Shown here: positions 1-64,000 of the stretch, in pieces | Numbering within the stretch: the stretch's first letter is position 1 | How the letters are laid out: every line of letters starts with the position of its first letter | Virus record (IMG/VR): IMGVR_UViG_3300030382_003905 | Coordinates: 1 to 64,000 of that record | Origin: a virus | Length of the DNA stretch: 64,000 bases | Reading direction: 5' to 3' (one strand) | Made by a program: the position numbers and the translations under genes | Notes under the pieces: model-generated | Told to the model about the DNA's origin: nothing | The model's input: the letters and a program-made list of their open reading frames with translations, nothing else | Database searches by the model: none

Positions 1-1
1 G

Positions 2-1279
2 CATATTAATTACTATACCAACAATACTGTTGAGATGCTTAAAAAAGAATCCCAAAAAATTTCTAAAAGAAAACTATTAGACGTAGCTACAATATCAGTT
101 AATAATGATAAGGTCTTAGGAAAGATTATAGCTGATGCATATAAGAAGGTGGGTAAAGATGGGGTGGTGACTGTTGAGCGTTCTCAAACAGCCGAGACTT
201 ATGCAGAGGTAACTAACGGGATTAAAATAAATAGAGGATATACTTCTAATCTATTTATTAATAATCAAAAAAAGGATGAGTGTATTATGGAAGATGTGAA
301 CATCTTGGTATGTGATAGTGAGATAAGCAATATACTTCAATTAGAAAATATATTAAAACACATAATCAATAAAGGAGAAAAATTATTAATAATAGGAACA
401 TGTACCACTAATGTTATAAATACCCTTGCTGCAAATGTGGTGAGAAATGGATTAAAGTTTTGTAATATCCTACCTCCCCAGTTTGGTTATAAGCAGCACG
501 AGTTAATGCAAGACATAGCTTTGGCAGTAGGTGCTAAATATTATTCTGAAAAGACTGGAGATGATTTAAGTCTTATGACTCCTCATGATTTAGGGAGAGC
601 TGATAAGATTATTGTAGGACAAGATACCACGGTTGTAATTAAAGAAGGAGAAATTAGCCAGGAAATAAAACAGCGTATAAGCGAATTAAAGGAGCAACAA
701 GAAAATACTAAAGATCCTGTATCAAAAAACTTTATAAATGAACGAGTAGCGAGCTTAGCAGGAGGAATCGGGTGCATTTATGTGGGAGGAAACTCTGATG
801 TAGAACAAAAAGAAAAATTTGACCGAGTCGATGACTCGGTATGCGCGGTACGCAGCGCCTTACAAGAAGGCATTGTTCCAGGCGGAGGGTTAGCCTTATA
901 TAAATTAGCTGATGAGCATTGGGTAGATTGCGGATGTGGGCAGGAGGCAAACGCTAATGCAGATAAAAACCAAGAAGCCGCCTTATCTATTTTGTCTGAT
1001 GCGCTAAAAGCCCCTCTATATCAAATACTACTAAATGCAGGATTGGATGTGGGAGAGATTATGTCTTTTGAAGGGATAGATCGTGAAACATTTAAGGCTG
1101 ATAACTTAGGGTATGATGTAAAAAATGAAAAATATGGTGATATGTTAAAGATGGGGATAATTGATCCTGTAAAAGTTACACGACATGCATTGATTAACGC
1201 AATTAGTGTAGCTACCACAATCTTAAGTACTAACGCTATAGTGACACACGCAAGAAAACATGAAGAAAAGGAAGCTTAA
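2..1279 (+). CDS. groEL: GroEL-like chaperonin, 5' end outside window
   Basis: This is a group I chaperonin subunit that would form the ATP-driven folding ring. The reading frame is open from base 2, so the first ATG at 35 is not the true start and roughly the first 130 residues lie outside the window. The visible part covers the end of the intermediate domain, the whole apical domain (RGYTSNLFINNQ region) and the C-terminal equatorial domain. The segment VDDSVCAVRSAL followed by GIVPGGG aligns with the bacterial GroEL region holding the ATPase aspartate (Asp398 in E. coli), so the catalytic residue is kept. The Gly-Gly-Met tail of bacterial GroEL is missing; the protein ends in a short charged tail. 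It is followed by a 45-residue ORF and a GroES gene, so it forms a chaperonin operon. Phage-encoded GroEL is known but uncommon. Identity is firm; the need for it in virion folding is inferred. Confidence 0.95.
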   Translation, partial: HINYYTNNTVEMLKKESQKISKRKLLDVATISVNNDKVLGKIIADAYKKVGKDGVVTVERSQTAETYAEVTNGIKINRGYTSNLFINNQKKDECIMEDVNILVCDSEISNILQLENILKHIINKGEKLLIIGTCTTNVINTLAANVVRNGLKFCNILPPQFGYKQHELMQDIALAVGAKYYSEKTGDDLSLMTPHDLGRADKIIVGQDTTVVIKEGEISQEIKQRISELKEQQENTKDPVSKNFINERVASLAGGIGCIYVGGNSDVEQKEKFDRVDDSVCAVRSALQEGIVPGGGLALYKLADEHWVDCGCGQEANANADKNQEAALSILSDALKAPLYQILLNAGLDVGEIMSFEGIDRETFKADNLGYDVKNEKYGDMLKMGIIDPVKVTRHALINAISVATTILSTNAIVTHARKHEEKEA

Positions 1280-1397
1280 TTCTAAAAATCCTAAATATAT
1301 TCCTGAGTCTGATAAAAAAACAGAAAAAACCACAAAGAAGCTCATAGCCAGTAAAGGTAAAGTAAAAGTTTACGCAATATTTAAAGAAAACCACTAA
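1260..1397 (+). CDS. 45-aa Lys-rich protein between groEL and groES
   Basis: This small ORF starts with an ATG inside the end of groEL (20-bp overlap) and stops one base before the groES start. Such tight packing argues that it is translated. The product is very basic (about one third lysine) with no membrane segment, signal peptide or recognisable motif. I do not recognise it. Its position suggests co-expression with the chaperonins, but a role in that system is only a guess. Confidence 0.55.
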   Translation: MKKRKLNSKNPKYIPESDKKTEKTTKKLIASKGKVKVYAIFKENH

Positions 1398-1398
1398 T

Positions 1399-1656
1399 AT
1401 GCAACCCATTGGAAAATATATAGCCTTAATTCCTATAGAAGAAGAGTTAAAAACAAAATCAGGCATCCTATTATCAGCTCAAGATGTAGATGAGTTTAGG
1501 TATAAAAAAGGAAAAATTATAAAACCTGGCAGTGATGTGCAGGTTATAAAAGAAAAAGACTTAGTTTATTATGATCGTAATGCTGGACATACGATGCTTA
1601 TAGAAAATGAACAAGTTACTATTATTCAAGAGAGAGACGTCGTTGTTGTTTTATAA
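1399..1656 (+). CDS. groES: GroES-like co-chaperonin
   Basis: This 85-residue protein has the layout of a Cpn10 co-chaperonin. It opens with a short IGKYIALIPIEEE strand like the GroES PLHDRVIVK strand. A KTKSGILL stretch stands where the mobile loop that contacts GroEL lies. A KKGKIIKPGSD strand follows, then a GroES-like end (EQVTIIQERDVVVVL, compare EEVLIMSESDILAIV). It is slightly shorter than bacterial GroES (about 95 residues), with a shortened roof region. It would cap the GroEL ring encoded just upstream. Its last 35 bases overlap the 3' end of the convergent minus-strand gene. Confidence 0.9.
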   Translation: MQPIGKYIALIPIEEELKTKSGILLSAQDVDEFRYKKGKIIKPGSDVQVIKEKDLVYYDRNAGHTMLIENEQVTIIQERDVVVVL

Positions 1657-2059
1657 AATTATTCATATCTACAATTTTTTGCCGATAAACTTTATCCATA
1701 TAACTAACATTTACTTTAAATAAAGGATTAACAGCAGGATGTTCTCCAATTATATCTCCATTTAATTTTTTATATATAGTATTGACGGCCATTTTAGCCT
1801 TATAGGTTAATTCATAAAGAGTAGCGTGTCTTCCCCTGCGTCTTCTCCACACATGTATCCATCCATCTCTAAGCAAAGAGTTAAACCGATTTATATCCCA
1901 AGACATCACTTCTTCAAAGTCTTTGAATTTAGTTTTGTTAAAGTATTCTTCGCTGTAAAGGAAAAACAGCATGTCTAAATCTGGTGTAGTTAACCCATAT
2001 TTAGCCTTTGCCCAATATCGGACTACTCGCCAATATTTTAAATAGTTGTAGGTAGGCAT
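1622..2059 (-). CDS. Putative winged-helix DNA-binding regulator
   Basis: This 145-residue basic protein is the only leftward gene in the left part of the window. Predicted helices in the first half (YWRVVRYWAKAKYGLTTPDLDMLFFLYSE), then a WDINRFNSLLRDGWIHVWRRRRGR segment and ELTYKAKMAVNTIYKKL, follow the helix / recognition helix / basic wing / helix order of MarR-type winged helices. No catalytic motif is visible. It is transcribed away from the long late operon, and its start lies 39 bp from a 20-bp dyad containing head-on promoter boxes. That arrangement is typical of a regulator controlling its own and a divergent promoter. The fold call is by pattern only, without a profile search. Confidence 0.55.
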   Translation of the reverse strand: MPTYNYLKYWRVVRYWAKAKYGLTTPDLDMLFFLYSEEYFNKTKFKDFEEVMSWDINRFNSLLRDGWIHVWRRRRGRHATLYELTYKAKMAVNTIYKKLNGDIIGEHPAVNPLFKVNVSYMDKVYRQKIVDMNNFIKQQRRLSLE

Positions 2060-2085
2060 CTCTGAATTGAATTAAATTAAATTTG

Positions 2086-2093
2086 TATCTTTG
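2086..2093 (+). promoter_or_regulatory. Bacteroidota -7 box for rightward late region
   Basis: TATCTTTG followed by T matches the Bacteroidota -7 consensus TAnnTTTG. It lies 22 bases before the first ATG of the rightward gene series (2116). A TTG stands 16 bases upstream, a little closer than the usual spacing of about 19. It forms the left half of a dyad with the minus-strand box at 2098-2105. Confidence 0.7.
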
Positions 2094-2097
2094 TCTA

Positions 2098-2105
2098 CAA
2101 ATATA
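2098..2105 (-). promoter_or_regulatory. Head-on -7 box for the winged-helix gene
   Basis: On the minus strand this reads TATATTTG followed by T, again matching TAnnTTTG. It points left toward the gene starting at 2059. With the plus-strand box at 2086-2093 it makes a 20-bp inverted repeat with 9 of 10 half-site positions matching. Polymerase bound at one box would block the other. No clear -33 TTG is seen at the usual distance. Confidence 0.5.
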
Positions 2106-2115
2106 ACAAGAAATT

Positions 2116-2226
2116 ATGAAAGGATATAATTCAAACAGGATGAGTTCTGGAGCTGGAAGAAGGACTCAGAGAAAACAACTCCAAGAAGGTGGTAGACTTC
2201 AAGAAGGAAGGAAACAAATAAAATGA
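2116..2226 (+). CDS. 36-aa basic Gly/Gln/Arg-rich peptide
   Basis: This is the first ORF after the 2086 promoter, with an ATG start. Its TGA stop overlaps the next ATG (ATGA). The peptide is rich in Arg, Gln and Gly with no hydrophobic segment. I do not recognise it. The good promoter distance and coupled stop/start support translation. Confidence 0.55.
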   Translation: MKGYNSNRMSSGAGRRTQRKQLQEGGRLQEGRKQIK

Positions 2227-2408
2227 AAGAAAAAATTATAAAATTTGTAAAAGATGCTTGGACAGAAGTTAAGCGTAGAGTTAAAAACGTAAATGAAGAG
2301 CTTAAAGATGTAGGTAAAGCTGTTAAAAAAGTGGTTAATCAAATAGATGATGTAGGTGATGCTTTAGTTGGAGAAAAAAGAAAAGGTAGAAAAAATAATA
2401 AAAAATGA
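2223..2408 (+). CDS. 61-aa Lys-rich hypothetical protein
   Basis: This is a small basic protein with an amphipathic helical pattern (KIIKFVKDAWTEVKRRVKNV) and a Lys/Arg/Asn-rich tail. It overlaps the genes before and after it by four bases each. No family is recognised. It belongs to a run of very basic small proteins whose charge would suit binding to DNA or acidic partners, but that is a composition argument only. Confidence 0.65.
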   Translation: MKEKIIKFVKDAWTEVKRRVKNVNEELKDVGKAVKKVVNQIDDVGDALVGEKRKGRKNNKK

Positions 2409-2689
2409 TGGCAGACAAGGTTACAAGAAAATTAAACGCGATAAAAAGAAAAACAAGGAAGATTAAAAAGGCTAATAAGTTAATTCAATCTGAATCGGCT
2501 AAATTAAGAAAGAGGCTTGGGGATAAAAAATATGAAGACCTAAGAACAGGAAATGTTAAATTAGGACTTCAAGACTCTAAGACAGTACAAAGAATAAACA
2601 GAGCATATGAAGCGGTTGGTAGAAAAAAGAAAGCTATTAAACGAAAACTTAGTAAAATAGGAATGCTCAATTATCAAGGCGATAAATAA
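2405..2689 (+). CDS. 94-aa Lys/Arg-rich helical protein
   Basis: This strongly basic, probably all-helical protein has dense Lys/Arg clusters at the N-terminus (KLNAIKRKTRKIKKANKL) and near the C-terminus (GRKKKAIKRKL). There are two adjacent Met codons at the start; the second (2408) is also possible. No catalytic motif, signal peptide or membrane span is seen. Function unknown; condensing or coating DNA inside the head would fit the charge but is not shown. Confidence 0.65.
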   Translation: MMADKVTRKLNAIKRKTRKIKKANKLIQSESAKLRKRLGDKKYEDLRTGNVKLGLQDSKTVQRINRAYEAVGRKKKAIKRKLSKIGMLNYQGDK

Positions 2690-2703
2690 TAATAATAAAA
2701 CAG

Positions 2704-2711
2704 TATATTTG
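2704..2711 (+). promoter_or_regulatory. -7 box TATATTTG before 2737 gene
   Basis: TATATTTG followed by T fits TAnnTTTG and sits 25 bases before the ATG at 2737, in a 47-bp AT-rich gap. No TTG lies at the usual -33 distance. Confidence 0.5.
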
Positions 2712-2736
2712 TATAATTAATAAAAACAACAAAACT

Positions 2737-2937
2737 ATGGCACAAGGTTATAACGCAAGACTTGACGAATCATTAGGAGCAAGACATAAAGGTAAACATT
2801 CACAATCTCTTAAAGACAGAAGAGACGAAAGTAAAGCTATGTCTAAAAAACTATATGGTCACGCTTATGGCGCAGACGAGTCTATGTCTTACAGACATGC
2901 TTCTTCATGGAGAAGACATGATCATTTAAAAAAATAA
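2737..2937 (+). CDS. 66-aa His/Lys-rich hypothetical protein
   Basis: This is a small polar protein with many His, Arg, Lys and Ser residues and almost no aliphatic core, probably disordered or nucleic-acid associated. Segments such as LGARHKGKHSQSLKDRRDES and MSYRHASSWRRHDHLKK show the composition. I do not recognise it. It has its own upstream promoter-like box and is followed three bases later by another small basic gene. Confidence 0.65.
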   Translation: MAQGYNARLDESLGARHKGKHSQSLKDRRDESKAMSKKLYGHAYGADESMSYRHASSWRRHDHLKK

Positions 2938-2940
2938 AAT

Positions 2941-3099
2941 ATGAGTTTTAAAACAGTAGCAGCCAAGATTGCTCGTAAAGGCGGGTATTCTAAAAAAGCT
3001 GCATCAGCTATTTTAGCATCAGCTTCGCGTAAGGCGAGTCCTGCGGCTAAACGCAAAAACCCTAAACTGAGAAGAGTAAAGGGTAGAGCAAAAAAATAA
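2941..3099 (+). CDS. 52-aa Ala/Lys-rich basic protein
   Basis: The ATG start lies three bases after the previous stop. The peptide has an Ala/Ser-rich helix between Lys/Arg blocks (AAKIARKGGYSKKAASAILA, then KNPKLRRVKGRAKK). It resembles small Ala/Lys-rich proteins often seen near phage head genes, but I cannot name a family. It continues the run of basic small proteins. Confidence 0.65.
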   Translation: MSFKTVAAKIARKGGYSKKAASAILASASRKASPAAKRKNPKLRRVKGRAKK

Positions 3100-3120
3100 G
3101 TATTAACTAAATTTAATCAA

Positions 3121-3354
3121 ATGGCAAGAAAGAAAACTAAAAAAAAGGTTTCTAAGAAGTCTGCTATAAAAGATATTGAGGTACAAAGCTCAAAAGAAAT
3201 AGTAGATAAAAAAGAAACAAAGGATACACAAAAAAAAGAAACAAAGGCTACCAAAAAAAGAGCTGTTGTCACAGTTCCACTTACTAAAGACAGCGTTCAA
3301 AGAGTTTTTGTAAAGCCAAAGTTTAACTATTTAAAAGCACAAGGAGTAAAATAA
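3121..3354 (+). CDS. 77-aa Lys/Thr-rich hypothetical protein
   Basis: The first 45 residues are low-complexity Lys/Thr/Glu. The last third (VVTVPLTKDSVQRVFVKPKF) could form a short beta segment. No known domain is seen. The ATG is preceded by AATTTAATCAA, a leader also found before the scaffold gene at 23791, suggesting a shared translation signal. Confidence 0.65.
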   Translation: MARKKTKKKVSKKSAIKDIEVQSSKEIVDKKETKDTQKKETKATKKRAVVTVPLTKDSVQRVFVKPKFNYLKAQGVK

Positions 3355-3355
3355 C

Positions 3356-3484
3356 ATGGGAAAATTATTAGAAAATTTACAGGGATGGTGGTGTAAGTTT
3401 CAATGTTGTTGGAACTGGATGGTGTCTAAGTTATTGTTTAACGTAGCCGCTTGTCCCCACAAACTATGCACTTGTAAAAAGTAG
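3356..3484 (+). CDS. 42-aa Cys/Trp-rich small protein
   Basis: The ATG lies one base after the previous stop, and the stop is three bases before the next ATG, so the ORF fills the gap exactly. The product has six cysteines (positions 13, 17, 18, 33, 38, 40) and four tryptophans, with a GWWCKFQCCWNW core and a CPHKLCTC end. Such a pattern could bind metal or sit at a membrane. I do not recognise it. Confidence 0.6.
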   Translation: MGKLLENLQGWWCKFQCCWNWMVSKLLFNVAACPHKLCTCKK

Positions 3485-3487
3485 AGC

Positions 3488-3676
3488 ATGAAAAGAACGC
3501 CTGTAATTGAATTAAATAAACAACAATCCAGGGGCTTAGGAGATACAATAGAGAAGTTCACCTCAGTAACTGGTATTAAAAAAGCTGTAGAAACAGTTGC
3601 AAAAGTAACTAACAGTGACTGCGGCTGCAAAAAAAGAAGAGACAATCTAAATGAATTGTTTCCATATGATAAATAA
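3488..3676 (+). CDS. 62-aa protein with CGC motif and FPY end
   Basis: This small protein has the pattern GDTIEKFTSVTGIKKAV, then DCGCKKRRDNLNELFPYDK. The Cys-Gly-Cys, basic pair and terminal LFPY form a conserved-looking signature that I recall from small proteins of phages infecting Bacteroidota, where no function is assigned. There is no signal peptide or membrane span. It lies between the basic small proteins and the first virion-type gene. Confidence 0.7.
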   Translation: MKRTPVIELNKQQSRGLGDTIEKFTSVTGIKKAVETVAKVTNSDCGCKKRRDNLNELFPYDK

Positions 3677-3706
3677 AAGAGATTTTTAACCCTCAAAAAC
3701 AAAAAA

Positions 3707-4240
3707 ATGGCATACCCAAAAATAACCGTCAATACTGGTTTAGTAGTAAGCTTAATAGCCAGTGACACAATCCCAATCCCAGCACCAGATTTACCTCAAA
3801 TAACAGGAACAACAACAACTACCACTACTGATAAATTAGTAGATACCTCAGAAGACTTTAGCAATGTTCAAGTGGGAGATATTGTCTATAACACAACAGA
3901 CAACACCTCCGCTACTGTAGTTGCTGTAGACAGTGATACAATATTAGAGGTAAGTGCAGACATCTTTACTTCTTCTGAAGATTATATAATTTTCTTAGGA
4001 GGACCTAATGGATCTGCAAGAATTAATTCAGCTGAAGGCTGTTTGCTTTACGTAGGAAGTAGCGATGCAACTATGGATATTGCAAAAGCATACGTAGATG
4101 TAAAAGTAAAAACTACCGCAGGCAGCATCGTTACATTTAGCAACTTCCCTGTAGGCGAGTATTTACCTGTTCAAGTAGTTCAGCTTTATGCAACTGGAAC
4201 TGACACCGCAGCAGATAATAACTGTTTAGCAATTTGGTAA
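3707..4240 (+). CDS. Virion-type beta-rich protein
   Basis: This 177-residue Thr/Val/Asp-rich protein has the composition of phage surface or decoration proteins. Residues 42-97 form a module (VGDIVYNTT, then SATVVAVDSDTILEVSADIF, then YIIF) that recurs in the connector-type protein at 27703 and the 1695-residue tail protein at 29580. The C-terminal part is beta-rich and resembles domains that pack on capsids or tails. No enzyme motif is seen. It probably is a structural or head-decoration protein; the exact site is unknown. Confidence 0.6.
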   Translation: MAYPKITVNTGLVVSLIASDTIPIPAPDLPQITGTTTTTTTDKLVDTSEDFSNVQVGDIVYNTTDNTSATVVAVDSDTILEVSADIFTSSEDYIIFLGGPNGSARINSAEGCLLYVGSSDATMDIAKAYVDVKVKTTAGSIVTFSNFPVGEYLPVQVVQLYATGTDTAADNNCLAIW

Positions 4241-4241
4241 T

Positions 4242-4526
4242 ATGGCGCAGCAAATAGGAGAGAATACAAAAGTTACATTAGATCTTAAAACAATTGGAAT
4301 CATAGTAGGTTTTACTATTTCTATCGTGAGCATGTATTTTGTTTTACAAGCTGACATTGCTTTGGCCATGGAAAGACCAGAACCTGAGGTTACTAAAACT
4401 GAGTTTACTTACAAAGATCAAATAATTCGTGATGCCATAATGACAACTCAAGAAGATGTCAAAGAGATGAAAGAGACTTTAAAATTATTGGAAACACGAA
4501 TTTTTGAATTAACAAAAGAAAGATGA
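4242..4526 (+). CDS. Single-span membrane protein with coiled coil
   Basis: This 94-residue protein has one hydrophobic segment (residues about 17-37, IGIIVGFTISIVSMYFVLQA) and then a charged, heptad-like helix to the end. It has no cleavable signal. The topology fits a holin accessory or an inner-membrane spanin-type protein. Its place two genes upstream of the endolysin supports a lysis or envelope role, but a dedicated holin candidate lies at 6777. The stop overlaps the next start (ATGA). Confidence 0.6.
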   Translation: MAQQIGENTKVTLDLKTIGIIVGFTISIVSMYFVLQADIALAMERPEPEVTKTEFTYKDQIIRDAIMTTQEDVKEMKETLKLLETRIFELTKER

Positions 4527-4861
4527 AATTATGGATAATAATATTATTTTTAATTCCCACTCTAACTTTTGCGCAATCTTTTAAAGACGGTATTGTTGTA
4601 GTTCAGTATTCTGCTGACTTTGTCAAAGCCAACGAAATAGATATTAGCAAGTTAGAAGGGGCTGACTTGATCCGTATGGCTATGACCGATCATCCAAAAA
4701 TTTTTGAAAAAGAAAACATAAAGTTTCTACCTACCGTATGTCTGTATCATAACAGAAAGTTGGTAGTAAAGGTAGAAAGCGATATATCATTGAAGCTTCC
4801 CGAGAACACATTAGAAAAAATCCAAGAACATATTAACAAGATAGTAAAAAGTAAATTTTAG
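4523..4861 (+). CDS. Secreted thioredoxin-fold-like protein lacking CxxC
   Basis: The N-terminus MKLWIIILFLIPTLTFAQ is a clear Sec signal with an Ala-Gln cleavage region typical of Bacteroidota. The mature part follows the thioredoxin order: strand GIVVVQYSA, a segment ADFVKAN where the catalytic CxxC helix would be, a helix with a middle strand, then FLPTVCLYHNRKLVVKV like the cis-proline strand pair (IPTLLLFKNGEVV) of thioredoxins, and a C-terminal helix. The CxxC pair is absent, so a redox role is unlikely. It would act in the periplasm. The fold call is by pattern and needs a structure prediction. Confidence 0.55.
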   Translation: MKLWIIILFLIPTLTFAQSFKDGIVVVQYSADFVKANEIDISKLEGADLIRMAMTDHPKIFEKENIKFLPTVCLYHNRKLVVKVESDISLKLPENTLEKIQEHINKIVKSKF

Positions 4862-4863
4862 AT

Positions 4864-6156
4864 ATGAAAAGAAAAGACAAAACTAAACTACTAACTAATA
4901 AGGTTATACTTGTTGTAGTAGTAATAATTTTAGCCCTGTTTTGCGTAGCATCTCAGGCTCAAGAGGCACAAGAGTTAGATCCTGTAGAAGAACAAAAATT
5001 AATAGAGGGATTTGAAAAAACTCAAAAGAAAGGTAAGTTTTTTAAAAAGGTTTATGAAGACCTGTTAAGGTACGGGACTATTTATGTTGCAGGAGACATA
5101 AGCACTCCTTACCAAAAACAATCTATTGATTATATAGTTAGAACCAATCCCAGCGGGAGTCTGTATGATGTTCCTGTGGTCGAAGACGCCACTGAGTATC
5201 ATGAATTTGATTACAGATACGGTTTTGGCATAAGAAGAATTGCGCGATTTGATTATGAAAATAAAGAAAAAGCCTATTATGATGGCACAGAAAAAAACGT
5301 AGCCCTATCCGCCCCTACTGCTGCATTTAACGGATGGGAGTATTTATTTCATTGGGAGCGAGAAAGAGAAAGAGGTAAGGTATTTACTAATCACCGATAC
5401 TTTCTTAGGCATACAGGTAAGCATCACATTGCTAAAATCGAATCCCGCGAGGAAGGTAATGTAGGCTTTAAATACCAATCAGCTGAAGTGAGAGGAAGAT
5501 TGCCAATCGGAAAAAAGTTTAGTATTTCCGCAGGAGTCATTGCCAGAACTCACCAGCAAGCTTTTGGTTATAATCCTGTAGAGATATGGCTGAATGAAAC
5601 CAATGAATTTGGTAATGCTGTAAATCCTTGGTATACTTTAGGATTTGAATATGGTTATGATGACCATTTTGTTACAATAGAATATGAGGGAGAAACCATA
5701 TCTGATTGGTATTGGACAGACCCTGATGGCAATGTGGTAGCACATACAGATTTAGAGTTTCGTGAGACGGTTTTTGCTGATCTCATGAATCGATACAACA
5801 GAGAACAATGGGCGCTGTTAGATGCGTTTGCGGAAGTTGCGCCAATTATCGGAGCAGACTGGTATACCTATACTGAGAAAATCTGGGTACATGCGTATGC
5901 CAATTATATATTACCTTATCATCATTATTTCAAAGGAGATGAGGCTTTTAGTTATTTAAATAGAAACAACCAAGGAATGGGTGGACCAACAATAGATGGA
6001 GATGAAGGATATGAACAATGGGAAGATTATCAGGCAGGATTAATTCTGGGCTGGAACATTAATTCAAAATTAGGTATATTTGTAGAAGGTGAATATACCA
6101 AGTTTTGGGACACCGAAATATTTAAATCAACTATTGGCTTAAACCTTGAATTGTGA
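4864..6156 (+). CDS. Outer-membrane beta-barrel candidate
   Basis: This 430-residue protein has a basic N-terminus, a long hydrophobic core (VILVVVVIILALFCVASQAQ) and a signal-peptidase-like site, so it is exported. The mature part is full of alternating hydrophobic/polar strands bordered by Tyr/Trp/Phe, for example WYTLGFEYGYDDHFVTIEYE and LGIFVEGEYTKFW, and ends in a barrel-type strand (STIGLNLEL). This is the architecture of porin-like outer-membrane proteins. It overlaps the endolysin start by four bases, placing it in a cell-envelope and lysis group. It could alter the host surface (superinfection exclusion) or help outer-membrane breakage. No family is named with confidence. Confidence 0.6.
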   Translation: MKRKDKTKLLTNKVILVVVVIILALFCVASQAQEAQELDPVEEQKLIEGFEKTQKKGKFFKKVYEDLLRYGTIYVAGDISTPYQKQSIDYIVRTNPSGSLYDVPVVEDATEYHEFDYRYGFGIRRIARFDYENKEKAYYDGTEKNVALSAPTAAFNGWEYLFHWERERERGKVFTNHRYFLRHTGKHHIAKIESREEGNVGFKYQSAEVRGRLPIGKKFSISAGVIARTHQQAFGYNPVEIWLNETNEFGNAVNPWYTLGFEYGYDDHFVTIEYEGETISDWYWTDPDGNVVAHTDLEFRETVFADLMNRYNREQWALLDAFAEVAPIIGADWYTYTEKIWVHAYANYILPYHHYFKGDEAFSYLNRNNQGMGGPTIDGDEGYEQWEDYQAGLILGWNINSKLGIFVEGEYTKFWDTEIFKSTIGLNLEL

Positions 6157-6611
6157 TAATAAGCGATCATATAACTTATGCGGAAGCTATACATTCTAAT
6201 ACGGCAAAACGTAAAAGAATAGACAACACACCTAATCCAACGCAAGTGGATGCGATGAAGCTTACGGCAGAACGGGTGTTTGAACCGCTGCGTGAATGGG
6301 TAGGAGGACCAATTAAAGTTAATTCGTTCTTTCGCTCTGTTGCGCTTAATGAGGCGATTGGGGGGGTATCCAGTAGCCAACACTGTAAAGGTCAAGCAAT
6401 TGATCTCGATGATGTTTATGGTCGGAAGTCAAATGCAGAAATGTATCATTGGATTAAGGAAAATATTTGTTTCGACCAGCTTATATGGGAATTTGGAACG
6501 GACATGAACCCTAACTGGATACATGTATCGTATGTCTCAAAAGAGGATAATAGGAATAGATGCTTAAAAGCTTATAAGGAAAGTTATAAAACTAAATATA
6601 AAGTGATATAA
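6153..6611 (+). CDS. M15-family peptidase, endolysin
   Basis: This 152-residue protein is a zinc D-Ala-D-Ala type peptidase of the M15A/M15_3 group used by phages to cut peptidoglycan cross-links. Key residues are visible: SQHCKGQAIDLD gives the HxxGxAxD zinc motif (His77, Asp84), Glu113 is a candidate general base, and NWIHVSY gives the third ligand His124. SFFR (residues 58-61) matches the conserved substrate-binding Arg region. The start is GTG, overlapping the previous stop (GTGA). It has no signal peptide, so it needs the holin encoded two genes downstream. Assignment is strong. Confidence 0.92.
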   Translation: MIISDHITYAEAIHSNTAKRKRIDNTPNPTQVDAMKLTAERVFEPLREWVGGPIKVNSFFRSVALNEAIGGVSSSQHCKGQAIDLDDVYGRKSNAEMYHWIKENICFDQLIWEFGTDMNPNWIHVSYVSKEDNRNRCLKAYKESYKTKYKVI

Positions 6612-6627
6612 TTATAAGGAGCTTACA

Positions 6628-6780
6628 ATGAAGGATTTAAAAAAAATACACGTAACATTACAGGAGATTTGGGCAGCTACTAAACCTAATGTTTATAAAA
6701 ACAAAAAGAAGTATAATAGAAAGAAAAAATCCCCCGTAAGTCACAGTCAAACATATTTTAATAATGGAATAGGATTATGA
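6628..6780 (+). CDS. 50-aa basic hypothetical protein
   Basis: The ATG has an unusually good Shine-Dalgarno sequence, AAGGAG, six bases upstream; almost no other gene here has one. The stop overlaps the holin start (ATGA), so the two are translationally coupled. The product is Lys/Asn-rich with a short amphipathic start (KKIHVTLQEIWAATK). I do not recognise it. Its place between endolysin and holin suggests a part in lysis, unproven. Confidence 0.6.
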   Translation: MKDLKKIHVTLQEIWAATKPNVYKNKKKYNRKKKSPVSHSQTYFNNGIGL

Positions 6781-7187
6781 GTAAAAAAAAGTTCAAAGAC
6801 ACGAAGGTAGGGCAGTTTTTATTGCAAAAAATTCCTAATGTAGTTGGAGCAATAGCAGGAAACACTCCTGTGGGCGGAGTTATAAAAGCTATAATTGGAG
6901 GCTCGGATATGAGCGCAGAAGATAAAGCAATAGCTCTTGAAAAGCTCAAATTGGAAGAAGCGGAAATGGAAGCCATTACCAGGCGATGGGAGGCCGATGC
7001 ACAGAGTGGATGGTTAGCAGCTAATGTAAGACCATTAACATTGATATTTTTTTCTATAGCTTATATAGTTGGTTGGTATTTAGATTATCAATTAGATTCT
7101 GTAGCAGGAGTCTTATCTTTAATTGTTGGAGCATATTTCGGATCGAGAGGAATTGAAAAAGTAATGGGCAATAACAGGCATAAATAA
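6777..7187 (+). CDS. Holin, 3TM superfamily
   Basis: This 136-residue protein fits the phage/GTA holin 3TM family. It has a charged amphipathic middle helix (AEDKAIALEKLKLEEAEMEA), then the family-type segment RRWEADAQSGWLAANVRPLT, then hydrophobic helices (LIFFSIAYIVGWYLDY and VAGVLSLIVGAYFGSRGI) and a basic tail. The N-terminal stretch VVGAIAGNTPVGGVIKAIIG is also hydrophobic. It would open the inner membrane so that the M15 endolysin encoded just upstream reaches the cell wall. The gene pairing makes this a lysis cassette. Family assignment is by pattern but is a good match. Confidence 0.82.
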   Translation: MSKKKFKDTKVGQFLLQKIPNVVGAIAGNTPVGGVIKAIIGGSDMSAEDKAIALEKLKLEEAEMEAITRRWEADAQSGWLAANVRPLTLIFFSIAYIVGWYLDYQLDSVAGVLSLIVGAYFGSRGIEKVMGNNRHK

Positions 7188-7192
7188 AAAGA

Positions 7193-7930
7193 ATGGCAAG
7201 AATTAGTACCTATGTAAATCAAGATGTTGTCCAGGCGGATGATAAATGGATTGGAACAGATGCGCGTTTTTTAAATGCAACAAAAAACTTTACTGCTCAG
7301 TCAGTAGCGGATTTTTTAAACTTAGATGCCAGGATTGAATTAGATGTTCCTCGGTTTTATTACCAAATAATAGACGCAAATATTCCAGGGCAAACAGTAA
7401 GAAACTCAGGAAGTATTACTTTTGACCCTCCGCAAGATTCGCTTGTAGCTTTTAATACGGTTGCAACCTTTAGATTAAGCAAAGCTCAAATAGGACACCC
7501 TACTGTAAATATATCTTCATGGTACAGCTCACCATTAGTTGGTTCTTCGGTTATAATCTCTAAATGCTCCGATATATCTCAGTGGGGTATATTCTCCTGG
7601 GTTTCCTCAACACAAAACGGGGTTGATGCTAATTTTTATGACATCGTTGTTGCTCATACGGCAAGCAATGGCGGCTTCGAACATAATGAAGATTATTTTA
7701 TATCTTTGTTGGACTATGGAACGAATGTTCCTGGAGACAAAAATTATGTAGCAAACCTCACTCCAGCTAATGCAGTATTTGTGGTTAATCATAACTTAAA
7801 CAAATATCCCGCAGTCTCCACAATAGATACGGGAGATATAGCGGTAGAGTGTAATGTGCAGTATAACAGCTTAAATCAATGTACGTTGACGTTTAATGAT
7901 CAATTTACTGGAAAAGCATTTTTTAATTAG
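7193..7930 (+). CDS. Tail-fibre-type structural protein
   Basis: This 245-residue beta-rich protein starts with an adaptor-like segment (ISTYVNQDVVQADDKWIGTD, then TKNFTAQSVADFLN) similar in layout to residues 1-45 of the protein at 17164. The C-terminal 60 residues (AVFVVNHNLNKYPAV and following) match in pattern the end of the next gene product (NEIDVTHTLGQDVIVQVVD), a small domain common at the ends of phage fibre proteins. It is probably a fibre or adaptor subunit of the tail. No enzyme motif is seen. Confidence 0.65.
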   Translation: MARISTYVNQDVVQADDKWIGTDARFLNATKNFTAQSVADFLNLDARIELDVPRFYYQIIDANIPGQTVRNSGSITFDPPQDSLVAFNTVATFRLSKAQIGHPTVNISSWYSSPLVGSSVIISKCSDISQWGIFSWVSSTQNGVDANFYDIVVAHTASNGGFEHNEDYFISLLDYGTNVPGDKNYVANLTPANAVFVVNHNLNKYPAVSTIDTGDIAVECNVQYNSLNQCTLTFNDQFTGKAFFN

Positions 7931-7949
7931 AAAATAAAGAGACAATATT

Positions 7950-10133
7950 ATGGCAGACAATAAATTTTATGTTGACATTAACGCCTTAAACAACGAGGTA
8001 CAAAATTTTAAAGTTGACAATGAATCATCAGACCCGTCAGGTTTAACTGGAGAAGGTCAGTTAATCTATAGAACAGACACAAATGTTCTTAAATATCACA
8101 CAGGCTCTGATACCTGGGTAGAGGTTGGAACTGGCTCTGGCTCTGGTTCAGTAACTTCGGTTGCATTAACAGAAACAGGAACTGCCTTAACAATAACAGG
8201 CTCTCCAATAACAACATCTGGAACTTTTAATATAGCAGGAGCAGGCACATCTTCACAAGTAATACTTGGAGATTTATCCTTAGCAACATTGCCAGTAAGT
8301 GGAGTTACTTCAATAGCAACTACCGCCCCTATAACAGGAGGTACTATAACAACTACTGGAACAATAGCAATTAGTAATGCAGCAGGCACTACAGTAGGTG
8401 CGGCTGCATTAGATGCTGGGGCTGGCATAAGTTTATCAGATTCTTCTGGAGTTTATACAGTTACTAATTCAGGAGTTACAAGCATAGTGGCTGGAACTAA
8501 CGTTACTATTAGTGGAGCAACTGGTGCTGTAACAATTAACGCAGATACACAAGGAGATCTAACAGCAATAGCAGCTTCAACAGATAATGACCAATTAGGT
8601 ATTGAAGTTGTTAACCCAACTGGACCTATTCCAGAGGTAGGAGTAAATATTATTGGGCAAACAAATTTAGGTGCTACAGCAGCAGTTGGTGATGAGCTTC
8701 TTATTTATGATCTTGACACAACAACAAACAAATCTATTACAGTAGCTAATTTATTAGCAGCTGCTCCTCAGGGAGATCTAACAGGTTTAACAGCGGGGAC
8801 AGCTATATCTATTACAGACCCTACAGGACCTGTACCTACTATAAATAACACAGGTGTAACCTCTGCGGTTGCAAGTACAGGTATTAGTGTAAGTGGTGCG
8901 ACAGGAGATGTAACCTTTACCAATACAGGTGTAACCTCTGCGGTTGCAGGATCAAACATAAGTGTTTCTTCAGCAACAGGAGCAGTAACAATAGCTTACA
9001 CAGGCGGCACAGGCTCAATGTCAAGCTGGATAGTATCAGACGGTACTACTACACAAACTATAGCTGATGGTAATACACTATTAGTAACTTCACCAGCAGA
9101 TGATACCGCAAAAGCGGGTATTGATCCTGTTGTAAGTGCCACGGACACACTAACTTTAAATCTTGATTTAGAAGAAATAAACACAGTAACTTCAGTTGCA
9201 ACTGGTGACTTCCTTATTTCTTCTGCTGTTTCAGATGATGATAACCAAAAAATCACTGTAGCAAACATTCACTTAGATCAATGGGGTGATGCAGAAGCAG
9301 ATGTTGATTTTGGTGGAAACAAATTATTAGATGTTGCTGACGGTGTTGCGAGTTCAGACGGTGTTAACTTAGGTCAGGTACAAACTTTAATTGCTGGCAC
9401 AGGTCAATTTAAGGGAGGGTATAATGCTACCACTGGTCTAACAACCGATTTAGGTGGAGGTAATGGTTCTTTAGATGGAGCAAGTAACATTGCTTTAGAT
9501 TTAGGAGATTTCTTTGTAGTAACTGTAGATGGTAGTGCTTTTTATAGTACAGCTCTTGAGGTTGGAGATATGATCTTTGCTAACCAAGATATATCAGCAT
9601 CTTCTACTCCTGCTGAATCAGTTTATACGGTTGTTATTCAAGATCAAAACATTGCAGGCGCTGGAGCAACAGATGGAGCAACAGAAAAAGGTGTAGCTGG
9701 ATTTGATTCTGATAACTTTAGTGTAACAGCTAATGGTTGGGTTACTTTAGATACCACAGGAGTAACTGCAGCAGCTTATGGGTCAGCGTCTGAAACATTA
9801 ACAGCAACAGTTGATGCACAAGGTCTGGTAACAGCGATGGCCGATGTTAGTATTTCTATTACAGCCTCACAAGTAAGTGATTTCTGCACAGCGGTTGCAA
9901 CATGTGTGGCAGATGAATCTGCAGTAGCTACTATAGGAAATGGATCATCTAATGAAATTGATGTAACACATACTTTAGGGCAAGATGTAATAGTACAGGT
10001 TGTTGATTTAAATAATGATTATGCTCAGATTTTCCCTGAGATTCAAAGAACATCAACAACTAATGTTAAAATTTTAACTAATACGCCAATAGCCGCCAGT
10101 GGAGCGAAAGTATACATACAAAAAGTATCCTAA
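7950..10133 (+). CDS. Repeat-rich tail fibre protein
   Basis: This 727-residue protein is rich in Thr, Gly, Ala, Ser and Val. It carries repeated motifs of the type GVTSVVAGTNVTISGATGAVTI, with a 24-base exact DNA repeat at 8850-8873 and 8925-8948. The N-terminal segment TGEGQLIYRTDTNVLKYHTG resembles fibre-shaft modules that recur in marine phage tail fibres. The C-terminal domain matches that of the previous gene. It likely forms a trimeric fibre used in host recognition. No peptidase, lyase or sialidase motif is seen. Confidence 0.75.
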   Translation: MADNKFYVDINALNNEVQNFKVDNESSDPSGLTGEGQLIYRTDTNVLKYHTGSDTWVEVGTGSGSGSVTSVALTETGTALTITGSPITTSGTFNIAGAGTSSQVILGDLSLATLPVSGVTSIATTAPITGGTITTTGTIAISNAAGTTVGAAALDAGAGISLSDSSGVYTVTNSGVTSIVAGTNVTISGATGAVTINADTQGDLTAIAASTDNDQLGIEVVNPTGPIPEVGVNIIGQTNLGATAAVGDELLIYDLDTTTNKSITVANLLAAAPQGDLTGLTAGTAISITDPTGPVPTINNTGVTSAVASTGISVSGATGDVTFTNTGVTSAVAGSNISVSSATGAVTIAYTGGTGSMSSWIVSDGTTTQTIADGNTLLVTSPADDTAKAGIDPVVSATDTLTLNLDLEEINTVTSVATGDFLISSAVSDDDNQKITVANIHLDQWGDAEADVDFGGNKLLDVADGVASSDGVNLGQVQTLIAGTGQFKGGYNATTGLTTDLGGGNGSLDGASNIALDLGDFFVVTVDGSAFYSTALEVGDMIFANQDISASSTPAESVYTVVIQDQNIAGAGATDGATEKGVAGFDSDNFSVTANGWVTLDTTGVTAAAYGSASETLTATVDAQGLVTAMADVSISITASQVSDFCTAVATCVADESAVATIGNGSSNEIDVTHTLGQDVIVQVVDLNNDYAQIFPEIQRTSTTNVKILTNTPIAASGAKVYIQKVS

Positions 10134-10148
10134 CTTGGCCTATTTGCT

Positions 10149-10156
10149 TATATTTG
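10149..10156 (+). promoter_or_regulatory. Possible -7 box before the 1993-aa fibre gene
   Basis: TATATTTG followed by T matches TAnnTTTG in the 29-bp gap between the two fibre genes. It lies only six bases before the ATG, so a transcript from it would be almost leaderless. This makes it the weakest of the promoter calls. Confidence 0.3.
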
Positions 10157-10162
10157 TAATAT

Positions 10163-13100
10163 ATGGCTAATAATATTTTTTATACTAATATAGTACCAAG
10201 CGCAGACAATTCTGTAGATTTAGGTACTACTGACTCTTTAGATTTTAAAACTTTATATATTAGAACTATTGATATATATAACCAAAGAGTTAATATATCC
10301 TCTACTGGCACTTTAGCTACATTTGCAGACCACACTTCAGTAGGAGACGGAATTCAATTCTCCCACTTGGGAACAGAAATACTACGACTTGGAAATGGCA
10401 GTGATACATCTGCAACTTTTGCAGGGGACATCGCAGCAACTAGCGGTAAACTAAATATCACCAGCGATGGATCAGCTGCTAGTGGAGCAGAAATATATTT
10501 AAAACACGCTAATAATAATACCACTGATACTATAGGTACTATATTCTTTGGTAACAATGCTGATGACACTCTTTCTTTAATAGTTGCTGAAACCAACGGT
10601 GCTAATAATACAAGTAATTTAAAATTTAGAACAAGCAACGCTGGTACTTTAGAAACTGCTCTTACTTTAAACGCTGATAATAGCGCAACTTTTGTAGGTA
10701 CTGTAGATATTGACACTATTAACGAAATAGGTAGTGATACAGATAAAATCCTTATGTCTGACGGTGGTACAGTTAAATATGTAACAGGTGCTAATTTATT
10801 ATCTTATATAGGTGGAGGAACAGGAAGTGGCAATGTTTCAAACACTGGGACGCCACTTAATAACCAGGTAGCTATATGGACAAACGCCACTACAATAGAA
10901 GGAGACGCGGATTTAACATTTGACGGAACTCATTTAACAGTAGGTACTGGAGGAAGTATATACTCAGGGGATGATTTTGTTTTACCGACTTTAGGTACAA
11001 GTGGGTCTCCGAGTAATCATTATTTAATGTGTAACAATACTTCTACGGGAGGAGGCAAATTATATGTCCAAGCAGGAGCAGGTTCTTCAGGGTATGGAGG
11101 AGGATTAATTTTATATGGTCATTCTCACGCAAGTCAACCAGGATGGATAAAAGCAGGAATTTCTTCTGGTTCTGGAGGAAAATTTGGTGTAAACACACAA
11201 GGTCTTGGAGGTGGTACAGATGTATTCACGGTAGATGCTTCAGGTGTTGTATCTATAACTGCCGATGGTAGTAATGCAGCTACGCTTACAGAAAGTGATA
11301 GTGGTGATTTTACTATTGCTTCTACTGATGATTTAAGATTAGATTCAGGCGGTAATGATATAGTATTAAGAGGAGCAAGTAGTCAAGAATTTGGTAGATT
11401 ATCAAATGATGATGGTAATTTCCGTATTAGAAATATTACAAGTGATAAAGATATTAATATTGAAGGAAATGATGGTGGCTCTACAATAACAGCGCTATCA
11501 TTAGATATGTCTGCATCTGGTTACGCTACGTTTTATGATGGCGCAACTCTTTCAGGACACGTAATTATTAGTGATGCAGGAAATGGAAATTCGCCAATAC
11601 TTTCAGTTACAGATACAGCCGACACAGAAGCTGCTTGGTTTACAAGTAATAGGGCAGGAGACACAGGAGGATATATTGCAATAAGACATTTGCCTACAAC
11701 AGCAGCCGAATCTAATAGGACAGGTATTAAGTTTCAAGCAAAAGATGATGGAGATGTTGTAACCACTTACGCAGCAATAACTCAATATATAAAAGATTAT
11801 ACAGGAGGAACAGAAGATGGTTATTTAGCATTTAGTACAATTCAAAATGCTACTTTAACAGAAGTTATGAGAATAAGTGACAATGTAGGAATAGGTTGCA
11901 CAGACCCAACAGGAAAGTTGGAAATTCAACAAGCACAAGTAACAACTCAATTTGATAGAGATTGTTTCTTAAGATTACACCCATCTGCAACCACAGATGC
12001 AGGTGGCTTTACAAATATGTTTTTTGGTACTTCAACAACTAATAATTATGGAGTTGCTATAGGTGGTAAAAGAGAGGGTACAGGAGATGGAGAGCCTACT
12101 TTTGCTATTAGAATGTTAGATGATGGTATTACAGGAACAGAAGTTTTAAATATTAATAGTACTGGTGATGCAACTTTTGCAGGTAGTGTAACCATAGGTA
12201 GTATTGCTGAAGTTGGTAGTGATACTGACAAATTCTTAATGTCAGATAGCGGGGTAGTTAAGTATGTAACAGGAGCTAATCTTGCTACTTATATAGGAGC
12301 AGCTGTTGGAGCTGATTACTTACCTCTCGCTGGTGGCACTATGACAGGTGCTATAACCATGCCTAATAATATAGGTATAACTTGGTCAACTGGATCTATA
12401 AGAACAGAGAGTAGTGTTTTAAAATTAGTAGGTAATAACGGCATACAATTACAAGATAATACTCAAATATATTTTGATGGTGGTGATGCCCCTGTAAGTT
12501 TAGACATACATAATGCAGGTACTGCCTCTGGGGATGATGCTAAAATAACATTTGAAACCCAAGCTGCAATGGACTGGGCTATTGGTATTGATAAAAGTGA
12601 TAGCAATTCATTTAAAATCTCAAGACATCAGAATTTAGGAACTAATGATGTTTTTAGCCTTACAACTAACGATGCAACTTTTGCAGGTGATGGGGATTTT
12701 GATGGTCATGTTAGTGTAAATAAAAATAACACATCAGGCGTAGCTTTAACTATAGGTGGAGAGTCAGGAAATGGAATTAAAACTCAATACATTTTTGGGG
12801 GCACGGGTCAATATAATTGGCAAATTGGAACATCAACCCACTTTTCTCAAACATTATCAATAACCCCTTCAAGCGCAACTGCGGGTACTACATTTACAAC
12901 TCCAATTCTAAACTTAGATGGTTCAAATAATGATGCAACTTTTGCAGGTACACTTACCATACCTAGCTATATTTATCATACAAGTGATCCAAGCGATGAT
13001 ACTTATTTTGGATTTAGTGCTAATGATACTTTTACAGTTTATACAGCTGGAGGTGAAGGATTAAATATTGATTCAAATAGAGATGTAACTCTTACAGGTA

Positions 13101-16100
13101 GTTTAACTATTCCGCGATATTTACAACATGCTGGTGATACTGACACATATTTAGACTTCCAACCTGATAGAATAACTCTTAGGGCAGGTGATATAGAATT
13201 TGTAGATTGTATAGAGGCCGCGCAAGACGCACTTACTTTAGGTGGCGCTACGGATATAGATGTTACCATGAGGGGTGGTGATGGATATATATTTATACAA
13301 GGCAGTAATGGATATATAGGTATAAATGACATAACACCTTCTTACCCATTAGATGTAAATGCTAATACATATATAACAGGCACATTAACTGTATCAGGAA
13401 ACACGACTCTTTCTACTATTCCTTCAGTTGGTTCTGATACTGATAAGTTCTTGATGTCTAACGGTGGTTTGGTATCATTTGCAACAGGTGCAGAGGTGCT
13501 ATCTTATATCGGAGCTGGAACAGGAAGCGGTAGTGTTACTTCAGTTAATGCTACTCATGCAGGAAACGCATTTACTGTAGGTGGTGTTCCCGTAACATCT
13601 GCAGGAACAATTGCTGTTACAATGGCAGGATCTTCTTCACAATATATAGATGGTGCAGGTAATTTAGCAACATCTGCAGATTTACCTTTTGTAGATGGAA
13701 GTGGTACAGCTAACAAAATTACTAAATGGTCAGACACAGATACTGTTACCGATTCAAGTATTACTGACGATGGCACTGACGTGAATTTTACATCACCAGT
13801 AATTATAACAGATTCTTTAGCTGACTATTCAACCCCATTTATTACACTATGGAATGATACAAATGGTGGAGGAGCAGGATTTGAATTTAGTGATCAAGCT
13901 AGTAGTAGAGCACAAAAAGGATATTTAACATTCTATCACTCAGATGGGATGTCACAAGGTGGTGGAGCTTCTATGCATTTAACAAGTACTGAAACCGATT
14001 TTGTTATGGTTGTTGGAGGCCCTTCAACTAATGGTAGATTTTCGGTATATAGTGGAGCAAGTAACGCAGAACCTGATTATGGTTTTTATGATGACCAAGA
14101 CACAGGAATGTTACGACCAGAAGCTAATAATCTTAGATTTGTAACAGGTGGTACAGCAGCTTTAGATTTAAATAGTTCACAAACAGCATCTTTCTCAGGT
14201 AAAGTAACTATCGCTAGTATTGCTTCAGTTGGTTCTGATACTGATAAGTTTTTAATGTCTAATAGCGGGGATGTAACATTTGCAACGGGAGCTGAAGTAC
14301 TGTCCTACATAGGTGCTGCACCTTCATCAGGAGGTGCGTATTTACCACTTGCTGGTGGTACAATGACAGGAGATGTCATATACAATGATAATGTTAAAAT
14401 TAAGTTAGGCACAGGGGGTGGAAATTCTGACATATATCACAACGGAACAGATATGTTTATTAGACAACATACTGCGGCTGGAGATATGCATTTTTCTGCT
14501 GATAGCACAGGTAGTGGTGGAAGCTCTACTGCATATTTTGCTTTAGATGGGGGTGTGGTATTAACAAGATTTTATAAAGGTGCTAATTTCAATGATGATG
14601 TAAAACTTAGTTTTGGAGATATAACTGTTCCTGGAGATTTAGAAATTTGGCATGATGAAGATAATAGTTATATAACTGATACTGGAACTGGAAGTTTAAA
14701 AGTAGGTGCTGCTAATTTTCATTTAATGAATGCAGATCATACTGAATATATGATGACTGGTACTCCAGATGAGGGTATGATTCTTTATTATAATAATGTT
14801 GTAAGATTAACTACAGATGGTTCAGGAGTTACCATCTCGTCTGAATTAGCATCAGGTACAGCAAAATTTACAGATAATGTTTATATGTCTGGCGGACAAC
14901 TATATATTGGTGCATTAGATAGTTCAACAGATGATACATATAGGATATACCAGTCATCAGGACAATTTATTTTAGCGTCAAGAGAAAGTGGAACTTGGAC
15001 TACACGTATGGATATAGATACATCTGGTCATACAACTTTTGCAGGGACTCTTACAGTTTCTACTATAGATGAAGTTGGAAGCGATACTGATAAATTTTTA
15101 ATGTCAGATTCTGGTGAGGTTAAATATGTAACAGGTGCTAACTTAAGAAGTTATATTGGAGCTGGTACAGGAAGTGGCAATGTTTCTAATACAGGTACTC
15201 CAGTTAATAATCAAGTTGCTATTTGGACGGATGCAACTACAGTTGAAGGAAGTGCTAATATGACATTTAGTGGAACTGTTTTAACAGTTACAGGCGGAAC
15301 TTCTACAGAATGGGATACTGCGTACACAGACAGATTTAAATGGAATGGCACATCAACAGGATTACTTGCTTCAACAGGTAGAACATCATTAGGGGCGACC
15401 ACTATAGGAGCAGCTTATTTCATGCTTTCTAATCCAGGAGCAATTACATTCCCAAGACAGAATGCTGATAATACACTATCTTCTTTATCTGCTTCAGATT
15501 TTAGAACAGCAATTGGTGCAGGAACAGGAAGTGGTACAGTAACTGCTGTAACAGCCACTTCACCTATAACATCTACAGGTGGAACAACTCCAGTAATCGC
15601 TGCTGATACTGCCGCGGTAACCAATGGGGGTAGTAAGTTAGCAACTGGTGATCAAATATATGACTTTGTTAATGATAATTATTTAGCACTTGGTGGCGGC
15701 ACAATGACTGGAAATATAGTTTTATCTACTGATGCTCAAATAGAACTTGATGTTACTCCAGGCTCAGGAAATGCTTCAGGGACTATAATTAAAATTTGGA
15801 GCACAGCAGTTACTTATGGAATGTGCTATGCTTTAGTACAATCTCCTGGGCCAACTGGAGGCTGGGAAGATGCAATGTCTAATGATGATCCAGAATATGC
15901 TATTAATTTATTAGGTATTGCAGTTGGTACAAATTCTGTAACTCATGGTATGTTAACCCAAGGAGTTTTTTATTCTTCTGGTCATGGTTTTGAAATTGGA
16001 GCACCTTTATATTTAGCAGATGACCCTGGAGCACTTATGAACTCAGTTCCTGGCAGCGGTGAGATAGCAAGGGTAGTAGGACATGCTATATCTGAGGACG

Positions 16101-16144
16101 AAATCTATTTCAATCCAGATAACACATGGGTGCTAATAGATTAA
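10163..16144 (+). CDS. Giant repetitive tail fibre protein, 1993 aa
   Basis: This very long Gly/Ser/Thr/Asp-rich protein is built from repeated modules. Five copies of a block (VGSDTDKFLMSDSGxVKYVT, then GANLxSYIGAGTGSG) occur at about 10.73, 12.21, 13.43, 14.23 and 15.08 kb. Short DATFAG units recur between them. A GSVTSV...GTIAV module near 13.5 kb is shared with the 727-residue fibre. The C-terminal 150 residues (TIIKIWSTAVTYGMCYALVQ, then APLYLADDPGAL, then IYFNPDNTWVLI) form a compact domain typical of fibre tips. There is no C-terminal S74-type chaperone motif. The likely job is receptor binding. The repeats make it prone to recombination-driven length change. Confidence 0.8.
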   Translation: MANNIFYTNIVPSADNSVDLGTTDSLDFKTLYIRTIDIYNQRVNISSTGTLATFADHTSVGDGIQFSHLGTEILRLGNGSDTSATFAGDIAATSGKLNITSDGSAASGAEIYLKHANNNTTDTIGTIFFGNNADDTLSLIVAETNGANNTSNLKFRTSNAGTLETALTLNADNSATFVGTVDIDTINEIGSDTDKILMSDGGTVKYVTGANLLSYIGGGTGSGNVSNTGTPLNNQVAIWTNATTIEGDADLTFDGTHLTVGTGGSIYSGDDFVLPTLGTSGSPSNHYLMCNNTSTGGGKLYVQAGAGSSGYGGGLILYGHSHASQPGWIKAGISSGSGGKFGVNTQGLGGGTDVFTVDASGVVSITADGSNAATLTESDSGDFTIASTDDLRLDSGGNDIVLRGASSQEFGRLSNDDGNFRIRNITSDKDINIEGNDGGSTITALSLDMSASGYATFYDGATLSGHVIISDAGNGNSPILSVTDTADTEAAWFTSNRAGDTGGYIAIRHLPTTAAESNRTGIKFQAKDDGDVVTTYAAITQYIKDYTGGTEDGYLAFSTIQNATLTEVMRISDNVGIGCTDPTGKLEIQQAQVTTQFDRDCFLRLHPSATTDAGGFTNMFFGTSTTNNYGVAIGGKREGTGDGEPTFAIRMLDDGITGTEVLNINSTGDATFAGSVTIGSIAEVGSDTDKFLMSDSGVVKYVTGANLATYIGAAVGADYLPLAGGTMTGAITMPNNIGITWSTGSIRTESSVLKLVGNNGIQLQDNTQIYFDGGDAPVSLDIHNAGTASGDDAKITFETQAAMDWAIGIDKSDSNSFKISRHQNLGTNDVFSLTTNDATFAGDGDFDGHVSVNKNNTSGVALTIGGESGNGIKTQYIFGGTGQYNWQIGTSTHFSQTLSITPSSATAGTTFTTPILNLDGSNNDATFAGTLTIPSYIYHTSDPSDDTYFGFSANDTFTVYTAGGEGLNIDSNRDVTLTGSLTIPRYLQHAGDTDTYLDFQPDRITLRAGDIEFVDCIEAAQDALTLGGATDIDVTMRGGDGYIFIQGSNGYIGINDITPSYPLDVNANTYITGTLTVSGNTTLSTIPSVGSDTDKFLMSNGGLVSFATGAEVLSYIGAGTGSGSVTSVNATHAGNAFTVGGVPVTSAGTIAVTMAGSSSQYIDGAGNLATSADLPFVDGSGTANKITKWSDTDTVTDSSITDDGTDVNFTSPVIITDSLADYSTPFITLWNDTNGGGAGFEFSDQASSRAQKGYLTFYHSDGMSQGGGASMHLTSTETDFVMVVGGPSTNGRFSVYSGASNAEPDYGFYDDQDTGMLRPEANNLRFVTGGTAALDLNSSQTASFSGKVTIASIASVGSDTDKFLMSNSGDVTFATGAEVLSYIGAAPSSGGAYLPLAGGTMTGDVIYNDNVKIKLGTGGGNSDIYHNGTDMFIRQHTAAGDMHFSADSTGSGGSSTAYFALDGGVVLTRFYKGANFNDDVKLSFGDITVPGDLEIWHDEDNSYITDTGTGSLKVGAANFHLMNADHTEYMMTGTPDEGMILYYNNVVRLTTDGSGVTISSELASGTAKFTDNVYMSGGQLYIGALDSSTDDTYRIYQSSGQFILASRESGTWTTRMDIDTSGHTTFAGTLTVSTIDEVGSDTDKFLMSDSGEVKYVTGANLRSYIGAGTGSGNVSNTGTPVNNQVAIWTDATTVEGSANMTFSGTVLTVTGGTSTEWDTAYTDRFKWNGTSTGLLASTGRTSLGATTIGAAYFMLSNPGAITFPRQNADNTLSSLSASDFRTAIGAGTGSGTVTAVTATSPITSTGGTTPVIAADTAAVTNGGSKLATGDQIYDFVNDNYLALGGGTMTGNIVLSTDAQIELDVTPGSGNASGTIIKIWSTAVTYGMCYALVQSPGPTGGWEDAMSNDDPEYAINLLGIAVGTNSVTHGMLTQGVFYSSGHGFEIGAPLYLADDPGALMNSVPGSGEIARVVGHAISEDEIYFNPDNTWVLID

Positions 16145-16153
16145 ATATAAATT

Positions 16154-16864
16154 ATGGCAACAGTAACAGCGAGTAAATATGGCTATGTAAACGCATCAAG
16201 TGAATTAGGGTGGACGACAGCTCGTAATGCTACCACAGGAAATAGTATTCAAAATCAGTCGACAAGTACAAATACTCTACAAGTTTCAACAAAATATACA
16301 TCAGGAAGTAAAGGGAGTGAATGGTTTGTATCAAGACAGTTTTTAGCATTTAATGTTACAGCTTACCAAACTGGATATACTATAACAGATTTAAAATTAT
16401 ATTATTTACCTACTACAAGTACAGCAGGAAGCGGTGGTGCTGGTATGAAAATAGCTCTTGTACAATCAACGGCCCAAGGAAATGCTAATACAAATTTAGC
16501 AGTTGCTGATTTTAATAATTTTGATGATACTGTAGATTATGCTGCCAACGATGGATCTGCAGGTCTTACTTGGCGAGATTTAGCAACTCTACAATCATTT
16601 GATTTAAATGCTACAGCTATTACCGCAATAACTGGTACAGGGTATCTTAAGATATGTATAATGGAATATTTATATGATTATCCTGATACAGCACCAACTC
16701 CATTAGATTATAAAGGTTATGCTAATTTTAATACAGTACCTTATTTAAGTTTTACCGCAACTGCTACTGGATACGGGAATGATGTAATAGGTGTTGGACA
16801 TTCAGATATAGGTGAAGTAATTAGTGTAGCATCTGCAGATATATCAGAAGTTATAGGCGTATAA
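16154..16864 (+). CDS. Beta-rich tail/fibre-associated protein
   Basis: This 236-residue protein has a jelly-roll-like strand pattern (EWFVSRQFLAFNV, ITDLKLYYLPTT, YLKICIMEYLYDY), as seen in carbohydrate-binding or fibre-tip domains. The last 35 residues hold a repeated motif (NDVIGVGHSDIGEVISV, then ASADISEVIGV), a short repeat common at the C-termini of tail proteins in flavobacterial phages as I recall them. It closes the fibre gene group and is followed by a promoter. Role in host binding is inferred. Confidence 0.6.
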   Translation: MATVTASKYGYVNASSELGWTTARNATTGNSIQNQSTSTNTLQVSTKYTSGSKGSEWFVSRQFLAFNVTAYQTGYTITDLKLYYLPTTSTAGSGGAGMKIALVQSTAQGNANTNLAVADFNNFDDTVDYAANDGSAGLTWRDLATLQSFDLNATAITAITGTGYLKICIMEYLYDYPDTAPTPLDYKGYANFNTVPYLSFTATATGYGNDVIGVGHSDIGEVISVASADISEVIGV

Positions 16865-16881
16865 TATTAAAAAAAAATCCG

Positions 16882-16889
16882 TATCTTTG
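16882..16889 (+). promoter_or_regulatory. -7 box TATCTTTG before 16916 gene
   Basis: TATCTTTG followed by T, a perfect TAnnTTTG match, lies in the 51-bp gap and 26 bases before the ATG at 16916. It would start the head-assembly gene group running to the capsid gene. Confidence 0.7.
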
Positions 16890-16915
16890 TGTTTATTAAT
16901 TTAAAAAAAAATCAA

Positions 16916-17164
16916 ATGAAATTAAGTGAAGAACAATTAAAAGCAGTACAAGACCTACAAAATGAATTTTCTAATAACAAATTACGTTTAGGAGATTTAG
17001 TTTATCAGCAATCTTTCGTGGTTAAAAAAATTGATGAGCTAAAAGATCAATTTGGAACAATGGAAAAAGCTTTAATTGAAGAATTTGGACAAGATTCAGT
17101 TATAGATTTAAAAACAGGGGAAGTCAAACTAAAAGAAGACGTCGAAGAACTTAAAAAAGCATAA
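16916..17164 (+). CDS. 82-aa coiled-coil protein
   Basis: I chose ATG 16916 rather than the in-frame GTG at 16889, because that GTG is inside the -7 promoter box. The product is a charged, heptad-patterned helix (EEQLKAVQDLQNEFSNNKL, then VVKKIDELKDQFGTMEKAL) with an acidic/basic end. It resembles small coiled-coil assembly or chaperone proteins in phage head regions but has no named family. Its stop overlaps the next start (TAATG). Confidence 0.7.
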   Translation: MKLSEEQLKAVQDLQNEFSNNKLRLGDLVYQQSFVVKKIDELKDQFGTMEKALIEEFGQDSVIDLKTGEVKLKEDVEELKKA

Positions 17165-17682
17165 TGTCAAAAATAAGCAACAAAACCGCATACCCAGCTA
17201 TCGCTCCAGTTTTAGAGGATTATTTTGTATTAACTGATTCAGACACTGAGTTAGCCACAAAAACATGCACTCTTACTGGTTTAAAGAATTTATTTGAAGT
17301 AGAGGCTAATGATGTAACGGTTTCGGTTTCTGCTGCTAATTTACAAACTCTATTAACTCCATACACTTTAATAGCCGCCCCTGGAGCAGGGAAGGTTATT
17401 GATGTCTTAAGTATTTTTGCTTATGTAGATGTTGGGGTTACAGCTTTTGATTTTGGACAAGATGTAACAGTACAAACAGGAAGCAATGTTTGGGCTACTT
17501 ATGATAATACTACTTTTATGAACGCTGTTGCAGATGTTATGCAACATGATTCAGTAGCATCCACCGCATGTACAGCTAACTCAGCTTTACAGCTATTAAC
17601 TACAGTTGGAAATGCCACGGTAGGTGATGGAATCCTTAAGGTAAATATTAGATATAGAGTCTTGACATTGTCTACATTTTAA
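17164..17682 (+). CDS. 172-aa virion protein with fibre-like N-terminus
   Basis: The first 45 residues (YPAIAPVLEDYFVLTDSD, then CTLTGLKNLFE) resemble the adaptor-like N-terminus of the protein at 7193. The rest is beta-rich (GKVIDVLSIFAYVDVG, YDNTTFMNAVADVM, KVNIRYRVLTL). It looks like a capsid or tail surface component, perhaps a head fibre subunit, because it is encoded between the fibre genes and the packaging genes. No catalytic motif is seen. Confidence 0.6.
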   Translation: MSKISNKTAYPAIAPVLEDYFVLTDSDTELATKTCTLTGLKNLFEVEANDVTVSVSAANLQTLLTPYTLIAAPGAGKVIDVLSIFAYVDVGVTAFDFGQDVTVQTGSNVWATYDNTTFMNAVADVMQHDSVASTACTANSALQLLTTVGNATVGDGILKVNIRYRVLTLSTF

Positions 17683-17686
17683 TTAA

Positions 17687-17905
17687 ATGGACATAAGAAA
17701 AATCTCTGTCGGAGCAGACTATAAGTCTGGAGCGATGCATTATATAGTAGGGCAAGAAGTTTTAGGAGGCAACCATAAAATACACCTTATTCAGCAAGAA
17801 AGTCAAGCATTTAAAATTTGGATTATAAAAGGAGAAGAAGTGCTACTTTGGAAAGAATTTAAAACAACAATGCCTGTTTCGTTAGAATATAATATAAATT
17901 TTTAA
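17687..17905 (+). CDS. 72-aa conserved-type phage protein, function unknown
   Basis: This small protein has a strand-rich pattern (MHYIVGQEVLGGNHKIHLIQ, FKIWIIKGEEVLLWKEF). The N-terminal DIRKISVGADYKSGAMHYIV looks like a conserved phage family I have seen without a function. It overlaps the next gene by one base (TAATG). It sits immediately upstream of the GroES-like gene and terminase, so a role in packaging or assembly is possible. Confidence 0.65.
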   Translation: MDIRKISVGADYKSGAMHYIVGQEVLGGNHKIHLIQQESQAFKIWIIKGEEVLLWKEFKTTMPVSLEYNINF

Positions 17906-18483
17906 TGCAATCTCCATATTCTTTTATTGTTACACCTGTTAACAATAGGCGGTATGCAAATATAAAAAAAATAGGAGGTGTTGATTTTTTTACCAGCACT
18001 TCTGAAGAAGACCATACTGCTTCTAACCGATACGCTACTGTAGTATCATTACCAATTAATTATAAAGGGGAAATTAAAAAAGGAGATATTCTTTTAGTCC
18101 ATCATAATGTGTTTAAGTTTTATAATGATATGTATGGGCGAAGAAAAAGCGGTAAAAGTTTTTTTAAAGATGATTTGTTTTTTGTTGACTATGATCAGTT
18201 TTTTTTATATCAGCACAACAATGTTTGGAAGGCTCATGATAAATATTGCTTTGTCAAACCTATAAAGATAAAAGAAAAATTTTTAAATTCTGGCAGCACG
18301 GAAGAGCCTTTAATGGGCACTATAAAATATATAAATAACCAGCTTTTAAAAATGGGATTAAAAGAAGGGGACGAGGTAAGTTTTCAGCCTGAATCAGAGT
18401 ATGAGTTTAAAGTGGAAGGAGAAAAGCTTTATAGAATGTTTACTAACAATATAACTTTAAATTTTGGACAACACAAAGCTTAA
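17905..18483 (+). CDS. Divergent GroES-like protein
   Basis: This 192-residue protein looks like an expanded Cpn10 fold. The N-terminal half reads PYSFIVTPVNNRRY, then a loop with IGGV, then RYATVVSLPINY and IKKGDILLVHHNVF. It follows the order of GroES strands: an opening strand, a mobile-loop-like insertion, a second strand, and a GD-hydrophobic strand. The C-terminal half repeats the idea (YCFVKPIKIKE, MGTIKYIN, KEGDEVSFQPES, EKLYRMFTNNITL). It is distinct from the canonical GroES at 1399. It lies just upstream of terminase, so it may be a dedicated assembly co-chaperonin, as phage gp31-type proteins are. No profile search was possible. Confidence 0.5.
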   Translation: MQSPYSFIVTPVNNRRYANIKKIGGVDFFTSTSEEDHTASNRYATVVSLPINYKGEIKKGDILLVHHNVFKFYNDMYGRRKSGKSFFKDDLFFVDYDQFFLYQHNNVWKAHDKYCFVKPIKIKEKFLNSGSTEEPLMGTIKYINNQLLKMGLKEGDEVSFQPESEYEFKVEGEKLYRMFTNNITLNFGQHKA

Positions 18484-18736
18484 ATTAGAGATTATAAAAG
18501 CAGGAGAATTAGCTGTGGTTCAGCTGATTAAAGTAGCTAAAGAAGATATTATTAAGTATGACAAAGATGATGAGCTTGCGCCTGATAGATTAAAAAATGC
18601 AGCAGCTACGAAAAAATTAGCAATTTTTGATGCTTTTGAAATACTCAAAAGAATTAGAGAAGAAAAAGATATATTAGAAGGAATTGAAGTAAAAACTAAT
18701 ACCCCTAAAGGTTTTGCAGAATCAAGGTCTAAATAG
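18464..18736 (+). CDS. Candidate small terminase subunit
   Basis: This 90-residue, mostly helical charged protein starts at a TTG that overlaps the previous gene by 20 bases and overlaps the large terminase by 23. Its size, helical content and place directly before terL fit a small terminase subunit, which would recognise the packaging site. I see no clear helix-turn-helix signature, so this is a positional call. Alternative: another assembly helper. Confidence 0.45.
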   Translation: MDNTKLKLEIIKAGELAVVQLIKVAKEDIIKYDKDDELAPDRLKNAAATKKLAIFDAFEILKRIREEKDILEGIEVKTNTPKGFAESRSK

Positions 18737-20957
18737 AATTTATATTAAAAACAATCATTTAGTGCCTAAATCGGTTAGGGCCACTAAAAATCGTTCACAC
18801 TCCTGGCAATCAGGATATAATAAAAAATATGATATAGTTGTAATATCTAAGGACGGAACAATTGGTGATATTTATACTATTAGTGGGTTAAGTATAGCTC
18901 TCCCTTTAGCCCCTAAACTTAGCTCTAACTTAAAAAAAGAAAATCAATATTGGAAACCCGAAGTGTTTCCTAAAGAATTAAAAAGAATACAAACTATATT
19001 TCACTGGCACGAAGCCCCTGGGTTATTTAAATCCAAATGGGTGGATTATATTGAGTCCGAATTTGATAAGCGCGAACAAGGTTATTGGTTTTTAAATAAT
19101 GGTATTCCCACCTATATTACTGGCACGCATTATATGTACCTGCAGTGGACTAAAATTGACGTAGGGCATCCAGATTTTCGTGAAGCAAATAGAATATTTT
19201 ATATATTTTGGGAGGCTTGTAAGGTTGACAACAGATCCTTTGGTATATGTTATTTAAAAATAAGACGTTCAGGATTTTCTTTTATGAGCTCATGCGAGGG
19301 AGTAAACAAGGCTACTATATCTAAGGATTCTCGAATAGGAATACTCTCTAAAACAGGAGCTGATGCTAAAAAAATGTTTACCGACAAAGTAGTTCCTATT
19401 TCTAACAATTATCCTTTTTTCTTTAAACCCATACAAGATGGTATGGATAAACCTAAAACAGAATTAGCATACCGAGTTCCCGCTTCAAAAATTACTAAAA
19501 AAAATATGTATGACATGGGAGAAGAAGAGTTGGAGGGATTAGACACAACTATTGACTGGAAAAATACTTCTGACAATTCTTATGACGGGGAAAAATTACA
19601 ATTACTAATACATGATGAGAGTGGAAAATGGGAAAGGCCTGAAAATATTTTAAATAACTGGGGAGTTACTAAGACTTGTTTAAGATTAGGTAGTAAAATT
19701 ATTGGCAAATGTATGATGGGTTCTACATCTAATGCTTTGGATAAGGGAGGTAATAATTTTAAAAAGCTTTTTGAAGACTCTGATTGTTCACAAAGAAATC
19801 AAAACGGCCAAACTAAATCAGGTTTATATAATTTGTTTATACCTATGGAATGGAATTTTGAAGGATATATAGATAGATATGGGATGCCTATATTTCACTC
19901 CCCAGCTAAAAGTGTAAGAGGAATTGATGACGAGGATATATATGTAGGAGCTGTGGATTATTGGACTAATGAGGTGGATTCATTAAGTGAAGATCCTGAT
20001 GCTTTAAATGAGTTTTACAGACAATTCCCTCGAACTGAGTCTCACGCATTTCGTGATGAATCTAAACAATCTCTTTTTAATTTAACTAAAATATACCAAC
20101 AAATCGACTATAATGATTCATTAATTAGAGAGCATTTTGTAACTCAAGGATCGTTTAGGTGGAAGGATGGAGTTAAAGATTCCGAAGTTATTTGGAGTCC
20201 AAATAAAAATGGAAGATTTTTTGTAACTTGGCTACCGAGAAAAGAATTACAAAATCAGGTTATAACAAAGCTCAGCTCAAAGTATCCTGGGAACGAACAT
20301 TTAGGCTCGTTTGGTTGTGATTCTTACGATATTTCTGGCGTAGTTGTAGGAAAAGGGTCTAACGGATCTTTGCATGGGTTGACCAAATTTAATATGGATG
20401 AAGCTCCTTCTAATTATTTTTTTTTAGAATATATAGCTCGCCCACAGACAGCAGAAATATTTTTTGAAGAAGTATTGATGGCGTGTATATTTTACGGTAT
20501 GCCGATTTTGTGCGAAAACAATAAACCTCGATTATTGTATCACTTTAAAAATAGAGGATACAGGGGGTTTTGTACGAACAGGCCTGACAAAAGATACAAT
20601 AAACTATCAAAGACAGAACGAGAATTAGGAGGAATCCCTAATACTTCGGAAGATGTAAAGCAATCTCACGCTTCTGCGATTGAATCTTATATAGAAAAAC
20701 ATATAGGGTTGGATTTAACAGGAGCTTATAGAGAAAAAGACGATATGGGTGAAATGTATTTTGGAAGAACATTAGAGGATTGGGCAAGATTTGATATTAA
20801 TAATAGAACAAAATTTGATGCTTCAATTAGTTCGGGATTAGCAATTATGGCAAATCAAAAACATTTATATACTCCTGTTCAAAAACAATCAAAAATAAGC
20901 GTTAACTTTGCAAGATATAATAACAAAAGTACAGTAAGTCAACTAATTAATAGATGA
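18714..20957 (+). CDS. terL: Terminase large subunit
   Basis: This 747-residue protein is the packaging motor: an N-terminal ATPase and C-terminal RNase H-fold nuclease. Visible motifs are a deviant Walker A (KIRRSGFS, about 182-189), Walker B with catalytic pair LLIHDESGKW (about 297-306, Asp-Glu), a coupling-like GSTSN (336-340), and nuclease motif I GCDSYDISG (Asp536). The IHDE-SGKW pattern is like TerL of crAss-like phages as I recall them. The start is TTG at 18714; an in-frame stop at 18690 excludes longer versions, and the next ATG is far inside. The stop overlaps the portal start (ATGA). Confidence 0.88.
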   Translation: MQNQGLNRIYIKNNHLVPKSVRATKNRSHSWQSGYNKKYDIVVISKDGTIGDIYTISGLSIALPLAPKLSSNLKKENQYWKPEVFPKELKRIQTIFHWHEAPGLFKSKWVDYIESEFDKREQGYWFLNNGIPTYITGTHYMYLQWTKIDVGHPDFREANRIFYIFWEACKVDNRSFGICYLKIRRSGFSFMSSCEGVNKATISKDSRIGILSKTGADAKKMFTDKVVPISNNYPFFFKPIQDGMDKPKTELAYRVPASKITKKNMYDMGEEELEGLDTTIDWKNTSDNSYDGEKLQLLIHDESGKWERPENILNNWGVTKTCLRLGSKIIGKCMMGSTSNALDKGGNNFKKLFEDSDCSQRNQNGQTKSGLYNLFIPMEWNFEGYIDRYGMPIFHSPAKSVRGIDDEDIYVGAVDYWTNEVDSLSEDPDALNEFYRQFPRTESHAFRDESKQSLFNLTKIYQQIDYNDSLIREHFVTQGSFRWKDGVKDSEVIWSPNKNGRFFVTWLPRKELQNQVITKLSSKYPGNEHLGSFGCDSYDISGVVVGKGSNGSLHGLTKFNMDEAPSNYFFLEYIARPQTAEIFFEEVLMACIFYGMPILCENNKPRLLYHFKNRGYRGFCTNRPDKRYNKLSKTERELGGIPNTSEDVKQSHASAIESYIEKHIGLDLTGAYREKDDMGEMYFGRTLEDWARFDINNRTKFDASISSGLAIMANQKHLYTPVQKQSKISVNFARYNNKSTVSQLINR

Positions 20958-23389
20958 AAGACGTTAAAGTAAATTTACAGTCTGCTGCTTTTCCTGATCA
21001 ATTTGTTTCGGATGCCACTAAAGAAACTTCTGAATACGGGTTACAAGTAGGGCAGGCTATCCAATACGAGTGGTTTAGAAAAGATAGTAATCAATGTAGA
21101 TTCTACAGTCAATGGCAACAATTTAACAAGCTTAGGCTTTACGCCAGAGGAGAGCAATCTATAGCTAAATATAAAAATGAATTAGCAATAGATGGAGATT
21201 TAAGTTATCTTAATTTAGATTGGACGCCTATAGCTATTATCCCTAAATTTATAGACATCGTAGTTAACGGAATGTCAGACAGACTGTTTGACGTCAAGTG
21301 TTATGCCGAGGACGCTTTATCCGCTGAACGTAGAGGTTCGTTTGAGCAAAACGTGAAAGACAATATGGTAGCTGCGCCTTTGTTTAGGCAGATTCAACAA
21401 GATTTTGGCGTAGAAGTGTTCACAATGGACGAAGATGAAGTTCCAGAAACCGATGAGGAATTGGCTTTATATATGAATATGAAATATAAACCTGCTATTG
21501 AAATAGCAGCTGAAGAAGCCATCAACACTCTGCTTGCAGAAAACCATTATAACGATATTAGAAAAAGAGTAGACTATGACATTACAACAATAGGAATAGG
21601 CATTACTCGTCATCAATTTCAATTAGGACAAGGAGTAGTGTTAGACTATGTCGATCCAGCTAATGTGGTGTATAGTTATACAGAAGACCCTTATTTTAAA
21701 GATTGTTTTTATTGGGGTGAAATTAAAACTGTTCCAATGACGGAGTTGGTAAAAATAGAACCAAATATTACTAATGAAGATTTAGAGGAGATTTCTAAAT
21801 ATAGCCAGGCCTGGTATAATTATTTTAATGTAGCGCAGTTTTATGAAAACAGTATGTTTGCGCGAGACACATGCACCTTGATGTATTTTAATTATAAAAC
21901 CACTAATAGTTTTGTTTATAAAAAGAAGTCTACTCCTGATGGAAATTTTAAAGTAGTTGAAAAAGACGACCAGTTTAACCCTCCCCAAGAAATGATGGAT
22001 GAAGGTAAGTTTGAGAAAGTAGAAAGGAAAATAGATATCTGGTATGACGGAGTAATGGTAATGGGTACAAATATTATGTTAAAATGGGAGAAGTCAAAAA
22101 ATATGGTTAGACCTGCAGCAGCAACTCAATACGCTTTACCTAATTATATAGCCTGTGCGCCAAGAATGTATAAAGGAACAATTGAATCTTTATGTAGACG
22201 AATGATTCCATTTGCCGACTTAATTCAAATGACACACTTAAAAATACAACAAGTATTATCAAGAGTTGTCCCAGATGGTGTTTTTATTGATGCTGACGGA
22301 CTTAATGAGGTAGACTTAGGGACGGGTAATGCCTACAACCCTGAAGACGCTCTAAGGCTTTATTTTCAAACAGGTAGTGTAATAGGAAGAAGTTATACTC
22401 AAGACGGGGAATTTAATAATGCCAGAGTCCCTATTCAACAATTAACTGCATCGAGTGGGGCTAATAAAATGCAAATGTTAATTCAAAACTTTAATTACTA
22501 TTTAGATATGGTACGACAAGTGACTGGGTTAAATGAAGCAAGAGACGGATCGACTCCAGATCCTAATTCTTTAGTTGGTGTTCAGAAATTAGCTGCATTA
22601 AATTCTAATACAGCTACTCGTCATATATTACAGGGAAGTTTATATATAACTAAGACGATTGCCGAAGCCTTAGCTATTAGAACTGCCGATGTTTTAGAAT
22701 ATTCGGATTTTGCCGATGAATTTGCAATGCAGATAGGCAAATATAATGTAAAACTATTAGGGGATATTAAAAACTTATACCTTCATAGTTTTGGAATATT
22801 TATTGAACTTGCTCCTGACGAAGAGCAAAAGGCGATGCTTGAAGCTAATATTCAGATGGCTTTATCTCAGAAAGATATAAATTTAGAAGATGCTATAGAT
22901 GTTAGAGAAATAAAAAACATTAAAATGGCTAATCAACTATTAAAATTAAAGCGTAAGAAAAAACAAGAAGCAGAGCAAGAGATGAAAATGCAAGAGCAAC
23001 AGATGGCTGCTCACATGCAAATGCAGGCTCAGCAAGCTGAAGCTCAGGCAGATGGTCAGCGTATTCAAATGGAAACTCAAGCTAAAATGCAGTACCGACA
23101 AGCGGATATTTCTTTTGAAATTGAAAAAATGAAAGCTGAAGCTGCATTAAAAGGGCAGTTAATGCAGGAAGAGTTCCAGTATCAAATGCAGCTAAAAGGC
23201 GTGGAGCAATCGCAATTAGACGCAAGAGAGCAGAAAAAAGAAGACTCAAAAGATTTTAGAACTAAACTCCAAGCCACTCAACAGTCAAAAATGATAGAGC
23301 AGCGTAAGCGTAATTTACCATCTATTAACTTTGAGTCAAACGAGGACAGTTTAGATGGTTTTGATTTAGCGGAATTTGACCCCAGATAA
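20954..23389 (+). CDS. Portal protein
   Basis: This 811-residue protein directly after terL has the features of a podovirus portal: a long N-terminal helical/wing region, a central clip and stem region (YCACAPRMYKGTIESL-like segment near residue 400, then FADLIQMTHLKIQQVLSRVV), and GVQKLAALNSNTATRHIL in the crown-proximal helix. The C-terminal 130 residues are a Gln/Met/Lys-rich coiled coil (EQEMKMQEQQMAAHMQMQAQ and following), as in barrel extensions of portal proteins. It would form the dodecameric DNA gate. Call rests on position, size and pattern, not on a search. Confidence 0.82.
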   Translation: MKDVKVNLQSAAFPDQFVSDATKETSEYGLQVGQAIQYEWFRKDSNQCRFYSQWQQFNKLRLYARGEQSIAKYKNELAIDGDLSYLNLDWTPIAIIPKFIDIVVNGMSDRLFDVKCYAEDALSAERRGSFEQNVKDNMVAAPLFRQIQQDFGVEVFTMDEDEVPETDEELALYMNMKYKPAIEIAAEEAINTLLAENHYNDIRKRVDYDITTIGIGITRHQFQLGQGVVLDYVDPANVVYSYTEDPYFKDCFYWGEIKTVPMTELVKIEPNITNEDLEEISKYSQAWYNYFNVAQFYENSMFARDTCTLMYFNYKTTNSFVYKKKSTPDGNFKVVEKDDQFNPPQEMMDEGKFEKVERKIDIWYDGVMVMGTNIMLKWEKSKNMVRPAAATQYALPNYIACAPRMYKGTIESLCRRMIPFADLIQMTHLKIQQVLSRVVPDGVFIDADGLNEVDLGTGNAYNPEDALRLYFQTGSVIGRSYTQDGEFNNARVPIQQLTASSGANKMQMLIQNFNYYLDMVRQVTGLNEARDGSTPDPNSLVGVQKLAALNSNTATRHILQGSLYITKTIAEALAIRTADVLEYSDFADEFAMQIGKYNVKLLGDIKNLYLHSFGIFIELAPDEEQKAMLEANIQMALSQKDINLEDAIDVREIKNIKMANQLLKLKRKKKQEAEQEMKMQEQQMAAHMQMQAQQAEAQADGQRIQMETQAKMQYRQADISFEIEKMKAEAALKGQLMQEEFQYQMQLKGVEQSQLDAREQKKEDSKDFRTKLQATQQSKMIEQRKRNLPSINFESNEDSLDGFDLAEFDPR

Positions 23390-23391
23390 CA

Positions 23392-23733
23392 ATGTCTCTT
23401 ATAAAAAAAAATAGAAAAAGACATGCCCGAAACATCAGAAAAGGAGTAGGCAACAAATTAGCTGATGGAAGAACTGAAACCCATAGAATGGCAGACTACG
23501 AAGGGGTAAATAAAAAAGGGAAAAAAAGATATTACGCAGCTCCTACTATAACTTTTAACAAAAAAGGGGAAAAACAACCCCAAACTTTTAAAGAAGCTTT
23601 AGAAGCAGGAGAGGTCTATGAATTTAAAAGTAAAAAGAGGGCGGAAAAATTTGCTTGGGGAAGCTGGAAAAAAGGGAAAGACAGAAGACAAGCAATGAAG
23701 CAATATCGTAGTTTTAAGAAAAATAGAGCTTAA
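23392..23733 (+). CDS. 113-aa basic head-region protein
   Basis: This strongly basic protein contains a pattern I recognise from small domains in phage structural proteins: a THRMADYEG turn, RYYAAPTITF, then AGEVYEFKSKKRAEKFAWGS. No function is established for that pattern to my knowledge. It lies between portal and scaffold genes, two bases after the portal stop, and is probably a virion or assembly component. Its stop codon is inside a perfect palindrome at 23726-23744. Confidence 0.6.
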   Translation: MSLIKKNRKRHARNIRKGVGNKLADGRTETHRMADYEGVNKKGKKRYYAAPTITFNKKGEKQPQTFKEALEAGEVYEFKSKKRAEKFAWGSWKKGKDRRQAMKQYRSFKKNRA

Positions 23734-23744
23734 ATTTTAAGCTC
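23726..23744. repeat. 19-bp palindrome at stop codon
   Basis: A perfect 9-bp inverted repeat (GAGCTTAAA / TTTAAGCTC) around one central base spans the TAA stop of the preceding gene. As RNA it could form a short hairpin, but no T-tract follows, so it is not a convincing terminator. It might stabilise a 3' end or bind a protein. Confidence 0.5.
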
Positions 23745-23766
23745 AAAATAAATATAATATAATTAT

Positions 23767-23774
23767 TAACTTTG
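23767..23774 (+). promoter_or_regulatory. -7 box TAACTTTG before scaffold gene
   Basis: TAACTTTG followed by T matches TAnnTTTG and lies 16 bases before the ATG at 23791. It would give the scaffold and capsid genes their own transcript, in keeping with the need for high capsid expression. Confidence 0.55.
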
Positions 23775-23790
23775 TAAAAAATTTAATCAA

Positions 23791-24918
23791 ATGGATATAA
23801 AAGTAAAAGAAGTAAGTTTAGTTGAAGAAAAATCTGCCCAAGAAATTGAAGCGGATTTACTAAAAAAACACGAAGAGGAAACGCAAGCGGCTGAACAGCC
23901 TGTAGTTGAAGAGCCTGTAGAAGAAGCTCCTAACACAGAAGAACCTGTAGAGGCCGAAGCACAAGAAAAAACTCCCTCGTCAGAGTTAAATGACGAAGAC
24001 GTTCTTTCATATATTAAAAAAAGATATGATAAAGAAATAGATTCAGTAGATGATTTGTTTACTCAAACCGAGATTAATGAAGATTTACCTGAAGATGTTT
24101 CGGCATATTTTAAGTATAAAAAAGAAACTGGTCGAGGAATAGAAGATTTTGTAGCCTTACAAAAAGACTACACTTCTATGGAAGACGACCAAGTCTTGGC
24201 TAATTATTATGGCGCTACCGAAGATGGGTTAGACGCTATAGATATTCAAGATATTATTGAGGAGAAGTTTATGTTCGATACAGAATTAGATGAACCAAAA
24301 GATATTAAGAAGAAAAAATTAGCCAAAAAACGAGAACTTGCGAAAGCAAAGAAGTTTTTAAATGAACAAAAAGATAAATATAAAGTTCCGCTTGAGTCAA
24401 GTGGGGATGGGTTATCGGAAGATCAGGAAAAAAATCTTAATGCTTATAAGAGTTATAAAGAAGAATCGGAAGCTGTAAATGACATTTTAGCAAAAAGGCA
24501 CGATGCTTTTCTTAAAAGAACTAATGAAGTTTTTAACGATGGATTCAAAGGTTTTGAGTACAGCGTAGGAGAAAAGAGTTTTACCTTTAAGCCAGGAGAT
24601 ACAGCGGAAGTAAGAAATCGACAATCAGATTTTATGAACTTTGTTTCTAAATTTCAGGACAAAAATGGAGATGTGGTTGATGCAAAAGGATATCATAGGG
24701 CTTTAGCGCCTGCGTTTAATCCTGAAAAATTTGCACAGTTTTTTTACGACCAAGGTGTAGCCAATACTGTTGAAAGTGTAGCTAAGAAGTCTAAAAACAT
24801 TGATATGGAAGTAAGACCGACTGCTCCAACATACAACAAAGATGGTTTAAAAATCAGAGCTGTAGGAGACACAAGTAGTGGAAGAGGACTCAAAATTAGA
24901 AGTATTAAAAAAGTTTAA
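23791..24918 (+). CDS. Scaffold-like protein
   Basis: This 375-residue protein is highly charged: residues 1-70 are Glu/Pro/Ala-rich and disordered-looking (EEPVEEAPNTEEPVEAEAQE). Residues about 160-240 are a Lys/Glu coiled coil. The C-terminus is basic with a repeated GLKIR motif (DGLKIRAVG and GRGLKIRSIK). A long acidic helical protein with a basic C-terminal end, encoded directly before the major capsid gene, is the usual profile of a scaffolding protein, whose basic tail contacts the capsid protein. No protease motif is seen. Call is by composition and position. Confidence 0.7.
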   Translation: MDIKVKEVSLVEEKSAQEIEADLLKKHEEETQAAEQPVVEEPVEEAPNTEEPVEAEAQEKTPSSELNDEDVLSYIKKRYDKEIDSVDDLFTQTEINEDLPEDVSAYFKYKKETGRGIEDFVALQKDYTSMEDDQVLANYYGATEDGLDAIDIQDIIEEKFMFDTELDEPKDIKKKKLAKKRELAKAKKFLNEQKDKYKVPLESSGDGLSEDQEKNLNAYKSYKEESEAVNDILAKRHDAFLKRTNEVFNDGFKGFEYSVGEKSFTFKPGDTAEVRNRQSDFMNFVSKFQDKNGDVVDAKGYHRALAPAFNPEKFAQFFYDQGVANTVESVAKKSKNIDMEVRPTAPTYNKDGLKIRAVGDTSSGRGLKIRSIKKV

Positions 24919-24948
24919 AAAAATTATTAATTTAAAAAATATAAAATT

Positions 24949-26400
24949 ATGGCAGTACAAGCAGCGCCAGGATGGGATTTGCAGCCTTCGGCTCAGAAAC
25001 AGGTCTTGGAAACAAACTACATAACAAACTTTGATTTCTTGAATCAGTATCTTCCTGATACTTATGAAAAGGAATTTGAGCGTTATGGAAATAGAACAAT
25101 TGCTTCTTTCCTTAGAATGGTAGGAGCAGAAATGCCGACTAACTCAGATATGATTAAGTGGGCAGAGCAAGGTAGATTACACACTAAATATACTAACTGT
25201 ACTCTTGCAGGTGGTGGAGCAGGTGTAGCTACAACAGCAAACGTAACAATTAATGATGTGTTTAACCCTACATTAGTGGCAAGTCAAACAACGCCAGCGG
25301 TTAGAGTAGGACAAACAGTTATGTTATCAGATAACGTAGTGGGTTCTACATTAACTAACAAAGCGGTTGTAACAGCAATTAATGTTGGTGCAAACCCATT
25401 AGTAATCACAGTAGCATTTTATGAAGCTACACAGTTAGTACCTAACGGTGGAGTGGGATGTACAATGTTTATTTATGGTTCTGAATTTAAAAAAGGCGAA
25501 ACAGGAATGGTTGGATCTCTTGAGGCTGATGACGTATTCTTTTCTAACAAACCAATTATCCTAAAAGATACTTACCAAGTAAGTGGATCTGATATGGCTC
25601 AAATTGGATGGGTAGAAATAACATCAGAAAATGGAGCAAACGGCTACCTGTGGTATCTAAAATCTGAGCATGACACAAGACTACGTTTTGAGGATTACTT
25701 AGAAACATCAATGATTGAAGCAGTTCCAGCAGCAAATGCTTCTGGTGCAGAAGCTGCATTAAGTTCAGCAGCTGGTGGAGCAGGCATTGTAAATGCAGGT
25801 TCTGAAGGTATCTTCTATGTAGTAAATGATAGAGGAAATGTGTGGGGCGGTGGAAACCCAACTACACTTGCAGGATTTGATTCAGTAATTCAAAGACTTG
25901 ATAAGCAAGGAGCTATTGAAGAAAACGTGATTTTCGTAAATAGACAATACTCATTTGATATTGACGATATGTTAGCAGCCCAAAACTCTTACGGAGCAGG
26001 TGGAACTTCATATGGTTTATTTGATAATGATGCGGATATGGCTTTAAATCTTGGCTTTACAGGATTTAGAAGAGGTTATGACTTTTATAAGTCTGACTGG
26101 AAATATCTTAACGATCCTACTATGAGAGGTGGTATTACCGCAGGAGCAGTTAATGGACTATTAGTTCCAGCTGGTTCAACTTCGGTATATGACCAAATCT
26201 TAGGTAAAAACGCTAAGAGACCATTCTTACACGTAAGATATAGAGCTTCTGAAACTGAAGACAGACGTTATAAAACTTGGATCACTGGTTCTGCTGGTGG
26301 CGCAAGAACATCTGACTTAGATGCAATGACAGTGAATTTCTTAAGTGAAAGAGCAGTATGTACTTTAGGTGCAAACAACTTCTTCTTATTCCAACAATAA
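24949..26400 (+). CDS. Major capsid protein
   Basis: This 483-residue protein follows scaffold and is terminated by a strong hairpin. It shows a capsid-like mix of helices and strands with few Lys clusters. A beta-rich insertion (residues about 80-180) looks like a surface domain. The C-terminal part (FLHVRYRASETEDRRYKTWITG and ERAVCTLGANNFFLF) resembles the P-domain end of HK97-fold capsid proteins in podoviruses of Bacteroidota. It is the only good capsid candidate between portal and connectors. No visible cleavage site for a maturation protease. Confidence 0.82.
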   Translation: MAVQAAPGWDLQPSAQKQVLETNYITNFDFLNQYLPDTYEKEFERYGNRTIASFLRMVGAEMPTNSDMIKWAEQGRLHTKYTNCTLAGGGAGVATTANVTINDVFNPTLVASQTTPAVRVGQTVMLSDNVVGSTLTNKAVVTAINVGANPLVITVAFYEATQLVPNGGVGCTMFIYGSEFKKGETGMVGSLEADDVFFSNKPIILKDTYQVSGSDMAQIGWVEITSENGANGYLWYLKSEHDTRLRFEDYLETSMIEAVPAANASGAEAALSSAAGGAGIVNAGSEGIFYVVNDRGNVWGGGNPTTLAGFDSVIQRLDKQGAIEENVIFVNRQYSFDIDDMLAAQNSYGAGGTSYGLFDNDADMALNLGFTGFRRGYDFYKSDWKYLNDPTMRGGITAGAVNGLLVPAGSTSVYDQILGKNAKRPFLHVRYRASETEDRRYKTWITGSAGGARTSDLDAMTVNFLSERAVCTLGANNFFLFQQ

Positions 26401-26418
26401 GTTGAATTAACTAATATT

Positions 26419-26450
26419 AGGGGAGTGTAAAAGCTCCCCTTATATTTATT
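26419..26450 (+). terminator. Rho-independent terminator after capsid gene
   Basis: A 7-bp GC-rich stem AGGGGAG / CTCCCCT (26419-26425 and 26434-26440) with an 8-base loop is followed by a T-rich run. It begins 19 bases after the capsid stop. It would end most transcripts there and favour capsid over downstream connector genes. Confidence 0.85.
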
Positions 26451-26481
26451 TTTAAATTAAATTAAATTAAATTATATTATA

Positions 26482-27237
26482 ATGAAAACAGAAAAATATA
26501 TTACCAAAACCTATAGGTTAAAAAACAACAGAAAACCTTTATCCTATATGTTATCCTCAAGACATTCGAGGCGTTCACCCTTATTACATTTTGACGCAGA
26601 AACAGGAGTAAACAAGCCTTTACGTTATGCTCGTAATCAAAAATCTCCTTTTGAAGATGAGCAAGATGGAAATGCAATTTTAGAACCTGTTGTTTTTGAA
26701 GACGGAATGCTTGTTGTTGAGAGAGAAAATCAAGTATTGCAGCAATTCCTACATTATCATCCCCAAAACGGACAAGTTTTTGAAGAGGTTAATAAAGAAG
26801 CTGATGCGTCTCATGAGTTAGAAAGAGTAGAAAGAGAGTTAGATGCGCAAATTGCCGCTAAACAATTATCTACCCAAAAACTAATTATGGTTAGCAGAGT
26901 GCTGATGGGGGGCAATGTAGATAGAATGACCATCCCTGAATTAAAAAGAGATGTTTTAGTTTTTGCTAAAAATGACCCTACTGATTTTATGAGCATTCTT
27001 AATGATCCTATGTTGGATTTACAAGATACAGTTTACCAATTTTTTGACGGACAGCTGTTGAGTTTGAGAAATCAAAATAAAGATGTTTATTTCAATTTAC
27101 CTAAAAATAAAAAGAAACTTTTAACTGTACCTTATGGAGAAGATTATTCATATATCGTGGCTTCATATATGCAGTCTGATGAAGGTCTGGAAACATTTAA
27201 GTTGTTGAAAAAATACTTAAATAAGAAAGAAAAATAA
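26482..27237 (+). CDS. Head-region protein of unknown function
   Basis: This 251-residue protein has a basic N-terminus (residues 1-60), then a mainly helical region with SHELERVERELDAQIAAKQL as a coiled-coil stretch and TIPELKRDVLVFAKNDPTDF. No known domain or catalytic residues are apparent. It lies between the capsid terminator and a new promoter, and is the first gene after the capsid, so an accessory head protein is likely. The 80-bp upstream gap holds the terminator and an AT-rich run of AAATT repeats, but no clear -7 box. Confidence 0.6.
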   Translation: MKTEKYITKTYRLKNNRKPLSYMLSSRHSRRSPLLHFDAETGVNKPLRYARNQKSPFEDEQDGNAILEPVVFEDGMLVVERENQVLQQFLHYHPQNGQVFEEVNKEADASHELERVERELDAQIAAKQLSTQKLIMVSRVLMGGNVDRMTIPELKRDVLVFAKNDPTDFMSILNDPMLDLQDTVYQFFDGQLLSLRNQNKDVYFNLPKNKKKLLTVPYGEDYSYIVASYMQSDEGLETFKLLKKYLNKKEK

Positions 27238-27241
27238 ATCT

Positions 27242-27249
27242 TATCTTTG
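27242..27249 (+). promoter_or_regulatory. -7 box TATCTTTG before 27290 gene
   Basis: TATCTTTG followed by T lies four bases after the previous stop and 40 bases before the ATG at 27290. The leader between contains a 12-bp palindrome, GAGAATATTCTC (27254-27265), that may be a small hairpin or operator. Confidence 0.65.
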
Positions 27250-27289
27250 TAGGGAGAATATTCTCATATAACCCTTAAATTTTTATATT

Positions 27290-27619
27290 ATGGAAAAATT
27301 CCTAAAAATTTATGTCACTGCTGCTGGAGACACAGGAGGCTGGCGGATTGTTAGCGTAAACAACGTCTTAGCAGTAGAACAAGCGTCTGCCACTACGGTA
27401 ACGGTAACTTATGCTGGAATTGCGGCAGCTGACGTACTAACAATTACTCATGATGCTATCACAGCTGGTGATACCACTATGAGAGAATGGTTTACTGATA
27501 GTATGGTTGTAGCTTTAGCTCAGAGTTGGCAAAAATCACAAACTGAAGCTATTGCACCACTACCAAATGATGCGGCAGGAACTGCTCCTGTAACAGTAAC
27601 AGGTATGGCATTAGCATAA
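27290..27619 (+). CDS. 109-aa small beta-rich protein
   Basis: This protein has the pattern FLKIYVTAAGD, WRIVSVNNVLAVEQ, TVTVTYAG, DVLTITHDAI, seen in small unassigned proteins of flavobacterial phages that I recall. It is beta-rich with no enzyme motif. It has its own promoter and a strong terminator directly downstream, so it is transcribed as a single-gene unit, which suggests high expression; a minor or major virion component is plausible. Confidence 0.6.
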   Translation: MEKFLKIYVTAAGDTGGWRIVSVNNVLAVEQASATTVTVTYAGIAAADVLTITHDAITAGDTTMREWFTDSMVVALAQSWQKSQTEAIAPLPNDAAGTAPVTVTGMALA

Positions 27620-27641
27620 ATTGAGATTACATGCTTTCAAG

Positions 27642-27676
27642 AAGAGGTCTTAAAAAAATAAGGCCTCTTTTTTTTT
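27642..27676 (+). terminator. Rho-independent terminator before connector gene
   Basis: A 10-bp stem AAGAGGTCTT / AAGGCCTCTT (27642-27651 and 27660-27669, one G-T pair) with an A-rich 8-base loop is followed by a run of seven T. It ends the 27290 transcript and is followed three bases later by a promoter box. Confidence 0.9.
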
Positions 27677-27678
27677 CT

Positions 27679-27686
27679 TATCTTTG
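27679..27686 (+). promoter_or_regulatory. -7 box TATCTTTG before connector gene
   Basis: TATCTTTG followed by T lies directly after the terminator T-run and 16 bases before the ATG at 27703. The terminator/promoter pair insulates the connector and tail genes from the upstream transcript. Confidence 0.7.
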
Positions 27687-27702
27687 TACAAACAATTTCC
27701 TT

Positions 27703-28653
27703 ATGATAGATGATGTAAGAAATACTGTATTAGCGATAGCTAACAAAAACAATTATGGATACATAAGTCCACAAGACTTTAATCTATATTGCCAGCAAGC
27801 TCAAATGGATTTGTTTGAGGATTATTTTTACCAATACAATAATTGGATTCTAAAACAAAACACCAGAACTTCAGGGTCTGGCTATGCAGATATAGTAAAA
27901 AACTTAGAAGAAGTAATTGACTTGTTTTCTCAAGAAGTTTTTCTTACACAAGTAGGAGTAGCTAACACTTATTCCTTGCCTGCAGATTACTATTTAATTA
28001 ATAAATTATTTTATTATCCAAATTCTTTAGCATCAGGGACTAACACTTTTGTTGCAGCTTTTAAACTAACTGATTCTACGGCAGTATTTTCTAACTTAAC
28101 TAACCCTACTACTCCTCCTGTGGGAAGTATTATAGTTAATACCACTACTGGGGATCAGTGCTATGTTACAGCAGTAGATGATTCTACAACGCTCTCTATT
28201 AGTGCAAACATTATGAACTTAAATGATGCTTATATTATCTATTCAAACACCAATATTGCTGAAGTAGAGAGAGTGAGTCAGAATAAATTATTTTATCTTA
28301 CCAGCTCCCCTTTAACAGCGCCAAGCAATCAGTTTCCCGCTTATGTTTTAGATGCAAACACAATAACAGTGTATCCTTCTACTATTGATGGATCACGAAG
28401 TGTTAAAACACAATATATACGCTATCCACTACCGCCTAAATGGACTTATAGTATTATTTCGGCCACTGAAGGGACGCCAGTTTTTAATGAGAATCAGCTC
28501 GATTATCAAGATTTCGAGCTGCCATTATCTGATGAACCAACGCTGGTGGCAAAAATATGTCAATACGTAGGGATAGAAATAAGAGAAGAAGATGTTTATA
28601 CTTTTGGAACAACAGGAGTAACGCAAGAAAATACAGAAGAAAACGCACAATAA
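27703..28653 (+). CDS. Head-tail connector (ring) protein candidate
   Basis: I use ATG 27703. The longer in-frame ATG at 27631 lies in front of the terminator and promoter and would translate through them. The 316-residue product has an N-terminal helical domain (DDVRNTVLAIANKNNYGYIS and DFNLYCQQAQMDLFEDYF) and a C-terminal region (EVERVSQNKLFYL, TQYIRYPLPPKWTY, DYQDFELPLSDE, KICQYVGIEIRE). I recall this as a conserved gatekeeper or connector family in phages of Bacteroidota. Residues 121-180 are an inserted beta module (VGSIIVNTTTGD, TTLSISANI) shared with two other virion proteins here. It would sit between portal and tail. Confidence 0.65.
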   Translation: MIDDVRNTVLAIANKNNYGYISPQDFNLYCQQAQMDLFEDYFYQYNNWILKQNTRTSGSGYADIVKNLEEVIDLFSQEVFLTQVGVANTYSLPADYYLINKLFYYPNSLASGTNTFVAAFKLTDSTAVFSNLTNPTTPPVGSIIVNTTTGDQCYVTAVDDSTTLSISANIMNLNDAYIIYSNTNIAEVERVSQNKLFYLTSSPLTAPSNQFPAYVLDANTITVYPSTIDGSRSVKTQYIRYPLPPKWTYSIISATEGTPVFNENQLDYQDFELPLSDEPTLVAKICQYVGIEIREEDVYTFGTTGVTQENTEENAQ

Positions 28654-28654
28654 T

Positions 28655-29578
28655 ATGGCTTATATAACAGATTATCAATATTACGAAAACAGCGGTGTAA
28701 ATCCAGAAAATGAAAATTGGGGTTCATATCAATACGTGACCTTACAAGAGGTGGTAAGTAACTTTATGCTTATATATCAAGGAAACACTGAGTTATTAAA
28801 TAATATTAATCGCTATCAAGTTTTGTTTTATGCTAAAAGAGGCATCCAAGAGTTAAACTATGATGCTATGAAAGAAATTAAAATATTAGAGCTTGAGGTA
28901 GGGGAAGATTTAAGATTTATAATGCCTCAAGATTATGTGAATTGGGTTAGAATTTCATTATATGAAGGTGGGGTATTATATCCATTAACAGAAAACATAC
29001 AAGCAAATTGGGCAGGTGCATATTTACAAGACAACAATGCAAGAATACTTTTTGATCAAGACGGGAATGTTTTAAAGCCCGAATATTCTTCTGTGACATA
29101 TGACCGTATACAAGGTACTAAGAGAACTATTTACCTAAATGTAGACAGCCCTTATAACAACTCATTAGGTTATTTTATAGACGGTGGTTGGTATTTCGAT
29201 TATTCGGTAGGAGCAAGATTTGGTTTAAATACTGAGACCGCTAATATAAACCCTACGTTTAGTATTAACAAACAAGTGGGGGTAATTAACTTTGACTCCT
29301 CAATGTCTGGAAGAACTGCTGTATTGGAATATGTTTCAGATGGCATGGAAAGCGGAGACGATGCTAATGTAAGTGTTAATAAATTATTTGAAGATTATCT
29401 ATATGCATTTATCAGATTTTCATTATTAAACGGCAGATTAGGAGTTCAAGAATATATTATTAATAGAGCAAGAAAAGACAAATCTTCTTTATTAAGAAAC
29501 GCTAAAATTAGATTAAGCAATATACATCCTGGCAGACTATTAATGAATTTAAGAGGTCAGGATAAATGGATAAAGTAA
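28655..29578 (+). CDS. Tail stabilisation/ring protein candidate
   Basis: This 307-residue protein starts two bases after the connector gene. The N-terminal part (NRYQVLFYAKRGIQELNYDA, then LRFIMPQDYVNWVRISLY) and the C-terminal helices (LFEDYLYAFIRFSLLN and LRNAKIRLSNIHPGRLLMNL) match the pattern of connector or ring proteins of podoviruses related to crAss-like phages, as I recall them. It ends one base before the giant tail protein. Probably a ring that extends the portal channel. Confidence 0.6.
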   Translation: MAYITDYQYYENSGVNPENENWGSYQYVTLQEVVSNFMLIYQGNTELLNNINRYQVLFYAKRGIQELNYDAMKEIKILELEVGEDLRFIMPQDYVNWVRISLYEGGVLYPLTENIQANWAGAYLQDNNARILFDQDGNVLKPEYSSVTYDRIQGTKRTIYLNVDSPYNNSLGYFIDGGWYFDYSVGARFGLNTETANINPTFSINKQVGVINFDSSMSGRTAVLEYVSDGMESGDDANVSVNKLFEDYLYAFIRFSLLNGRLGVQEYIINRARKDKSSLLRNAKIRLSNIHPGRLLMNLRGQDKWIK

Positions 29579-29579
29579 T

Positions 29580-32500
29580 ATGGATATAAAAAGTATTTCA
29601 ACTTTTATAAAAGGCAGGATGAATAAGTCTGTGGACGAAAGAATACTTCCGCCAGGCGAGTATGTTGATGCTTTAAATGTAAGGATAGGAGCAACTGAAA
29701 CTACAGAAATTGGAGCTGTAGAAAATTCCAAAGGTAATGACATATTAACAGGTCTGCGTTTTAGAGGAGTAGTGCTATCGCCTCAAGCAAGATGTATTGG
29801 AGCGTTAGAAGATGGCATGAATGAAACTATTTATTGGTTTGTTCACGATCCGAACAATCCTCAAGCCCCTAATCCTCCAAGCAGCGCGGATTTAATTGTT
29901 TCTTATAATACAACTACTGAGGTTACCAGGTATCATGTAGAAAGCACCAGTGTTTTAAATTTTAACCCTTCATATCTTATAACAGGAGTAGATTTAATTG
30001 AAGATTTGTTGTTTTGGACCGATGACTATAATCCTCCTCGTAAAATCAATATAAATTTTGACTATCTAAGTGTAGATTCTAACGGTGTAGATCAAATTGA
30101 AGAAGAAGATATAAGCGTAATAGTAAAACCTCCAGGGTTTCAAGATGCAGCTTTAGTAGCTGTTCCTGATGCGGAAACACTAACATCTCCGAATGTTCGT
30201 TTATTGCAGCTAACAAACCAAGAAAACTATATGGAAGATAAGTTTATTTCTTTTGCATATAGATATAGGTATTTAAACTCTGAATATAGCGCTACCTCTT
30301 TATTCACTTTACCTTCTTTTCAGCCAGGAAGATTTATTTTTAGTTATGAGAATTACTACAATGAGTCTATGCAAAATAGATTTAACGGAGCTGAAGTAAC
30401 TTTTAATACAGGCTCAAAAAGAGTGATAGAAATAGATGTGTTATATAAGTTTTCTAACAGCACTACAATATTTAAAATAGACACTTATAACAAGCAGCAA
30501 GCAGGATGGGGTGATAATCAGGACAGAACTATAGAGTTCTCTAATAGTAAAATATATACAGTTTTAGGTAGTGATGAAATTTTAAGATTATATGACAATG
30601 TACCTCGTGTAGCTAAAGCTCAAACCATAATGGCTAATCGCTTAGTATATGGAAATTATATAGACGGCTATAATATTTCTGTAGGATCAGCGGAAGGCGC
30701 AAAAATAACACCCAACTATACTGTCTCAGTTTTAGCTGATCAAGTGGGCGTATTCTATATCCCTTATCCTACTTTATCCAGTCAATTGTACGGTATAAAT
30801 CCGTCAAACCCCACTACTGTCCTACAAGCCTCAGCTTTAATTGATTTAGACAGCGTTAAAGATGAACTGAAAAACGGATCGCAGCTGGTTATTAGCTTAT
30901 CCCTAACCTCAGACACAACCCAAGCTCGAGCTCAAGAAAATAGTACGTTGGTATATACAACATGTACAAACACCGCAACACCAGCTCCAGCTTGTAATTC
31001 ATGGACCTCTACAATTAATAGTGGAACTATTGAGGTGGAGTGTTTTGTGGATTTAACTGCAGATTATACAGGAGGCTCAGCGGTATATGATTTTTTATTA
31101 TCAGATGATTTTCAAAATGCTATAGGCACAGTCGAGTCGGTTAATTTCCAGCCCATGGCAACAGCTTCTGCAGGATATTCTTTGACAGACAGTTTTAACA
31201 CTAATGTCTTAACTCAAGGTGCTTTTACCAAGACTATTAGCTCTATAAGCAGTGCTACTAACCAAGAAGGTTTTGGTTTAGACGTAACAGGCCCAGCCGA
31301 CACTACTTTCACATTAACGTCTTTGGCGATGGAATCTCAATATGATGATGGGACTTACACAGTAAGCGATTATGAGTATTTTACTATAACAGACGTAAAT
31401 GTAGTTCTTTATACCGATGCTGACCAAGGCAGCTTGCATAGTAATCGTGATTATGAAGTAGGGCTGGTGTATATGGATGAGTATGCCAGAGCATCCACTG
31501 TATTAGTCTCCCCTAATAATACTAAATTTGTTCCTCCATCTAATAGTATATTAAGAAATAGATTGCAGGTTCTTTTAGAAAGCATACCCCCTTACTGGGC
31601 TACACGATGGAAATATGTAGTTAAACCCAGTACTGATAATTATGAAACTATATATACTAACTTTTTTGTTCAAGCTCCAGATGGGACATATTGGTGTAAA
31701 TTAGAAGGAGATAATGCTGAGAAGGTAAAAACAGGAGATTTGCTTTTGGTAAAAAGAGACGCATTAGGGCCAGTTCCTGATGAAGTACAAGTAGAGGTAT
31801 TACAGGCTCAAGCTCAGGCTGAAGATTTTGTGCCAGATGGTGCGATCCCTGATAAGCAGCCACCAGGTTTTTACATGAATATAAAGGCTTTAAGTTTTAC
31901 TCTCGTAGATTCATCTACTCCTACGGTATGGAATTATTCCAGAAAAGATGAAAACCAAAAAATAAAAAGATGTTATAGTGTTAAGAAAATCCCTTTATAT
32001 TATGATGAGAATTTTACACAAGGTGGGTCTTCAGGGGCTAAAACCAATATAGCTATTCCTGCTGGAACATCTATTACTCTAACCTATCATGCCTGGAGAT
32101 ATGCAGGAGGAAGTGATGTAGAATCAATTGACTACCATTATGAAGGAACTTTTACTTCCCCTCAAGATTTTGATAATCTCCGTGACTGGTGGGGTGCTGC
32201 AAATCCTGATTTAAATACAGGAATAAATTCAGGTGAGGGAATTTATAATGTAACCTACCGCCATGCGTTAGGAAATGTATCTTATGCAATAACGATGAGT
32301 GGATCAGATTGTCCCTCCAACTGGAATGACTATGTTCCTCCTTGTATAGATGGGAATGGGAACGGCTGTCCTGGAGCGTGGTGGGGAAGTTTTCAATTTG
32401 CTTCAGATGACCCTTCTGATCCAGATGCCCCTATCTATTTAGCTTGGAGAGTGGGTATAAGAAAAGGAAGCGGACATAACGGATACTCCAGACTTACCAT

Positions 32501-34667
32501 AAGCATTATACAAGGCGGTAGTTTGGTGGTTTTTGAAACTGATCCAACACCAGCAAATGCTGAATTATTTTACGACTCTCCTAAAAGTTATCCAATTATC
32601 GGAGGTTACCATTCTGTGGGAAGTGTAGTGGCTCAAAGCATAAACACCACACCTATTACTGTAAACCAACTGAATGATTCGACAGCTCAATTTACCGCCT
32701 CTGTATCGGTAGGAGATTTTATTTATAATACCACTGCAAATCCAGTTACAACAGCTACTGTTGTAACAATTAACTCTGCCACAAGCTTAACACTGAATGC
32801 AAATATTTTTCCAGTAATTGACCAAGCTTATAGTATAGTTCATAACAGTGAAAATGATCAAAACCAAACTCCTACGCAAGCATCTATTATAAACATCCCA
32901 TTCATAAATTGCTATTCATTTGGTAATGGAGTAGAGAGTTTTAAAATTTTGGATAAAATTGAGGGGATGTCTATGAATTTAGGAGAAAGGGTTTTAGCTG
33001 TTTCTAATAGTGAATTTAAAGAAGCTGATAGGTTTGCAGGATTAACCTATAGCGGAATATTTAGCGGTCCATCAAATTTTAATAACCTTAATGAATTTAA
33101 TTTAGGGTTAGTGAATTTTAAAGACTTAGAGACTTATTTTGGGGAAATTCAAGTGTTACACGCCAGACGAACAGATATTTTAGTGTTACAAGAAGATAGA
33201 ATATCTTATGTGTTGGCAGGCAAAAACATATTAACTGATGCTGTTGGGGGAGGAACTGTTACTTCTGTGCCTGAAGTTTTAGGCGAGCAGGTTGCCAGAG
33301 CTGAGGAGTATGGAAATAGTTTTAACCCCGAGAGCTTTGCTGCGTGGGGGAAAGAAATGTTCTTTACTGATACTAAAAGAGGAGCGGTATTAAAGCTTAC
33401 TGGAAGCTCAATGCAAAACGATCAACTAACTGTTATATCCGAACAAGGCATGCGTTCATGGTTTAGGGATGAGTTTTATTTATCACTAACTACACAAAAA
33501 TTAGGAGGATATGATCCTTATATGGATGAATATATTTTAGCTACAAATGATGTGTCTGTTCCTTTCCCAACACCGCCTATTCCCTGCGGAACTCTTGTAG
33601 AAGACATAACGTGTGGACAGACTATACTTTTTGATGCAGATGTAGGCAGTGTAATTGGAAATGTTGTAATCACTCTGACTTTAGGCGGTGGATCATGTTT
33701 TTTTAATGCTGTATGGAATGGAGTTACCTATACCACCACACCAAATCCTGCTGTAACGATTCCCCCAGGACCTACTGTTTATACTATTACTATTCCTAAA
33801 ACCTCTGCAGCGCCTAACCTGGTGAGTTGTTCATTAGTTCCTTCTGGAGGTGTGTGTGATTTTACAATTTTAGTAGAATGCCCAGTAGAGCTTGAGATAA
33901 CAGTAGTAAAAGTGGTATTAAACGCTCCAGATGATGTTGGAAAAACAATACATGCAGAATACTTTTGGGATAACGGAGTTCAAATTAGTCCTCCTTCCAG
34001 CGATCCAGTAGTTATGAATAATGACCCTACAATTGCTTGTGCGTGGATAGCTCAAACAGGGGTTAGGTCACAAGGAGTATTTCCTTATAATGGTGTAAAC
34101 TTATCTATTCAGACAAACAAAATAGGAAGTGATAATTTTGATTTTAATTTAGCCCAAGATTCAATAAAATGGTTTTCTTCTAACACTTTATACGCTAATA
34201 CTCAAGCAGATATAGCTTCTTTATTAGGTCAGTCTTTAAATTCAGTTACTGTTACTAATGTTGCAGGAAATATTTTTAGAGGAGTACAGGCGAGTGCTAC
34301 CATACCAGATGTTAATGAGTATTTATATTTAATATATGACTTAAGAACTGTAGCATCTCAATATTTATGTTATGATGCAACGTCCTCTCAAGCAGCTTGT
34401 TGTGATTGCATTGTTCCGTGTAAAGGAGTTGCTGCGTCTTTAACAGCAAGCTCTCCTGGGGTAGCTTGCAATCAGCTAATAGATCAAACCTATTATTACA
34501 CAGGTCAAGGAGCACTTCCAGTTGTAGGGGATTTAATTTATACAAGCCTTCTGTGTGCTCAAGGAGCTCCTCCTACTACACTTCAATCAGGGTTTTATAA
34601 ATTTAATACCAACCAAGTTATGGAAGTAAATGTTAACGGGGTTATAATACTAATAAATAATTGTTAA
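29580..34667 (+). CDS. Giant tail tube/stabilisation protein, 1695 aa
   Basis: The N-terminus (FIKGRMNKSVDERILPPGEY, then VDALNVRIG and EIGAVENSKGN) is the hallmark of a large podovirus tail protein family related to packaged-DNA stabilisation proteins. The central part contains beta-propeller-like strands, including VGVFYIPYPTL and the motif LAVSNSEFKEADRF. A beta module shared with two other virion proteins lies at about residues 1022-1088 (VGDFIYNTTANP). The last 80 residues carry a GFY...ILINNC module like those of the next gene product. It would close the portal channel and form the tail hub or muzzle. The start ATG is one base after the previous stop. Confidence 0.72.
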   Translation: MDIKSISTFIKGRMNKSVDERILPPGEYVDALNVRIGATETTEIGAVENSKGNDILTGLRFRGVVLSPQARCIGALEDGMNETIYWFVHDPNNPQAPNPPSSADLIVSYNTTTEVTRYHVESTSVLNFNPSYLITGVDLIEDLLFWTDDYNPPRKININFDYLSVDSNGVDQIEEEDISVIVKPPGFQDAALVAVPDAETLTSPNVRLLQLTNQENYMEDKFISFAYRYRYLNSEYSATSLFTLPSFQPGRFIFSYENYYNESMQNRFNGAEVTFNTGSKRVIEIDVLYKFSNSTTIFKIDTYNKQQAGWGDNQDRTIEFSNSKIYTVLGSDEILRLYDNVPRVAKAQTIMANRLVYGNYIDGYNISVGSAEGAKITPNYTVSVLADQVGVFYIPYPTLSSQLYGINPSNPTTVLQASALIDLDSVKDELKNGSQLVISLSLTSDTTQARAQENSTLVYTTCTNTATPAPACNSWTSTINSGTIEVECFVDLTADYTGGSAVYDFLLSDDFQNAIGTVESVNFQPMATASAGYSLTDSFNTNVLTQGAFTKTISSISSATNQEGFGLDVTGPADTTFTLTSLAMESQYDDGTYTVSDYEYFTITDVNVVLYTDADQGSLHSNRDYEVGLVYMDEYARASTVLVSPNNTKFVPPSNSILRNRLQVLLESIPPYWATRWKYVVKPSTDNYETIYTNFFVQAPDGTYWCKLEGDNAEKVKTGDLLLVKRDALGPVPDEVQVEVLQAQAQAEDFVPDGAIPDKQPPGFYMNIKALSFTLVDSSTPTVWNYSRKDENQKIKRCYSVKKIPLYYDENFTQGGSSGAKTNIAIPAGTSITLTYHAWRYAGGSDVESIDYHYEGTFTSPQDFDNLRDWWGAANPDLNTGINSGEGIYNVTYRHALGNVSYAITMSGSDCPSNWNDYVPPCIDGNGNGCPGAWWGSFQFASDDPSDPDAPIYLAWRVGIRKGSGHNGYSRLTISIIQGGSLVVFETDPTPANAELFYDSPKSYPIIGGYHSVGSVVAQSINTTPITVNQLNDSTAQFTASVSVGDFIYNTTANPVTTATVVTINSATSLTLNANIFPVIDQAYSIVHNSENDQNQTPTQASIINIPFINCYSFGNGVESFKILDKIEGMSMNLGERVLAVSNSEFKEADRFAGLTYSGIFSGPSNFNNLNEFNLGLVNFKDLETYFGEIQVLHARRTDILVLQEDRISYVLAGKNILTDAVGGGTVTSVPEVLGEQVARAEEYGNSFNPESFAAWGKEMFFTDTKRGAVLKLTGSSMQNDQLTVISEQGMRSWFRDEFYLSLTTQKLGGYDPYMDEYILATNDVSVPFPTPPIPCGTLVEDITCGQTILFDADVGSVIGNVVITLTLGGGSCFFNAVWNGVTYTTTPNPAVTIPPGPTVYTITIPKTSAAPNLVSCSLVPSGGVCDFTILVECPVELEITVVKVVLNAPDDVGKTIHAEYFWDNGVQISPPSSDPVVMNNDPTIACAWIAQTGVRSQGVFPYNGVNLSIQTNKIGSDNFDFNLAQDSIKWFSSNTLYANTQADIASLLGQSLNSVTVTNVAGNIFRGVQASATIPDVNEYLYLIYDLRTVASQYLCYDATSSQAACCDCIVPCKGVAASLTASSPGVACNQLIDQTYYYTGQGALPVVGDLIYTSLLCAQGAPPTTLQSGFYKFNTNQVMEVNVNGVIILINNC

Positions 34668-34678
34668 TTTAGCAAAAT

Positions 34679-36070
34679 ATGGCAACATACGGACAATATT
34701 ATTATGATGGGTTAGATTTTGTTTCTTGCACCAGTGTATATACTGACGCGGCTTTAACTACAGTTGCGCCTGATGGCTGGTATTCTCAAGGAGGAATATT
34801 TAGGCAGATGCTTAATGGAATTTTATTAGCCGCAAGTCCATGCCCATCATGTACAGATCCTTGTGGTGATCCTGTAAGTGCAAATGGCAACTTTGGTGTT
34901 TACCGCGCAACTTTTGATTTTGGAACTTCAACAGGTGCGGCTATTATCAATTTTAATGTAGGAGGGAGCGCTCTTAATGACAACCCTATACCAGATAAAT
35001 TAACCTGGACTTTTGACGGCACAACAGCTTCTGAATACTCTTCTCTATTAGGAGGGTATTTAAGTGGATATATTGGGGCAGCTGATCAGGACGGTAGTGG
35101 ATATGCGTGTAGCTGTTGTTCTGACTGTCATGTAGGGGTCTACGGGTCTAACGGGATAACCACAGCTAATGGAAGTAATGGTGTATCTCAGGCAAGTGTA
35201 CCAATATTTGAATATATATCGGGGACATTTCAGCAGGCCATGGGACAAACAGCCAGTATACCTGCCTGGAGCGGGAACAGCTCCCCCGATCAGTCATTAA
35301 ACACTTGTAGTGCTAATGGTGTTGCTACAACTCCATATAGAGTTTATAACGCCACTATGGTTGTACCTGTTCCTGTATCAGCCTCTACCACTACTGTAGA
35401 CATAGAAGTGTCTGCGCCTTGTACAGGTACGTTTTTTACATTTACAGTAAATTGCCCAGCCCTTTTAATAGGGTTTCCTTCCACTATTCTTCAGGCCAGT
35501 GAAGTTTTATCATGTGCTGCGACTAAAACTACTACTATTTATCACGCAGGGGTCAATACTTTAGGTAACGCTATAAGGCCTGTGCCTCAGGGAGGGCCAA
35601 TTGCAGCAACACCCGCTACACAAATGGGTCTTCATGATTGGGTGTTTACTGACGCTTATGGAGAGAATCAATTACCAGCAGGATGGTATGGTATTACAAA
35701 TACTATAGCGGGAGTTTTAACTTCTCAAGCTATAGAGGTTTCCTCAGACGGAATTATTGTCACGATCAACACTTGCGCAAGCTGTGGGAACTCGATTTAT
35801 ATTTCAGGAATCCAAGCCGCTTGTTCTACTTTCTGTGACGGTGTAAATAGAACTATTCCAACTGAAAAACAAACCACTGATTGCAAGGCTTATGCAGGTA
35901 TTGCTCCAGGAGATGTACTATTAGGGTCTGCTATAGCAACAGGCTGGTATGCATATGCAGCAAGCAGTACCGATACAGCTACAGGTCCATTTAGGCTGAT
36001 GCAAATAGGAGCAGGGAATGAAATATTAAGCATACAAGAATGTAGTGGAGTTAATTGTGTAACACCTTAA
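34679..36070 (+). CDS. Cys-rich modular tail protein
   Basis: This 463-residue protein contains three related modules of the form GWY, a short beta hairpin, then I..C..C: APDGWYSQGG to CPSC near the N-terminus, LPAGWYGITN to NTCASC, and ATGWYAYAAS to ECSGVNC at the C-terminus. A fourth, incomplete copy ends the preceding 1695-residue protein. A cluster CSCCSDC occurs at about residue 142. The repeated Cys pairs may bind metal or form disulphides in the virion. It is likely a tail-hub or tail-tip component; no family name is offered. Confidence 0.6.
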   Translation: MATYGQYYYDGLDFVSCTSVYTDAALTTVAPDGWYSQGGIFRQMLNGILLAASPCPSCTDPCGDPVSANGNFGVYRATFDFGTSTGAAIINFNVGGSALNDNPIPDKLTWTFDGTTASEYSSLLGGYLSGYIGAADQDGSGYACSCCSDCHVGVYGSNGITTANGSNGVSQASVPIFEYISGTFQQAMGQTASIPAWSGNSSPDQSLNTCSANGVATTPYRVYNATMVVPVPVSASTTTVDIEVSAPCTGTFFTFTVNCPALLIGFPSTILQASEVLSCAATKTTTIYHAGVNTLGNAIRPVPQGGPIAATPATQMGLHDWVFTDAYGENQLPAGWYGITNTIAGVLTSQAIEVSSDGIIVTINTCASCGNSIYISGIQAACSTFCDGVNRTIPTEKQTTDCKAYAGIAPGDVLLGSAIATGWYAYAASSTDTATGPFRLMQIGAGNEILSIQECSGVNCVTP

Positions 36071-36072
36071 TT

Positions 36073-36885
36073 ATGGCAGAATATACTTTATCATATAATA
36101 CAGAAAATATAGGATGGCCTTCATTTTATAGTTATAAACCTGATTTTATAATTGGAATGAACAGTTATTTATACACCTTTGACGGAGGTAACCTCTATAG
36201 GCATAATACAAATGATATAAGAAATCAGTATTATGGATCTTATTATGCCAGCACCATAACAGGGGTGTTAAATACTAAACCTTTAGAAATTAAGCTTTTT
36301 AAAACGATGTCTTACGAGTCAAATACAACTGTTGCTGACACTGGTCAAGCCAGATGGGAGGTAGTTAGTTTGGCTACAGATTTAAGTGAAGGTTCAATGC
36401 TGACCACTTATTTTGAACAAAAAGAAGGAGAATGGTTTTCATATGTGAGAAACAACGATGACACACTTAATTTTCAATTAAGATCAGCTCACGGAATAGG
36501 AGTATGTACGGTGGTTACTAATCCTTTAACTAACGCTTGTGTTATAGAGTTTAGCCAGCCGCCAGGATATATTATAAGTATAGGAGATTCAGCTTACGCA
36601 ACAACCACTTCTGTCCCACCAGCTGTTTCTCCAGTTCCAGATTTAATTGGCGAGGTAACAGGCGTTAATAATACTACTGTTCCTTATAGCATAACTATAG
36701 ATAATGATAATACTCCCGCGACTCCAGCTCCTGTTGTAGGTGAATTAATTATGTATTATAAAAACCCTGTAGCAGAAAGCTCAGGAGCGAGAGGATATTA
36801 TATGGAATATAAACTGAGTAATTCATCAACCTCACCTGTAGAATTGTTTTCTGTATCAGGAAGTGTGATGAAAAGTTTTCCATAG
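36073..36885 (+). CDS. Conserved podovirus tail protein
   Basis: I chose ATG 36073, two bases after the previous stop; an in-frame TTG at 36055 would overlap it. The 270-residue product has the segment NIGWPSFYSYKPDFIIGMNS followed by YLYTFDGGNLYRHN, then FEQKEGEWFSYVR. I recall this as a conserved signature of a tail protein in crAss-like and related Bacteroidota podoviruses. The C-terminal half is beta-rich. No enzyme motif. Probably part of the tail hub assembled with the 1695-residue protein. Confidence 0.65.
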   Translation: MAEYTLSYNTENIGWPSFYSYKPDFIIGMNSYLYTFDGGNLYRHNTNDIRNQYYGSYYASTITGVLNTKPLEIKLFKTMSYESNTTVADTGQARWEVVSLATDLSEGSMLTTYFEQKEGEWFSYVRNNDDTLNFQLRSAHGIGVCTVVTNPLTNACVIEFSQPPGYIISIGDSAYATTTSVPPAVSPVPDLIGEVTGVNNTTVPYSITIDNDNTPATPAPVVGELIMYYKNPVAESSGARGYYMEYKLSNSSTSPVELFSVSGSVMKSFP

Positions 36886-36892
36886 TTTTTTG

Positions 36893-36900
36893 TATCTTTG
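36893..36900 (+). promoter_or_regulatory. -7 box TATCTTTG before cupin gene
   Basis: TATCTTTG followed by T lies eight bases after the previous stop and 15 bases before the ATG at 36916. It would transcribe the cupin-like protein and the internal virion proteins. Confidence 0.7.
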
Positions 36901-36915
36901 TCCATATTAAATTAA

Positions 36916-37449
36916 ATGAACAAGAAAGAGAGTCTAATTGCTAAAAAAGTTTTAGGGGAAATAGCAAATAAGAGAGGTGTAATGTGGGATAAAATTTCAC
37001 ATTTTAAACAACAGTTAAATAAAATTGAAGGAGTATTAACTCATAAGGCAGGTGAAGAACAAAGTGCAGGTTTAAAAAAAGCCGCTCCCTTAAAGCATAA
37101 TTTTGAAGGAGGGTTATATACCAGAACAATGTTTATGCCAAAGGGGTCTATAATAGTAAGTATGATACATAGACAGCAACATCCTTCTTTTTTATTAAAA
37201 GGAGAATTATCATATCTTACTGATGAAGGAGAGGTGAAAAGAATAAAAGCTCCACATACGGTGTTCACTCAAGAAGGGACTCAAAGAGTCTTTTATGTGC
37301 ATCAAGAAAGTATATGGACATGTGTATACAAAACAGACGCTACTACAGTAGAGGGTGCAGAGTTAGACATATATGCGGATGAATATGTGGAATTACCACA
37401 AGAATTAATAAATAAAACTAAAAAATTATGGCAGGAACAGCCGCAATAG
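36916..37449 (+). CDS. Cupin-like phage protein
   Basis: This 177-residue protein has a helical N-terminus and then a compact beta region typical of a single cupin barrel: PLKHNFEGGLYTRTMFMPKG, IHRQQHPSFLLKGELSYLTD, IKAPHTVFTQEGTQRVFYVH. His residues at the HRQQHP and VFYVH positions could bind metal, but the standard two-motif metal set is not complete. Such proteins are frequent in phage genomes, without a known role. Its 3' end overlaps the next gene by 22 bases. Confidence 0.65.
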   Translation: MNKKESLIAKKVLGEIANKRGVMWDKISHFKQQLNKIEGVLTHKAGEEQSAGLKKAAPLKHNFEGGLYTRTMFMPKGSIIVSMIHRQQHPSFLLKGELSYLTDEGEVKRIKAPHTVFTQEGTQRVFYVHQESIWTCVYKTDATTVEGAELDIYADEYVELPQELINKTKKLWQEQPQ

Positions 37450-38204
37450 TATTAGCTGCAGTAGCAGCAGTAGCCGCTTTAACAGGGGCGGGAATGTCTT
37501 TTGGTCAAGCTGCAAAACAAAGAAAAGCAGCCCAAAGAGCAGCGGATAAATCAGCAGCAATGATGAGGGAAGCTGAAAAAAAACTTAAAATGAATATGTA
37601 TGAAGGGTTAAACGTCCCTTTAGACGCCTATGAAAAGCAAAGAGAAATGAGTGTTTTAGGATCTCAAACTGCCATGCAAGCTCTTCAAGAAGGAGATCCA
37701 CGAAATCTGGCTGCAGGAGTAGGAGCAGTAGGTCAAGTGGCTTCACTGGCAGATGAGAAGATGCGAATAGGTTTAGCTGAAGATTTATATAAAAACAGAG
37801 AGATGAAGGCTGATAAAAGAGCGGCTATACAAGAGCAGTTAGTTAATATGCATTTAGGGCAAGCAAAGCAATTTAAACAAGAAGAGCAAGACGCTACAGA
37901 AGCAGCTAATGCGGCAGTGATAGCTGGAGTTCAAGGTATAGGGGAGGCGGCTTCAATTGGAGCTTCAGCAACACCGTTATTTGGTAAGGGAAAAACCAAT
38001 AAACAAATAGCCGACATATCAACAAGCCTTAAAACTCGAGGTAGTTTTAAGGATTATGATGAAAGTCAAATTAGATCTATAATAAGTAAAGGAGCTTCAC
38101 CTAACCAGATTGCTGCTTACACTAAAGACCCTTCCACTATCCCTGATTGGATGAAAGGTTTATTTCCAGACATAGAGTGGGGAGTTGAAGTAACAGATAA
38201 TTAG
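37428..38204 (+). CDS. Internal virion (ejection) protein candidate
   Basis: This 258-residue protein opens with a hydrophobic, Ala/Val-rich segment (GTAAIVLAAVAAVAALTGAG). A long Ala/Lys/Gln-rich coiled-coil region (KQRKAAQRAADKSAAMMREA to EEQDATEAANAAVIAG) follows. The profile resembles small ejection proteins of podoviruses (T7 gp14-type), which leave the head and insert into the envelope. It is followed by two larger cargo-type genes, consistent with a three-protein ejection set. No sequence-level family assignment is possible here. Confidence 0.55.
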   Translation: MAGTAAIVLAAVAAVAALTGAGMSFGQAAKQRKAAQRAADKSAAMMREAEKKLKMNMYEGLNVPLDAYEKQREMSVLGSQTAMQALQEGDPRNLAAGVGAVGQVASLADEKMRIGLAEDLYKNREMKADKRAAIQEQLVNMHLGQAKQFKQEEQDATEAANAAVIAGVQGIGEAASIGASATPLFGKGKTNKQIADISTSLKTRGSFKDYDESQIRSIISKGASPNQIAAYTKDPSTIPDWMKGLFPDIEWGVEVTDN

Positions 38205-38216
38205 TACCGAATAAAT

Positions 38217-40223
38217 ATGTCAAGAACAGTATCAGATTTTGATTTAACGCCACAAAGAGGAGAAAATGCCCAAATAAATTGGGGGCAGGTGGCTACAGAT
38301 TTTAGCTCAAAAATACGAGCCGAAATTACTAAAAGGGAAGCTCGTAAAAAAGCTATCGCTGATGATTATGCAAAACAAGCAGAGAAGTTATCAGAAATTC
38401 CTGAATCAGAAGATTTCACTATACAAGCTCAATTAGTGAAGGCTTCTCAAGCTTCTATGCGTGAGCTATCAGACAGGTATGATTTAGTCAAAAGCGGTTT
38501 ATTATCTCCAGAGGATTTTACTTTATTTCAAACAAATCAAAAAGCAGACTACAAAACAACTTCTATACTTATGAAGGGTCTGGGTAAATGGGCGGTAGAT
38601 ACAAGAGGAAGTATAGAAAATCAAACCGCTACAAACCAAACTATATTTATATATGATTATTTAACAAAATATGCAGGATTAAACGGGGTTGAGATAACTA
38701 CAGGAAAAGACGGAAGGATAGTTTACAAAACCAAAAAAAATCTGATGACAACGGAAGAGGCTAAAAGGATATTAGCTGAACAACGAACAGCTAAGGAAGG
38801 AGAGGTTGTTCTTCCAGGAGCTATTTCTGATAAGGATGCTAAAGCTTATGTAAAGGCGAATCCAATTTATGGGGATGAGTTTAGTGATGATAGAGGTGAT
38901 ACTATAGGAGTTCAAGACTTATATAACTTATTTAATTATAGAGGTGACCCAGGGGTAGTAGTAGATACCACGGGTGCAATAAAAGAACAGGTAGATGTGA
39001 TGGGTCAATATATTAGAAGTTATTTTGATGATGTCACAGGTGTAACTACAACCATAAATGATTTTAGAAATGCTCCAGGCACTACGGACAAGAAACCAGG
39101 AGGTGCTTACAGAGAGTCATTACAGATTCTGCAAGATAAGCTGGCTACATCCGAAGGTGAAATCGTACAGGTGCTAACTAATTTAGGAGGATATCAATTA
39201 GCTCTAAGCGCTCAAGACGCTAAAAACAAGTATGGAGATGATGTAGATTTAAGCAAAATAATTTATATGAATTATGATAATGGTGTGGTAACCTATACTA
39301 ATATGGAGGGGAAAAAAGCGATAGCTGATAGTGTTCTTGATAGCGAGTTTAATAGACAATTAGATAGTTCAGTAACAAAATCAGCTCCTAACACTCCTTT
39401 CTTAAACTACATTAAAGGAGAAGGGAAGAAAGCAGAAAAATTAACTTCTTACGTAAGCGCTGTAGAAAAAATGCTTACAACTAATGATACAGAAGAGTTT
39501 AACACTCAAGCTCGTTTATTAATTCAAAGAATAAATGCTGGAGGCACATTAGGAGACAATAAATTAAACAGGATTATTCGTGAAGGAGATAGCTATGTAT
39601 TAGAGTTTATGGATGCAGATGGTGAGTTCTATAGAGAAACCCCTATAACCTTCAACAAAGGAGACAGCACTAAGGCGATGCATGAAGCTTTATTCGCGCT
39701 TATAACACCTGATGCTGATCTAAACTTTGATGCATATTCAGGAGCTATAACAGACTTTGGTGATCTTGCTAATATAAATATAGATTATGAAAGAGCAAGA
39801 ACACGCCCAGCTGTTAGGAGCTTTAATGATGCTGTAATGGTAGGGAAAGACAATAGCCTGGTCAGCACTATAGATTTCTTGAAACAGAAGTATAACCGTA
39901 ACGTAAGGAGGGGAGACATGGAAGGTCTTCCTGGAACAATTTCGTCAATCTTCCAATCCCTGCTTATGGATACAAGGTTAGAAAAACAGATAGTCGTTGA
40001 GTTTAAAAAGACAGGCGGGGGAGATGAAGACGGAGTGAAAGTTATAATTGGAGGTGTAGATTATACTGATGCCTTTAACTGGACAAACGACGGTGGTATG
40101 GAAGAAGGCGGGGGCGGTATTAATGTTAACAAACTTAATGCAGCGATTCATAAGATTTATAAACAAGCTGTTTCAGGAGGAGATGTTAGTGTAGATGACC
40201 CTAAGGGAGAGTTAGATGATTAA
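38217..40223 (+). CDS. Large internal virion protein, 668 aa
   Basis: This 668-residue, largely helical, charged protein begins with ISDFDLTPQRGE-like start TVSDFDLTPQRGENAQINWG, a common N-terminal pattern in podovirus internal proteins. A long amphipathic helix region (SSKIRAEITKREARKKAIAD and following) covers the first 110 residues. No catalytic motif is seen. Its position between the small hydrophobic protein and the 2892-residue protein suggests that all three are packaged and ejected with the DNA. Confidence 0.55.
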   Translation: MSRTVSDFDLTPQRGENAQINWGQVATDFSSKIRAEITKREARKKAIADDYAKQAEKLSEIPESEDFTIQAQLVKASQASMRELSDRYDLVKSGLLSPEDFTLFQTNQKADYKTTSILMKGLGKWAVDTRGSIENQTATNQTIFIYDYLTKYAGLNGVEITTGKDGRIVYKTKKNLMTTEEAKRILAEQRTAKEGEVVLPGAISDKDAKAYVKANPIYGDEFSDDRGDTIGVQDLYNLFNYRGDPGVVVDTTGAIKEQVDVMGQYIRSYFDDVTGVTTTINDFRNAPGTTDKKPGGAYRESLQILQDKLATSEGEIVQVLTNLGGYQLALSAQDAKNKYGDDVDLSKIIYMNYDNGVVTYTNMEGKKAIADSVLDSEFNRQLDSSVTKSAPNTPFLNYIKGEGKKAEKLTSYVSAVEKMLTTNDTEEFNTQARLLIQRINAGGTLGDNKLNRIIREGDSYVLEFMDADGEFYRETPITFNKGDSTKAMHEALFALITPDADLNFDAYSGAITDFGDLANINIDYERARTRPAVRSFNDAVMVGKDNSLVSTIDFLKQKYNRNVRRGDMEGLPGTISSIFQSLLMDTRLEKQIVVEFKKTGGGDEDGVKVIIGGVDYTDAFNWTNDGGMEEGGGGINVNKLNAAIHKIYKQAVSGGDVSVDDPKGELDD

Positions 40224-40231
40224 ATTAGTTT

Positions 40232-43200
40232 ATGGAAAAATTAACTAAATTATATAGTGTTTTAAAAAGAGACGGTTTTTATACTAAATCTTTAGATGAG
40301 TTTATAAAACAATTTGAAGACCCTACTTATCAAGATAAAGTATTTAATCTTGTAACTCGAGAGCGACTATTTACTAAAAGCAAAGAAGAGTTTTTAGACG
40401 CTTATAGCGTAAAAAAAAAAGACGCTACGGTATTTCCTTCGGAAACTGGTTCTTCGGACTCGTCAGAAACTAATGAAATTCCTGAGGCAACTGAAACCTT
40501 TGAGGTTGAGGGCCAAGAAGTTTCTCGCGATGAGTTTATAGCAGAAGAAGATAGGCAGCAAAAAATCCCAGGGATAAACCTTGACCCTTTTCACAGACCT
40601 AATCAATATAGCGGATCTACTCGACAAGTCAATGTGGCTTACGAACCCCGAGAGAGTGGGAATTTAGAAACCATTTTAGTCCCTACAGGTGCATCAAAGT
40701 TTGAAGAAGCTTTATCCACTATAAACGCCTATCAAATAGATGTAGAAGAAGAAGAAGCAGAAGCTCGTTTAAACTATTTGTTTAATGATTTTGGTTTTAC
40801 TTTTGAACAAGGGGGAGGCACTATCCTTCAAGGATTTGATTCAATTACTGTTACTGCGCCTAATGGGAAATCTAAAGCTTTTAATCTTGATCCTGTAATG
40901 GGGGATATATTTTCAGGAGAAACCAGTGTTGCAAACGAAATGAGACAATGGATGAGAGCGAATCAAACACAGGAGTCTCGAGAAAAAAATATTATTCTTT
41001 CTAACGATGAGCAGTATAGAATTTTTTATTCTATGCAGGGGGTACAGGAAGCTGTAAATGCTTTGCAAGAAGATGAAAACAACTTTAAAGAAAGACAGGC
41101 CGACTTTCTTACTCAGCGTAATGAATGGATGCAGAAGCAAGAGTTTTATAATACGGTAGACCCAAATAGCTACCAAGCTCTGGAATTTAAAGATGAATAT
41201 TTAGCACATAAAGAAAAAGGAAAACAAATAGACGCTCTTAAGGATGACTTAATGCTGGATATTCAACACTTTAAGCAATATAGCGATGTTCTTCTTACCC
41301 AAGCTGGAAAATATGTAGACTATAAAAGCCAAAAATCAGGTGGTTGGGAATTTTATCCAAAACAAATCTGGAATGCTATGATGAATACAGTGGGAGGAAT
41401 AGTATCCACAGTAGCAGGGGCGGCTATAGATGTTGCCGCAGAAGGTTTGGAGATTTTTGGCTTCGGGGTATTCCCAGGAGTCTCAGATTTTCAGGAATTT
41501 TTAGGGTTTGATAACACCATGGGGCAAAGTCAAGAAGATTTTCAGCAAGACTATTTAAATGTGTTAGAAAACACCAGACCCGAAATATACCAAAACATAA
41601 TTGCTAAATATCCAGGGATAAGGGATGGTAAGATAGAAGACTTTAGTCAAGTAAGAGAGTTTACAAAAAAACTAATGGGAACGGTATCCAGGATAAAAAA
41701 CCAAGAAGGGCAGGAGGAGACAGAAGCTTTGTTAGGGAAGGACAGTAGCGGAATTACAGAGGAAGAAGAGATTGCAGAATTAGCTCGAGACCAACATATA
41801 AAAAGAATTAAAGATATAGTTAAAGGAAGACCTGCATCAGCTAAAGATAAAGATGGGAATCTAATTGGATATGAAGCAAAAAACTGGACGGGACTACGAA
41901 ATATATTTACAGACTATTTAGGATTTAGCGATGTATCTGAAGAGGCTGATATGGCGGTGAGAAGTAGAGGTGGATTTGCGGCATTTATATGGAAAGGGAT
42001 ATTAGGAGGTATGGAAAGCCTACCTGCATTAGTAGCATTTGGAAGAAAGGGTGTAATGAAAAAACCTAAGAAGTCTTTGAATGCTTTGCAGAAAATGGCG
42101 GCTAATACAAAAGCATATTTACTTTCTCCTCACGGTATGCAAAGATCTTTGCAAATGTCAGGATTTATTGCTGATGGTATAAATAAAGAAATGGAAAACA
42201 ATCCAGCATTTGCCTACGTCTCAGAACAACAAAAGAAAAACATCTTACTCCCTATTGCAGTAACCAGTTCAATTTTAGAGGTAGCAGGTTTTAGGAATTT
42301 AGAAACAGGAACAAACTTTACAGGAGCTGCTTTAAAAATGGCTTTAGGGCAAACCACAAGAAAAACAACAGCTAAGGAATTTACTCAAATTGTAAGTGAT
42401 GTAGTAACTAATCCTTGGAAAAAAGGAGCATTAAGAATTTTAGGAGCAGCAACTGCTGAATTTGAGACAGGACTCTTACAACAGTTAACTGAATTTGAAA
42501 TTAAAAGACTTTATGATTTAGTAAACAATGATGAGTTTAACACTCCTGTAATGTGGAGTAAAGAGTATGGAGGAAAAGTATTAGAAGCAGGATTATTAGA
42601 AGCTATTGGGGGTGCAGCTTTAGGTTCAATTGCAGCAATGCATGAGGCGGCTACCAGTGACAACTTACAGAGCATTAGCAATGATATGTTTGAATTATTT
42701 AATAGTATAGTAGATGATAAGAATTTTAAAACCATGTATGTTGCTGACTTAAAACAACAAGTTATTACAGGAGAAAGAACACAAGAAGAAGCTGATGTGT
42801 TACTCTATCAGTTTAATCAATTAGCAGGGATTAAAGGTCAGATACCATCCGATATGAATGCGGATAATAAGAAAAAAGCTATAGCACTGCTTTTAAGAAA
42901 ACAGGAGTTAGAAAATCAGGTAGAAGGAAAAGACGAGTCTTTAACGCGTAAGCAAAGAGATGAAATAAAAGCTATTGATAATGAAATGGCTAAACTTTCT
43001 GAAGAAAGCATTGAAGACATAGGGGATCTGGAGAAGGGAAGAAAAGGAATAAAAGTAGAGGTTACTGAAGAAGATGCAATAGAAGAACTTAAGCAAGAAG
43101 GGGTGGAAAATCCATCTCCAAAACAAATAAAAGAAAAACAAGATGCCATTTATAAGCGAAGCACAGAGACGCTGGATGCACAAGAATCTACCGAAGATAG

Positions 43201-46200
43201 CGGCCAGGTGGGAGAAGGCGTATCCCAGCAAGAACCTTCCCAAGAGGGCGAGACCGAAGTCGAGACTGAAGACGGGGCGAAGACCCAGGAGGAAGTAGAT
43301 TTAGATAGAGAAGCGCAAGAAGACGCAGATTTAGAAGAAGTTCTGGGTGACACTAATCAAACAGAAGAAGAGGTTGGTGATAATCTATTTAGAAACACTA
43401 AAGGAAAAACTATAGACGATACTCAGAATCGTAAAGAAAAAAACACTATATACAGACGAGCTAAAAGAGGAGCTAAGTTTATAAGAAAACTTCTCCCTGG
43501 AGTGTCTATCACTTTATATGACGATAACGATGTATATAACAAAGCGGCTGGTCGTGAAAAAGGATTTAGTGAACCAGGGACATATGATCCAGGGTCTCGT
43601 AAAATAATGATTAACGTATCAGTGGCAGCTAAACTGGGAAGAACAGCTGTGATAGCTCATGAAATAGGTCACGCTGTTCTTGTAGAAACCTTAAAAAAAG
43701 CTGGGGAAAACTCAGTGATGGCAAGGAAAGTTGCTCGTAGATTAATGGAGGCAGTATATAAATCAGCCTACCTTTCTAAAGCAGATAAAGCAAAGATAGA
43801 GGCATTTATAGATGCTGGTAAATACGAAGAAAATATAAGAGATGAAGAGCGTTTTGCAGAGGTGGTTAAAATAATAGCCACACACTTTAACAACTTTAGT
43901 CCAGCCAATAAATCCAAAATCAGAAGATTATTAGATAAATTAATAGATGCTCTTCCCAACAAAGTTAAAGCCGCTTTAAACAGGTTAGGTTTTGATGTTA
44001 TGACCGCTACAGATAATGAGATAATTCAATTCTTACAAACTATAGGATCAAAAATAGGAGCAGGAGTAGAGGCAGAAGCAAAAGACGTAAAGGTTTTAAA
44101 GAAAATAGTAAAAGAAGAAAAGGCTGACACTAAGGCTAAAACAAAGCCTAAAACAAAGCCTAAAAAACCGAAGAGTGAAGTAAAAGAAAAAGAAAAGGCT
44201 GACACTAAGCCTAAAAGAAAGCCTAAAAAACGTAAGAATGAGAGGCCTTACAATCAGCCTAAATGGCAGAAATTAGATTTAATAGAGAAAGGGGTTCTAT
44301 TTTTCGCTATTGAAGATTTGGAAAAAAGAATAGCTCTGATAAAACAAAGGTTAGCGGCAGATTTAAGGTCGTTGGAGAAGGGAATCTGGCCAATGCAAGA
44401 TTTTGGAATATACAAGAACGAAGCAGAGTTAAGGGAATATGCCCGAGAGCTTATTCGTGAACACAAAGCTGCACTAGCTGAGCTAAAAAAAGGAATTCTT
44501 CCAAAATCAAAAGCTGCGAAGAAAATGGCATTTCAACCACGAGAATGGGGGGAGAAAAAAACGACAGAAGGAGGTTGGAGTAGAAGGTCTAATAAATTAT
44601 ACAATGCCTATTTAGCTAAATGGGAGGCTAAACAACTGGCTAACGAGAAAGTTAAAAACAAGCAAGCTAAAAAAAGTTTAGCAAGAAGAAGGCTGGAGTT
44701 AGGGGAGGAGTATCAAATGAGAGGAGACTATATAAACAATCTAAACTTTGACTTACAGCAATTAGAAAAAAAGGCGGCTGAAGTAAACTTATTGGTAAAG
44801 CCTACTTATAATGAAGTCACAGGTCAGCTAAATGGATACCGTTTTACAACTCTGAGTGGAGCACACATTAACCCGATGGAAGTAGAGCAGGGGTGGAATA
44901 GAAGATCAAATAGAATTGCAGACGGAGCAGACGGAGAGAATTTAATTAAGGCAGGAAACAATATACTTGAAATAGTGAAGATAGCTATTGATAATGGTTT
45001 TACCAACGACACTATAAAAAGATATTTAAAAAGAAAAAATTATAGTACAACAGAAATCAATGAAGCTCTTAAAATAACTACACAGGGAATATTTGAAACC
45101 CTTCCTAAGAGTTTTGCTAATCTTCCAGGAGGGATAAAATCTGGACTCACATTAATGATGAAGATTAGTAGTAAATATATTCAGCTCACTGACACTAACA
45201 GGAAGAGTAAAGATTACAATGAGAAGTTAGAAAAGAAAGCGGCTAAAGGAAAGGCAGAATCCACGTGGTATCTTAAGTTAAGAGAAGTGAAAGATGACAC
45301 CCAAATAATGAATGAAGTGGTGGAGTATGCAAGAACCCTGCCAGAGTATAAAAGCGCAGGGTATAATACTTCCTTAGCTCTTCTTATTGAGCGTGATGTA
45401 ATGCTGGCCTTAAACCCAACTCCTAATAACTATAGTGCGCCTCAAGTCAGAGCGTTAACTCAAATTCTCAAAGGTAAAGCGTTTGCTCAATTAGAAATAA
45501 GACAAGCGCAAAAGTTTTTAAGAAACTTTATGAGATCGGTTTTGCCTCGAGATTTATACGGGAAAGGAGAAGTAATAAGCTTAATAGATAAAGTTAATGC
45601 TATTAAAACCAAAGAAGAACTTCCTGCCGTAGTAAAAGAAGTGTTAGATGTGGTAACCAGAAAAGCTAATAAAAGCTATATGGCTTCCATCTTTAATATT
45701 CTTAACAGAAAGACAAGAAAAATTGAATCAGGAAGATATAAAGGAAAGATAATAAGTGAAAACATAAGGCAAAGAATTAAAGATATTAATGCAATGATAG
45801 CTGACCCAGAGTCTGGATTCAAAGCTATCAAAAAAAGAATAAATGAGCTTTATAAAATAAGAGAAGAATTAGAAGCTAAATCCGATACTATGACTGACCA
45901 AGAAATGCAACAGCTGGATGACATTGCGGTTGCTTTAATTGTCAATAATGCTTTTATGTCGGAGAATGACAGCCCTAATAAAACTCAAGAATTAATAGAA
46001 GCTTTAACTATTTTAAATGAGTTAGAGGTTCAAGGACGTACTGAGTTTCAAACCCAATTAGAAGAAGCGCGGCTACGCTATCGTAAAAACTTTGCTATGG
46101 CATTTAAAGAAGTTACAGGGCTAACTATTAATTGGAAAGACTTAACTGAGGAGGAGGCTTATAAGGAGGTGACGGAGCGGGAAAAAGGAAATAACACAGA

Positions 46201-48910
46201 GCTTGGAAGAATTGTAGATAAACAAGAAAATAACGAAGTGTTAACCACTGCAGAGTTTAATAAGTTTAGAGATGCCGTAGAAAAGAAAAGAAAAAGTGCC
46301 TGGGGTGATGCCAGAGCCGATGCTCTGGATAGATTAAAGTTAGAAAACCAAAGCGCACCAGTTAAAGGAGTTGTAAGGAGTGTGAAGAGGAAGATGGCTG
46401 TGGCAGCTAAAGGTATGTTGAGATTTTTAGATCACAATATAGTTGCCACTGCGGAGGATTTATCAGGGTTAATGGATAGAGTATTAAGATCTACTGGTGA
46501 CTTATTTGGAGGCCCTCTTATGGAGTTTGTGGCAGATAGTGTTCGCGCCTCTACGCGTGAGTTTAAAAAGCAAAGAAGATTACAGCAAGGAATATTTTAT
46601 GACAAATATGAAGAGATATATGGTAAAAAATGGCGCAAAGCTGTGAGACAAAATTCTGTCATAAACCCTTTAGACATTTATTACAGTAAAAAAGCTCATG
46701 ATATTTTAGTAGAACAAAAGGAAAAAATTAAAAAAAGTAACGCCAGTGAGCGAACTCAAAAGGATTTGATTCTTCACATAGATAAACAAATTCTAAGAAA
46801 CCAACTGGAGTTAAGTCAAAACCAAATGTATTATATATATAATCAATTCAAAGACCCAGCACTTAGGTATTTGAATGGAGTGGATGGTGATGCGAGTAAA
46901 ACTTTAGATAATACTTTTTCCCCAGACCGTGGTTTAAAAACTATGCTTTTATACGAGTTTGACTCCAAAGGTAATTTAATAGTAGATTCTAATGGAGAGT
47001 TTAAGGTATCCCAACAAGCGGTTCAAGGAGATGCGGCTAATGTCTTAAGTAAAATAGAAGAAGCTTTGGATGATAAAGTAAAAGAGTGGGCAGACTGGCA
47101 AGTAGATGTTTACTATCCCTCTGTATATTCGCGCTATAACGATGTATATAAAAATATATACAGAACAGCTATGCCTCAAAACCAGTATTATGCAGGAAGA
47201 TTATTTAGAGAAGCTCCTGAACAGGCAGAGCCAATAACTGTGTTGCCTGTAGATAAAAATGGTGCGTACAACCCTATTGCGCCTCAATCTACCAAAGCAA
47301 GATTAGCCTCTGATAAAGGAATACATTTTGCAGACGGTGATAACGCAATGGTTAACTATATGCGTGATATGGAATATTTTGCAGCCTACGCAGAAACCAT
47401 TAGGGATATACATAAAGTGTTTAGTGATAAGGCTATGAAAGGGGCGATTGCAGAACTCCACGGAGAGAATATAAATGAATACATTAATAATGCTATAAAG
47501 AAAATAGCTAACAAAGGGAGTGAGTTGGGGGATGTCAACGTAAAAATGATCAACGCCTTTAATACAATGTTCTTGTTGTCGCGTCTGGGCGCTAACCTTA
47601 CTTTGGTGGCTAAGCAGATGACCTCCTTCCTTACTTATGGTAATGATATAGGATATCTTAATTGGGCGAAATATGCCGCTATCTCTTTAACCAAACTTTT
47701 CAAAACACACAGGGAGATTATGGAAAACTCAATTGTGCTTCAAGATAGATACGGATACACGATAGATGTTAATGGTAAAAGAGTTTACGTTAAATCTACA
47801 CCTATTCAAAAAAACGTAGAGAACTATGCCGAGCAGCAGATGATTAACATGATACCACTGAAGGCACGGGAGGTGGGTATAGAGAATATTATAAAGTATT
47901 TAATGCTTACTACAATGGTTGGGGATAGGGCTGCAATTTTAATAGGAGGTATACCTAACTATCTTTATTATAAAAGTAAATTTAAAAAGGCAGGTCTAAG
48001 TGAAGAAGAGGCTATCCAGAAAGCTATTGTGAGCTTTGAAAAAGACACCTTAAAAACTCAGCAGTCATACGACTTGCAGGATAAAGATTATTATCAAACA
48101 GGATATCCTTTCATGAGGGCCTTTAATATGTTCTTAACCACGCCTAAACAATACTTTAGAAGAGAGGTTGTCGCAACCCGAAACCTATACCGAAAACTAA
48201 AAGCCTGGGATGTAAACGCTGGAAGAGGAACATTGACTGAAAACCTAAGAACTTTATTTACCTATCACTTTATAATGCCAATGCTGTTTCAGTATGTAAG
48301 TCAAGGATTCCCAGGGCTTTTAAGAGCCATGACAGACGAAGATAAAGAAGAGCTTAAATGGGCGGCTCTACTTGGAAACCTTAATGCTATCTTTATTTAT
48401 GGGCAAGCTTTGGAGAGCGTGGTAGACTACCTTATACTTGATAAAAGCTATGGATCAGTTCCTCAAAGTCTTCCTATTTTAGAGTCAATATCTAAATTAA
48501 CTGAACTATGGAAGCGCGCTCAAAACGCTAAAACAGAGGAAACTCGTGAAAGAAATATGGATAAATTTTTCTTAGAATTAGTTCAAGCTTGGGGACTTCC
48601 TGCTTCTCAAATAAAAAAAATATGGAAGAACTACAGTGAGCTTGGAAGTGCTGATGGGCCTGGAGACGCGATGCTTTTAATTATGGGCTTTAGTGAGTAT
48701 ATGAGAAAAAGAGCAGAGAAAAAAGGAGGAGTTAAACTAACCGAGAGAGAAAAAGAATTATATATACCAGGGTATAAGAAAAACAAGGATCGTCTCCAAA
48801 ACACTCCCCAATACAAGTTAATGCAGAAAAGAAAAGACCAGGAAAGGGAAAGAAAAAAGAAACTAAGAGAAGATTATTTAAAAAGGACTTATGGCAGAAA
48901 ACGTAGATAG
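40232..48910 (+). CDS. 2892-aa polyvalent internal virion protein with zincin domain
   Basis: The N-terminus holds two copies of a YTKS-type helix motif (GFYTKSLDEFIKQF and LFTKSKEEFLDAY). Hydrophobic helices occur near residues 385-415 (NTVGGIVSTVAGAAIDVAAE) and 585-605. An acidic low-complexity stretch (about 975-1050) precedes a metallopeptidase domain with HEIGHAV (His1143, Glu1144, His1147) and a likely third ligand in DEERFAEVV about 60 residues later. A Lys/Pro repeat linker follows (about 1290-1335). The C-terminal third is helical with hydrophobic segments (FNTMFLLSRLGANLTLVAKQ), like the C-terminal helical domains of large polyvalent phage proteins. It is probably packaged and ejected into the host. 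No RNA-polymerase DFDGD motif is seen. Confidence 0.7.
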   Translation: MEKLTKLYSVLKRDGFYTKSLDEFIKQFEDPTYQDKVFNLVTRERLFTKSKEEFLDAYSVKKKDATVFPSETGSSDSSETNEIPEATETFEVEGQEVSRDEFIAEEDRQQKIPGINLDPFHRPNQYSGSTRQVNVAYEPRESGNLETILVPTGASKFEEALSTINAYQIDVEEEEAEARLNYLFNDFGFTFEQGGGTILQGFDSITVTAPNGKSKAFNLDPVMGDIFSGETSVANEMRQWMRANQTQESREKNIILSNDEQYRIFYSMQGVQEAVNALQEDENNFKERQADFLTQRNEWMQKQEFYNTVDPNSYQALEFKDEYLAHKEKGKQIDALKDDLMLDIQHFKQYSDVLLTQAGKYVDYKSQKSGGWEFYPKQIWNAMMNTVGGIVSTVAGAAIDVAAEGLEIFGFGVFPGVSDFQEFLGFDNTMGQSQEDFQQDYLNVLENTRPEIYQNIIAKYPGIRDGKIEDFSQVREFTKKLMGTVSRIKNQEGQEETEALLGKDSSGITEEEEIAELARDQHIKRIKDIVKGRPASAKDKDGNLIGYEAKNWTGLRNIFTDYLGFSDVSEEADMAVRSRGGFAAFIWKGILGGMESLPALVAFGRKGVMKKPKKSLNALQKMAANTKAYLLSPHGMQRSLQMSGFIADGINKEMENNPAFAYVSEQQKKNILLPIAVTSSILEVAGFRNLETGTNFTGAALKMALGQTTRKTTAKEFTQIVSDVVTNPWKKGALRILGAATAEFETGLLQQLTEFEIKRLYDLVNNDEFNTPVMWSKEYGGKVLEAGLLEAIGGAALGSIAAMHEAATSDNLQSISNDMFELFNSIVDDKNFKTMYVADLKQQVITGERTQEEADVLLYQFNQLAGIKGQIPSDMNADNKKKAIALLLRKQELENQVEGKDESLTRKQRDEIKAIDNEMAKLSEESIEDIGDLEKGRKGIKVEVTEEDAIEELKQEGVENPSPKQIKEKQDAIYKRSTETLDAQESTEDSGQVGEGVSQQEPSQEGETEVETEDGAKTQEEVDLDREAQEDADLEEVLGDTNQTEEEVGDNLFRNTKGKTIDDTQNRKEKNTIYRRAKRGAKFIRKLLPGVSITLYDDNDVYNKAAGREKGFSEPGTYDPGSRKIMINVSVAAKLGRTAVIAHEIGHAVLVETLKKAGENSVMARKVARRLMEAVYKSAYLSKADKAKIEAFIDAGKYEENIRDEERFAEVVKIIATHFNNFSPANKSKIRRLLDKLIDALPNKVKAALNRLGFDVMTATDNEIIQFLQTIGSKIGAGVEAEAKDVKVLKKIVKEEKADTKAKTKPKTKPKKPKSEVKEKEKADTKPKRKPKKRKNERPYNQPKWQKLDLIEKGVLFFAIEDLEKRIALIKQRLAADLRSLEKGIWPMQDFGIYKNEAELREYARELIREHKAALAELKKGILPKSKAAKKMAFQPREWGEKKTTEGGWSRRSNKLYNAYLAKWEAKQLANEKVKNKQAKKSLARRRLELGEEYQMRGDYINNLNFDLQQLEKKAAEVNLLVKPTYNEVTGQLNGYRFTTLSGAHINPMEVEQGWNRRSNRIADGADGENLIKAGNNILEIVKIAIDNGFTNDTIKRYLKRKNYSTTEINEALKITTQGIFETLPKSFANLPGGIKSGLTLMMKISSKYIQLTDTNRKSKDYNEKLEKKAAKGKAESTWYLKLREVKDDTQIMNEVVEYARTLPEYKSAGYNTSLALLIERDVMLALNPTPNNYSAPQVRALTQILKGKAFAQLEIRQAQKFLRNFMRSVLPRDLYGKGEVISLIDKVNAIKTKEELPAVVKEVLDVVTRKANKSYMASIFNILNRKTRKIESGRYKGKIISENIRQRIKDINAMIADPESGFKAIKKRINELYKIREELEAKSDTMTDQEMQQLDDIAVALIVNNAFMSENDSPNKTQELIEALTILNELEVQGRTEFQTQLEEARLRYRKNFAMAFKEVTGLTINWKDLTEEEAYKEVTEREKGNNTELGRIVDKQENNEVLTTAEFNKFRDAVEKKRKSAWGDARADALDRLKLENQSAPVKGVVRSVKRKMAVAAKGMLRFLDHNIVATAEDLSGLMDRVLRSTGDLFGGPLMEFVADSVRASTREFKKQRRLQQGIFYDKYEEIYGKKWRKAVRQNSVINPLDIYYSKKAHDILVEQKEKIKKSNASERTQKDLILHIDKQILRNQLELSQNQMYYIYNQFKDPALRYLNGVDGDASKTLDNTFSPDRGLKTMLLYEFDSKGNLIVDSNGEFKVSQQAVQGDAANVLSKIEEALDDKVKEWADWQVDVYYPSVYSRYNDVYKNIYRTAMPQNQYYAGRLFREAPEQAEPITVLPVDKNGAYNPIAPQSTKARLASDKGIHFADGDNAMVNYMRDMEYFAAYAETIRDIHKVFSDKAMKGAIAELHGENINEYINNAIKKIANKGSELGDVNVKMINAFNTMFLLSRLGANLTLVAKQMTSFLTYGNDIGYLNWAKYAAISLTKLFKTHREIMENSIVLQDRYGYTIDVNGKRVYVKSTPIQKNVENYAEQQMINMIPLKAREVGIENIIKYLMLTTMVGDRAAILIGGIPNYLYYKSKFKKAGLSEEEAIQKAIVSFEKDTLKTQQSYDLQDKDYYQTGYPFMRAFNMFLTTPKQYFRREVVATRNLYRKLKAWDVNAGRGTLTENLRTLFTYHFIMPMLFQYVSQGFPGLLRAMTDEDKEELKWAALLGNLNAIFIYGQALESVVDYLILDKSYGSVPQSLPILESISKLTELWKRAQNAKTEETRERNMDKFFLELVQAWGLPASQIKKIWKNYSELGSADGPGDAMLLIMGFSEYMRKRAEKKGGVKLTEREKELYIPGYKKNKDRLQNTPQYKLMQKRKDQERERKKKLREDYLKRTYGRKRR

Positions 48911-49145
48911 CGAAAGAAAATTAATGGAGGATAGTTATTACTTAATAACAGGCCGTAAGTCTTTTGAGGAGGTATTAGAAGACGAGAAAGAGTTGGCTGT
49001 TATTTTTAATCCCTACCAGCCCATAAAAGTAATGGATGGGGACGCTTATGATTGTTTAATAGAATATTATATATCTACAGAAGAGTATGAAAAATGTGAC
49101 GAACTAATGCAAATGAAAGAATTAAACCAACTTATTAACCTATAA
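48891..49145 (+). CDS. 84-aa acidic hypothetical protein
   Basis: This is the last rightward gene. The ATG lies inside the end of the 2892-residue gene (20-bp overlap). The product is acidic and helical (RKLMEDSYYLITGRKSFEEV, LEDEKELAVIF, EYYISTEEYEKCDELMQM) with no known domain. Its 3' end overlaps the convergent leftward gene by 11 bases and no terminator hairpin is visible there. Confidence 0.65.
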   Translation: MAENVDSERKLMEDSYYLITGRKSFEEVLEDEKELAVIFNPYQPIKVMDGDAYDCLIEYYISTEEYEKCDELMQMKELNQLINL

Positions 49146-49497
49146 TATATCCTACTCCACTTGCTACAACATCTGTATCAAAATTCTCTTTATAGTTTAT
49201 TCTTTCCACTTCTAATTTATAAAATTGAGTAGCCATCATTCCCGCCACATGAGAGTCAGTGGGAAAAAAATATTTCCACCCTTGGGAACACCCTCTGTTT
49301 ATATAATAGAAAAATCCCATCCCTAATTTGCGTGTATTTTTTTTAAAAAACACTACAGCTGTTTGGTCAGATGTAGGAATTATTTCGTGTACACTAAAAG
49401 TTTCTCCCTTGTAATTACCTTCTCGGGTTTTATTGGAGAAATTATCTGCCACATCTCTTGCGGCTTTCCCTAAAGCTTTTGCTATTTGTTTATTCAT
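49135..49497 (-). CDS. 120-aa hypothetical protein
   Basis: This is the last gene of the leftward block. It is a mixed helix/strand protein: helical ALGKAARDVADNFSNKTRE, then strands QTAVVFFKKNTRKLGMGFFY and a His/Met-rich helix. No catalytic motif is recognised. Its start overlaps the stop of a 35-residue ORF (ATGA), so it is translationally coupled to the metallophosphoesterase group. Confidence 0.65.
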   Translation of the reverse strand: MNKQIAKALGKAARDVADNFSNKTREGNYKGETFSVHEIIPTSDQTAVVFFKKNTRKLGMGFFYYINRGCSQGWKYFFPTDSHVAGMMATQFYKLEVERINYKENFDTDVVASGVGYIIG

Positions 49498-49601
49498 TTA
49501 AGTTTTTGTTGAAGTTTACGTATTCTTAACCGAACCTCTTTTGTTTGAGGTTTAGATAATTTGAGTCTTAATATTTCTTGCACTATTTCATGTGATTTCA
49601 T
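49494..49601 (-). CDS. 35-aa basic helical peptide
   Basis: This ORF is linked by four-base ATGA overlaps to both the metallophosphoesterase upstream and the 120-residue gene downstream, which strongly suggests translation. The peptide is one Leu/Lys/Arg-rich helix (SHEIVQEILRLKLSKPQTKE to KLQQKLK). Function unknown. Confidence 0.6.
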   Translation of the reverse strand: MKSHEIVQEILRLKLSKPQTKEVRLRIRKLQQKLK

Positions 49602-50356
49602 AAGTCCATCATACAATTTATAGCAGTGTGCCCTCCTAAAACAACACCACACGATATACTTTGTTTTTTAAAGTTTTTAGCGTAGGCCGCTGCATATGAT
49701 TTAGCATCTATACCGCACCCTACCTGCATAGCAAACACTCTAAACTTCTTTCCTACAAACCAGTGAACATATGCCTCGGTATGAATATGGCCACATACGC
49801 TTGACATCATATTGTTTTTGGCTTTAGTTTTTGCTTGCCCTCCTTCTCCGTGTTCATACAGAACGTTATCATACACTATGTTTTCCACCCATCTCCATTT
49901 AGGAGTGCCTAAGACGTCATTGTAGGATCTTATCCACGCTGAAGGTACTCCCCCTGTCATCGCCTTTCTTGAGGCCATTCTGTCGTGATTTCCAATCAGC
50001 ACGTCAGCTACAGGAAAAGCGGAATACCAGTCTTTTACAAATTCTTTAGCCATCTTTAACTCATAGCCAGGGGAAAGTCCGTCAGGATCTGGCTCATGAT
50101 AGCTGAAGGCATGGTTGTCTAAAATATCTCCTATAAATATTACTTGATTGCAGTTATAGCTGGCATAAGTTTCTTGACAATGGCTTAAATATCCTTCTAA
50201 TACAAAAGGGGCGTGGAGGTCTCCTATAACTAAAACTCTACGCTCTTTTTTATTTAAGTTTTCAAAAGCCTTTCTTTTATTTCCTGACAGCCGAGGCCTG
50301 ATTTCGTCTACATTATTTTTGTCTCCTGTAAGAACGTCGGGGTCATTATATTTCAT
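49598..50356 (-). CDS. Calcineurin-like metallophosphoesterase
   Basis: This 252-residue protein carries all core motifs of the two-metal phosphoesterase fold: GDLHAP (45-50), GDILDNH (76-82), GNHD (122-125), a lone His in YEHGEGG (169) and GHIH (189-192). Substrates in this family include nucleic acids, cyclic nucleotides and phosphoproteins, so specificity cannot be read from sequence. It lies in the DNA-metabolism block; a nuclease or nucleotide phosphatase role would fit. Length is normal for phage members. Confidence 0.9.
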   Translation of the reverse strand: MKYNDPDVLTGDKNNVDEIRPRLSGNKRKAFENLNKKERRVLVIGDLHAPFVLEGYLSHCQETYASYNCNQVIFIGDILDNHAFSYHEPDPDGLSPGYELKMAKEFVKDWYSAFPVADVLIGNHDRMASRKAMTGGVPSAWIRSYNDVLGTPKWRWVENIVYDNVLYEHGEGGQAKTKAKNNMMSSVCGHIHTEAYVHWFVGKKFRVFAMQVGCGIDAKSYAAAYAKNFKKQSISCGVVLGGHTAINCMMDL

Positions 50357-50537
50357 CAGTAAGTGATTGAATTAAGTCAGCAAGAAGTTGGATTAAGGCT
50401 TGCGCCTTCTTCTTTGCGTGTTGGTTTTCTCTCTCCATCAAATCCTCATAAATATCATCGCCAAGTCGGTGGATGCTTTCTGACACATAAGTTATGTGCC
50501 GTATGGCATTTACATCCTCCTTGGCTACTCGTGGCAT
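50346..50537 (-). CDS. 63-aa helical hypothetical protein
   Basis: This small, mostly helical protein (VNAIRHITYVSESIHRLGDD, then QHAKKKAQALIQLLADLIQS) overlaps the metallophosphoesterase start by 11 bases and the DnaA-like gene stop by 13. No domain is recognised. Tight packing on both sides supports it as real. Confidence 0.6.
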   Translation of the reverse strand: MPRVAKEDVNAIRHITYVSESIHRLGDDIYEDLMERENQHAKKKAQALIQLLADLIQSLTDEI

Positions 50538-50968
50538 TTATAGTTTAGTTTTTTTAATTTATTGAGGTCATGTTGTAATTGCTCTATGGCTAAAGATAGC
50601 AGAATATTTGACTTATGCAAGTTATTTAAAGATTTTTTTATTAACACAATATCAACGACATCTACACTGGTGTCAAGCAGATCGTTTTTTGTTTTGAACA
50701 GGTTTAAACATACCTTATATTTCTCTTTTAAAGCAGGTTTAAATTTTACCATATAAGGAAACTCTCTGACTCCGTGAATAATAGTTGCATGGTTTTTTAA
50801 AAAATGTTTTCCGATTTCTGCAAAACTCATCTGGAGTTCTTTTCTCATTATGGTATAACAAGTAGCTCTGGCTTCAATAGTAGCTGCTTGTCTGCTTTTA
50901 GAGTTTACATCAACACTAAACACGTTGTTGGCTATTCCTTTGAGCCTGTTTATTTTTACAAATTTCAT
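50525..50968 (-). CDS. DnaA domain-IV-like DNA-binding protein (147 aa)
   Basis: Residues 24-75 follow the pattern of the C-terminal DNA-binding domain of the initiator DnaA: a basic start (KSRQAATIEARATCYTIMRK), helix ELQMSFAEIGKHF, then the signature-like NHATIIHGVREF (in DnaA, DHTTVLHACRKI). The AAA+ ATPase part of DnaA is absent; instead a C-terminal helical tail (residues 100-147) follows. It could bind DnaA-box-like sequences and act as a replication or transcription regulator. A second protein with the same domain is encoded at 57800. The start overlaps the upstream gene by 53 bases. Confidence 0.72.
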   Translation of the reverse strand: MKFVKINRLKGIANNVFSVDVNSKSRQAATIEARATCYTIMRKELQMSFAEIGKHFLKNHATIIHGVREFPYMVKFKPALKEKYKVCLNLFKTKNDLLDTSVDVVDIVLIKKSLNNLHKSNILLSLAIEQLQHDLNKLKKLNYKCHE

Positions 50969-51284
50969 TTGATTTTATGTATAAATTTAAATTTCTTAGG
51001 TCTAAGTATTCATCCATAGAAATAGGGGTTATGTCGGTGAGTGTCATATTCTCTAATTCTATTTTTACCACTTCTAATGCAAAGGTTATCGGCTTGCCCG
51101 CATACACCACTAAACCTCCCAATATATGGGAAACTAAGCTGTTGTTTTCTACCTCAATACTGTTCTCTTCAAGAAATCGAGCTATCTTAAGACTAACGGG
51201 TAGCTCAAATTCTTCCAGTGCCTCCAGGAAGTAATCATCCACCTCATAAATCTTCTCCTCTATATATTTCTGTTTCAATTCCAT
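50916..51284 (-). CDS. 122-aa hypothetical protein
   Basis: This acidic N-terminal helical protein (YIEEKIYEVDDYFLEALEEF) has a small hydrophobic/beta middle (SHILGGLVVYAGKPITFALE) and a polar C-terminus. No family is recognised. It overlaps the VRR-NUC gene by 41 bases upstream and the DnaA-like gene by 53 downstream. These are among the longest overlaps here, so one start may be wrong. Confidence 0.55.
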   Translation of the reverse strand: MELKQKYIEEKIYEVDDYFLEALEEFELPVSLKIARFLEENSIEVENNSLVSHILGGLVVYAGKPITFALEVVKIELENMTLTDITPISMDEYLDLRNLNLYIKSNEICKNKQAQRNSQQRV

Positions 51285-51492
51285 GGTCGTGTAATTCTTT
51301 TAATCTATATTGTTGCAAAGTAGACACCCTTCCGTTAGGTTTTTTGATTTCTGAAAACACAACGCTGGAGTCTCTCGGAATAGCAATAAGATCAGGAATA
51401 CCATTTTTATTTGTTTTGATAAGCTTAATAACATAGTATCCTTCTTCTTCAAATTTTTTTATTCTTTTCGCCTGTATCCTTTGCTCCGTCAT
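51244..51492 (-). CDS. VRR-NUC domain nuclease
   Basis: This 82-residue protein is a minimal VRR-NUC (PD-(D/E)XK superfamily) nuclease. Visible residues are GIPDLIAIP (Asp34), VVFSEIKKPNGR (Glu48, Lys50), then STLQQYRLKELHDHGI, the usual Q-x-L helix. Phage members act as junction-specific or nicking endonucleases and are often paired with SNF2-type helicases. Exactly that partner lies one base upstream. It probably processes replication or recombination intermediates. Confidence 0.9.
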   Translation of the reverse strand: MTEQRIQAKRIKKFEEEGYYVIKLIKTNKNGIPDLIAIPRDSSVVFSEIKKPNGRVSTLQQYRLKELHDHGIETEIYRGEDL

Positions 51493-51493
51493 A

Positions 51494-52741
51494 TTACAAA
51501 GTTAATAAATCTCTCTTGAAATGAGTTAAAGTATAATCCTTTTTCTTTACTACAGCCTTATATATTTGTCTTTCAATCCCTTCATTGCTAAAAACCCAGT
51601 AAATTTTATTAAACCTTCTGGACTTGGTAGTCATACGATCTCGGGACTGCCAATAGCTTGTGGCTGAAAAATCAATATTATAATAAACTATACATTCAGC
51701 ATTTCTTAAACTAATCCCCTCTCTTCCGCTTACAATTTGTAAAGCAATAGATTTGTTGGTGGTATCAAACTCCTCTAAGTCGGTTGTTATTCTGTCTTTA
51801 TACACTTCTTTAATAGCACTCAGCTCGTTAACAAACTTGTAAAATATAGCGATTTTTCTTTCTTTAAATCTATCAGCTATAAAATAAGCTTTAGTGTGGT
51901 CGACCACCATTCCATTACCGCTCTCAAATTTTATAGTACCAGAGCTTAATTGGTGTATCTTCATCATCAGCTTTACCGAAGTGTCAGCGAGTATTACCTC
52001 TTCTTTGCCTTGAACCACTAAGTCTTGTTTTAATTTTTTAATAAGCTTAAGGGTTTTAGGATCTAAAGGAACCATTAAAACTTCCTCATCTATAGTAGAT
52101 TCAAATCCTGCTAATTTTTGCGTGTAAGATATTAGATAGGGCTTCATGTGGTGCAAAATCAACTCCAAACCATTAGAGTAGTCATTGATCATCATTCCTC
52201 CAATTTTTCTCTGTCTCACCTTCACATAGCGTTTGCTAAATGAATAGAAGTTTTTATGAGAGTTGAAAGGGTTTTTAGGTATAGCGTATACTTGATGATA
52301 CATTTGACTATAAGATTCTGGAGTAGGTGTGCCTGACAACAGGACAACATAAGGTTTAGATTTGGAAACTATTTCTTTAATCTGCTTAGCTCTTTTGCTT
52401 GGTTTAGGGAAAGCGCCCATTCCATGAGCTTCATCGCAAATCAATCCATCCCATCCTTTAGTGGGTACTTTGTGGAGAGATTCGTAGTTTGTAATCATAA
52501 TATCATAACCGCATCCAGAGTCATCATAATCATTCTCAATGCTTGTTATAGCTTTCTTCTTGGTAACGAATAAAACTTTTTTCCTCTTGGCGTCTTTGGC
52601 CCACATATAGGTAAAAAGATTTAAAGAGGTTATAGTTTTTCCTGTCCTTACTTCCATAGCTAAATAGAGAAAACGAAAAGGGATAAGAATTTTTATCCCT
52701 CTTTTTACAATCTCCTCTTGGTATGGTCTTAGCTTTAACAT
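51494..52741 (-). CDS. SNF2-family DEAH-box helicase/translocase
   Basis: This 415-residue superfamily 2 ATPase has a Q-like motif LRPYQ near the start, Walker A VRTGKT (31-36), Walker B CDEAH (102-106), motif III SGTPTP (136-141), and in the second RecA lobe a GREGISL motif followed by YYNIDFSATSYWQSRDR, the SNF2 motif V-VI region. It is short for the family and lacks extra domains, as usual in phages. It would translocate on DNA during replication or recombination, probably with the VRR-NUC nuclease encoded next to it. Confidence 0.92.
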   Translation of the reverse strand: MLKLRPYQEEIVKRGIKILIPFRFLYLAMEVRTGKTITSLNLFTYMWAKDAKRKKVLFVTKKKAITSIENDYDDSGCGYDIMITNYESLHKVPTKGWDGLICDEAHGMGAFPKPSKRAKQIKEIVSKSKPYVVLLSGTPTPESYSQMYHQVYAIPKNPFNSHKNFYSFSKRYVKVRQRKIGGMMINDYSNGLELILHHMKPYLISYTQKLAGFESTIDEEVLMVPLDPKTLKLIKKLKQDLVVQGKEEVILADTSVKLMMKIHQLSSGTIKFESGNGMVVDHTKAYFIADRFKERKIAIFYKFVNELSAIKEVYKDRITTDLEEFDTTNKSIALQIVSGREGISLRNAECIVYYNIDFSATSYWQSRDRMTTKSRRFNKIYWVFSNEGIERQIYKAVVKKKDYTLTHFKRDLLTL

Positions 52742-52757
52742 TAAAACTCAATCTTTT

Positions 52758-52979
52758 TTATTTAATTATTATTACTTCTCCTTGTGTTTCAATCCAAACA
52801 TGCGCACCACAACTTAAGGGTTTTTGAGGGCTATACACCACTTTGCTTGGACCTTTTATCTCTACCTCATGTGCGTATGTATTACTCTTATATGTTTTGC
52901 ATGTTAGAACAGGATTATCTTGATTGTTTTTCCTGTTGGCTTTTATTACATGCTGGTTTACGTGGATTACTGTTTTCAC
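52758..52979 (-). CDS. 73-aa conserved small phage protein
   Basis: The start is GTG. The protein is basic and strand-rich with the segments TVIHVNQHVIKANRKN, TYKSNTYAHEVEIKGPSKVV and LSCGAHVWIET. I recall this pattern from small proteins of many marine phages, including cyanophages, with no function assigned. It sits between the helicase and primase-helicase genes, two bases after the latter stops in transcription order. Confidence 0.7.
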   Translation of the reverse strand: MKTVIHVNQHVIKANRKNNQDNPVLTCKTYKSNTYAHEVEIKGPSKVVYSPQKPLSCGAHVWIETQGEVIIIK

Positions 52980-52981
52980 TA

Positions 52982-55393
52982 TTATAATTTTAACTTACCC
53001 GTATACTCTTTAGAGTGTTTGTTTACAAACTTAATCCACTTACCTATCATATCTCTTCCTTCTTCAGGGGCGGTGTTGTATTGATATATACCATAAGAAA
53101 CCAGCCATTTATAAAACCTAATACGACTAATAGTCATTTTAGATTTTGGGGCTCTGTCAGGATTCTCTTCTATAAAATCGAGATACAGATCATTCTTGTA
53201 TATCTTTTCATTAAACTTCAACTTATCTTGATCAGGAACTCCTCCAACTAATCCACACCATTCAATAAAGTCATGACCTGTTTTGGCTGACAGCTTTCTA
53301 ATTCTCAAATTAACAAACTCGCTTTTTAATAATCCACTACTAAAATACATTTGTAAATTTTTAATCATATAGTTATCAAACTGACACCACTCATCATCAT
53401 TCCATTCTCCAAACATCAGCCGACCAAACTCTACTAAAGGGGTAAAGTCTTTGGTATAATATTGAGAAAGTTCTAACTCCCATTTTCTTCTTTCAAAACT
53501 TGTTCCTTCCCCACTTATAGCATAATTTGTTGTAATGGCTATCTTAGGGGATTTATTGAAGGGTATTTTAATTGCATCTTTATTCTTTTTCTCTAAAGTT
53601 AATCCTTCGGTAATTACGCTAAACAATCTCTCAAATTCAAAATATTTTTTTACATCATCAAAACACAGTATCTGGGTATCAGCAGACACGGTTTGATAGG
53701 CAAAAGACCTTTCAAAATTAAATGACTTCCCATCAATAAATACTAATTTTTTCATTTGGCTAAGTGCATTCATAAATAACCCTTTCCCAGTTCCTCCTTC
53801 TGGGTTGTCTGTAATTACTTCATCGTTGAGAATAACAGCAGGGCAATAGGCTAAGTTTTTCCATCCATGCAATAAATATCCAATAGTGGTTTCCATAGAT
53901 TTAATTCTTGATTTATCTGCACCACAAATGTTTGATATAAAAGATTGATATTCACAATTCCCTACATCACATAATGTAAAAGCCCTATCTATTACGTGAT
54001 CCTTCCACACGTACCCTCCTAAATCTATGTAGTCTATGGTTTCAATTTTATTGTGAGTAATTTGTACAGCACAATTCTTGTAATACAAATAAGAAGTGTC
54101 TTTTTTATCTTCGATAAAATAAACCTGGATAGAAGATAAAAGAGTAAGAAACTCTTCTCTAAAATAACGAGTCCTTTCAGCGAAATAATTATATATAGCG
54201 TAGTCTTCTATTTCTAACAAATAACTCAGAATAAAATCTTTAATCTCTTTTTCAGATGTATGATCTATAAGATTATTTGTAACCTTTACAAACACATAGT
54301 TCTTGCTTCCTTGTGGATTAAATTTATAAAATCCATTATCTTCTAAAAAGTTTTTAAAAAGTATATGTATAATTTTTACTACACCCTTCTCGTTTTTACT
54401 CCAGAAAACATTATTAGAGTTCTCCTCTTCCAGCTTATTAATTACATTGTCTATTACGCCAACCTCAATATTGTCATCTACTAATTGAGATCTAATTTCT
54501 TTTTTTGTTGCCCCGCTTCGTAGTTTAGTTTTTATTTGGTTAAGCTTCTCTTCATCTTCATAAAATTTGGTAGCAAAGTTTTGTTTTTGAGAATAGGCAG
54601 ATTGGATAGTTCTTTTAACCTCTGTTATAGGAAAATCTTTAGTTGCAAATTGGCTCATCACGTATTCAGCCAGGGTTTTATTAATTCCAAAATCATTAAA
54701 GGCTGATGCTAAAATATACACATTGTTGTTTCTCTCCCCTTCAATTAGTCCGTATTTTTTCTCCCACCATTTAACCAGGATTTCTACAATTTTATTTTCA
54801 TCTGTTACTGGGATAGTGGTATTGACATCCAGCCTACCTACCTCGGTGTATTCTTGCTCTATAATCTCATCCCACAGACTTGAATTATAGTTTATATAAA
54901 TTAAAGGATCGTAGGATTCGTAGCATACTCGAGATAAATTTTTAACTGATACATCAAAAAATTCACTTCCAAAATGATGCTGTAAAGAGTTAAAGTATTG
55001 TTTATGTGTGTCTTGTTGATCAGGTATCTTTACAAGAACTTTTAACCCTAAACCACTGGGAGATATAAAACAAGCGAAGGTATATCTATCGTTAGTAATT
55101 ACTTCTTTCTCTTCCAACATTAATTTTTCTGATGGAAAATTATCAAAATCTAAACAGATTAATCCTGAGTGTTTGATTAAACTACTATCGTTTCTTTTTG
55201 TAAATTGCCCACTAAAACATATTGCTGGTAATGATTGCTTTATTTCATTTCGTTTGGTCTTGTCTGACTCTTGCCGTATACGTTTTACTAAGTCTTTCGA
55301 TGCACCTTCTTTTATTCTTTTTAATACTACTTCAACTTCTCTATAGAAGGGTTGAGAGGTATTTTTAATACTTTTAAATATAGTTATTTCCAT
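52982..55393 (-). CDS. PrimPol-like primase fused to SF3 helicase
   Basis: This 803-residue protein is the replication initiator enzyme of the window. The N-terminal domain resembles the BT4734/VirE-N type archaeo-eukaryotic primase: catalytic pair LICLDFDN (Asp82, Asp84), FISPSGLGLK (109-118), and DVSVKNLSRVCYESYDP (147-163). A helical linker follows. The C-terminal part is a superfamily 3 helicase with Walker A PEGGTGKG (531-538), Walker B ILCFDD (575-580), motif C KIAITTNY (617-624) and an arginine-finger-like FERR (633-636). It would prime and unwind at the origin, which may be the repeat region immediately upstream. No polymerase accompanies it here. Confidence 0.88.
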   Translation of the reverse strand: MEITIFKSIKNTSQPFYREVEVVLKRIKEGASKDLVKRIRQESDKTKRNEIKQSLPAICFSGQFTKRNDSSLIKHSGLICLDFDNFPSEKLMLEEKEVITNDRYTFACFISPSGLGLKVLVKIPDQQDTHKQYFNSLQHHFGSEFFDVSVKNLSRVCYESYDPLIYINYNSSLWDEIIEQEYTEVGRLDVNTTIPVTDENKIVEILVKWWEKKYGLIEGERNNNVYILASAFNDFGINKTLAEYVMSQFATKDFPITEVKRTIQSAYSQKQNFATKFYEDEEKLNQIKTKLRSGATKKEIRSQLVDDNIEVGVIDNVINKLEEENSNNVFWSKNEKGVVKIIHILFKNFLEDNGFYKFNPQGSKNYVFVKVTNNLIDHTSEKEIKDFILSYLLEIEDYAIYNYFAERTRYFREEFLTLLSSIQVYFIEDKKDTSYLYYKNCAVQITHNKIETIDYIDLGGYVWKDHVIDRAFTLCDVGNCEYQSFISNICGADKSRIKSMETTIGYLLHGWKNLAYCPAVILNDEVITDNPEGGTGKGLFMNALSQMKKLVFIDGKSFNFERSFAYQTVSADTQILCFDDVKKYFEFERLFSVITEGLTLEKKNKDAIKIPFNKSPKIAITTNYAISGEGTSFERRKWELELSQYYTKDFTPLVEFGRLMFGEWNDDEWCQFDNYMIKNLQMYFSSGLLKSEFVNLRIRKLSAKTGHDFIEWCGLVGGVPDQDKLKFNEKIYKNDLYLDFIEENPDRAPKSKMTISRIRFYKWLVSYGIYQYNTAPEEGRDMIGKWIKFVNKHSKEYTGKLKL

Positions 55394-55400
55394 TTGATTT

Positions 55401-55433
55401 GAGTTTATGTTGAGTTTATGTTAAGTTTATGTT
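55401..55433. repeat. Three tandem 11-bp repeats (iteron-like)
   Basis: GAGTTTATGTT occurs at 55401-55411 and 55412-55422, and AAGTTTATGTT at 55423-55433, so the units are exactly 11 bp, one helical turn, apart. They lie in the leader of the primase-helicase, starting eight bases before its ATG. They are likely protein-binding sites on one face of the DNA. Confidence 0.8.
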
Positions 55434-55594
55434 GACTTATTTTTTTCTAACTATTTGATTATTAGTTATTTATATATTTATTTTTATTTTTATGTTGAAA
55501 ATTAGTTAATATAAATAATAAAAAAAAATATTATAAGAGTTAAATAATTATAAAGTGTAAAAAAGAGAACTAAAAATTAACATTACAACATAAA

Positions 55595-55618
55595 AAAAGG
55601 AGGGGTAAACCTCCTTTT
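55595..55618 (-). terminator. Rho-independent terminator after SSB-like gene
   Basis: A 9-bp perfect stem AAAAGGAGG / CCTCCTTTT with a six-base loop begins 17 bases beyond the stop of the SSB-like gene in its direction of transcription. On the minus strand the stem runs into a T-tract. It separates the recombination gene group from the primase group. Confidence 0.88.
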
Positions 55619-55634
55619 GTTTACATTGTTAGGT

Positions 55635-55886
55635 TTAAAAAGGAAGGTCTTTCTCTTCTTTTTCCTCTTCCTTTTTAGGTTCAGGTTTCCAGGTGTCTAC
55701 AGCTACATAATGTGTTTTACCATACTGATCTTCCTCTCTTTTCTTTTGAACGATCAGTTTAATATACTTCTTACCATTATACTCAAACATGTGTTCTTGT
55801 GGTAGGTCTGTTAAACATAAACTGCAAGCCACTTGATCTCCATCAAATTTTGATGTACCTGATCCTACATAGATTTTTTCTGACAT
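55635..55886 (-). CDS. SSB-like protein with acidic DLPF tail
   Basis: This 83-residue protein has a short beta-rich core (KIYVGSGTSKF, CSLCLTDLP, YIKLIVQKKRE, THYVAVDTWKP) and a charged tail ending EEKEEKDLPF. The acidic, aromatic-terminated tail matches the C-terminal tip of bacterial single-strand DNA-binding proteins (DDIPF), which recruits replication partners. The core is too short to be a complete standard OB fold by eye. It lies in the exonuclease/annealase group, where an SSB is expected. Function is inferred from tail and context. Confidence 0.6.
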   Translation of the reverse strand: MSEKIYVGSGTSKFDGDQVACSLCLTDLPQEHMFEYNGKKYIKLIVQKKREEDQYGKTHYVAVDTWKPEPKKEEEKEEKDLPF

Positions 55887-56050
55887 TTTTTATTTATTTT
55901 AATTATTTGTTCCAAATGATTTATTGTAGATATGATGATATCATCCTTATCTTCTCTACTATTACAGGTCATTGGAACTTCAACCACGCAATAGTTTTTC
56001 TTTTTGGTTTTTTTAATCAACCATTTCCATAATTTTTTAAAGTATTTCAC
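55865..56050 (-). CDS. 61-aa Lys/Trp-rich hypothetical protein
   Basis: I use the GTG at 56050, which overlaps the exonuclease stop by 14 bases; a TTG at 56059 is also in frame. The N-terminus is a basic aromatic helix (KYFKKLWKWLIKKTKKKNY) of the kind that binds membranes or nucleic acid, followed by a short core. It overlaps the SSB-like start by 22 bases. Not recognised. Confidence 0.5.
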   Translation of the reverse strand: MKYFKKLWKWLIKKTKKKNYCVVEVPMTCNSREDKDDIIISTINHLEQIIKINKKCQKKSM

Positions 56051-56762
56051 GATGCACAAATTGGTTAATATCTTGTTGAGATTCAGGGGTAAAAAAAGTG
56101 TTGTAAATAAAAATTGCTTGTTCGACTTTTTCTTTTCCTCTATCTATAAATTCATCTCCTGGAATAAATATTCCTAATTGCAAGGTGTTCTTATCTATTA
56201 CAAAAAATTCTAAAGGTTTGTTAAATAATTCTTGATATATATATGCTTGGCTATCGTAGTTATATTTTCGAGCCGAGTATCTAAAATCTGAAATTGAACT
56301 TGAAGTTTTGATATCAATTAATTTATCTTCACATACTATATCAGCTTTACCCTTCCATTCTATCCCTTGTATATTTTTTATCATAGGAACTTCATACTGA
56401 TTGCTGAGGTTATTAATTTGAGAACTCATTTCTTCATTGTTATTAACTATCTCTATCATCTTATCCAGGTTTTCTTTTTCTTTCTGGAGCAACATCATCT
56501 TCCCTTCCTTTTCTAACAACTCTTTATACGCTTTAGTGTTTCTGCTTGTGAAATCTACCACTTTATATTGGGATAGTTTGTTGGGCTCTAACAAAGCTGT
56601 ATGAAAATATCTACCCTCAAGCATAGCTTTAGTTTGATCTTTGGGTTGTCTAAAAGACAGAGGATCTTTCAATAAAGAGTATATATCCGAGTTGGAGAGC
56701 CATTGTTGACCAAACTCCCCATAATACAGCTCATCATTTTTTAATTTGTCAAGATCGGTCAC
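56037..56762 (-). CDS. PD-(D/E)XK exonuclease (RecE-like)
   Basis: This 241-residue nuclease has the layout of phage RecE/exonuclease VIII-type enzymes: GRYFHTALLEP (50-60) as the helix before the core, GKADIV (Asp141), LIDIKTS (Asp150, Lys152), and YNYDSQAYIY (168-177) with the conserved Gln. It would resect double-strand ends to give single strands. Its start overlaps the ERF gene stop by four bases (ATGA), forming a classical exonuclease plus annealing protein pair. Confidence 0.88.
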   Translation of the reverse strand: MTDLDKLKNDELYYGEFGQQWLSNSDIYSLLKDPLSFRQPKDQTKAMLEGRYFHTALLEPNKLSQYKVVDFTSRNTKAYKELLEKEGKMMLLQKEKENLDKMIEIVNNNEEMSSQINNLSNQYEVPMIKNIQGIEWKGKADIVCEDKLIDIKTSSSISDFRYSARKYNYDSQAYIYQELFNKPLEFFVIDKNTLQLGIFIPGDEFIDRGKEKVEQAIFIYNTFFTPESQQDINQFVHREIL

Positions 56763-57388
56763 GCCAGTAATTTAGAAAGTTCTTTTTTCATTTTAGCATC
56801 TACAATATAATGCTTTTCTATATCCTTCATTAACAAGCTTAAACTCTTGTCAGGGTTTTTCTTTATATGCTTTACAGCGTTGTCAAACTCTTTTGTATTA
56901 ACCTCTAACTTTACTTTTGTTTTTCCAGTTTTTAAATTAGTAATCTTAACCTCCTCTAAATCAAATGATTTTTTTAAAGTATCTAATTTAGTTTTAGGAG
57001 ATTTTAAAGGTGTGGATGTATATACTTTAGCATCAGTATCTGCATCTGTAATAACCCCCAACATTGAAGACAACGCATATCTTCTGAAATATGTTATACC
57101 AGCACCAGCCGACTGAAACTTATTCATCCCTTTCATATCGCATTCAGGAATATGACACCACGCATCTATACTCTCTCCTGTTGTAGTGTGAAATAAAGTT
57201 GTTCTCAATCCATCTTGCTCTACGAACTGCGTAAAACCTAAATGGTGTTTTTTAAGAACAGGTTTTATTTGAGCAATAATATGTTCTAACTTTACATATT
57301 TATAGCCATAGCCATCCGTATCTTTTAGTAATACTGGCACTTCTTGTTGAAAATTAGCCAACGCTTTGTAAATGTTTTTTCTTTCCAT
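56759..57388 (-). CDS. ERF-family single-strand annealing protein
   Basis: The first 120 residues match the ERF superfamily: YGYKYVKLEHIIAQIKPVLK, LRTTLFHTTTGESIDAWCHI, and the signature QSAGAGITYFRRYALSSMLGV followed by DADTDA. ERF proteins anneal complementary single strands in phage recombination and genome circularisation. The C-terminal 90 residues are Lys-rich and variable. It is paired with the RecE-like exonuclease and an SSB-like protein. Confidence 0.93.
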   Translation of the reverse strand: MERKNIYKALANFQQEVPVLLKDTDGYGYKYVKLEHIIAQIKPVLKKHHLGFTQFVEQDGLRTTLFHTTTGESIDAWCHIPECDMKGMNKFQSAGAGITYFRRYALSSMLGVITDADTDAKVYTSTPLKSPKTKLDTLKKSFDLEEVKITNLKTGKTKVKLEVNTKEFDNAVKHIKKNPDKSLSLLMKDIEKHYIVDAKMKKELSKLLA

Positions 57389-57398
57389 TGTTTTTAAT

Positions 57399-57800
57399 TT
57401 AATTAGTAATTTGATTTAATTTTACATTATGATCTGCATATTTTTTTATCAGATTTGCCCTCCGAGTTTTTAAATTTTGAATATGCTTATCGTTTTTCCT
57501 GGTGTTCATTTCCACTTTCATACGCCTCTCAATTAATTCCAGCTTGTGTTTACAATTATTAATAGCAACCTGGATCTTCCCTTTCTTCCATCCATTCTCT
57601 AAAAAATACTCATATTCATCTTCTTCTATTTCTTGGTAGTAATGTCCTCCTTTTGAGCAATTAAGTATTTCTATTTTACTGGCAAAGGATTGTAGCTTAA
57701 CCCCATTACCCATCACGCTTAATCCCTTAGGAAGAGTAGAGGTAACAGCTGTACTATCTTTTTGTGCTTGATTTACTATGTCTTTTAAAGTGTATCGCAC
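57399..57800 (-). CDS. 133-aa conserved-type early protein
   Basis: The start is GTG, overlapping the DnaA-like gene stop by one base. The N-terminal part (LPKGLSVMGNGVKLQSFASK, then IEILNCSKGGHYYQEIEEDE) is distinctive, and the C-terminal half is a basic coiled coil (CKHKLELIERRMKVEMNTRK). I recall similar unassigned proteins in other phages but know no function. It lies between ERF and a DnaA-like protein, so a role in DNA metabolism is likely. Confidence 0.65.
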   Translation of the reverse strand: MRYTLKDIVNQAQKDSTAVTSTLPKGLSVMGNGVKLQSFASKIEILNCSKGGHYYQEIEEDEYEYFLENGWKKGKIQVAINNCKHKLELIERRMKVEMNTRKNDKHIQNLKTRRANLIKKYADHNVKLNQITN

Positions 57801-58093
57801 TACGCCTCTTGTATTTTTTCAATCATATCGTAATAATCCCTGTCTTCATCTATCAGGGCTTTAGCTTGTTTATAGCCATGAATTATCGTGGAGTGAGCAA
57901 CCTTACATCCATTGTCCTCCATAAATTTTTGCACATACGATACTCGTATTGGGCGTTCTAAACATAAATAAAATAAAAGTTGCCTGGCATCTACCAAATC
58001 TCTTCTTCTACTTTTGTCAAACATTTCATCTAATGTTAAGTGAAATTGTTCTGCTATTGCGTGTGCGTACTTATCAAATATCTGTTTTTTCAT
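57800..58093 (-). CDS. DnaA domain-IV-like DNA-binding protein (97 aa)
   Basis: The whole 97-residue protein corresponds to the DnaA C-terminal domain: ITEQFHLT-type first helix (AIAEQFHLTLDEMFDKSRRR), then VDARQLLFYLCLE, a loop, and AHSTIIHGYKQAKAL, matching the DnaA signature (HTTVLHA.RKI). No ATPase domain is present. It is the second stand-alone copy of this domain in the window and is closer to DnaA than the 147-residue one. It may recognise DnaA boxes of phage or host, or compete with host DnaA. Confidence 0.8.
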   Translation of the reverse strand: MKKQIFDKYAHAIAEQFHLTLDEMFDKSRRRDLVDARQLLFYLCLERPIRVSYVQKFMEDNGCKVAHSTIIHGYKQAKALIDEDRDYYDMIEKIQEA

Positions 58094-58326
58094 TTGTTTA
58101 ATTTTTCGTTTAATCTTTCTATTTCAAATTCTAAATGAGCAATCGCCTTACGGAGATCCTCAACAGGAGTGTCGTGCTTTCGAGAACTTCGGAGGCAGTA
58201 GGTTACTGCTGTGCCTATATTATAGGTACAATCAAAATCGCTAACTACATAGCGAGCTTGATAGTTTCTGTTGGTATTTGTGCCTATATAATAAGAAGGC
58301 ACTCTGTCATCAGTGGTGTTTTGCAT
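58090..58326 (-). CDS. DUF3310-like protein
   Basis: I use ATG 58326, because the family match begins near it; an in-frame ATG at 58365 would add 13 residues. The segment YVVSDFDCTYNIGTAVTYCL, then RSSRKHDTPVEDLRKAIAHL and EFEIERL, matches DUF3310 (phage nucleotide-kinase-like small proteins), whose pattern is a Cys/Asp-containing helix, NLGNAVKY, then EDLKKA.WYL. The activity of this family is not firmly known. It overlaps the next gene by four bases. Confidence 0.7.
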   Translation of the reverse strand: MQNTTDDRVPSYYIGTNTNRNYQARYVVSDFDCTYNIGTAVTYCLRSSRKHDTPVEDLRKAIAHLEFEIERLNEKLNK

Positions 58327-58402
58327 TTTTAAGCTGGATTGGAATAACTTTGGTAAAAATAACAAATTACTTGTTCATAAACAAGCGAATTAAGGCAAAC
58401 TT

Positions 58403-58516
58403 TTATTCGTTATCATCAGCATAATCACAGGCCTGGTTATATATGTTAATGTTCTGATCTTCCACATAGTTTACAAACAGATCATACCATTTTAATAGTT
58501 GCTTTTCTTTGTTCAT
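58403..58516 (-). CDS. 37-aa acidic peptide
   Basis: This short ORF is coupled to the preceding gene by an ATGA overlap. The peptide (KEKQLLKWYDLFVNYVED, then ACDYADDNE) is acidic and aromatic. Its end, DYAD, resembles a DYADKK stretch in the neighbouring 54-residue protein, hinting at a diverged duplication. Function unknown. The 76 bases to the next gene show no clear signal. Confidence 0.5.
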   Translation of the reverse strand: MNKEKQLLKWYDLFVNYVEDQNINIYNQACDYADDNE

Positions 58517-58677
58517 CTTTTTAATACTTCGTTAATTACTTCCTGAGCATCTTCGCACCCTTCTACCATTTTTTTATCTGCATAATCAAATAATATATCG
58601 TTGTGTTTTTCTAATAGCTCTACTTTTTTTTGCAAAGCCCTTGTTTGCTGATACAGAAAATCTATTGTTTCTTTCAT
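58513..58677 (-). CDS. 54-aa coiled-coil protein
   Basis: This small helical protein has heptad-like spacing (FLYQQTRALQKKVELLEKHN) and an acidic C-terminal half. The stop overlaps the next start (ATGA). Not recognised. It lies in the run of small early genes. Confidence 0.55.
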   Translation of the reverse strand: MKETIDFLYQQTRALQKKVELLEKHNDILFDYADKKMVEGCEDAQEVINEVLKR

Positions 58678-58688
58678 AATTTTAAAAT

Positions 58689-58943
58689 TTAATCTATTAG
58701 TTCTATCTCATCCATATCTTCGATCATCTCCTCATCCATATACTCGAGCTGGTTACCCTCCATTATCCATACAGGCAGTACATCTCTCTCGGCTAACATA
58801 TCTTCAATGGTATACTCTATTTTTCCATTTTCTTTAAACTCATTAAGAAGATACCCTCCCCAATACTGAATGTCATCAAAATCACTAAACATCCAGTCCA
58901 GAAATCTTGATTTTTTTAATTTATATAGTTTTTTGCTTTTCAT
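58689..58943 (-). CDS. 84-aa very acidic hypothetical protein
   Basis: The N-terminus is basic (KSKKLYKLKKSRFLDWMFSD) and the C-terminus strongly acidic (EYMDEEMIEDMDEIELID). Small early phage proteins with such acidic ends are often host-enzyme inhibitors or DNA mimics, but nothing specific supports that here. No family recognised. Confidence 0.6.
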   Translation of the reverse strand: MKSKKLYKLKKSRFLDWMFSDFDDIQYWGGYLLNEFKENGKIEYTIEDMLAERDVLPVWIMEGNQLEYMDEEMIEDMDEIELID

Positions 58944-58955
58944 AAGTTTTTTATT

Positions 58956-59759
58956 TTAAGTAGTGGATTTTGAATTATATTCAAGCATTTTAACATTGTT
59001 TTTTCTATCTTGGTGAGTATAAAATTCTAACACGTCTTTTTCTGTTTCTCCCACAAACTCTTCTAAAGAATATTCCTCATACCATCCTCTCGTGTAAGTG
59101 TCGTCTATATTTGTATATTCATCCTCATCCAGATAAGTTACACAACATAAATAATCCCAATCTTCATACAGAGCATCTTGATACGAGTGATCTTCTGGGA
59201 TTTCTTTAATAACCCCTTGTTTATTTATAATAAAATATTTATGGGTAGTCCAATTAGGAATATCATATTGTCCCCACTCATAACATACTCCATCTTTATA
59301 GCTCATCCATCCTCCCCATCCTTGTTCTTCTTCATAGGTATAGACAAAAGAGGTTACCAATTTAGAAAACTCTTCTATTAACTCTGAACAAAGAGGCGAC
59401 CAAGCTGTTGTAAAATGATAAACACTCTCTGATACACTATTTTCATAACAACCCCATTTAGTTCCCCAATTATGCAAACTCCAGTCATACCAATTATCAA
59501 ATTTATATTTGTCAATATACTCTTCTTGCATTTCTTTGGTTATTCTTCGCGTCCAAAACTTCTCTGTGTCTTTCTTTTTTTCGTGTTCTTTATACGCTTG
59601 AGGCGATACCACTTGCGTAGGAGAGGTTGTGTTCTGGAGTTCTTTAGGCATAGGCAAAAGATATTCGGCTAAACCTCCATCTTTTTTTACTATTTCTTCT
59701 AATAGTGTTCTGTCTTTGTCGTTGTGTACAATTATTGCACAATAGCAGTGATTAGGCAT
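58956..59759 (-). CDS. YubB/DUF1281-type ferredoxin-like protein
   Basis: This 267-residue protein starts MPNHCYCAIIV and has YDWSLHNWGTKWGCYENSVS, then TAWSPLCSELIEEFSKL and a GWGGWMSYKDG strand. This is the signature of a family found on plasmids and phages (YubB ferredoxin-like, DUF1281). Its role is unknown. Length is larger than the core family, because of an acidic C-terminal extension. The start overlaps the previous gene by eight bases. Confidence 0.72.
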   Translation of the reverse strand: MPNHCYCAIIVHNDKDRTLLEEIVKKDGGLAEYLLPMPKELQNTTSPTQVVSPQAYKEHEKKKDTEKFWTRRITKEMQEEYIDKYKFDNWYDWSLHNWGTKWGCYENSVSESVYHFTTAWSPLCSELIEEFSKLVTSFVYTYEEEQGWGGWMSYKDGVCYEWGQYDIPNWTTHKYFIINKQGVIKEIPEDHSYQDALYEDWDYLCCVTYLDEDEYTNIDDTYTRGWYEEYSLEEFVGETEKDVLEFYTHQDRKNNVKMLEYNSKSTT

Positions 59760-60231
59760 TTTTTATAATTTTAGTAGTTAGTAATTGTTTTAAATGATTA
59801 AAAACCCTGTTGAATAAAGGTAGGGGTTTCTTTTCCTGTTCAGGTAGCCCCAAAAATTTCTCAGGAGTTCCATCAAACAAGGTGTCGGCTTTTCCTTTTA
59901 AACCATATACGCTGGCTACTTTTATTTTGATCTTGTTGTCTTCTAAATAAATAGTGTAGTCGTACTCTTCCCAGCAATCTTTGGTGTTTGGTGGATAGAT
60001 ATAAATATTTCCACACTCTTTTTTAAAGTGCGCTATTAGTTGAGCAGTTAAACAACCCATTCCATTAGCTAATTTTGTTGTATCGCCAGAATATCCATTA
60101 ACGACTTTAAAATCTTTTAAAAATTCTGCCAGATCGTTTCCGTGTCCTGATAAATACCCATCAAATTGTCGGTACATTGTTGTTAATGTTTTTTTGTCTT
60201 CGATAATATGTGTTAAGCTTCTTGTTCCCAT
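59752..60231 (-). CDS. Conserved phage protein, MGTRSLT family
   Basis: The N-terminus MGTRSLTHIIEDKKTLTTMY, then RQFDGYLSGHGNDLAEFL and NGMGCLTAQLIAHFKKE with IYIYPP, is a family I recall from many phages and plasmids with no known function. It is the first gene after the -33/-7 promoter at 60281-60310, with a 49-base leader carrying the same ATAACA-ATG cassette as the genes to its right. Strong early expression is therefore likely. Confidence 0.75.
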   Translation of the reverse strand: MGTRSLTHIIEDKKTLTTMYRQFDGYLSGHGNDLAEFLKDFKVVNGYSGDTTKLANGMGCLTAQLIAHFKKECGNIYIYPPNTKDCWEEYDYTIYLEDNKIKIKVASVYGLKGKADTLFDGTPEKFLGLPEQEKKPLPLFNRVFNHLKQLLTTKIIKNA

Positions 60232-60280
60232 TGTTATAGTTTTAGTTATTAAATATATTATAGTTTGTGTATAATATTAG

Positions 60281-60310
60281 CAAAGATAATTATATTGCGT
60301 TAGTATCCAA
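60281..60310 (-). promoter_or_regulatory. Complete Bacteroidota promoter, TTG-N19-TATCTTTG
   Basis: On the minus strand TTG (60310-60308) is followed after exactly 19 bases by TATCTTTG (60288-60281). This fits the Bacteroidota consensus in both elements and spacing. It lies in an 80-bp gap and would transcribe leftward from 60231. It is the only clear promoter found inside the leftward block, and one of the best matches in the window. Confidence 0.8.
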
Positions 60311-60311
60311 G

Positions 60312-60602
60312 CTATTTTGATAGAAATATCCAAATAAAGCACAGAATTAAGCCAATTACAGATATAAAAGCACTCTTTATTTTGTTTTCATATCTCTTTT
60401 TTTCTCGCATTGTTACTTCTTTTTTTTCTTTTTTTGTTAAAGGGTTTATGTATTTTTTTATATCCTCGCCTCTCCATTCTAAACTCTTTTCTATACAATA
60501 CTCGCTACAAAAAATACTCCCTGTCCCATCATCAACAGGCCTGTCTAAATCATCATCTCCACAATTTTCACAATAATAGTTTGTCTTTTTCATATCTTTC
60601 AT
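60312..60602 (-). CDS. Zinc-ribbon protein with C-terminal membrane anchor
   Basis: Residues 11-36 carry two Cys pairs (YCENCGDD and IFCSEYCIE) that form a treble-clef or ribbon zinc site. The last 20 residues (AFISVIGLILCFIWIFLSK) are a membrane helix with a short tail, so the ribbon would face the cytoplasm. The start overlaps the previous stop (ATGA at 60599-60602); a second ATG at 60593 is also possible. Tail-anchored small zinc proteins are plausible membrane-targeted effectors. Not assigned to a family. Confidence 0.65.
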   Translation of the reverse strand: MKDMKKTNYYCENCGDDDLDRPVDDGTGSIFCSEYCIEKSLEWRGEDIKKYINPLTKKEKKEVTMREKKRYENKIKSAFISVIGLILCFIWIFLSK

Positions 60603-60847
60603 ATCCAGCCTTTAATGGAGAAATCAATATTGTAATCTCCCTCGTTAATAATTTCATCTGTAATTTCTTCAATATAGTTTTCAAAGCGATCTGTTACATC
60701 ATCTCCATTCATTGACATTTTATCAATACAAATTTCTTCGTATGCAGGTTGAAACCTGTCGCCATCTTCTTGTGTATAGGTGTATTGTATTTCTACAATA
60801 TTATTAGGAGAAATCTCCCAATCAAATGTTAAGTGTTTTGTTTTCAT
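60599..60847 (-). CDS. 82-aa acidic hypothetical protein
   Basis: This is an acidic, strand-rich N-terminal (HLTFDWEISPNNIVEIQYTY) and helical C-terminal protein (DVTDRFENYIEEITDEIINE). Not recognised. It is preceded by the shared leader ending ATAACT-ATG. Confidence 0.6.
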   Translation of the reverse strand: MKTKHLTFDWEISPNNIVEIQYTYTQEDGDRFQPAYEEICIDKMSMNGDDVTDRFENYIEEITDEIINEGDYNIDFSIKGWI

Positions 60848-60859
60848 AGTTATTTAGTT

Positions 60860-61030
60860 TTAGTTATTAGTGTATTGTTTAACCATTTTTCTTATTACTT
60901 TCTCAATTATTTCGTCTAATTCTTCCCCTTCATATTTCAAAGTATAGGCCTCAATTATATCTCTTACGTCGCCGTATATATTCTCCGTCCAAATATCTTC
61001 AACCTTGTTTATTAATTGTGTTTTTTCCAT
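60860..61030 (-). CDS. 56-aa acidic helical protein
   Basis: This short ORF (MEKTQLINKVEDIWTENIYG, then EGEELDEIIEKVIRKMVKQY) is preceded by the shared leader ending TATAACA-ATG. It stops with TAA inside the same kind of cassette that starts the next gene, ending in Asn-Asn. That cassette context is the main evidence that it is a gene. Function unknown. Confidence 0.6.
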   Translation of the reverse strand: MEKTQLINKVEDIWTENIYGDVRDIIEAYTLKYEGEELDEIIEKVIRKMVKQYTNN

Positions 61031-61049
61031 TGTTATAGTTTTTATTTAT

Positions 61050-61175
61050 TTATTTGTTTTCATAATAATAGCTTTCATACCAGGCATTAAATACTTGAGG
61101 GTAGTTGCCTTGTACAAAGTCGTGTAAGTTCATTAACTCCTTGATTTCTTCTCTTAACTCTTTTTTTGTTTCCAT
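61050..61175 (-). CDS. 41-aa Tyr-rich peptide
   Basis: This very small ORF (METKKELREEIKELMNLHDF, then NAWYESYYYENK) has a leader variant ending ATAACC-ATG and a TAA stop in the next cassette. The C-terminus is unusually rich in tyrosine. Function unknown. Confidence 0.5.
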   Translation of the reverse strand: METKKELREEIKELMNLHDFVQGNYPQVFNAWYESYYYENK

Positions 61176-61177
61176 GG

Positions 61178-61459
61178 TTATTGTTTTAAAATGAATTCAT
61201 TTAATAGTTCTTTGTTGCTGGTATCAAGCATCATATAGAATTGGTAAAAGAGTTCAGTGCCACTCATATTTCTTATAAGGGAATTGTTACTCTCTTTTCT
61301 TGCCTGGGTTAATTGTGTAACCAAGATATCCCATTTACCTTTAAGATGTTCTTTAAGTGCTGGGTTGTCTTTCCATACTCTATCAATAAAGTCATAGTGG
61401 AAATTGTTAGCATAATAAGTGAATGCTATAATTGGATGTTGTTTTTGTTTTGTTTTCAT
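61178..61459 (-). CDS. 93-aa helical hypothetical protein
   Basis: This helical protein (IAFTYYANNFHYDFIDRVWK, LKEHLKGKWDILVTQLTQAR, LFYQFYMMLDTSNKELLNEF) has no recognised family. The leader ends ATAACT-ATG. It ends two bases before the 61175 start. Confidence 0.62.
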   Translation of the reverse strand: MKTKQKQHPIIAFTYYANNFHYDFIDRVWKDNPALKEHLKGKWDILVTQLTQARKESNNSLIRNMSGTELFYQFYMMLDTSNKELLNEFILKQ

Positions 61460-61475
61460 AGTTATTTAGTTTTAA

Positions 61476-61709
61476 TTAGTTATTTATTTGAAATTCTGTT
61501 TTTAATTTGTCTATTTCTTTCTTTAGCTTAATATTATCAGTCCATACATTTATCCAATCATTATCTGTTTTTATCCATATTTTTGAAAAAAATTGTCCGT
61601 TTTCTTTTTCTTGTTGAGATAAGTTGTCCCAAAATTCCTCTGCCTCCTGTTTATCGTCGATTTTAAATATGATGTTCTTATAAGTTATTGTATATTCTTT
61701 TGCTTTCAT
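61476..61709 (-). CDS. 77-aa hypothetical protein
   Basis: This is a mixed protein with strands YTITYKNIIFKI and a charged helix DKQEAEEFWDNLSQQEKENG. It ends FQINN, whose two Asn codons and TAA stop are part of the shared leader cassette. Leader variant ATAACT-ATG. Not recognised. Confidence 0.6.
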   Translation of the reverse strand: MKAKEYTITYKNIIFKIDDKQEAEEFWDNLSQQEKENGQFFSKIWIKTDNDWINVWTDNIKLKKEIDKLKTEFQINN

Positions 61710-61735
61710 AGTTATTTAATTTTAGTTATTTTATT

Positions 61736-62092
61736 CTATTCTGTTTCTTCTGCGTCTTGTTCACAATTAGGACATTCAAAATTACTCCTATCTTCTACCC
61801 AATAGTGACAACCACAATCGGCACATTCAAATTTTTCTTGTTCTATTACTCCGTCATATACCTCCTCCTCATTTGTTATTTTTCCCTCATCATAAATTCT
61901 TATTCTTGTGTCATAATCATCCTCAACTTCATATAAAGAAACACAAGTAGTTTTGTCTTCTATACTATGAGCACAATCCATAAATTCTTGTAGTGCAAAT
62001 TCTTTATCATCATAATTCCCACAAGGAATACAATGTGCCTCTGGATATTCTATTTTTTCTATCCAATACTTTTTCGTTTTATTTACTTCCAT
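61736..62092 (-). CDS. 118-aa zinc-ribbon protein
   Basis: An acidic N-terminal domain (EFALQEFMDCAHSIEDKTTC) is followed by a C-terminal zinc ribbon: FECADCGCHYWVEDRSNFEC and PNC, that is CxxC, about 14 residues, CxxC. It could bind nucleic acid or a host protein. It starts only two bases after the stop of the gene before it in transcription order, within the shared cassette ending ATAACA-ATG. Confidence 0.65.
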   Translation of the reverse strand: MEVNKTKKYWIEKIEYPEAHCIPCGNYDDKEFALQEFMDCAHSIEDKTTCVSLYEVEDDYDTRIRIYDEGKITNEEEVYDGVIEQEKFECADCGCHYWVEDRSNFECPNCEQDAEETE

Positions 62093-62094
62093 TG

Positions 62095-62232
62095 TTATTG
62101 TTTTAATTGGTTTGTTAATTTTTTTAATTTTTCTAAATCCCCAGACATTATTATACTATCGTTAGTAAATAGTTTTCTATGTTCAAATAGGGATCCTAAT
62201 TTTTTTAGTTCTTTTAGGGCTTGGCCTTCCAT
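62095..62232 (-). CDS. 45-aa Lys/Leu-rich peptide
   Basis: This short ORF (MEGQALKELKKLGSLFEHRK, then DLEKLKKLTNQLKQ) is two Leu/Lys helices. Its TAA stop is two bases before the next ATG, and its own ATG is two bases after the previous stop, both in the ATAACA-ATG cassette. Function unknown. Confidence 0.58.
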   Translation of the reverse strand: MEGQALKELKKLGSLFEHRKLFTNDSIIMSGDLEKLKKLTNQLKQ

Positions 62233-62234
62233 TG

Positions 62235-62546
62235 TTATTTTATTTTAAGTTTATAATTGTCTTTGTCAAATATTCTTCCTGAGTTATAAAGTTCATCTCT
62301 AACTCCCAGATAACATACCTCGCCTAAAGTTTGAGGGTTATCAAGATGTGAGAAGTCGTATAAGTGTAACTCTTTTAGCACTTCAATTTGATCTGCATAG
62401 TGTGTTAAACTCCAATCCAATTCTTCGTGCAGAAAATCAGCAATTTTATCGTTAAACTCGTCTTCGGTTAAACTCTCGTTTTCTAACTCAAAGTTTAGTT
62501 TGTCAATAAAATCATCTTCAAAATCTGTTATATATCCTATTTCCAT
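62235..62546 (-). CDS. 103-aa acidic protein ending YKLKIK
   Basis: This acidic protein (ITDFEDDFIDKLNFELENES, LHEELDWSLTHYADQIEVLK) ends with DNYKLKIK. The preceding gene also ends YKLKIK, and the DNA from that codon run through the next ATG is the same in both, so this 3' end plus leader is a duplicated unit. No family recognised. Confidence 0.62.
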   Translation of the reverse strand: MEIGYITDFEDDFIDKLNFELENESLTEDEFNDKIADFLHEELDWSLTHYADQIEVLKELHLYDFSHLDNPQTLGEVCYLGVRDELYNSGRIFDKDNYKLKIK

Positions 62547-62548
62547 TG

Positions 62549-63025
62549 TTATTTTATTTTAAGTTTATAATGTTCTCCCATAGGGCTATCATGATGCGAT
62601 ATGTTTATCTCATACTCATTTTCTTTTATCTTTCTTATAGAGTAGGTTAAGTCGCATTCAGGCGCAATTTCTCTAAATATATCTTCTCCCTTTTTTAGTT
62701 CAAACTCTTTATGTCCTGTTCGATTTCTCCAGCCCATATTTTTTCCCTGAACATATATTGTTTTGCCTATATGTTGTCTAAACTCTTCTTCAAGATCTTC
62801 TGTAAAAAATACCCAATGATCTTCCCCACTCCAAGAAGCGTAAAAGTGTTCTTCTATCTCTTTGTCTGTTATAGTGGTTGGATCTTTTTCTTCATCTCCT
62901 AATATAGATACACAAAATTCCTGTTTATCTCTTTTAAAAAAGTCAATTTCGTTTTCGATATAAGCATTAACATCATAAAATGTTTCCCAGCTTATTACAT
63001 CTGTTTGTTGTGTTGTAGTTTTCAT
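62549..63025 (-). CDS. 158-aa acidic protein ending YKLKIK
   Basis: This is the largest gene in the right-end block. It is acidic, with motifs HFYASWSGEDHWVFFTED and HIGKTIYVQGKNMGWRNRTG and a strand-rich end (YEINISHHDSPMGEHYKLKIK without the first residues counted). It shares its last six residues and 3' DNA with the next gene. I do not recognise a family. Confidence 0.62.
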   Translation of the reverse strand: MKTTTQQTDVISWETFYDVNAYIENEIDFFKRDKQEFCVSILGDEEKDPTTITDKEIEEHFYASWSGEDHWVFFTEDLEEEFRQHIGKTIYVQGKNMGWRNRTGHKEFELKKGEDIFREIAPECDLTYSIRKIKENEYEINISHHDSPMGEHYKLKIK

Positions 63026-63037
63026 TGTTATAGTTAT

Positions 63038-63157
63038 TTAGTTAGTGGAAAATATCCAAATTGATAAGTAAAATAAAATACTTAACACCACCAGAAATAT
63101 TACACCCTGTAATATCTCAAATGGATTTTGTTTGATTTGTTTTAGTAGTTCTTTCAT
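63038..63157 (-). CDS. 39-aa single-span membrane peptide
   Basis: This small ORF encodes an amphipathic start (MKELLKQIKQNPFEI) and one hydrophobic helix (LQGVIFLVVLSILFYLSIWI), then a short tail. It starts two bases after the previous stop in an ATAACA-ATG cassette. Small phage membrane peptides of this type can block superinfection or affect membrane enzymes, but nothing specific is shown. Confidence 0.58.
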   Translation of the reverse strand: MKELLKQIKQNPFEILQGVIFLVVLSILFYLSIWIFSTN

Positions 63158-63159
63158 TG

Positions 63160-63348
63160 TTATTTAGTTTTAGTTAATTCATAATCTTTATAGATTAATG
63201 TTGGCTCCTCGTTTTCTTCACACCAGGAGCTATCATCATCTAACACAACATTTTTGTATTTATATTTTCTAATTATAGTTCCCTTAATACATTCTTGTCC
63301 TATAACTTGTACTCTGTCTCCAATTTCAAATGTTTCTTGTTTGTCCAT
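63160..63348 (-). CDS. 62-aa SH3/KOW-like small protein
   Basis: The segment EIGDRVQVIGQECIKGTIIR, then YKYKNVVLDDDSS, has the strand order and Gly spacing of KOW or SH3-like barrels, which often bind nucleic acids or proteins. It is acidic overall. Leader ATAACA-ATG. Fold call is by pattern only. Confidence 0.55.
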   Translation of the reverse strand: MDKQETFEIGDRVQVIGQECIKGTIIRKYKYKNVVLDDDSSWCEENEEPTLIYKDYELTKTK

Positions 63349-63379
63349 TGTTATTTAGTTTTAGTTATTTATTTTCTCT

Positions 63380-63610
63380 TTAATATAAACCCATAAAGTC
63401 AAGCACTCTGTCAAGATCAAACTCATTCGTGCACGTAATTACGATACAATCTGTTTCATTTTCATATTTTAAAGGGTTGTTTCTGCTGGTATACATTATT
63501 TTGCCCTTATCATTCAGGTAAAGGTATTCGATTACTCCGTTGGGTACAATAATTTCATCTCCCAGGTTTAATTTTTCTGTATTTCCTATTTCCGTTAAAT
63601 GTTTTTCCAT
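63380..63610 (-). CDS. 76-aa beta-rich hypothetical protein
   Basis: This is a strand-rich small protein (KLNLGDEIIVPNGVIEYLYL, KGKIMYTSRNN, DCIVITCTNEFDLDRVLDFM). The GDEIIVPNG turn suggests a small barrel like its neighbour at 63160. Leader TATAACA-ATG. Not assigned. Confidence 0.58.
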   Translation of the reverse strand: MEKHLTEIGNTEKLNLGDEIIVPNGVIEYLYLNDKGKIMYTSRNNPLKYENETDCIVITCTNEFDLDRVLDFMGLY

Positions 63611-63620
63611 TGTTATAGTT

Positions 63621-63827
63621 TTAGTTATTTATTTTTTCTTTAATATATTTTAATGCCATTAGATAACCAAATTGTACTGCCATTTGCGTCAGCACTACAT
63701 CATTAGATCCATTGTTGGCGTTAGCAAAATTATCTAACGCATCTCTATCTTCTGGCGTGGCCACTAAAGATCTCTCAAAAATCTTTAGTTGTTTCTCTAT
63801 TATTTTCTCTATTTTTTTTGTTTGCAT
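63621..63827 (-). CDS. 68-aa conserved-type small phage protein
   Basis: The segment DNFANANNGSNDVVLTQMAV, then QFGYLMALKYIKEKI, is a pattern I recall from small unassigned phage proteins. The protein ends KINN, with the Asn codons and stop in the shared cassette. Leader TATAACA-ATG. Function unknown. Confidence 0.65.
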   Translation of the reverse strand: MQTKKIEKIIEKQLKIFERSLVATPEDRDALDNFANANNGSNDVVLTQMAVQFGYLMALKYIKEKINN

Positions 63828-63847
63828 TGTTATAGTTTTTAATTGTT

Positions 63848-64000
63848 TTAGTTATCAGATTTATCTTTTATAAATTTAAAATAAGTTTCGTTATCGTCAA
63901 TAAAATAACAATGCCAAAACCTGTCTTCAGGCCTGATGGTTGGGCTTGATGAATTAGTAATACCATATATATATCCCTTAACATCTTTTCCATTTTTAAC
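63848..64000 (-). CDS. Partial hypothetical protein, 5' end outside window
   Basis: An open frame runs from the window edge to a TAA at 63848-63850, giving the last 50 residues (GKDVKGYIYGITNSSSPTIR, then RFWHCYFIDDNETYFKFIKD). It looks like a compact strand-rich domain. The stop lies in the shared leader cassette of the next gene. Identity unknown. Confidence 0.6.
   Translation of the reverse strand, partial: VKNGKDVKGYIYGITNSSSPTIRPEDRFWHCYFIDDNETYFKFIKDKSDN

Follow-up and report, generated by a model that had tools for sequence, protein, structure and literature searches.

The 20-bp element at positions 2086 to 2105 of the analyzed window (the whole stretch of 64,000 nucleotides taken from IMG/VR record IMGVR_UViG_3300030382_003905) probably represents the shared core of a conserved bidirectional promoter, as judged from its sequence and that of its relatives, in which two host-type -7 boxes face each other. 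Direct reading of the element gives TATCTTTGTCTACAAATATA, i.e., TATCTTTGT-CT-ACAAATATA, an imperfect dyad in which a 4-bp gap separates TTTG from CAAA. The plus half is TATCTTTGT, while the minus half, read as the reverse complement of positions 2097 to 2105, is TATATTTGT. The original prediction of two opposed -7 boxes around two central bases (CT) is borne out, as both the plus box, TATCTTTG (positions 2086 to 2093, structural-gene side), and the minus box, TATATTTG (positions 2098 to 2105, minus strand, directed toward the MarR-like gene), fit the TAHHTTTG consensus (PMC6847099). The accompanying count of 9 matching half-site positions out of 10 was incorrect, the agreement being 8 of 9, or 8 of 10 when the central bases are included.

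Flavobacterium sigma-A promoters combine a -7 element of the form TAHHTTTG or TAnnTTTG with a weak -33 element (PMC6847099, PMC9723704); the -7 consensus measured in Flavobacterium johnsoniae, TAHHTTTG, occupies positions -12 to -5, with a weak -33 element and a mean leader length of 33 nt (PMC6847099). By this measure, transcription is predicted to start at approximately position 2098 on the plus strand and 2093 on the minus strand, 5 bp apart, with each start coinciding with the last base of the opposite box. The predicted leaders, comprising 18 nt to the ATG at position 2116 (plus) and approximately 34 nt to the ATG at position 2059 (minus), accord with the F. johnsoniae mean. With regard to the -33 element, a TTG is located 16 bp upstream of the plus box and the nearest TTTG on the minus side is located 26 bp upstream of its box, an element which is, according to the same source, weak in F. 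johnsoniae also. A second, tandem plus-strand -7-like box, TAAATTTG (positions 2078 to 2085), which was overlooked in the original prediction, lies directly upstream of the plus box and is retained in relatives only together with the leader ACAAATTTA. The exact sequence TANNTTTGTNNACAAANNTA occurs once in the 68,398-bp record, and one strict facing pair with a gap of 0 to 10 bp was observed in the window against 0.18 expected from first-order surrogates, so that the single case is only suggestive. The possibility that the dyad acts as a terminator or forms an RNA hairpin was considered and dropped, since the predicted starts lie inside the dyad and neither transcript would contain both arms.

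The source record (approximately 68 kb) has ends which overlap as in a circular genome, and the phage is of a marine, Flavobacteria-type nature. A plus-strand run encodes the terminase, portal, and virion proteins, and a minus-strand run from approximately 49 kb encodes helicase, primase-like, exonuclease, and Erf-like functions. The 145-amino-acid MarR-like winged-helix protein (positions 1622 to 2059, minus strand) is encoded by a minus-strand island between groEL-groES and the plus-strand run. GroEL (positions 35 to 1279, plus strand; Pfam PF00118, 3.5e-34; phrog_5725, 9e-96) has its 5′ part at the opposite end of the circular record; the gene starts near the record's end (L018:7926-8399) and resumes at window positions 1 to 1279, and the final bases of L018 repeat the opening bases of the window. 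GroES (positions 1399 to 1656, plus strand; Pfam PF00166, 1.4e-8) is convergent with the MarR-like gene, the stop ends of the two genes overlapping tail to tail by 35 bp (positions 1622 to 1656), and overlapping matches recur in relatives. A second GroES-like open reading frame (ORF) of 192 amino acids (phrog_13932, 4.6e-21) is located at positions 17905 to 18483, just before the terminase gene and far from groEL-groES.

The plus transcript would begin with a 36-codon ORF (positions 2116 to 2226), which overlaps the next ATG and has a relative in L001 (78%), followed in the same run by two more small basic ORFs identified by ORF reading (positions 2223 to 2689, plus strand). The next plus-strand -7 box, TATATTTG (positions 2704 to 2711), lies 25 bp ahead of the ORF at position 2737, a 66-amino-acid ORF (positions 2737 to 2937, plus strand) with plus-side relatives in approximately 80 of 103 loci; ORFs of 62 and 177 amino acids (positions 3488 to 4240, plus strand) have such relatives in 83 and 76 of the 103 loci, respectively. 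Because intergenic plus boxes at positions 2704, 10149, 16882, 23767, 27242, and 36893, all of the form TAHHTTTGT, precede ORFs by 6 to 40 nt, the plus box of the dyad belongs to a series and is not alone in serving as a promoter of the structural region. Elsewhere in the record, tandem copies of AGGATCCAGGCC are present between the early minus-strand and plus-strand genes (L018:7100-7160), and TATCTTTA, a -7-like box with a final A, is found both before the first early gene (L018:6830-6840, minus strand) and at approximately L018:7347-7354 (plus strand), ahead of a plus-strand ORF at 7371. This placement of TATCTTTA suggests that the phage may be able to use the A-ending -7 form as a promoter.

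The product of the divergent gene matches phrog_17028 (3e-9) as well as a phrog annotated as a transcriptional regulator (2e-4). A Pfam search of the protein returned no MarR match, and a profile search against PDB sequences detected MarR proteins only at E values of 0.029 and worse. Its AlphaFold2 model (pLDDT of 89, from 56 aligned sequences) displays helices at residues 6 to 21 and 120 to 144; the top Foldseek matches belong to the MarR family (probability of 0.97 to 1.00, with E values above 1e-3), and structural comparison using VIA yielded Z scores of up to 9.9 (rmsd of 4.6 over 116 aligned residues). On the basis of this model, the assignment of the protein as a winged helix of the MarR fold with N- and C-terminal dimer helices is well supported, in agreement with the winged-helix-like protein originally proposed. 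Phages of Cellulophaga, Flavobacterium, and Maribacter carry relatives of the protein, as do at least 425 IMG/VR stretches.

Conservation of the element was traced through this protein, as a distant DNA-level search of the region against phage records returned no match. When 88 upstream regions were dereplicated to 42 at less than 85% similarity, the plus box was present in 39 of the 42. Among these 39 relatives, a facing strict TAHHTTTG within 0 to 10 bp was present in 14, and a facing TAHHTTT[GA] in 33, against 1.05 and 3.4 expected, respectively, when the 40 bp past the plus box were shuffled and the box itself was kept in place. Of the 34 dereplicated regions in a second, homology-based sample drawn from clades with a gap of 0 bp, 26 contained the facing pair. 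In all pair-bearing relatives the plus box matches the consensus well, whereas in approximately half of them the minus box has a final A in place of a G that is otherwise nearly invariant. The genes flanking the element are likewise retained, with groEL present in 99 of 103 loci, convergent groES in 98, and the three plus-side ORFs in 76 to 83. The earlier assignment of one box to the presumed late region and the other to the winged-helix gene is thus supported, in that opposed predicted boxes for the structural region and the regulator form a deeply conserved arrangement.

Where the regulator is the second gene of its operon, the facing pair is located upstream of the first gene, at -311 in L077, at -391 in L102, and, as the perfect 16-bp TATCTTTGCAAAGATA, at approximately -383 in the cultured Maribacter phage Panino. 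The annotated divergent genes of Panino overlap each other across this perfect palindrome (L015:5605-5648), and, judging from the sequence, the promoter would be better accommodated by a later ATG for each gene. Clean facing pairs are absent from L026, L103, L105, and L014. In L534 and L538, the boxes stand back to back (CAAAGATA followed by TATATTTG or TATCTTTG) just upstream of the match, from which it appears that the face-to-face layout is not indispensable.

The association with the regulator was also apparent from a scan of IMG/VR that was independent of the protein, in which the pattern TATCTTTG N0-10 CAAAGATA matched at least 120 stretches. Among the 120 matches listed, 27 adjoin a member of the MarR-like family (24 distinct proteins, 20 with a gap of 0 bp) when a wider range for ORF ends is applied (17 at a narrower range, alternative start codons shifting the ORF ends), compared to 0 of 121 for a reversed-pattern control counted at the narrower range. 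Furthermore, of the 23 perfectly symmetric pairs situated at divergent junctions among the IMG/VR matches listed, all but two adjoin this family. The window's own combination, TATATTTG..CAAAGATA, yielded no family members among the 120 matches listed. The family link is therefore strong for the symmetric pair form and absent from the scanned sample for the asymmetric form. The possibility that such pairs represent a general host architecture was dropped, exact TATCTTTG pairs being present at 8 places across 60 genomes from a single host family versus 3 genomes with a control match.

In the proposed mechanism, two sigma-A TAHHTTTG -7 boxes would face each other almost without intervening DNA. 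Polymerase bound at the plus box would initiate at approximately position 2098 and transcribe the small-ORF/structural block, while polymerase bound at the minus box would initiate at approximately position 2093 and transcribe the MarR-like gene. Since both orientations would melt nearly the same stretch, only one could be occupied at once, and on steric grounds occupancy would be mutually exclusive. A bias is probable, with the structural direction strong and the regulator direction weak, because the plus box is a good consensus match and the minus box is degenerate (G to A) in approximately half of the relatives. Strong plus-strand transcription would in turn hold down synthesis of the regulator. 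We infer the start sites, the use of host polymerase, this bias, and the hold-down of the regulator from the arrangement of the boxes; late timing of the structural direction is presumed only from the genes that lie downstream.

The original prediction also regarded the dyad as a symmetric operator. Expressed in full, the palindrome would above all be the site of a MarR-like dimer, which, by covering both -7 boxes, would repress the structural operon as well as its own gene and so act as a late-gene switch. MarR-fold proteins usually bind palindromes of 16 to 20 bp in divergent promoters, and inspection of the region by eye revealed no further conserved palindrome. Distant clades lend this reading some weight, as 9 of 17 pairs with a gap of 0 bp are the perfect palindrome TATCTTTGCAAAGATA, one pair with a gap of 2 bp is symmetric in a different set of letters (TAACTTTG/CAAAGTTA), and box letters in the second sample match slightly more often than when permuted (38 of 52 against 33.6; fraction of 0.03, kinship being ignored). 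An operator in the distant clades with a gap of 0 bp, including Panino, is accordingly possible. At the window locus, however, a fixed symmetric operator is not supported by the sequences compared: the free box letters of the window's clade display no covariation (30 of 66 matching versus 31.2 permuted), the spacing between boxes ranges from 0 to 10 bp among relatives, and the gap changes approximately 20 times on a quick protein tree, a count that depends on which boxes are paired (for L022 and L075, the tree script settled on a less likely pair). The gaps of L060 and L070 are 8 and 3 bp, yet the two proteins share 12 of 13 recognition-helix residues, which is unexpected for a rigid dimer, L060 being readable as having a gap of 8 bp (G-ending box) or 0 bp (A-ending box). 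Such variation does not agree with a rigid dimer operator that extends across both boxes. The original prediction looked to the recurrence of the same dyad in related phages; the exact dyad of the window is shared only with a 94%-identical relative (L001/L019), while both genes are conserved. It is for this reason that the operator reading fails at this locus, where we consider it unlikely, and that the reading as a promoter pair survives.

A more serious alternative is that compaction alone could have produced the layout, both promoters being real and their face-to-face placement being without regulatory meaning; this overlaps with the bidirectional promoter proposed here and denies only the coupling. 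The intergenic region, of approximately 56 bp in the window and by eye also short in relatives, is one in which two promoters can hardly avoid overlapping, a fact which counts against the preferred reading. The free variation of the gap and the back-to-back boxes of two relatives point in the same direction. Compaction does not readily account for the concentration of symmetric divergent-junction pairs beside one protein family among the matches listed, even though compact divergent gene pairs are common in phages, nor for the presence of the pair upstream of operons in which the regulator is not the first gene, and we regard it as a distinct possibility that falls short of an even chance. That the palindrome arose by chance and only the plus promoter is real would be compatible with the far better conservation of the plus box relative to the minus box, and with an expectation of 0.18 strict facing pairs in the window, which is not negligible. 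The recurrence of the facing minus box in relatives, in 33 of 39 against 3.4 expected in the first sample and in 26 of 34 regions of the second, renders this explanation highly improbable.

The bidirectional promoter reading finds parallels in known systems. As in bacterial bidirectional promoters (PMC10268837, PMC12825309), a near-symmetric core is present on both strands and would be usable in either orientation, with one binding event excluding the other, and a regulator gene lies beside a divergent candidate target, as in acrR/acrAB and soxR/soxS. In those promoters, the -10 elements overlap one another and the usual distance between starts is 18 bp (range of 7 to 25) (PMC10268837), whereas in the phage whole TAHHTTTG boxes abut face to face without overlap. 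The predicted start spacing of the phage promoters equals 9 minus the gap (9 to -1 bp), giving 5 bp in the window, below the range of 7 to 25, and 9 bp in relatives with a gap of 0 bp, inside it. In E. coli, none of the five bidirectional promoters tested had enough basal activity for competition, which occurs only when one direction is strongly active (PMC12825309). Both phage boxes resemble the -7 element of Flavobacterium sigma-A promoters, and facing pairs are not described in the available text of the Flavobacterium surveys (PMC6847099, PMC9723704).

The system resembles MarR-family autoregulators in the fold of the protein, in the divergence of its gene from an operon that it possibly controls, and in the palindrome between the genes; it differs from them in that a Pfam sequence match is lacking and the dyad spacing is not conserved, the phage system being known here from sequence and predicted fold. 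The A2b/A2c-A3 region of phi29, with p4, and lambda OR likewise feature close, divergent promoters with a regulator acting between them, and their sites and regulation have been proven experimentally. The layout described here, which is known from sequence, bears a tentative resemblance to these early/late switches. Bidirectional promoters as such are already known; what is new is the abutting geometry tied to one regulator family.

In its most far-reaching form, the finding would mean that, in a widespread group of Bacteroidota phages, polymerase of either orientation melts the DNA at a single palindrome of 16 to 20 bp, which, in the TATCTTTGCAAAGATA clades with a gap of 0 bp if not more widely, also serves as the operator of the MarR-like protein transcribed from it, the structural operon being toggled jointly by regulator binding and polymerase orientation, a doubtful prospect at present. 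With the perfect 16-bp version present in a cultured phage (Panino), both the mapping of starts and the testing of binding are within practical reach. The element would provide a small, conserved two-way promoter, open to experiment and made up of Bacteroidota -7 boxes, in a phylum whose promoter architecture is far less studied than that of E. coli. It also points to a MarR-like regulator, and to a site at which the structural genes may be controlled, in a common group of marine phages for which no description of gene control was found.
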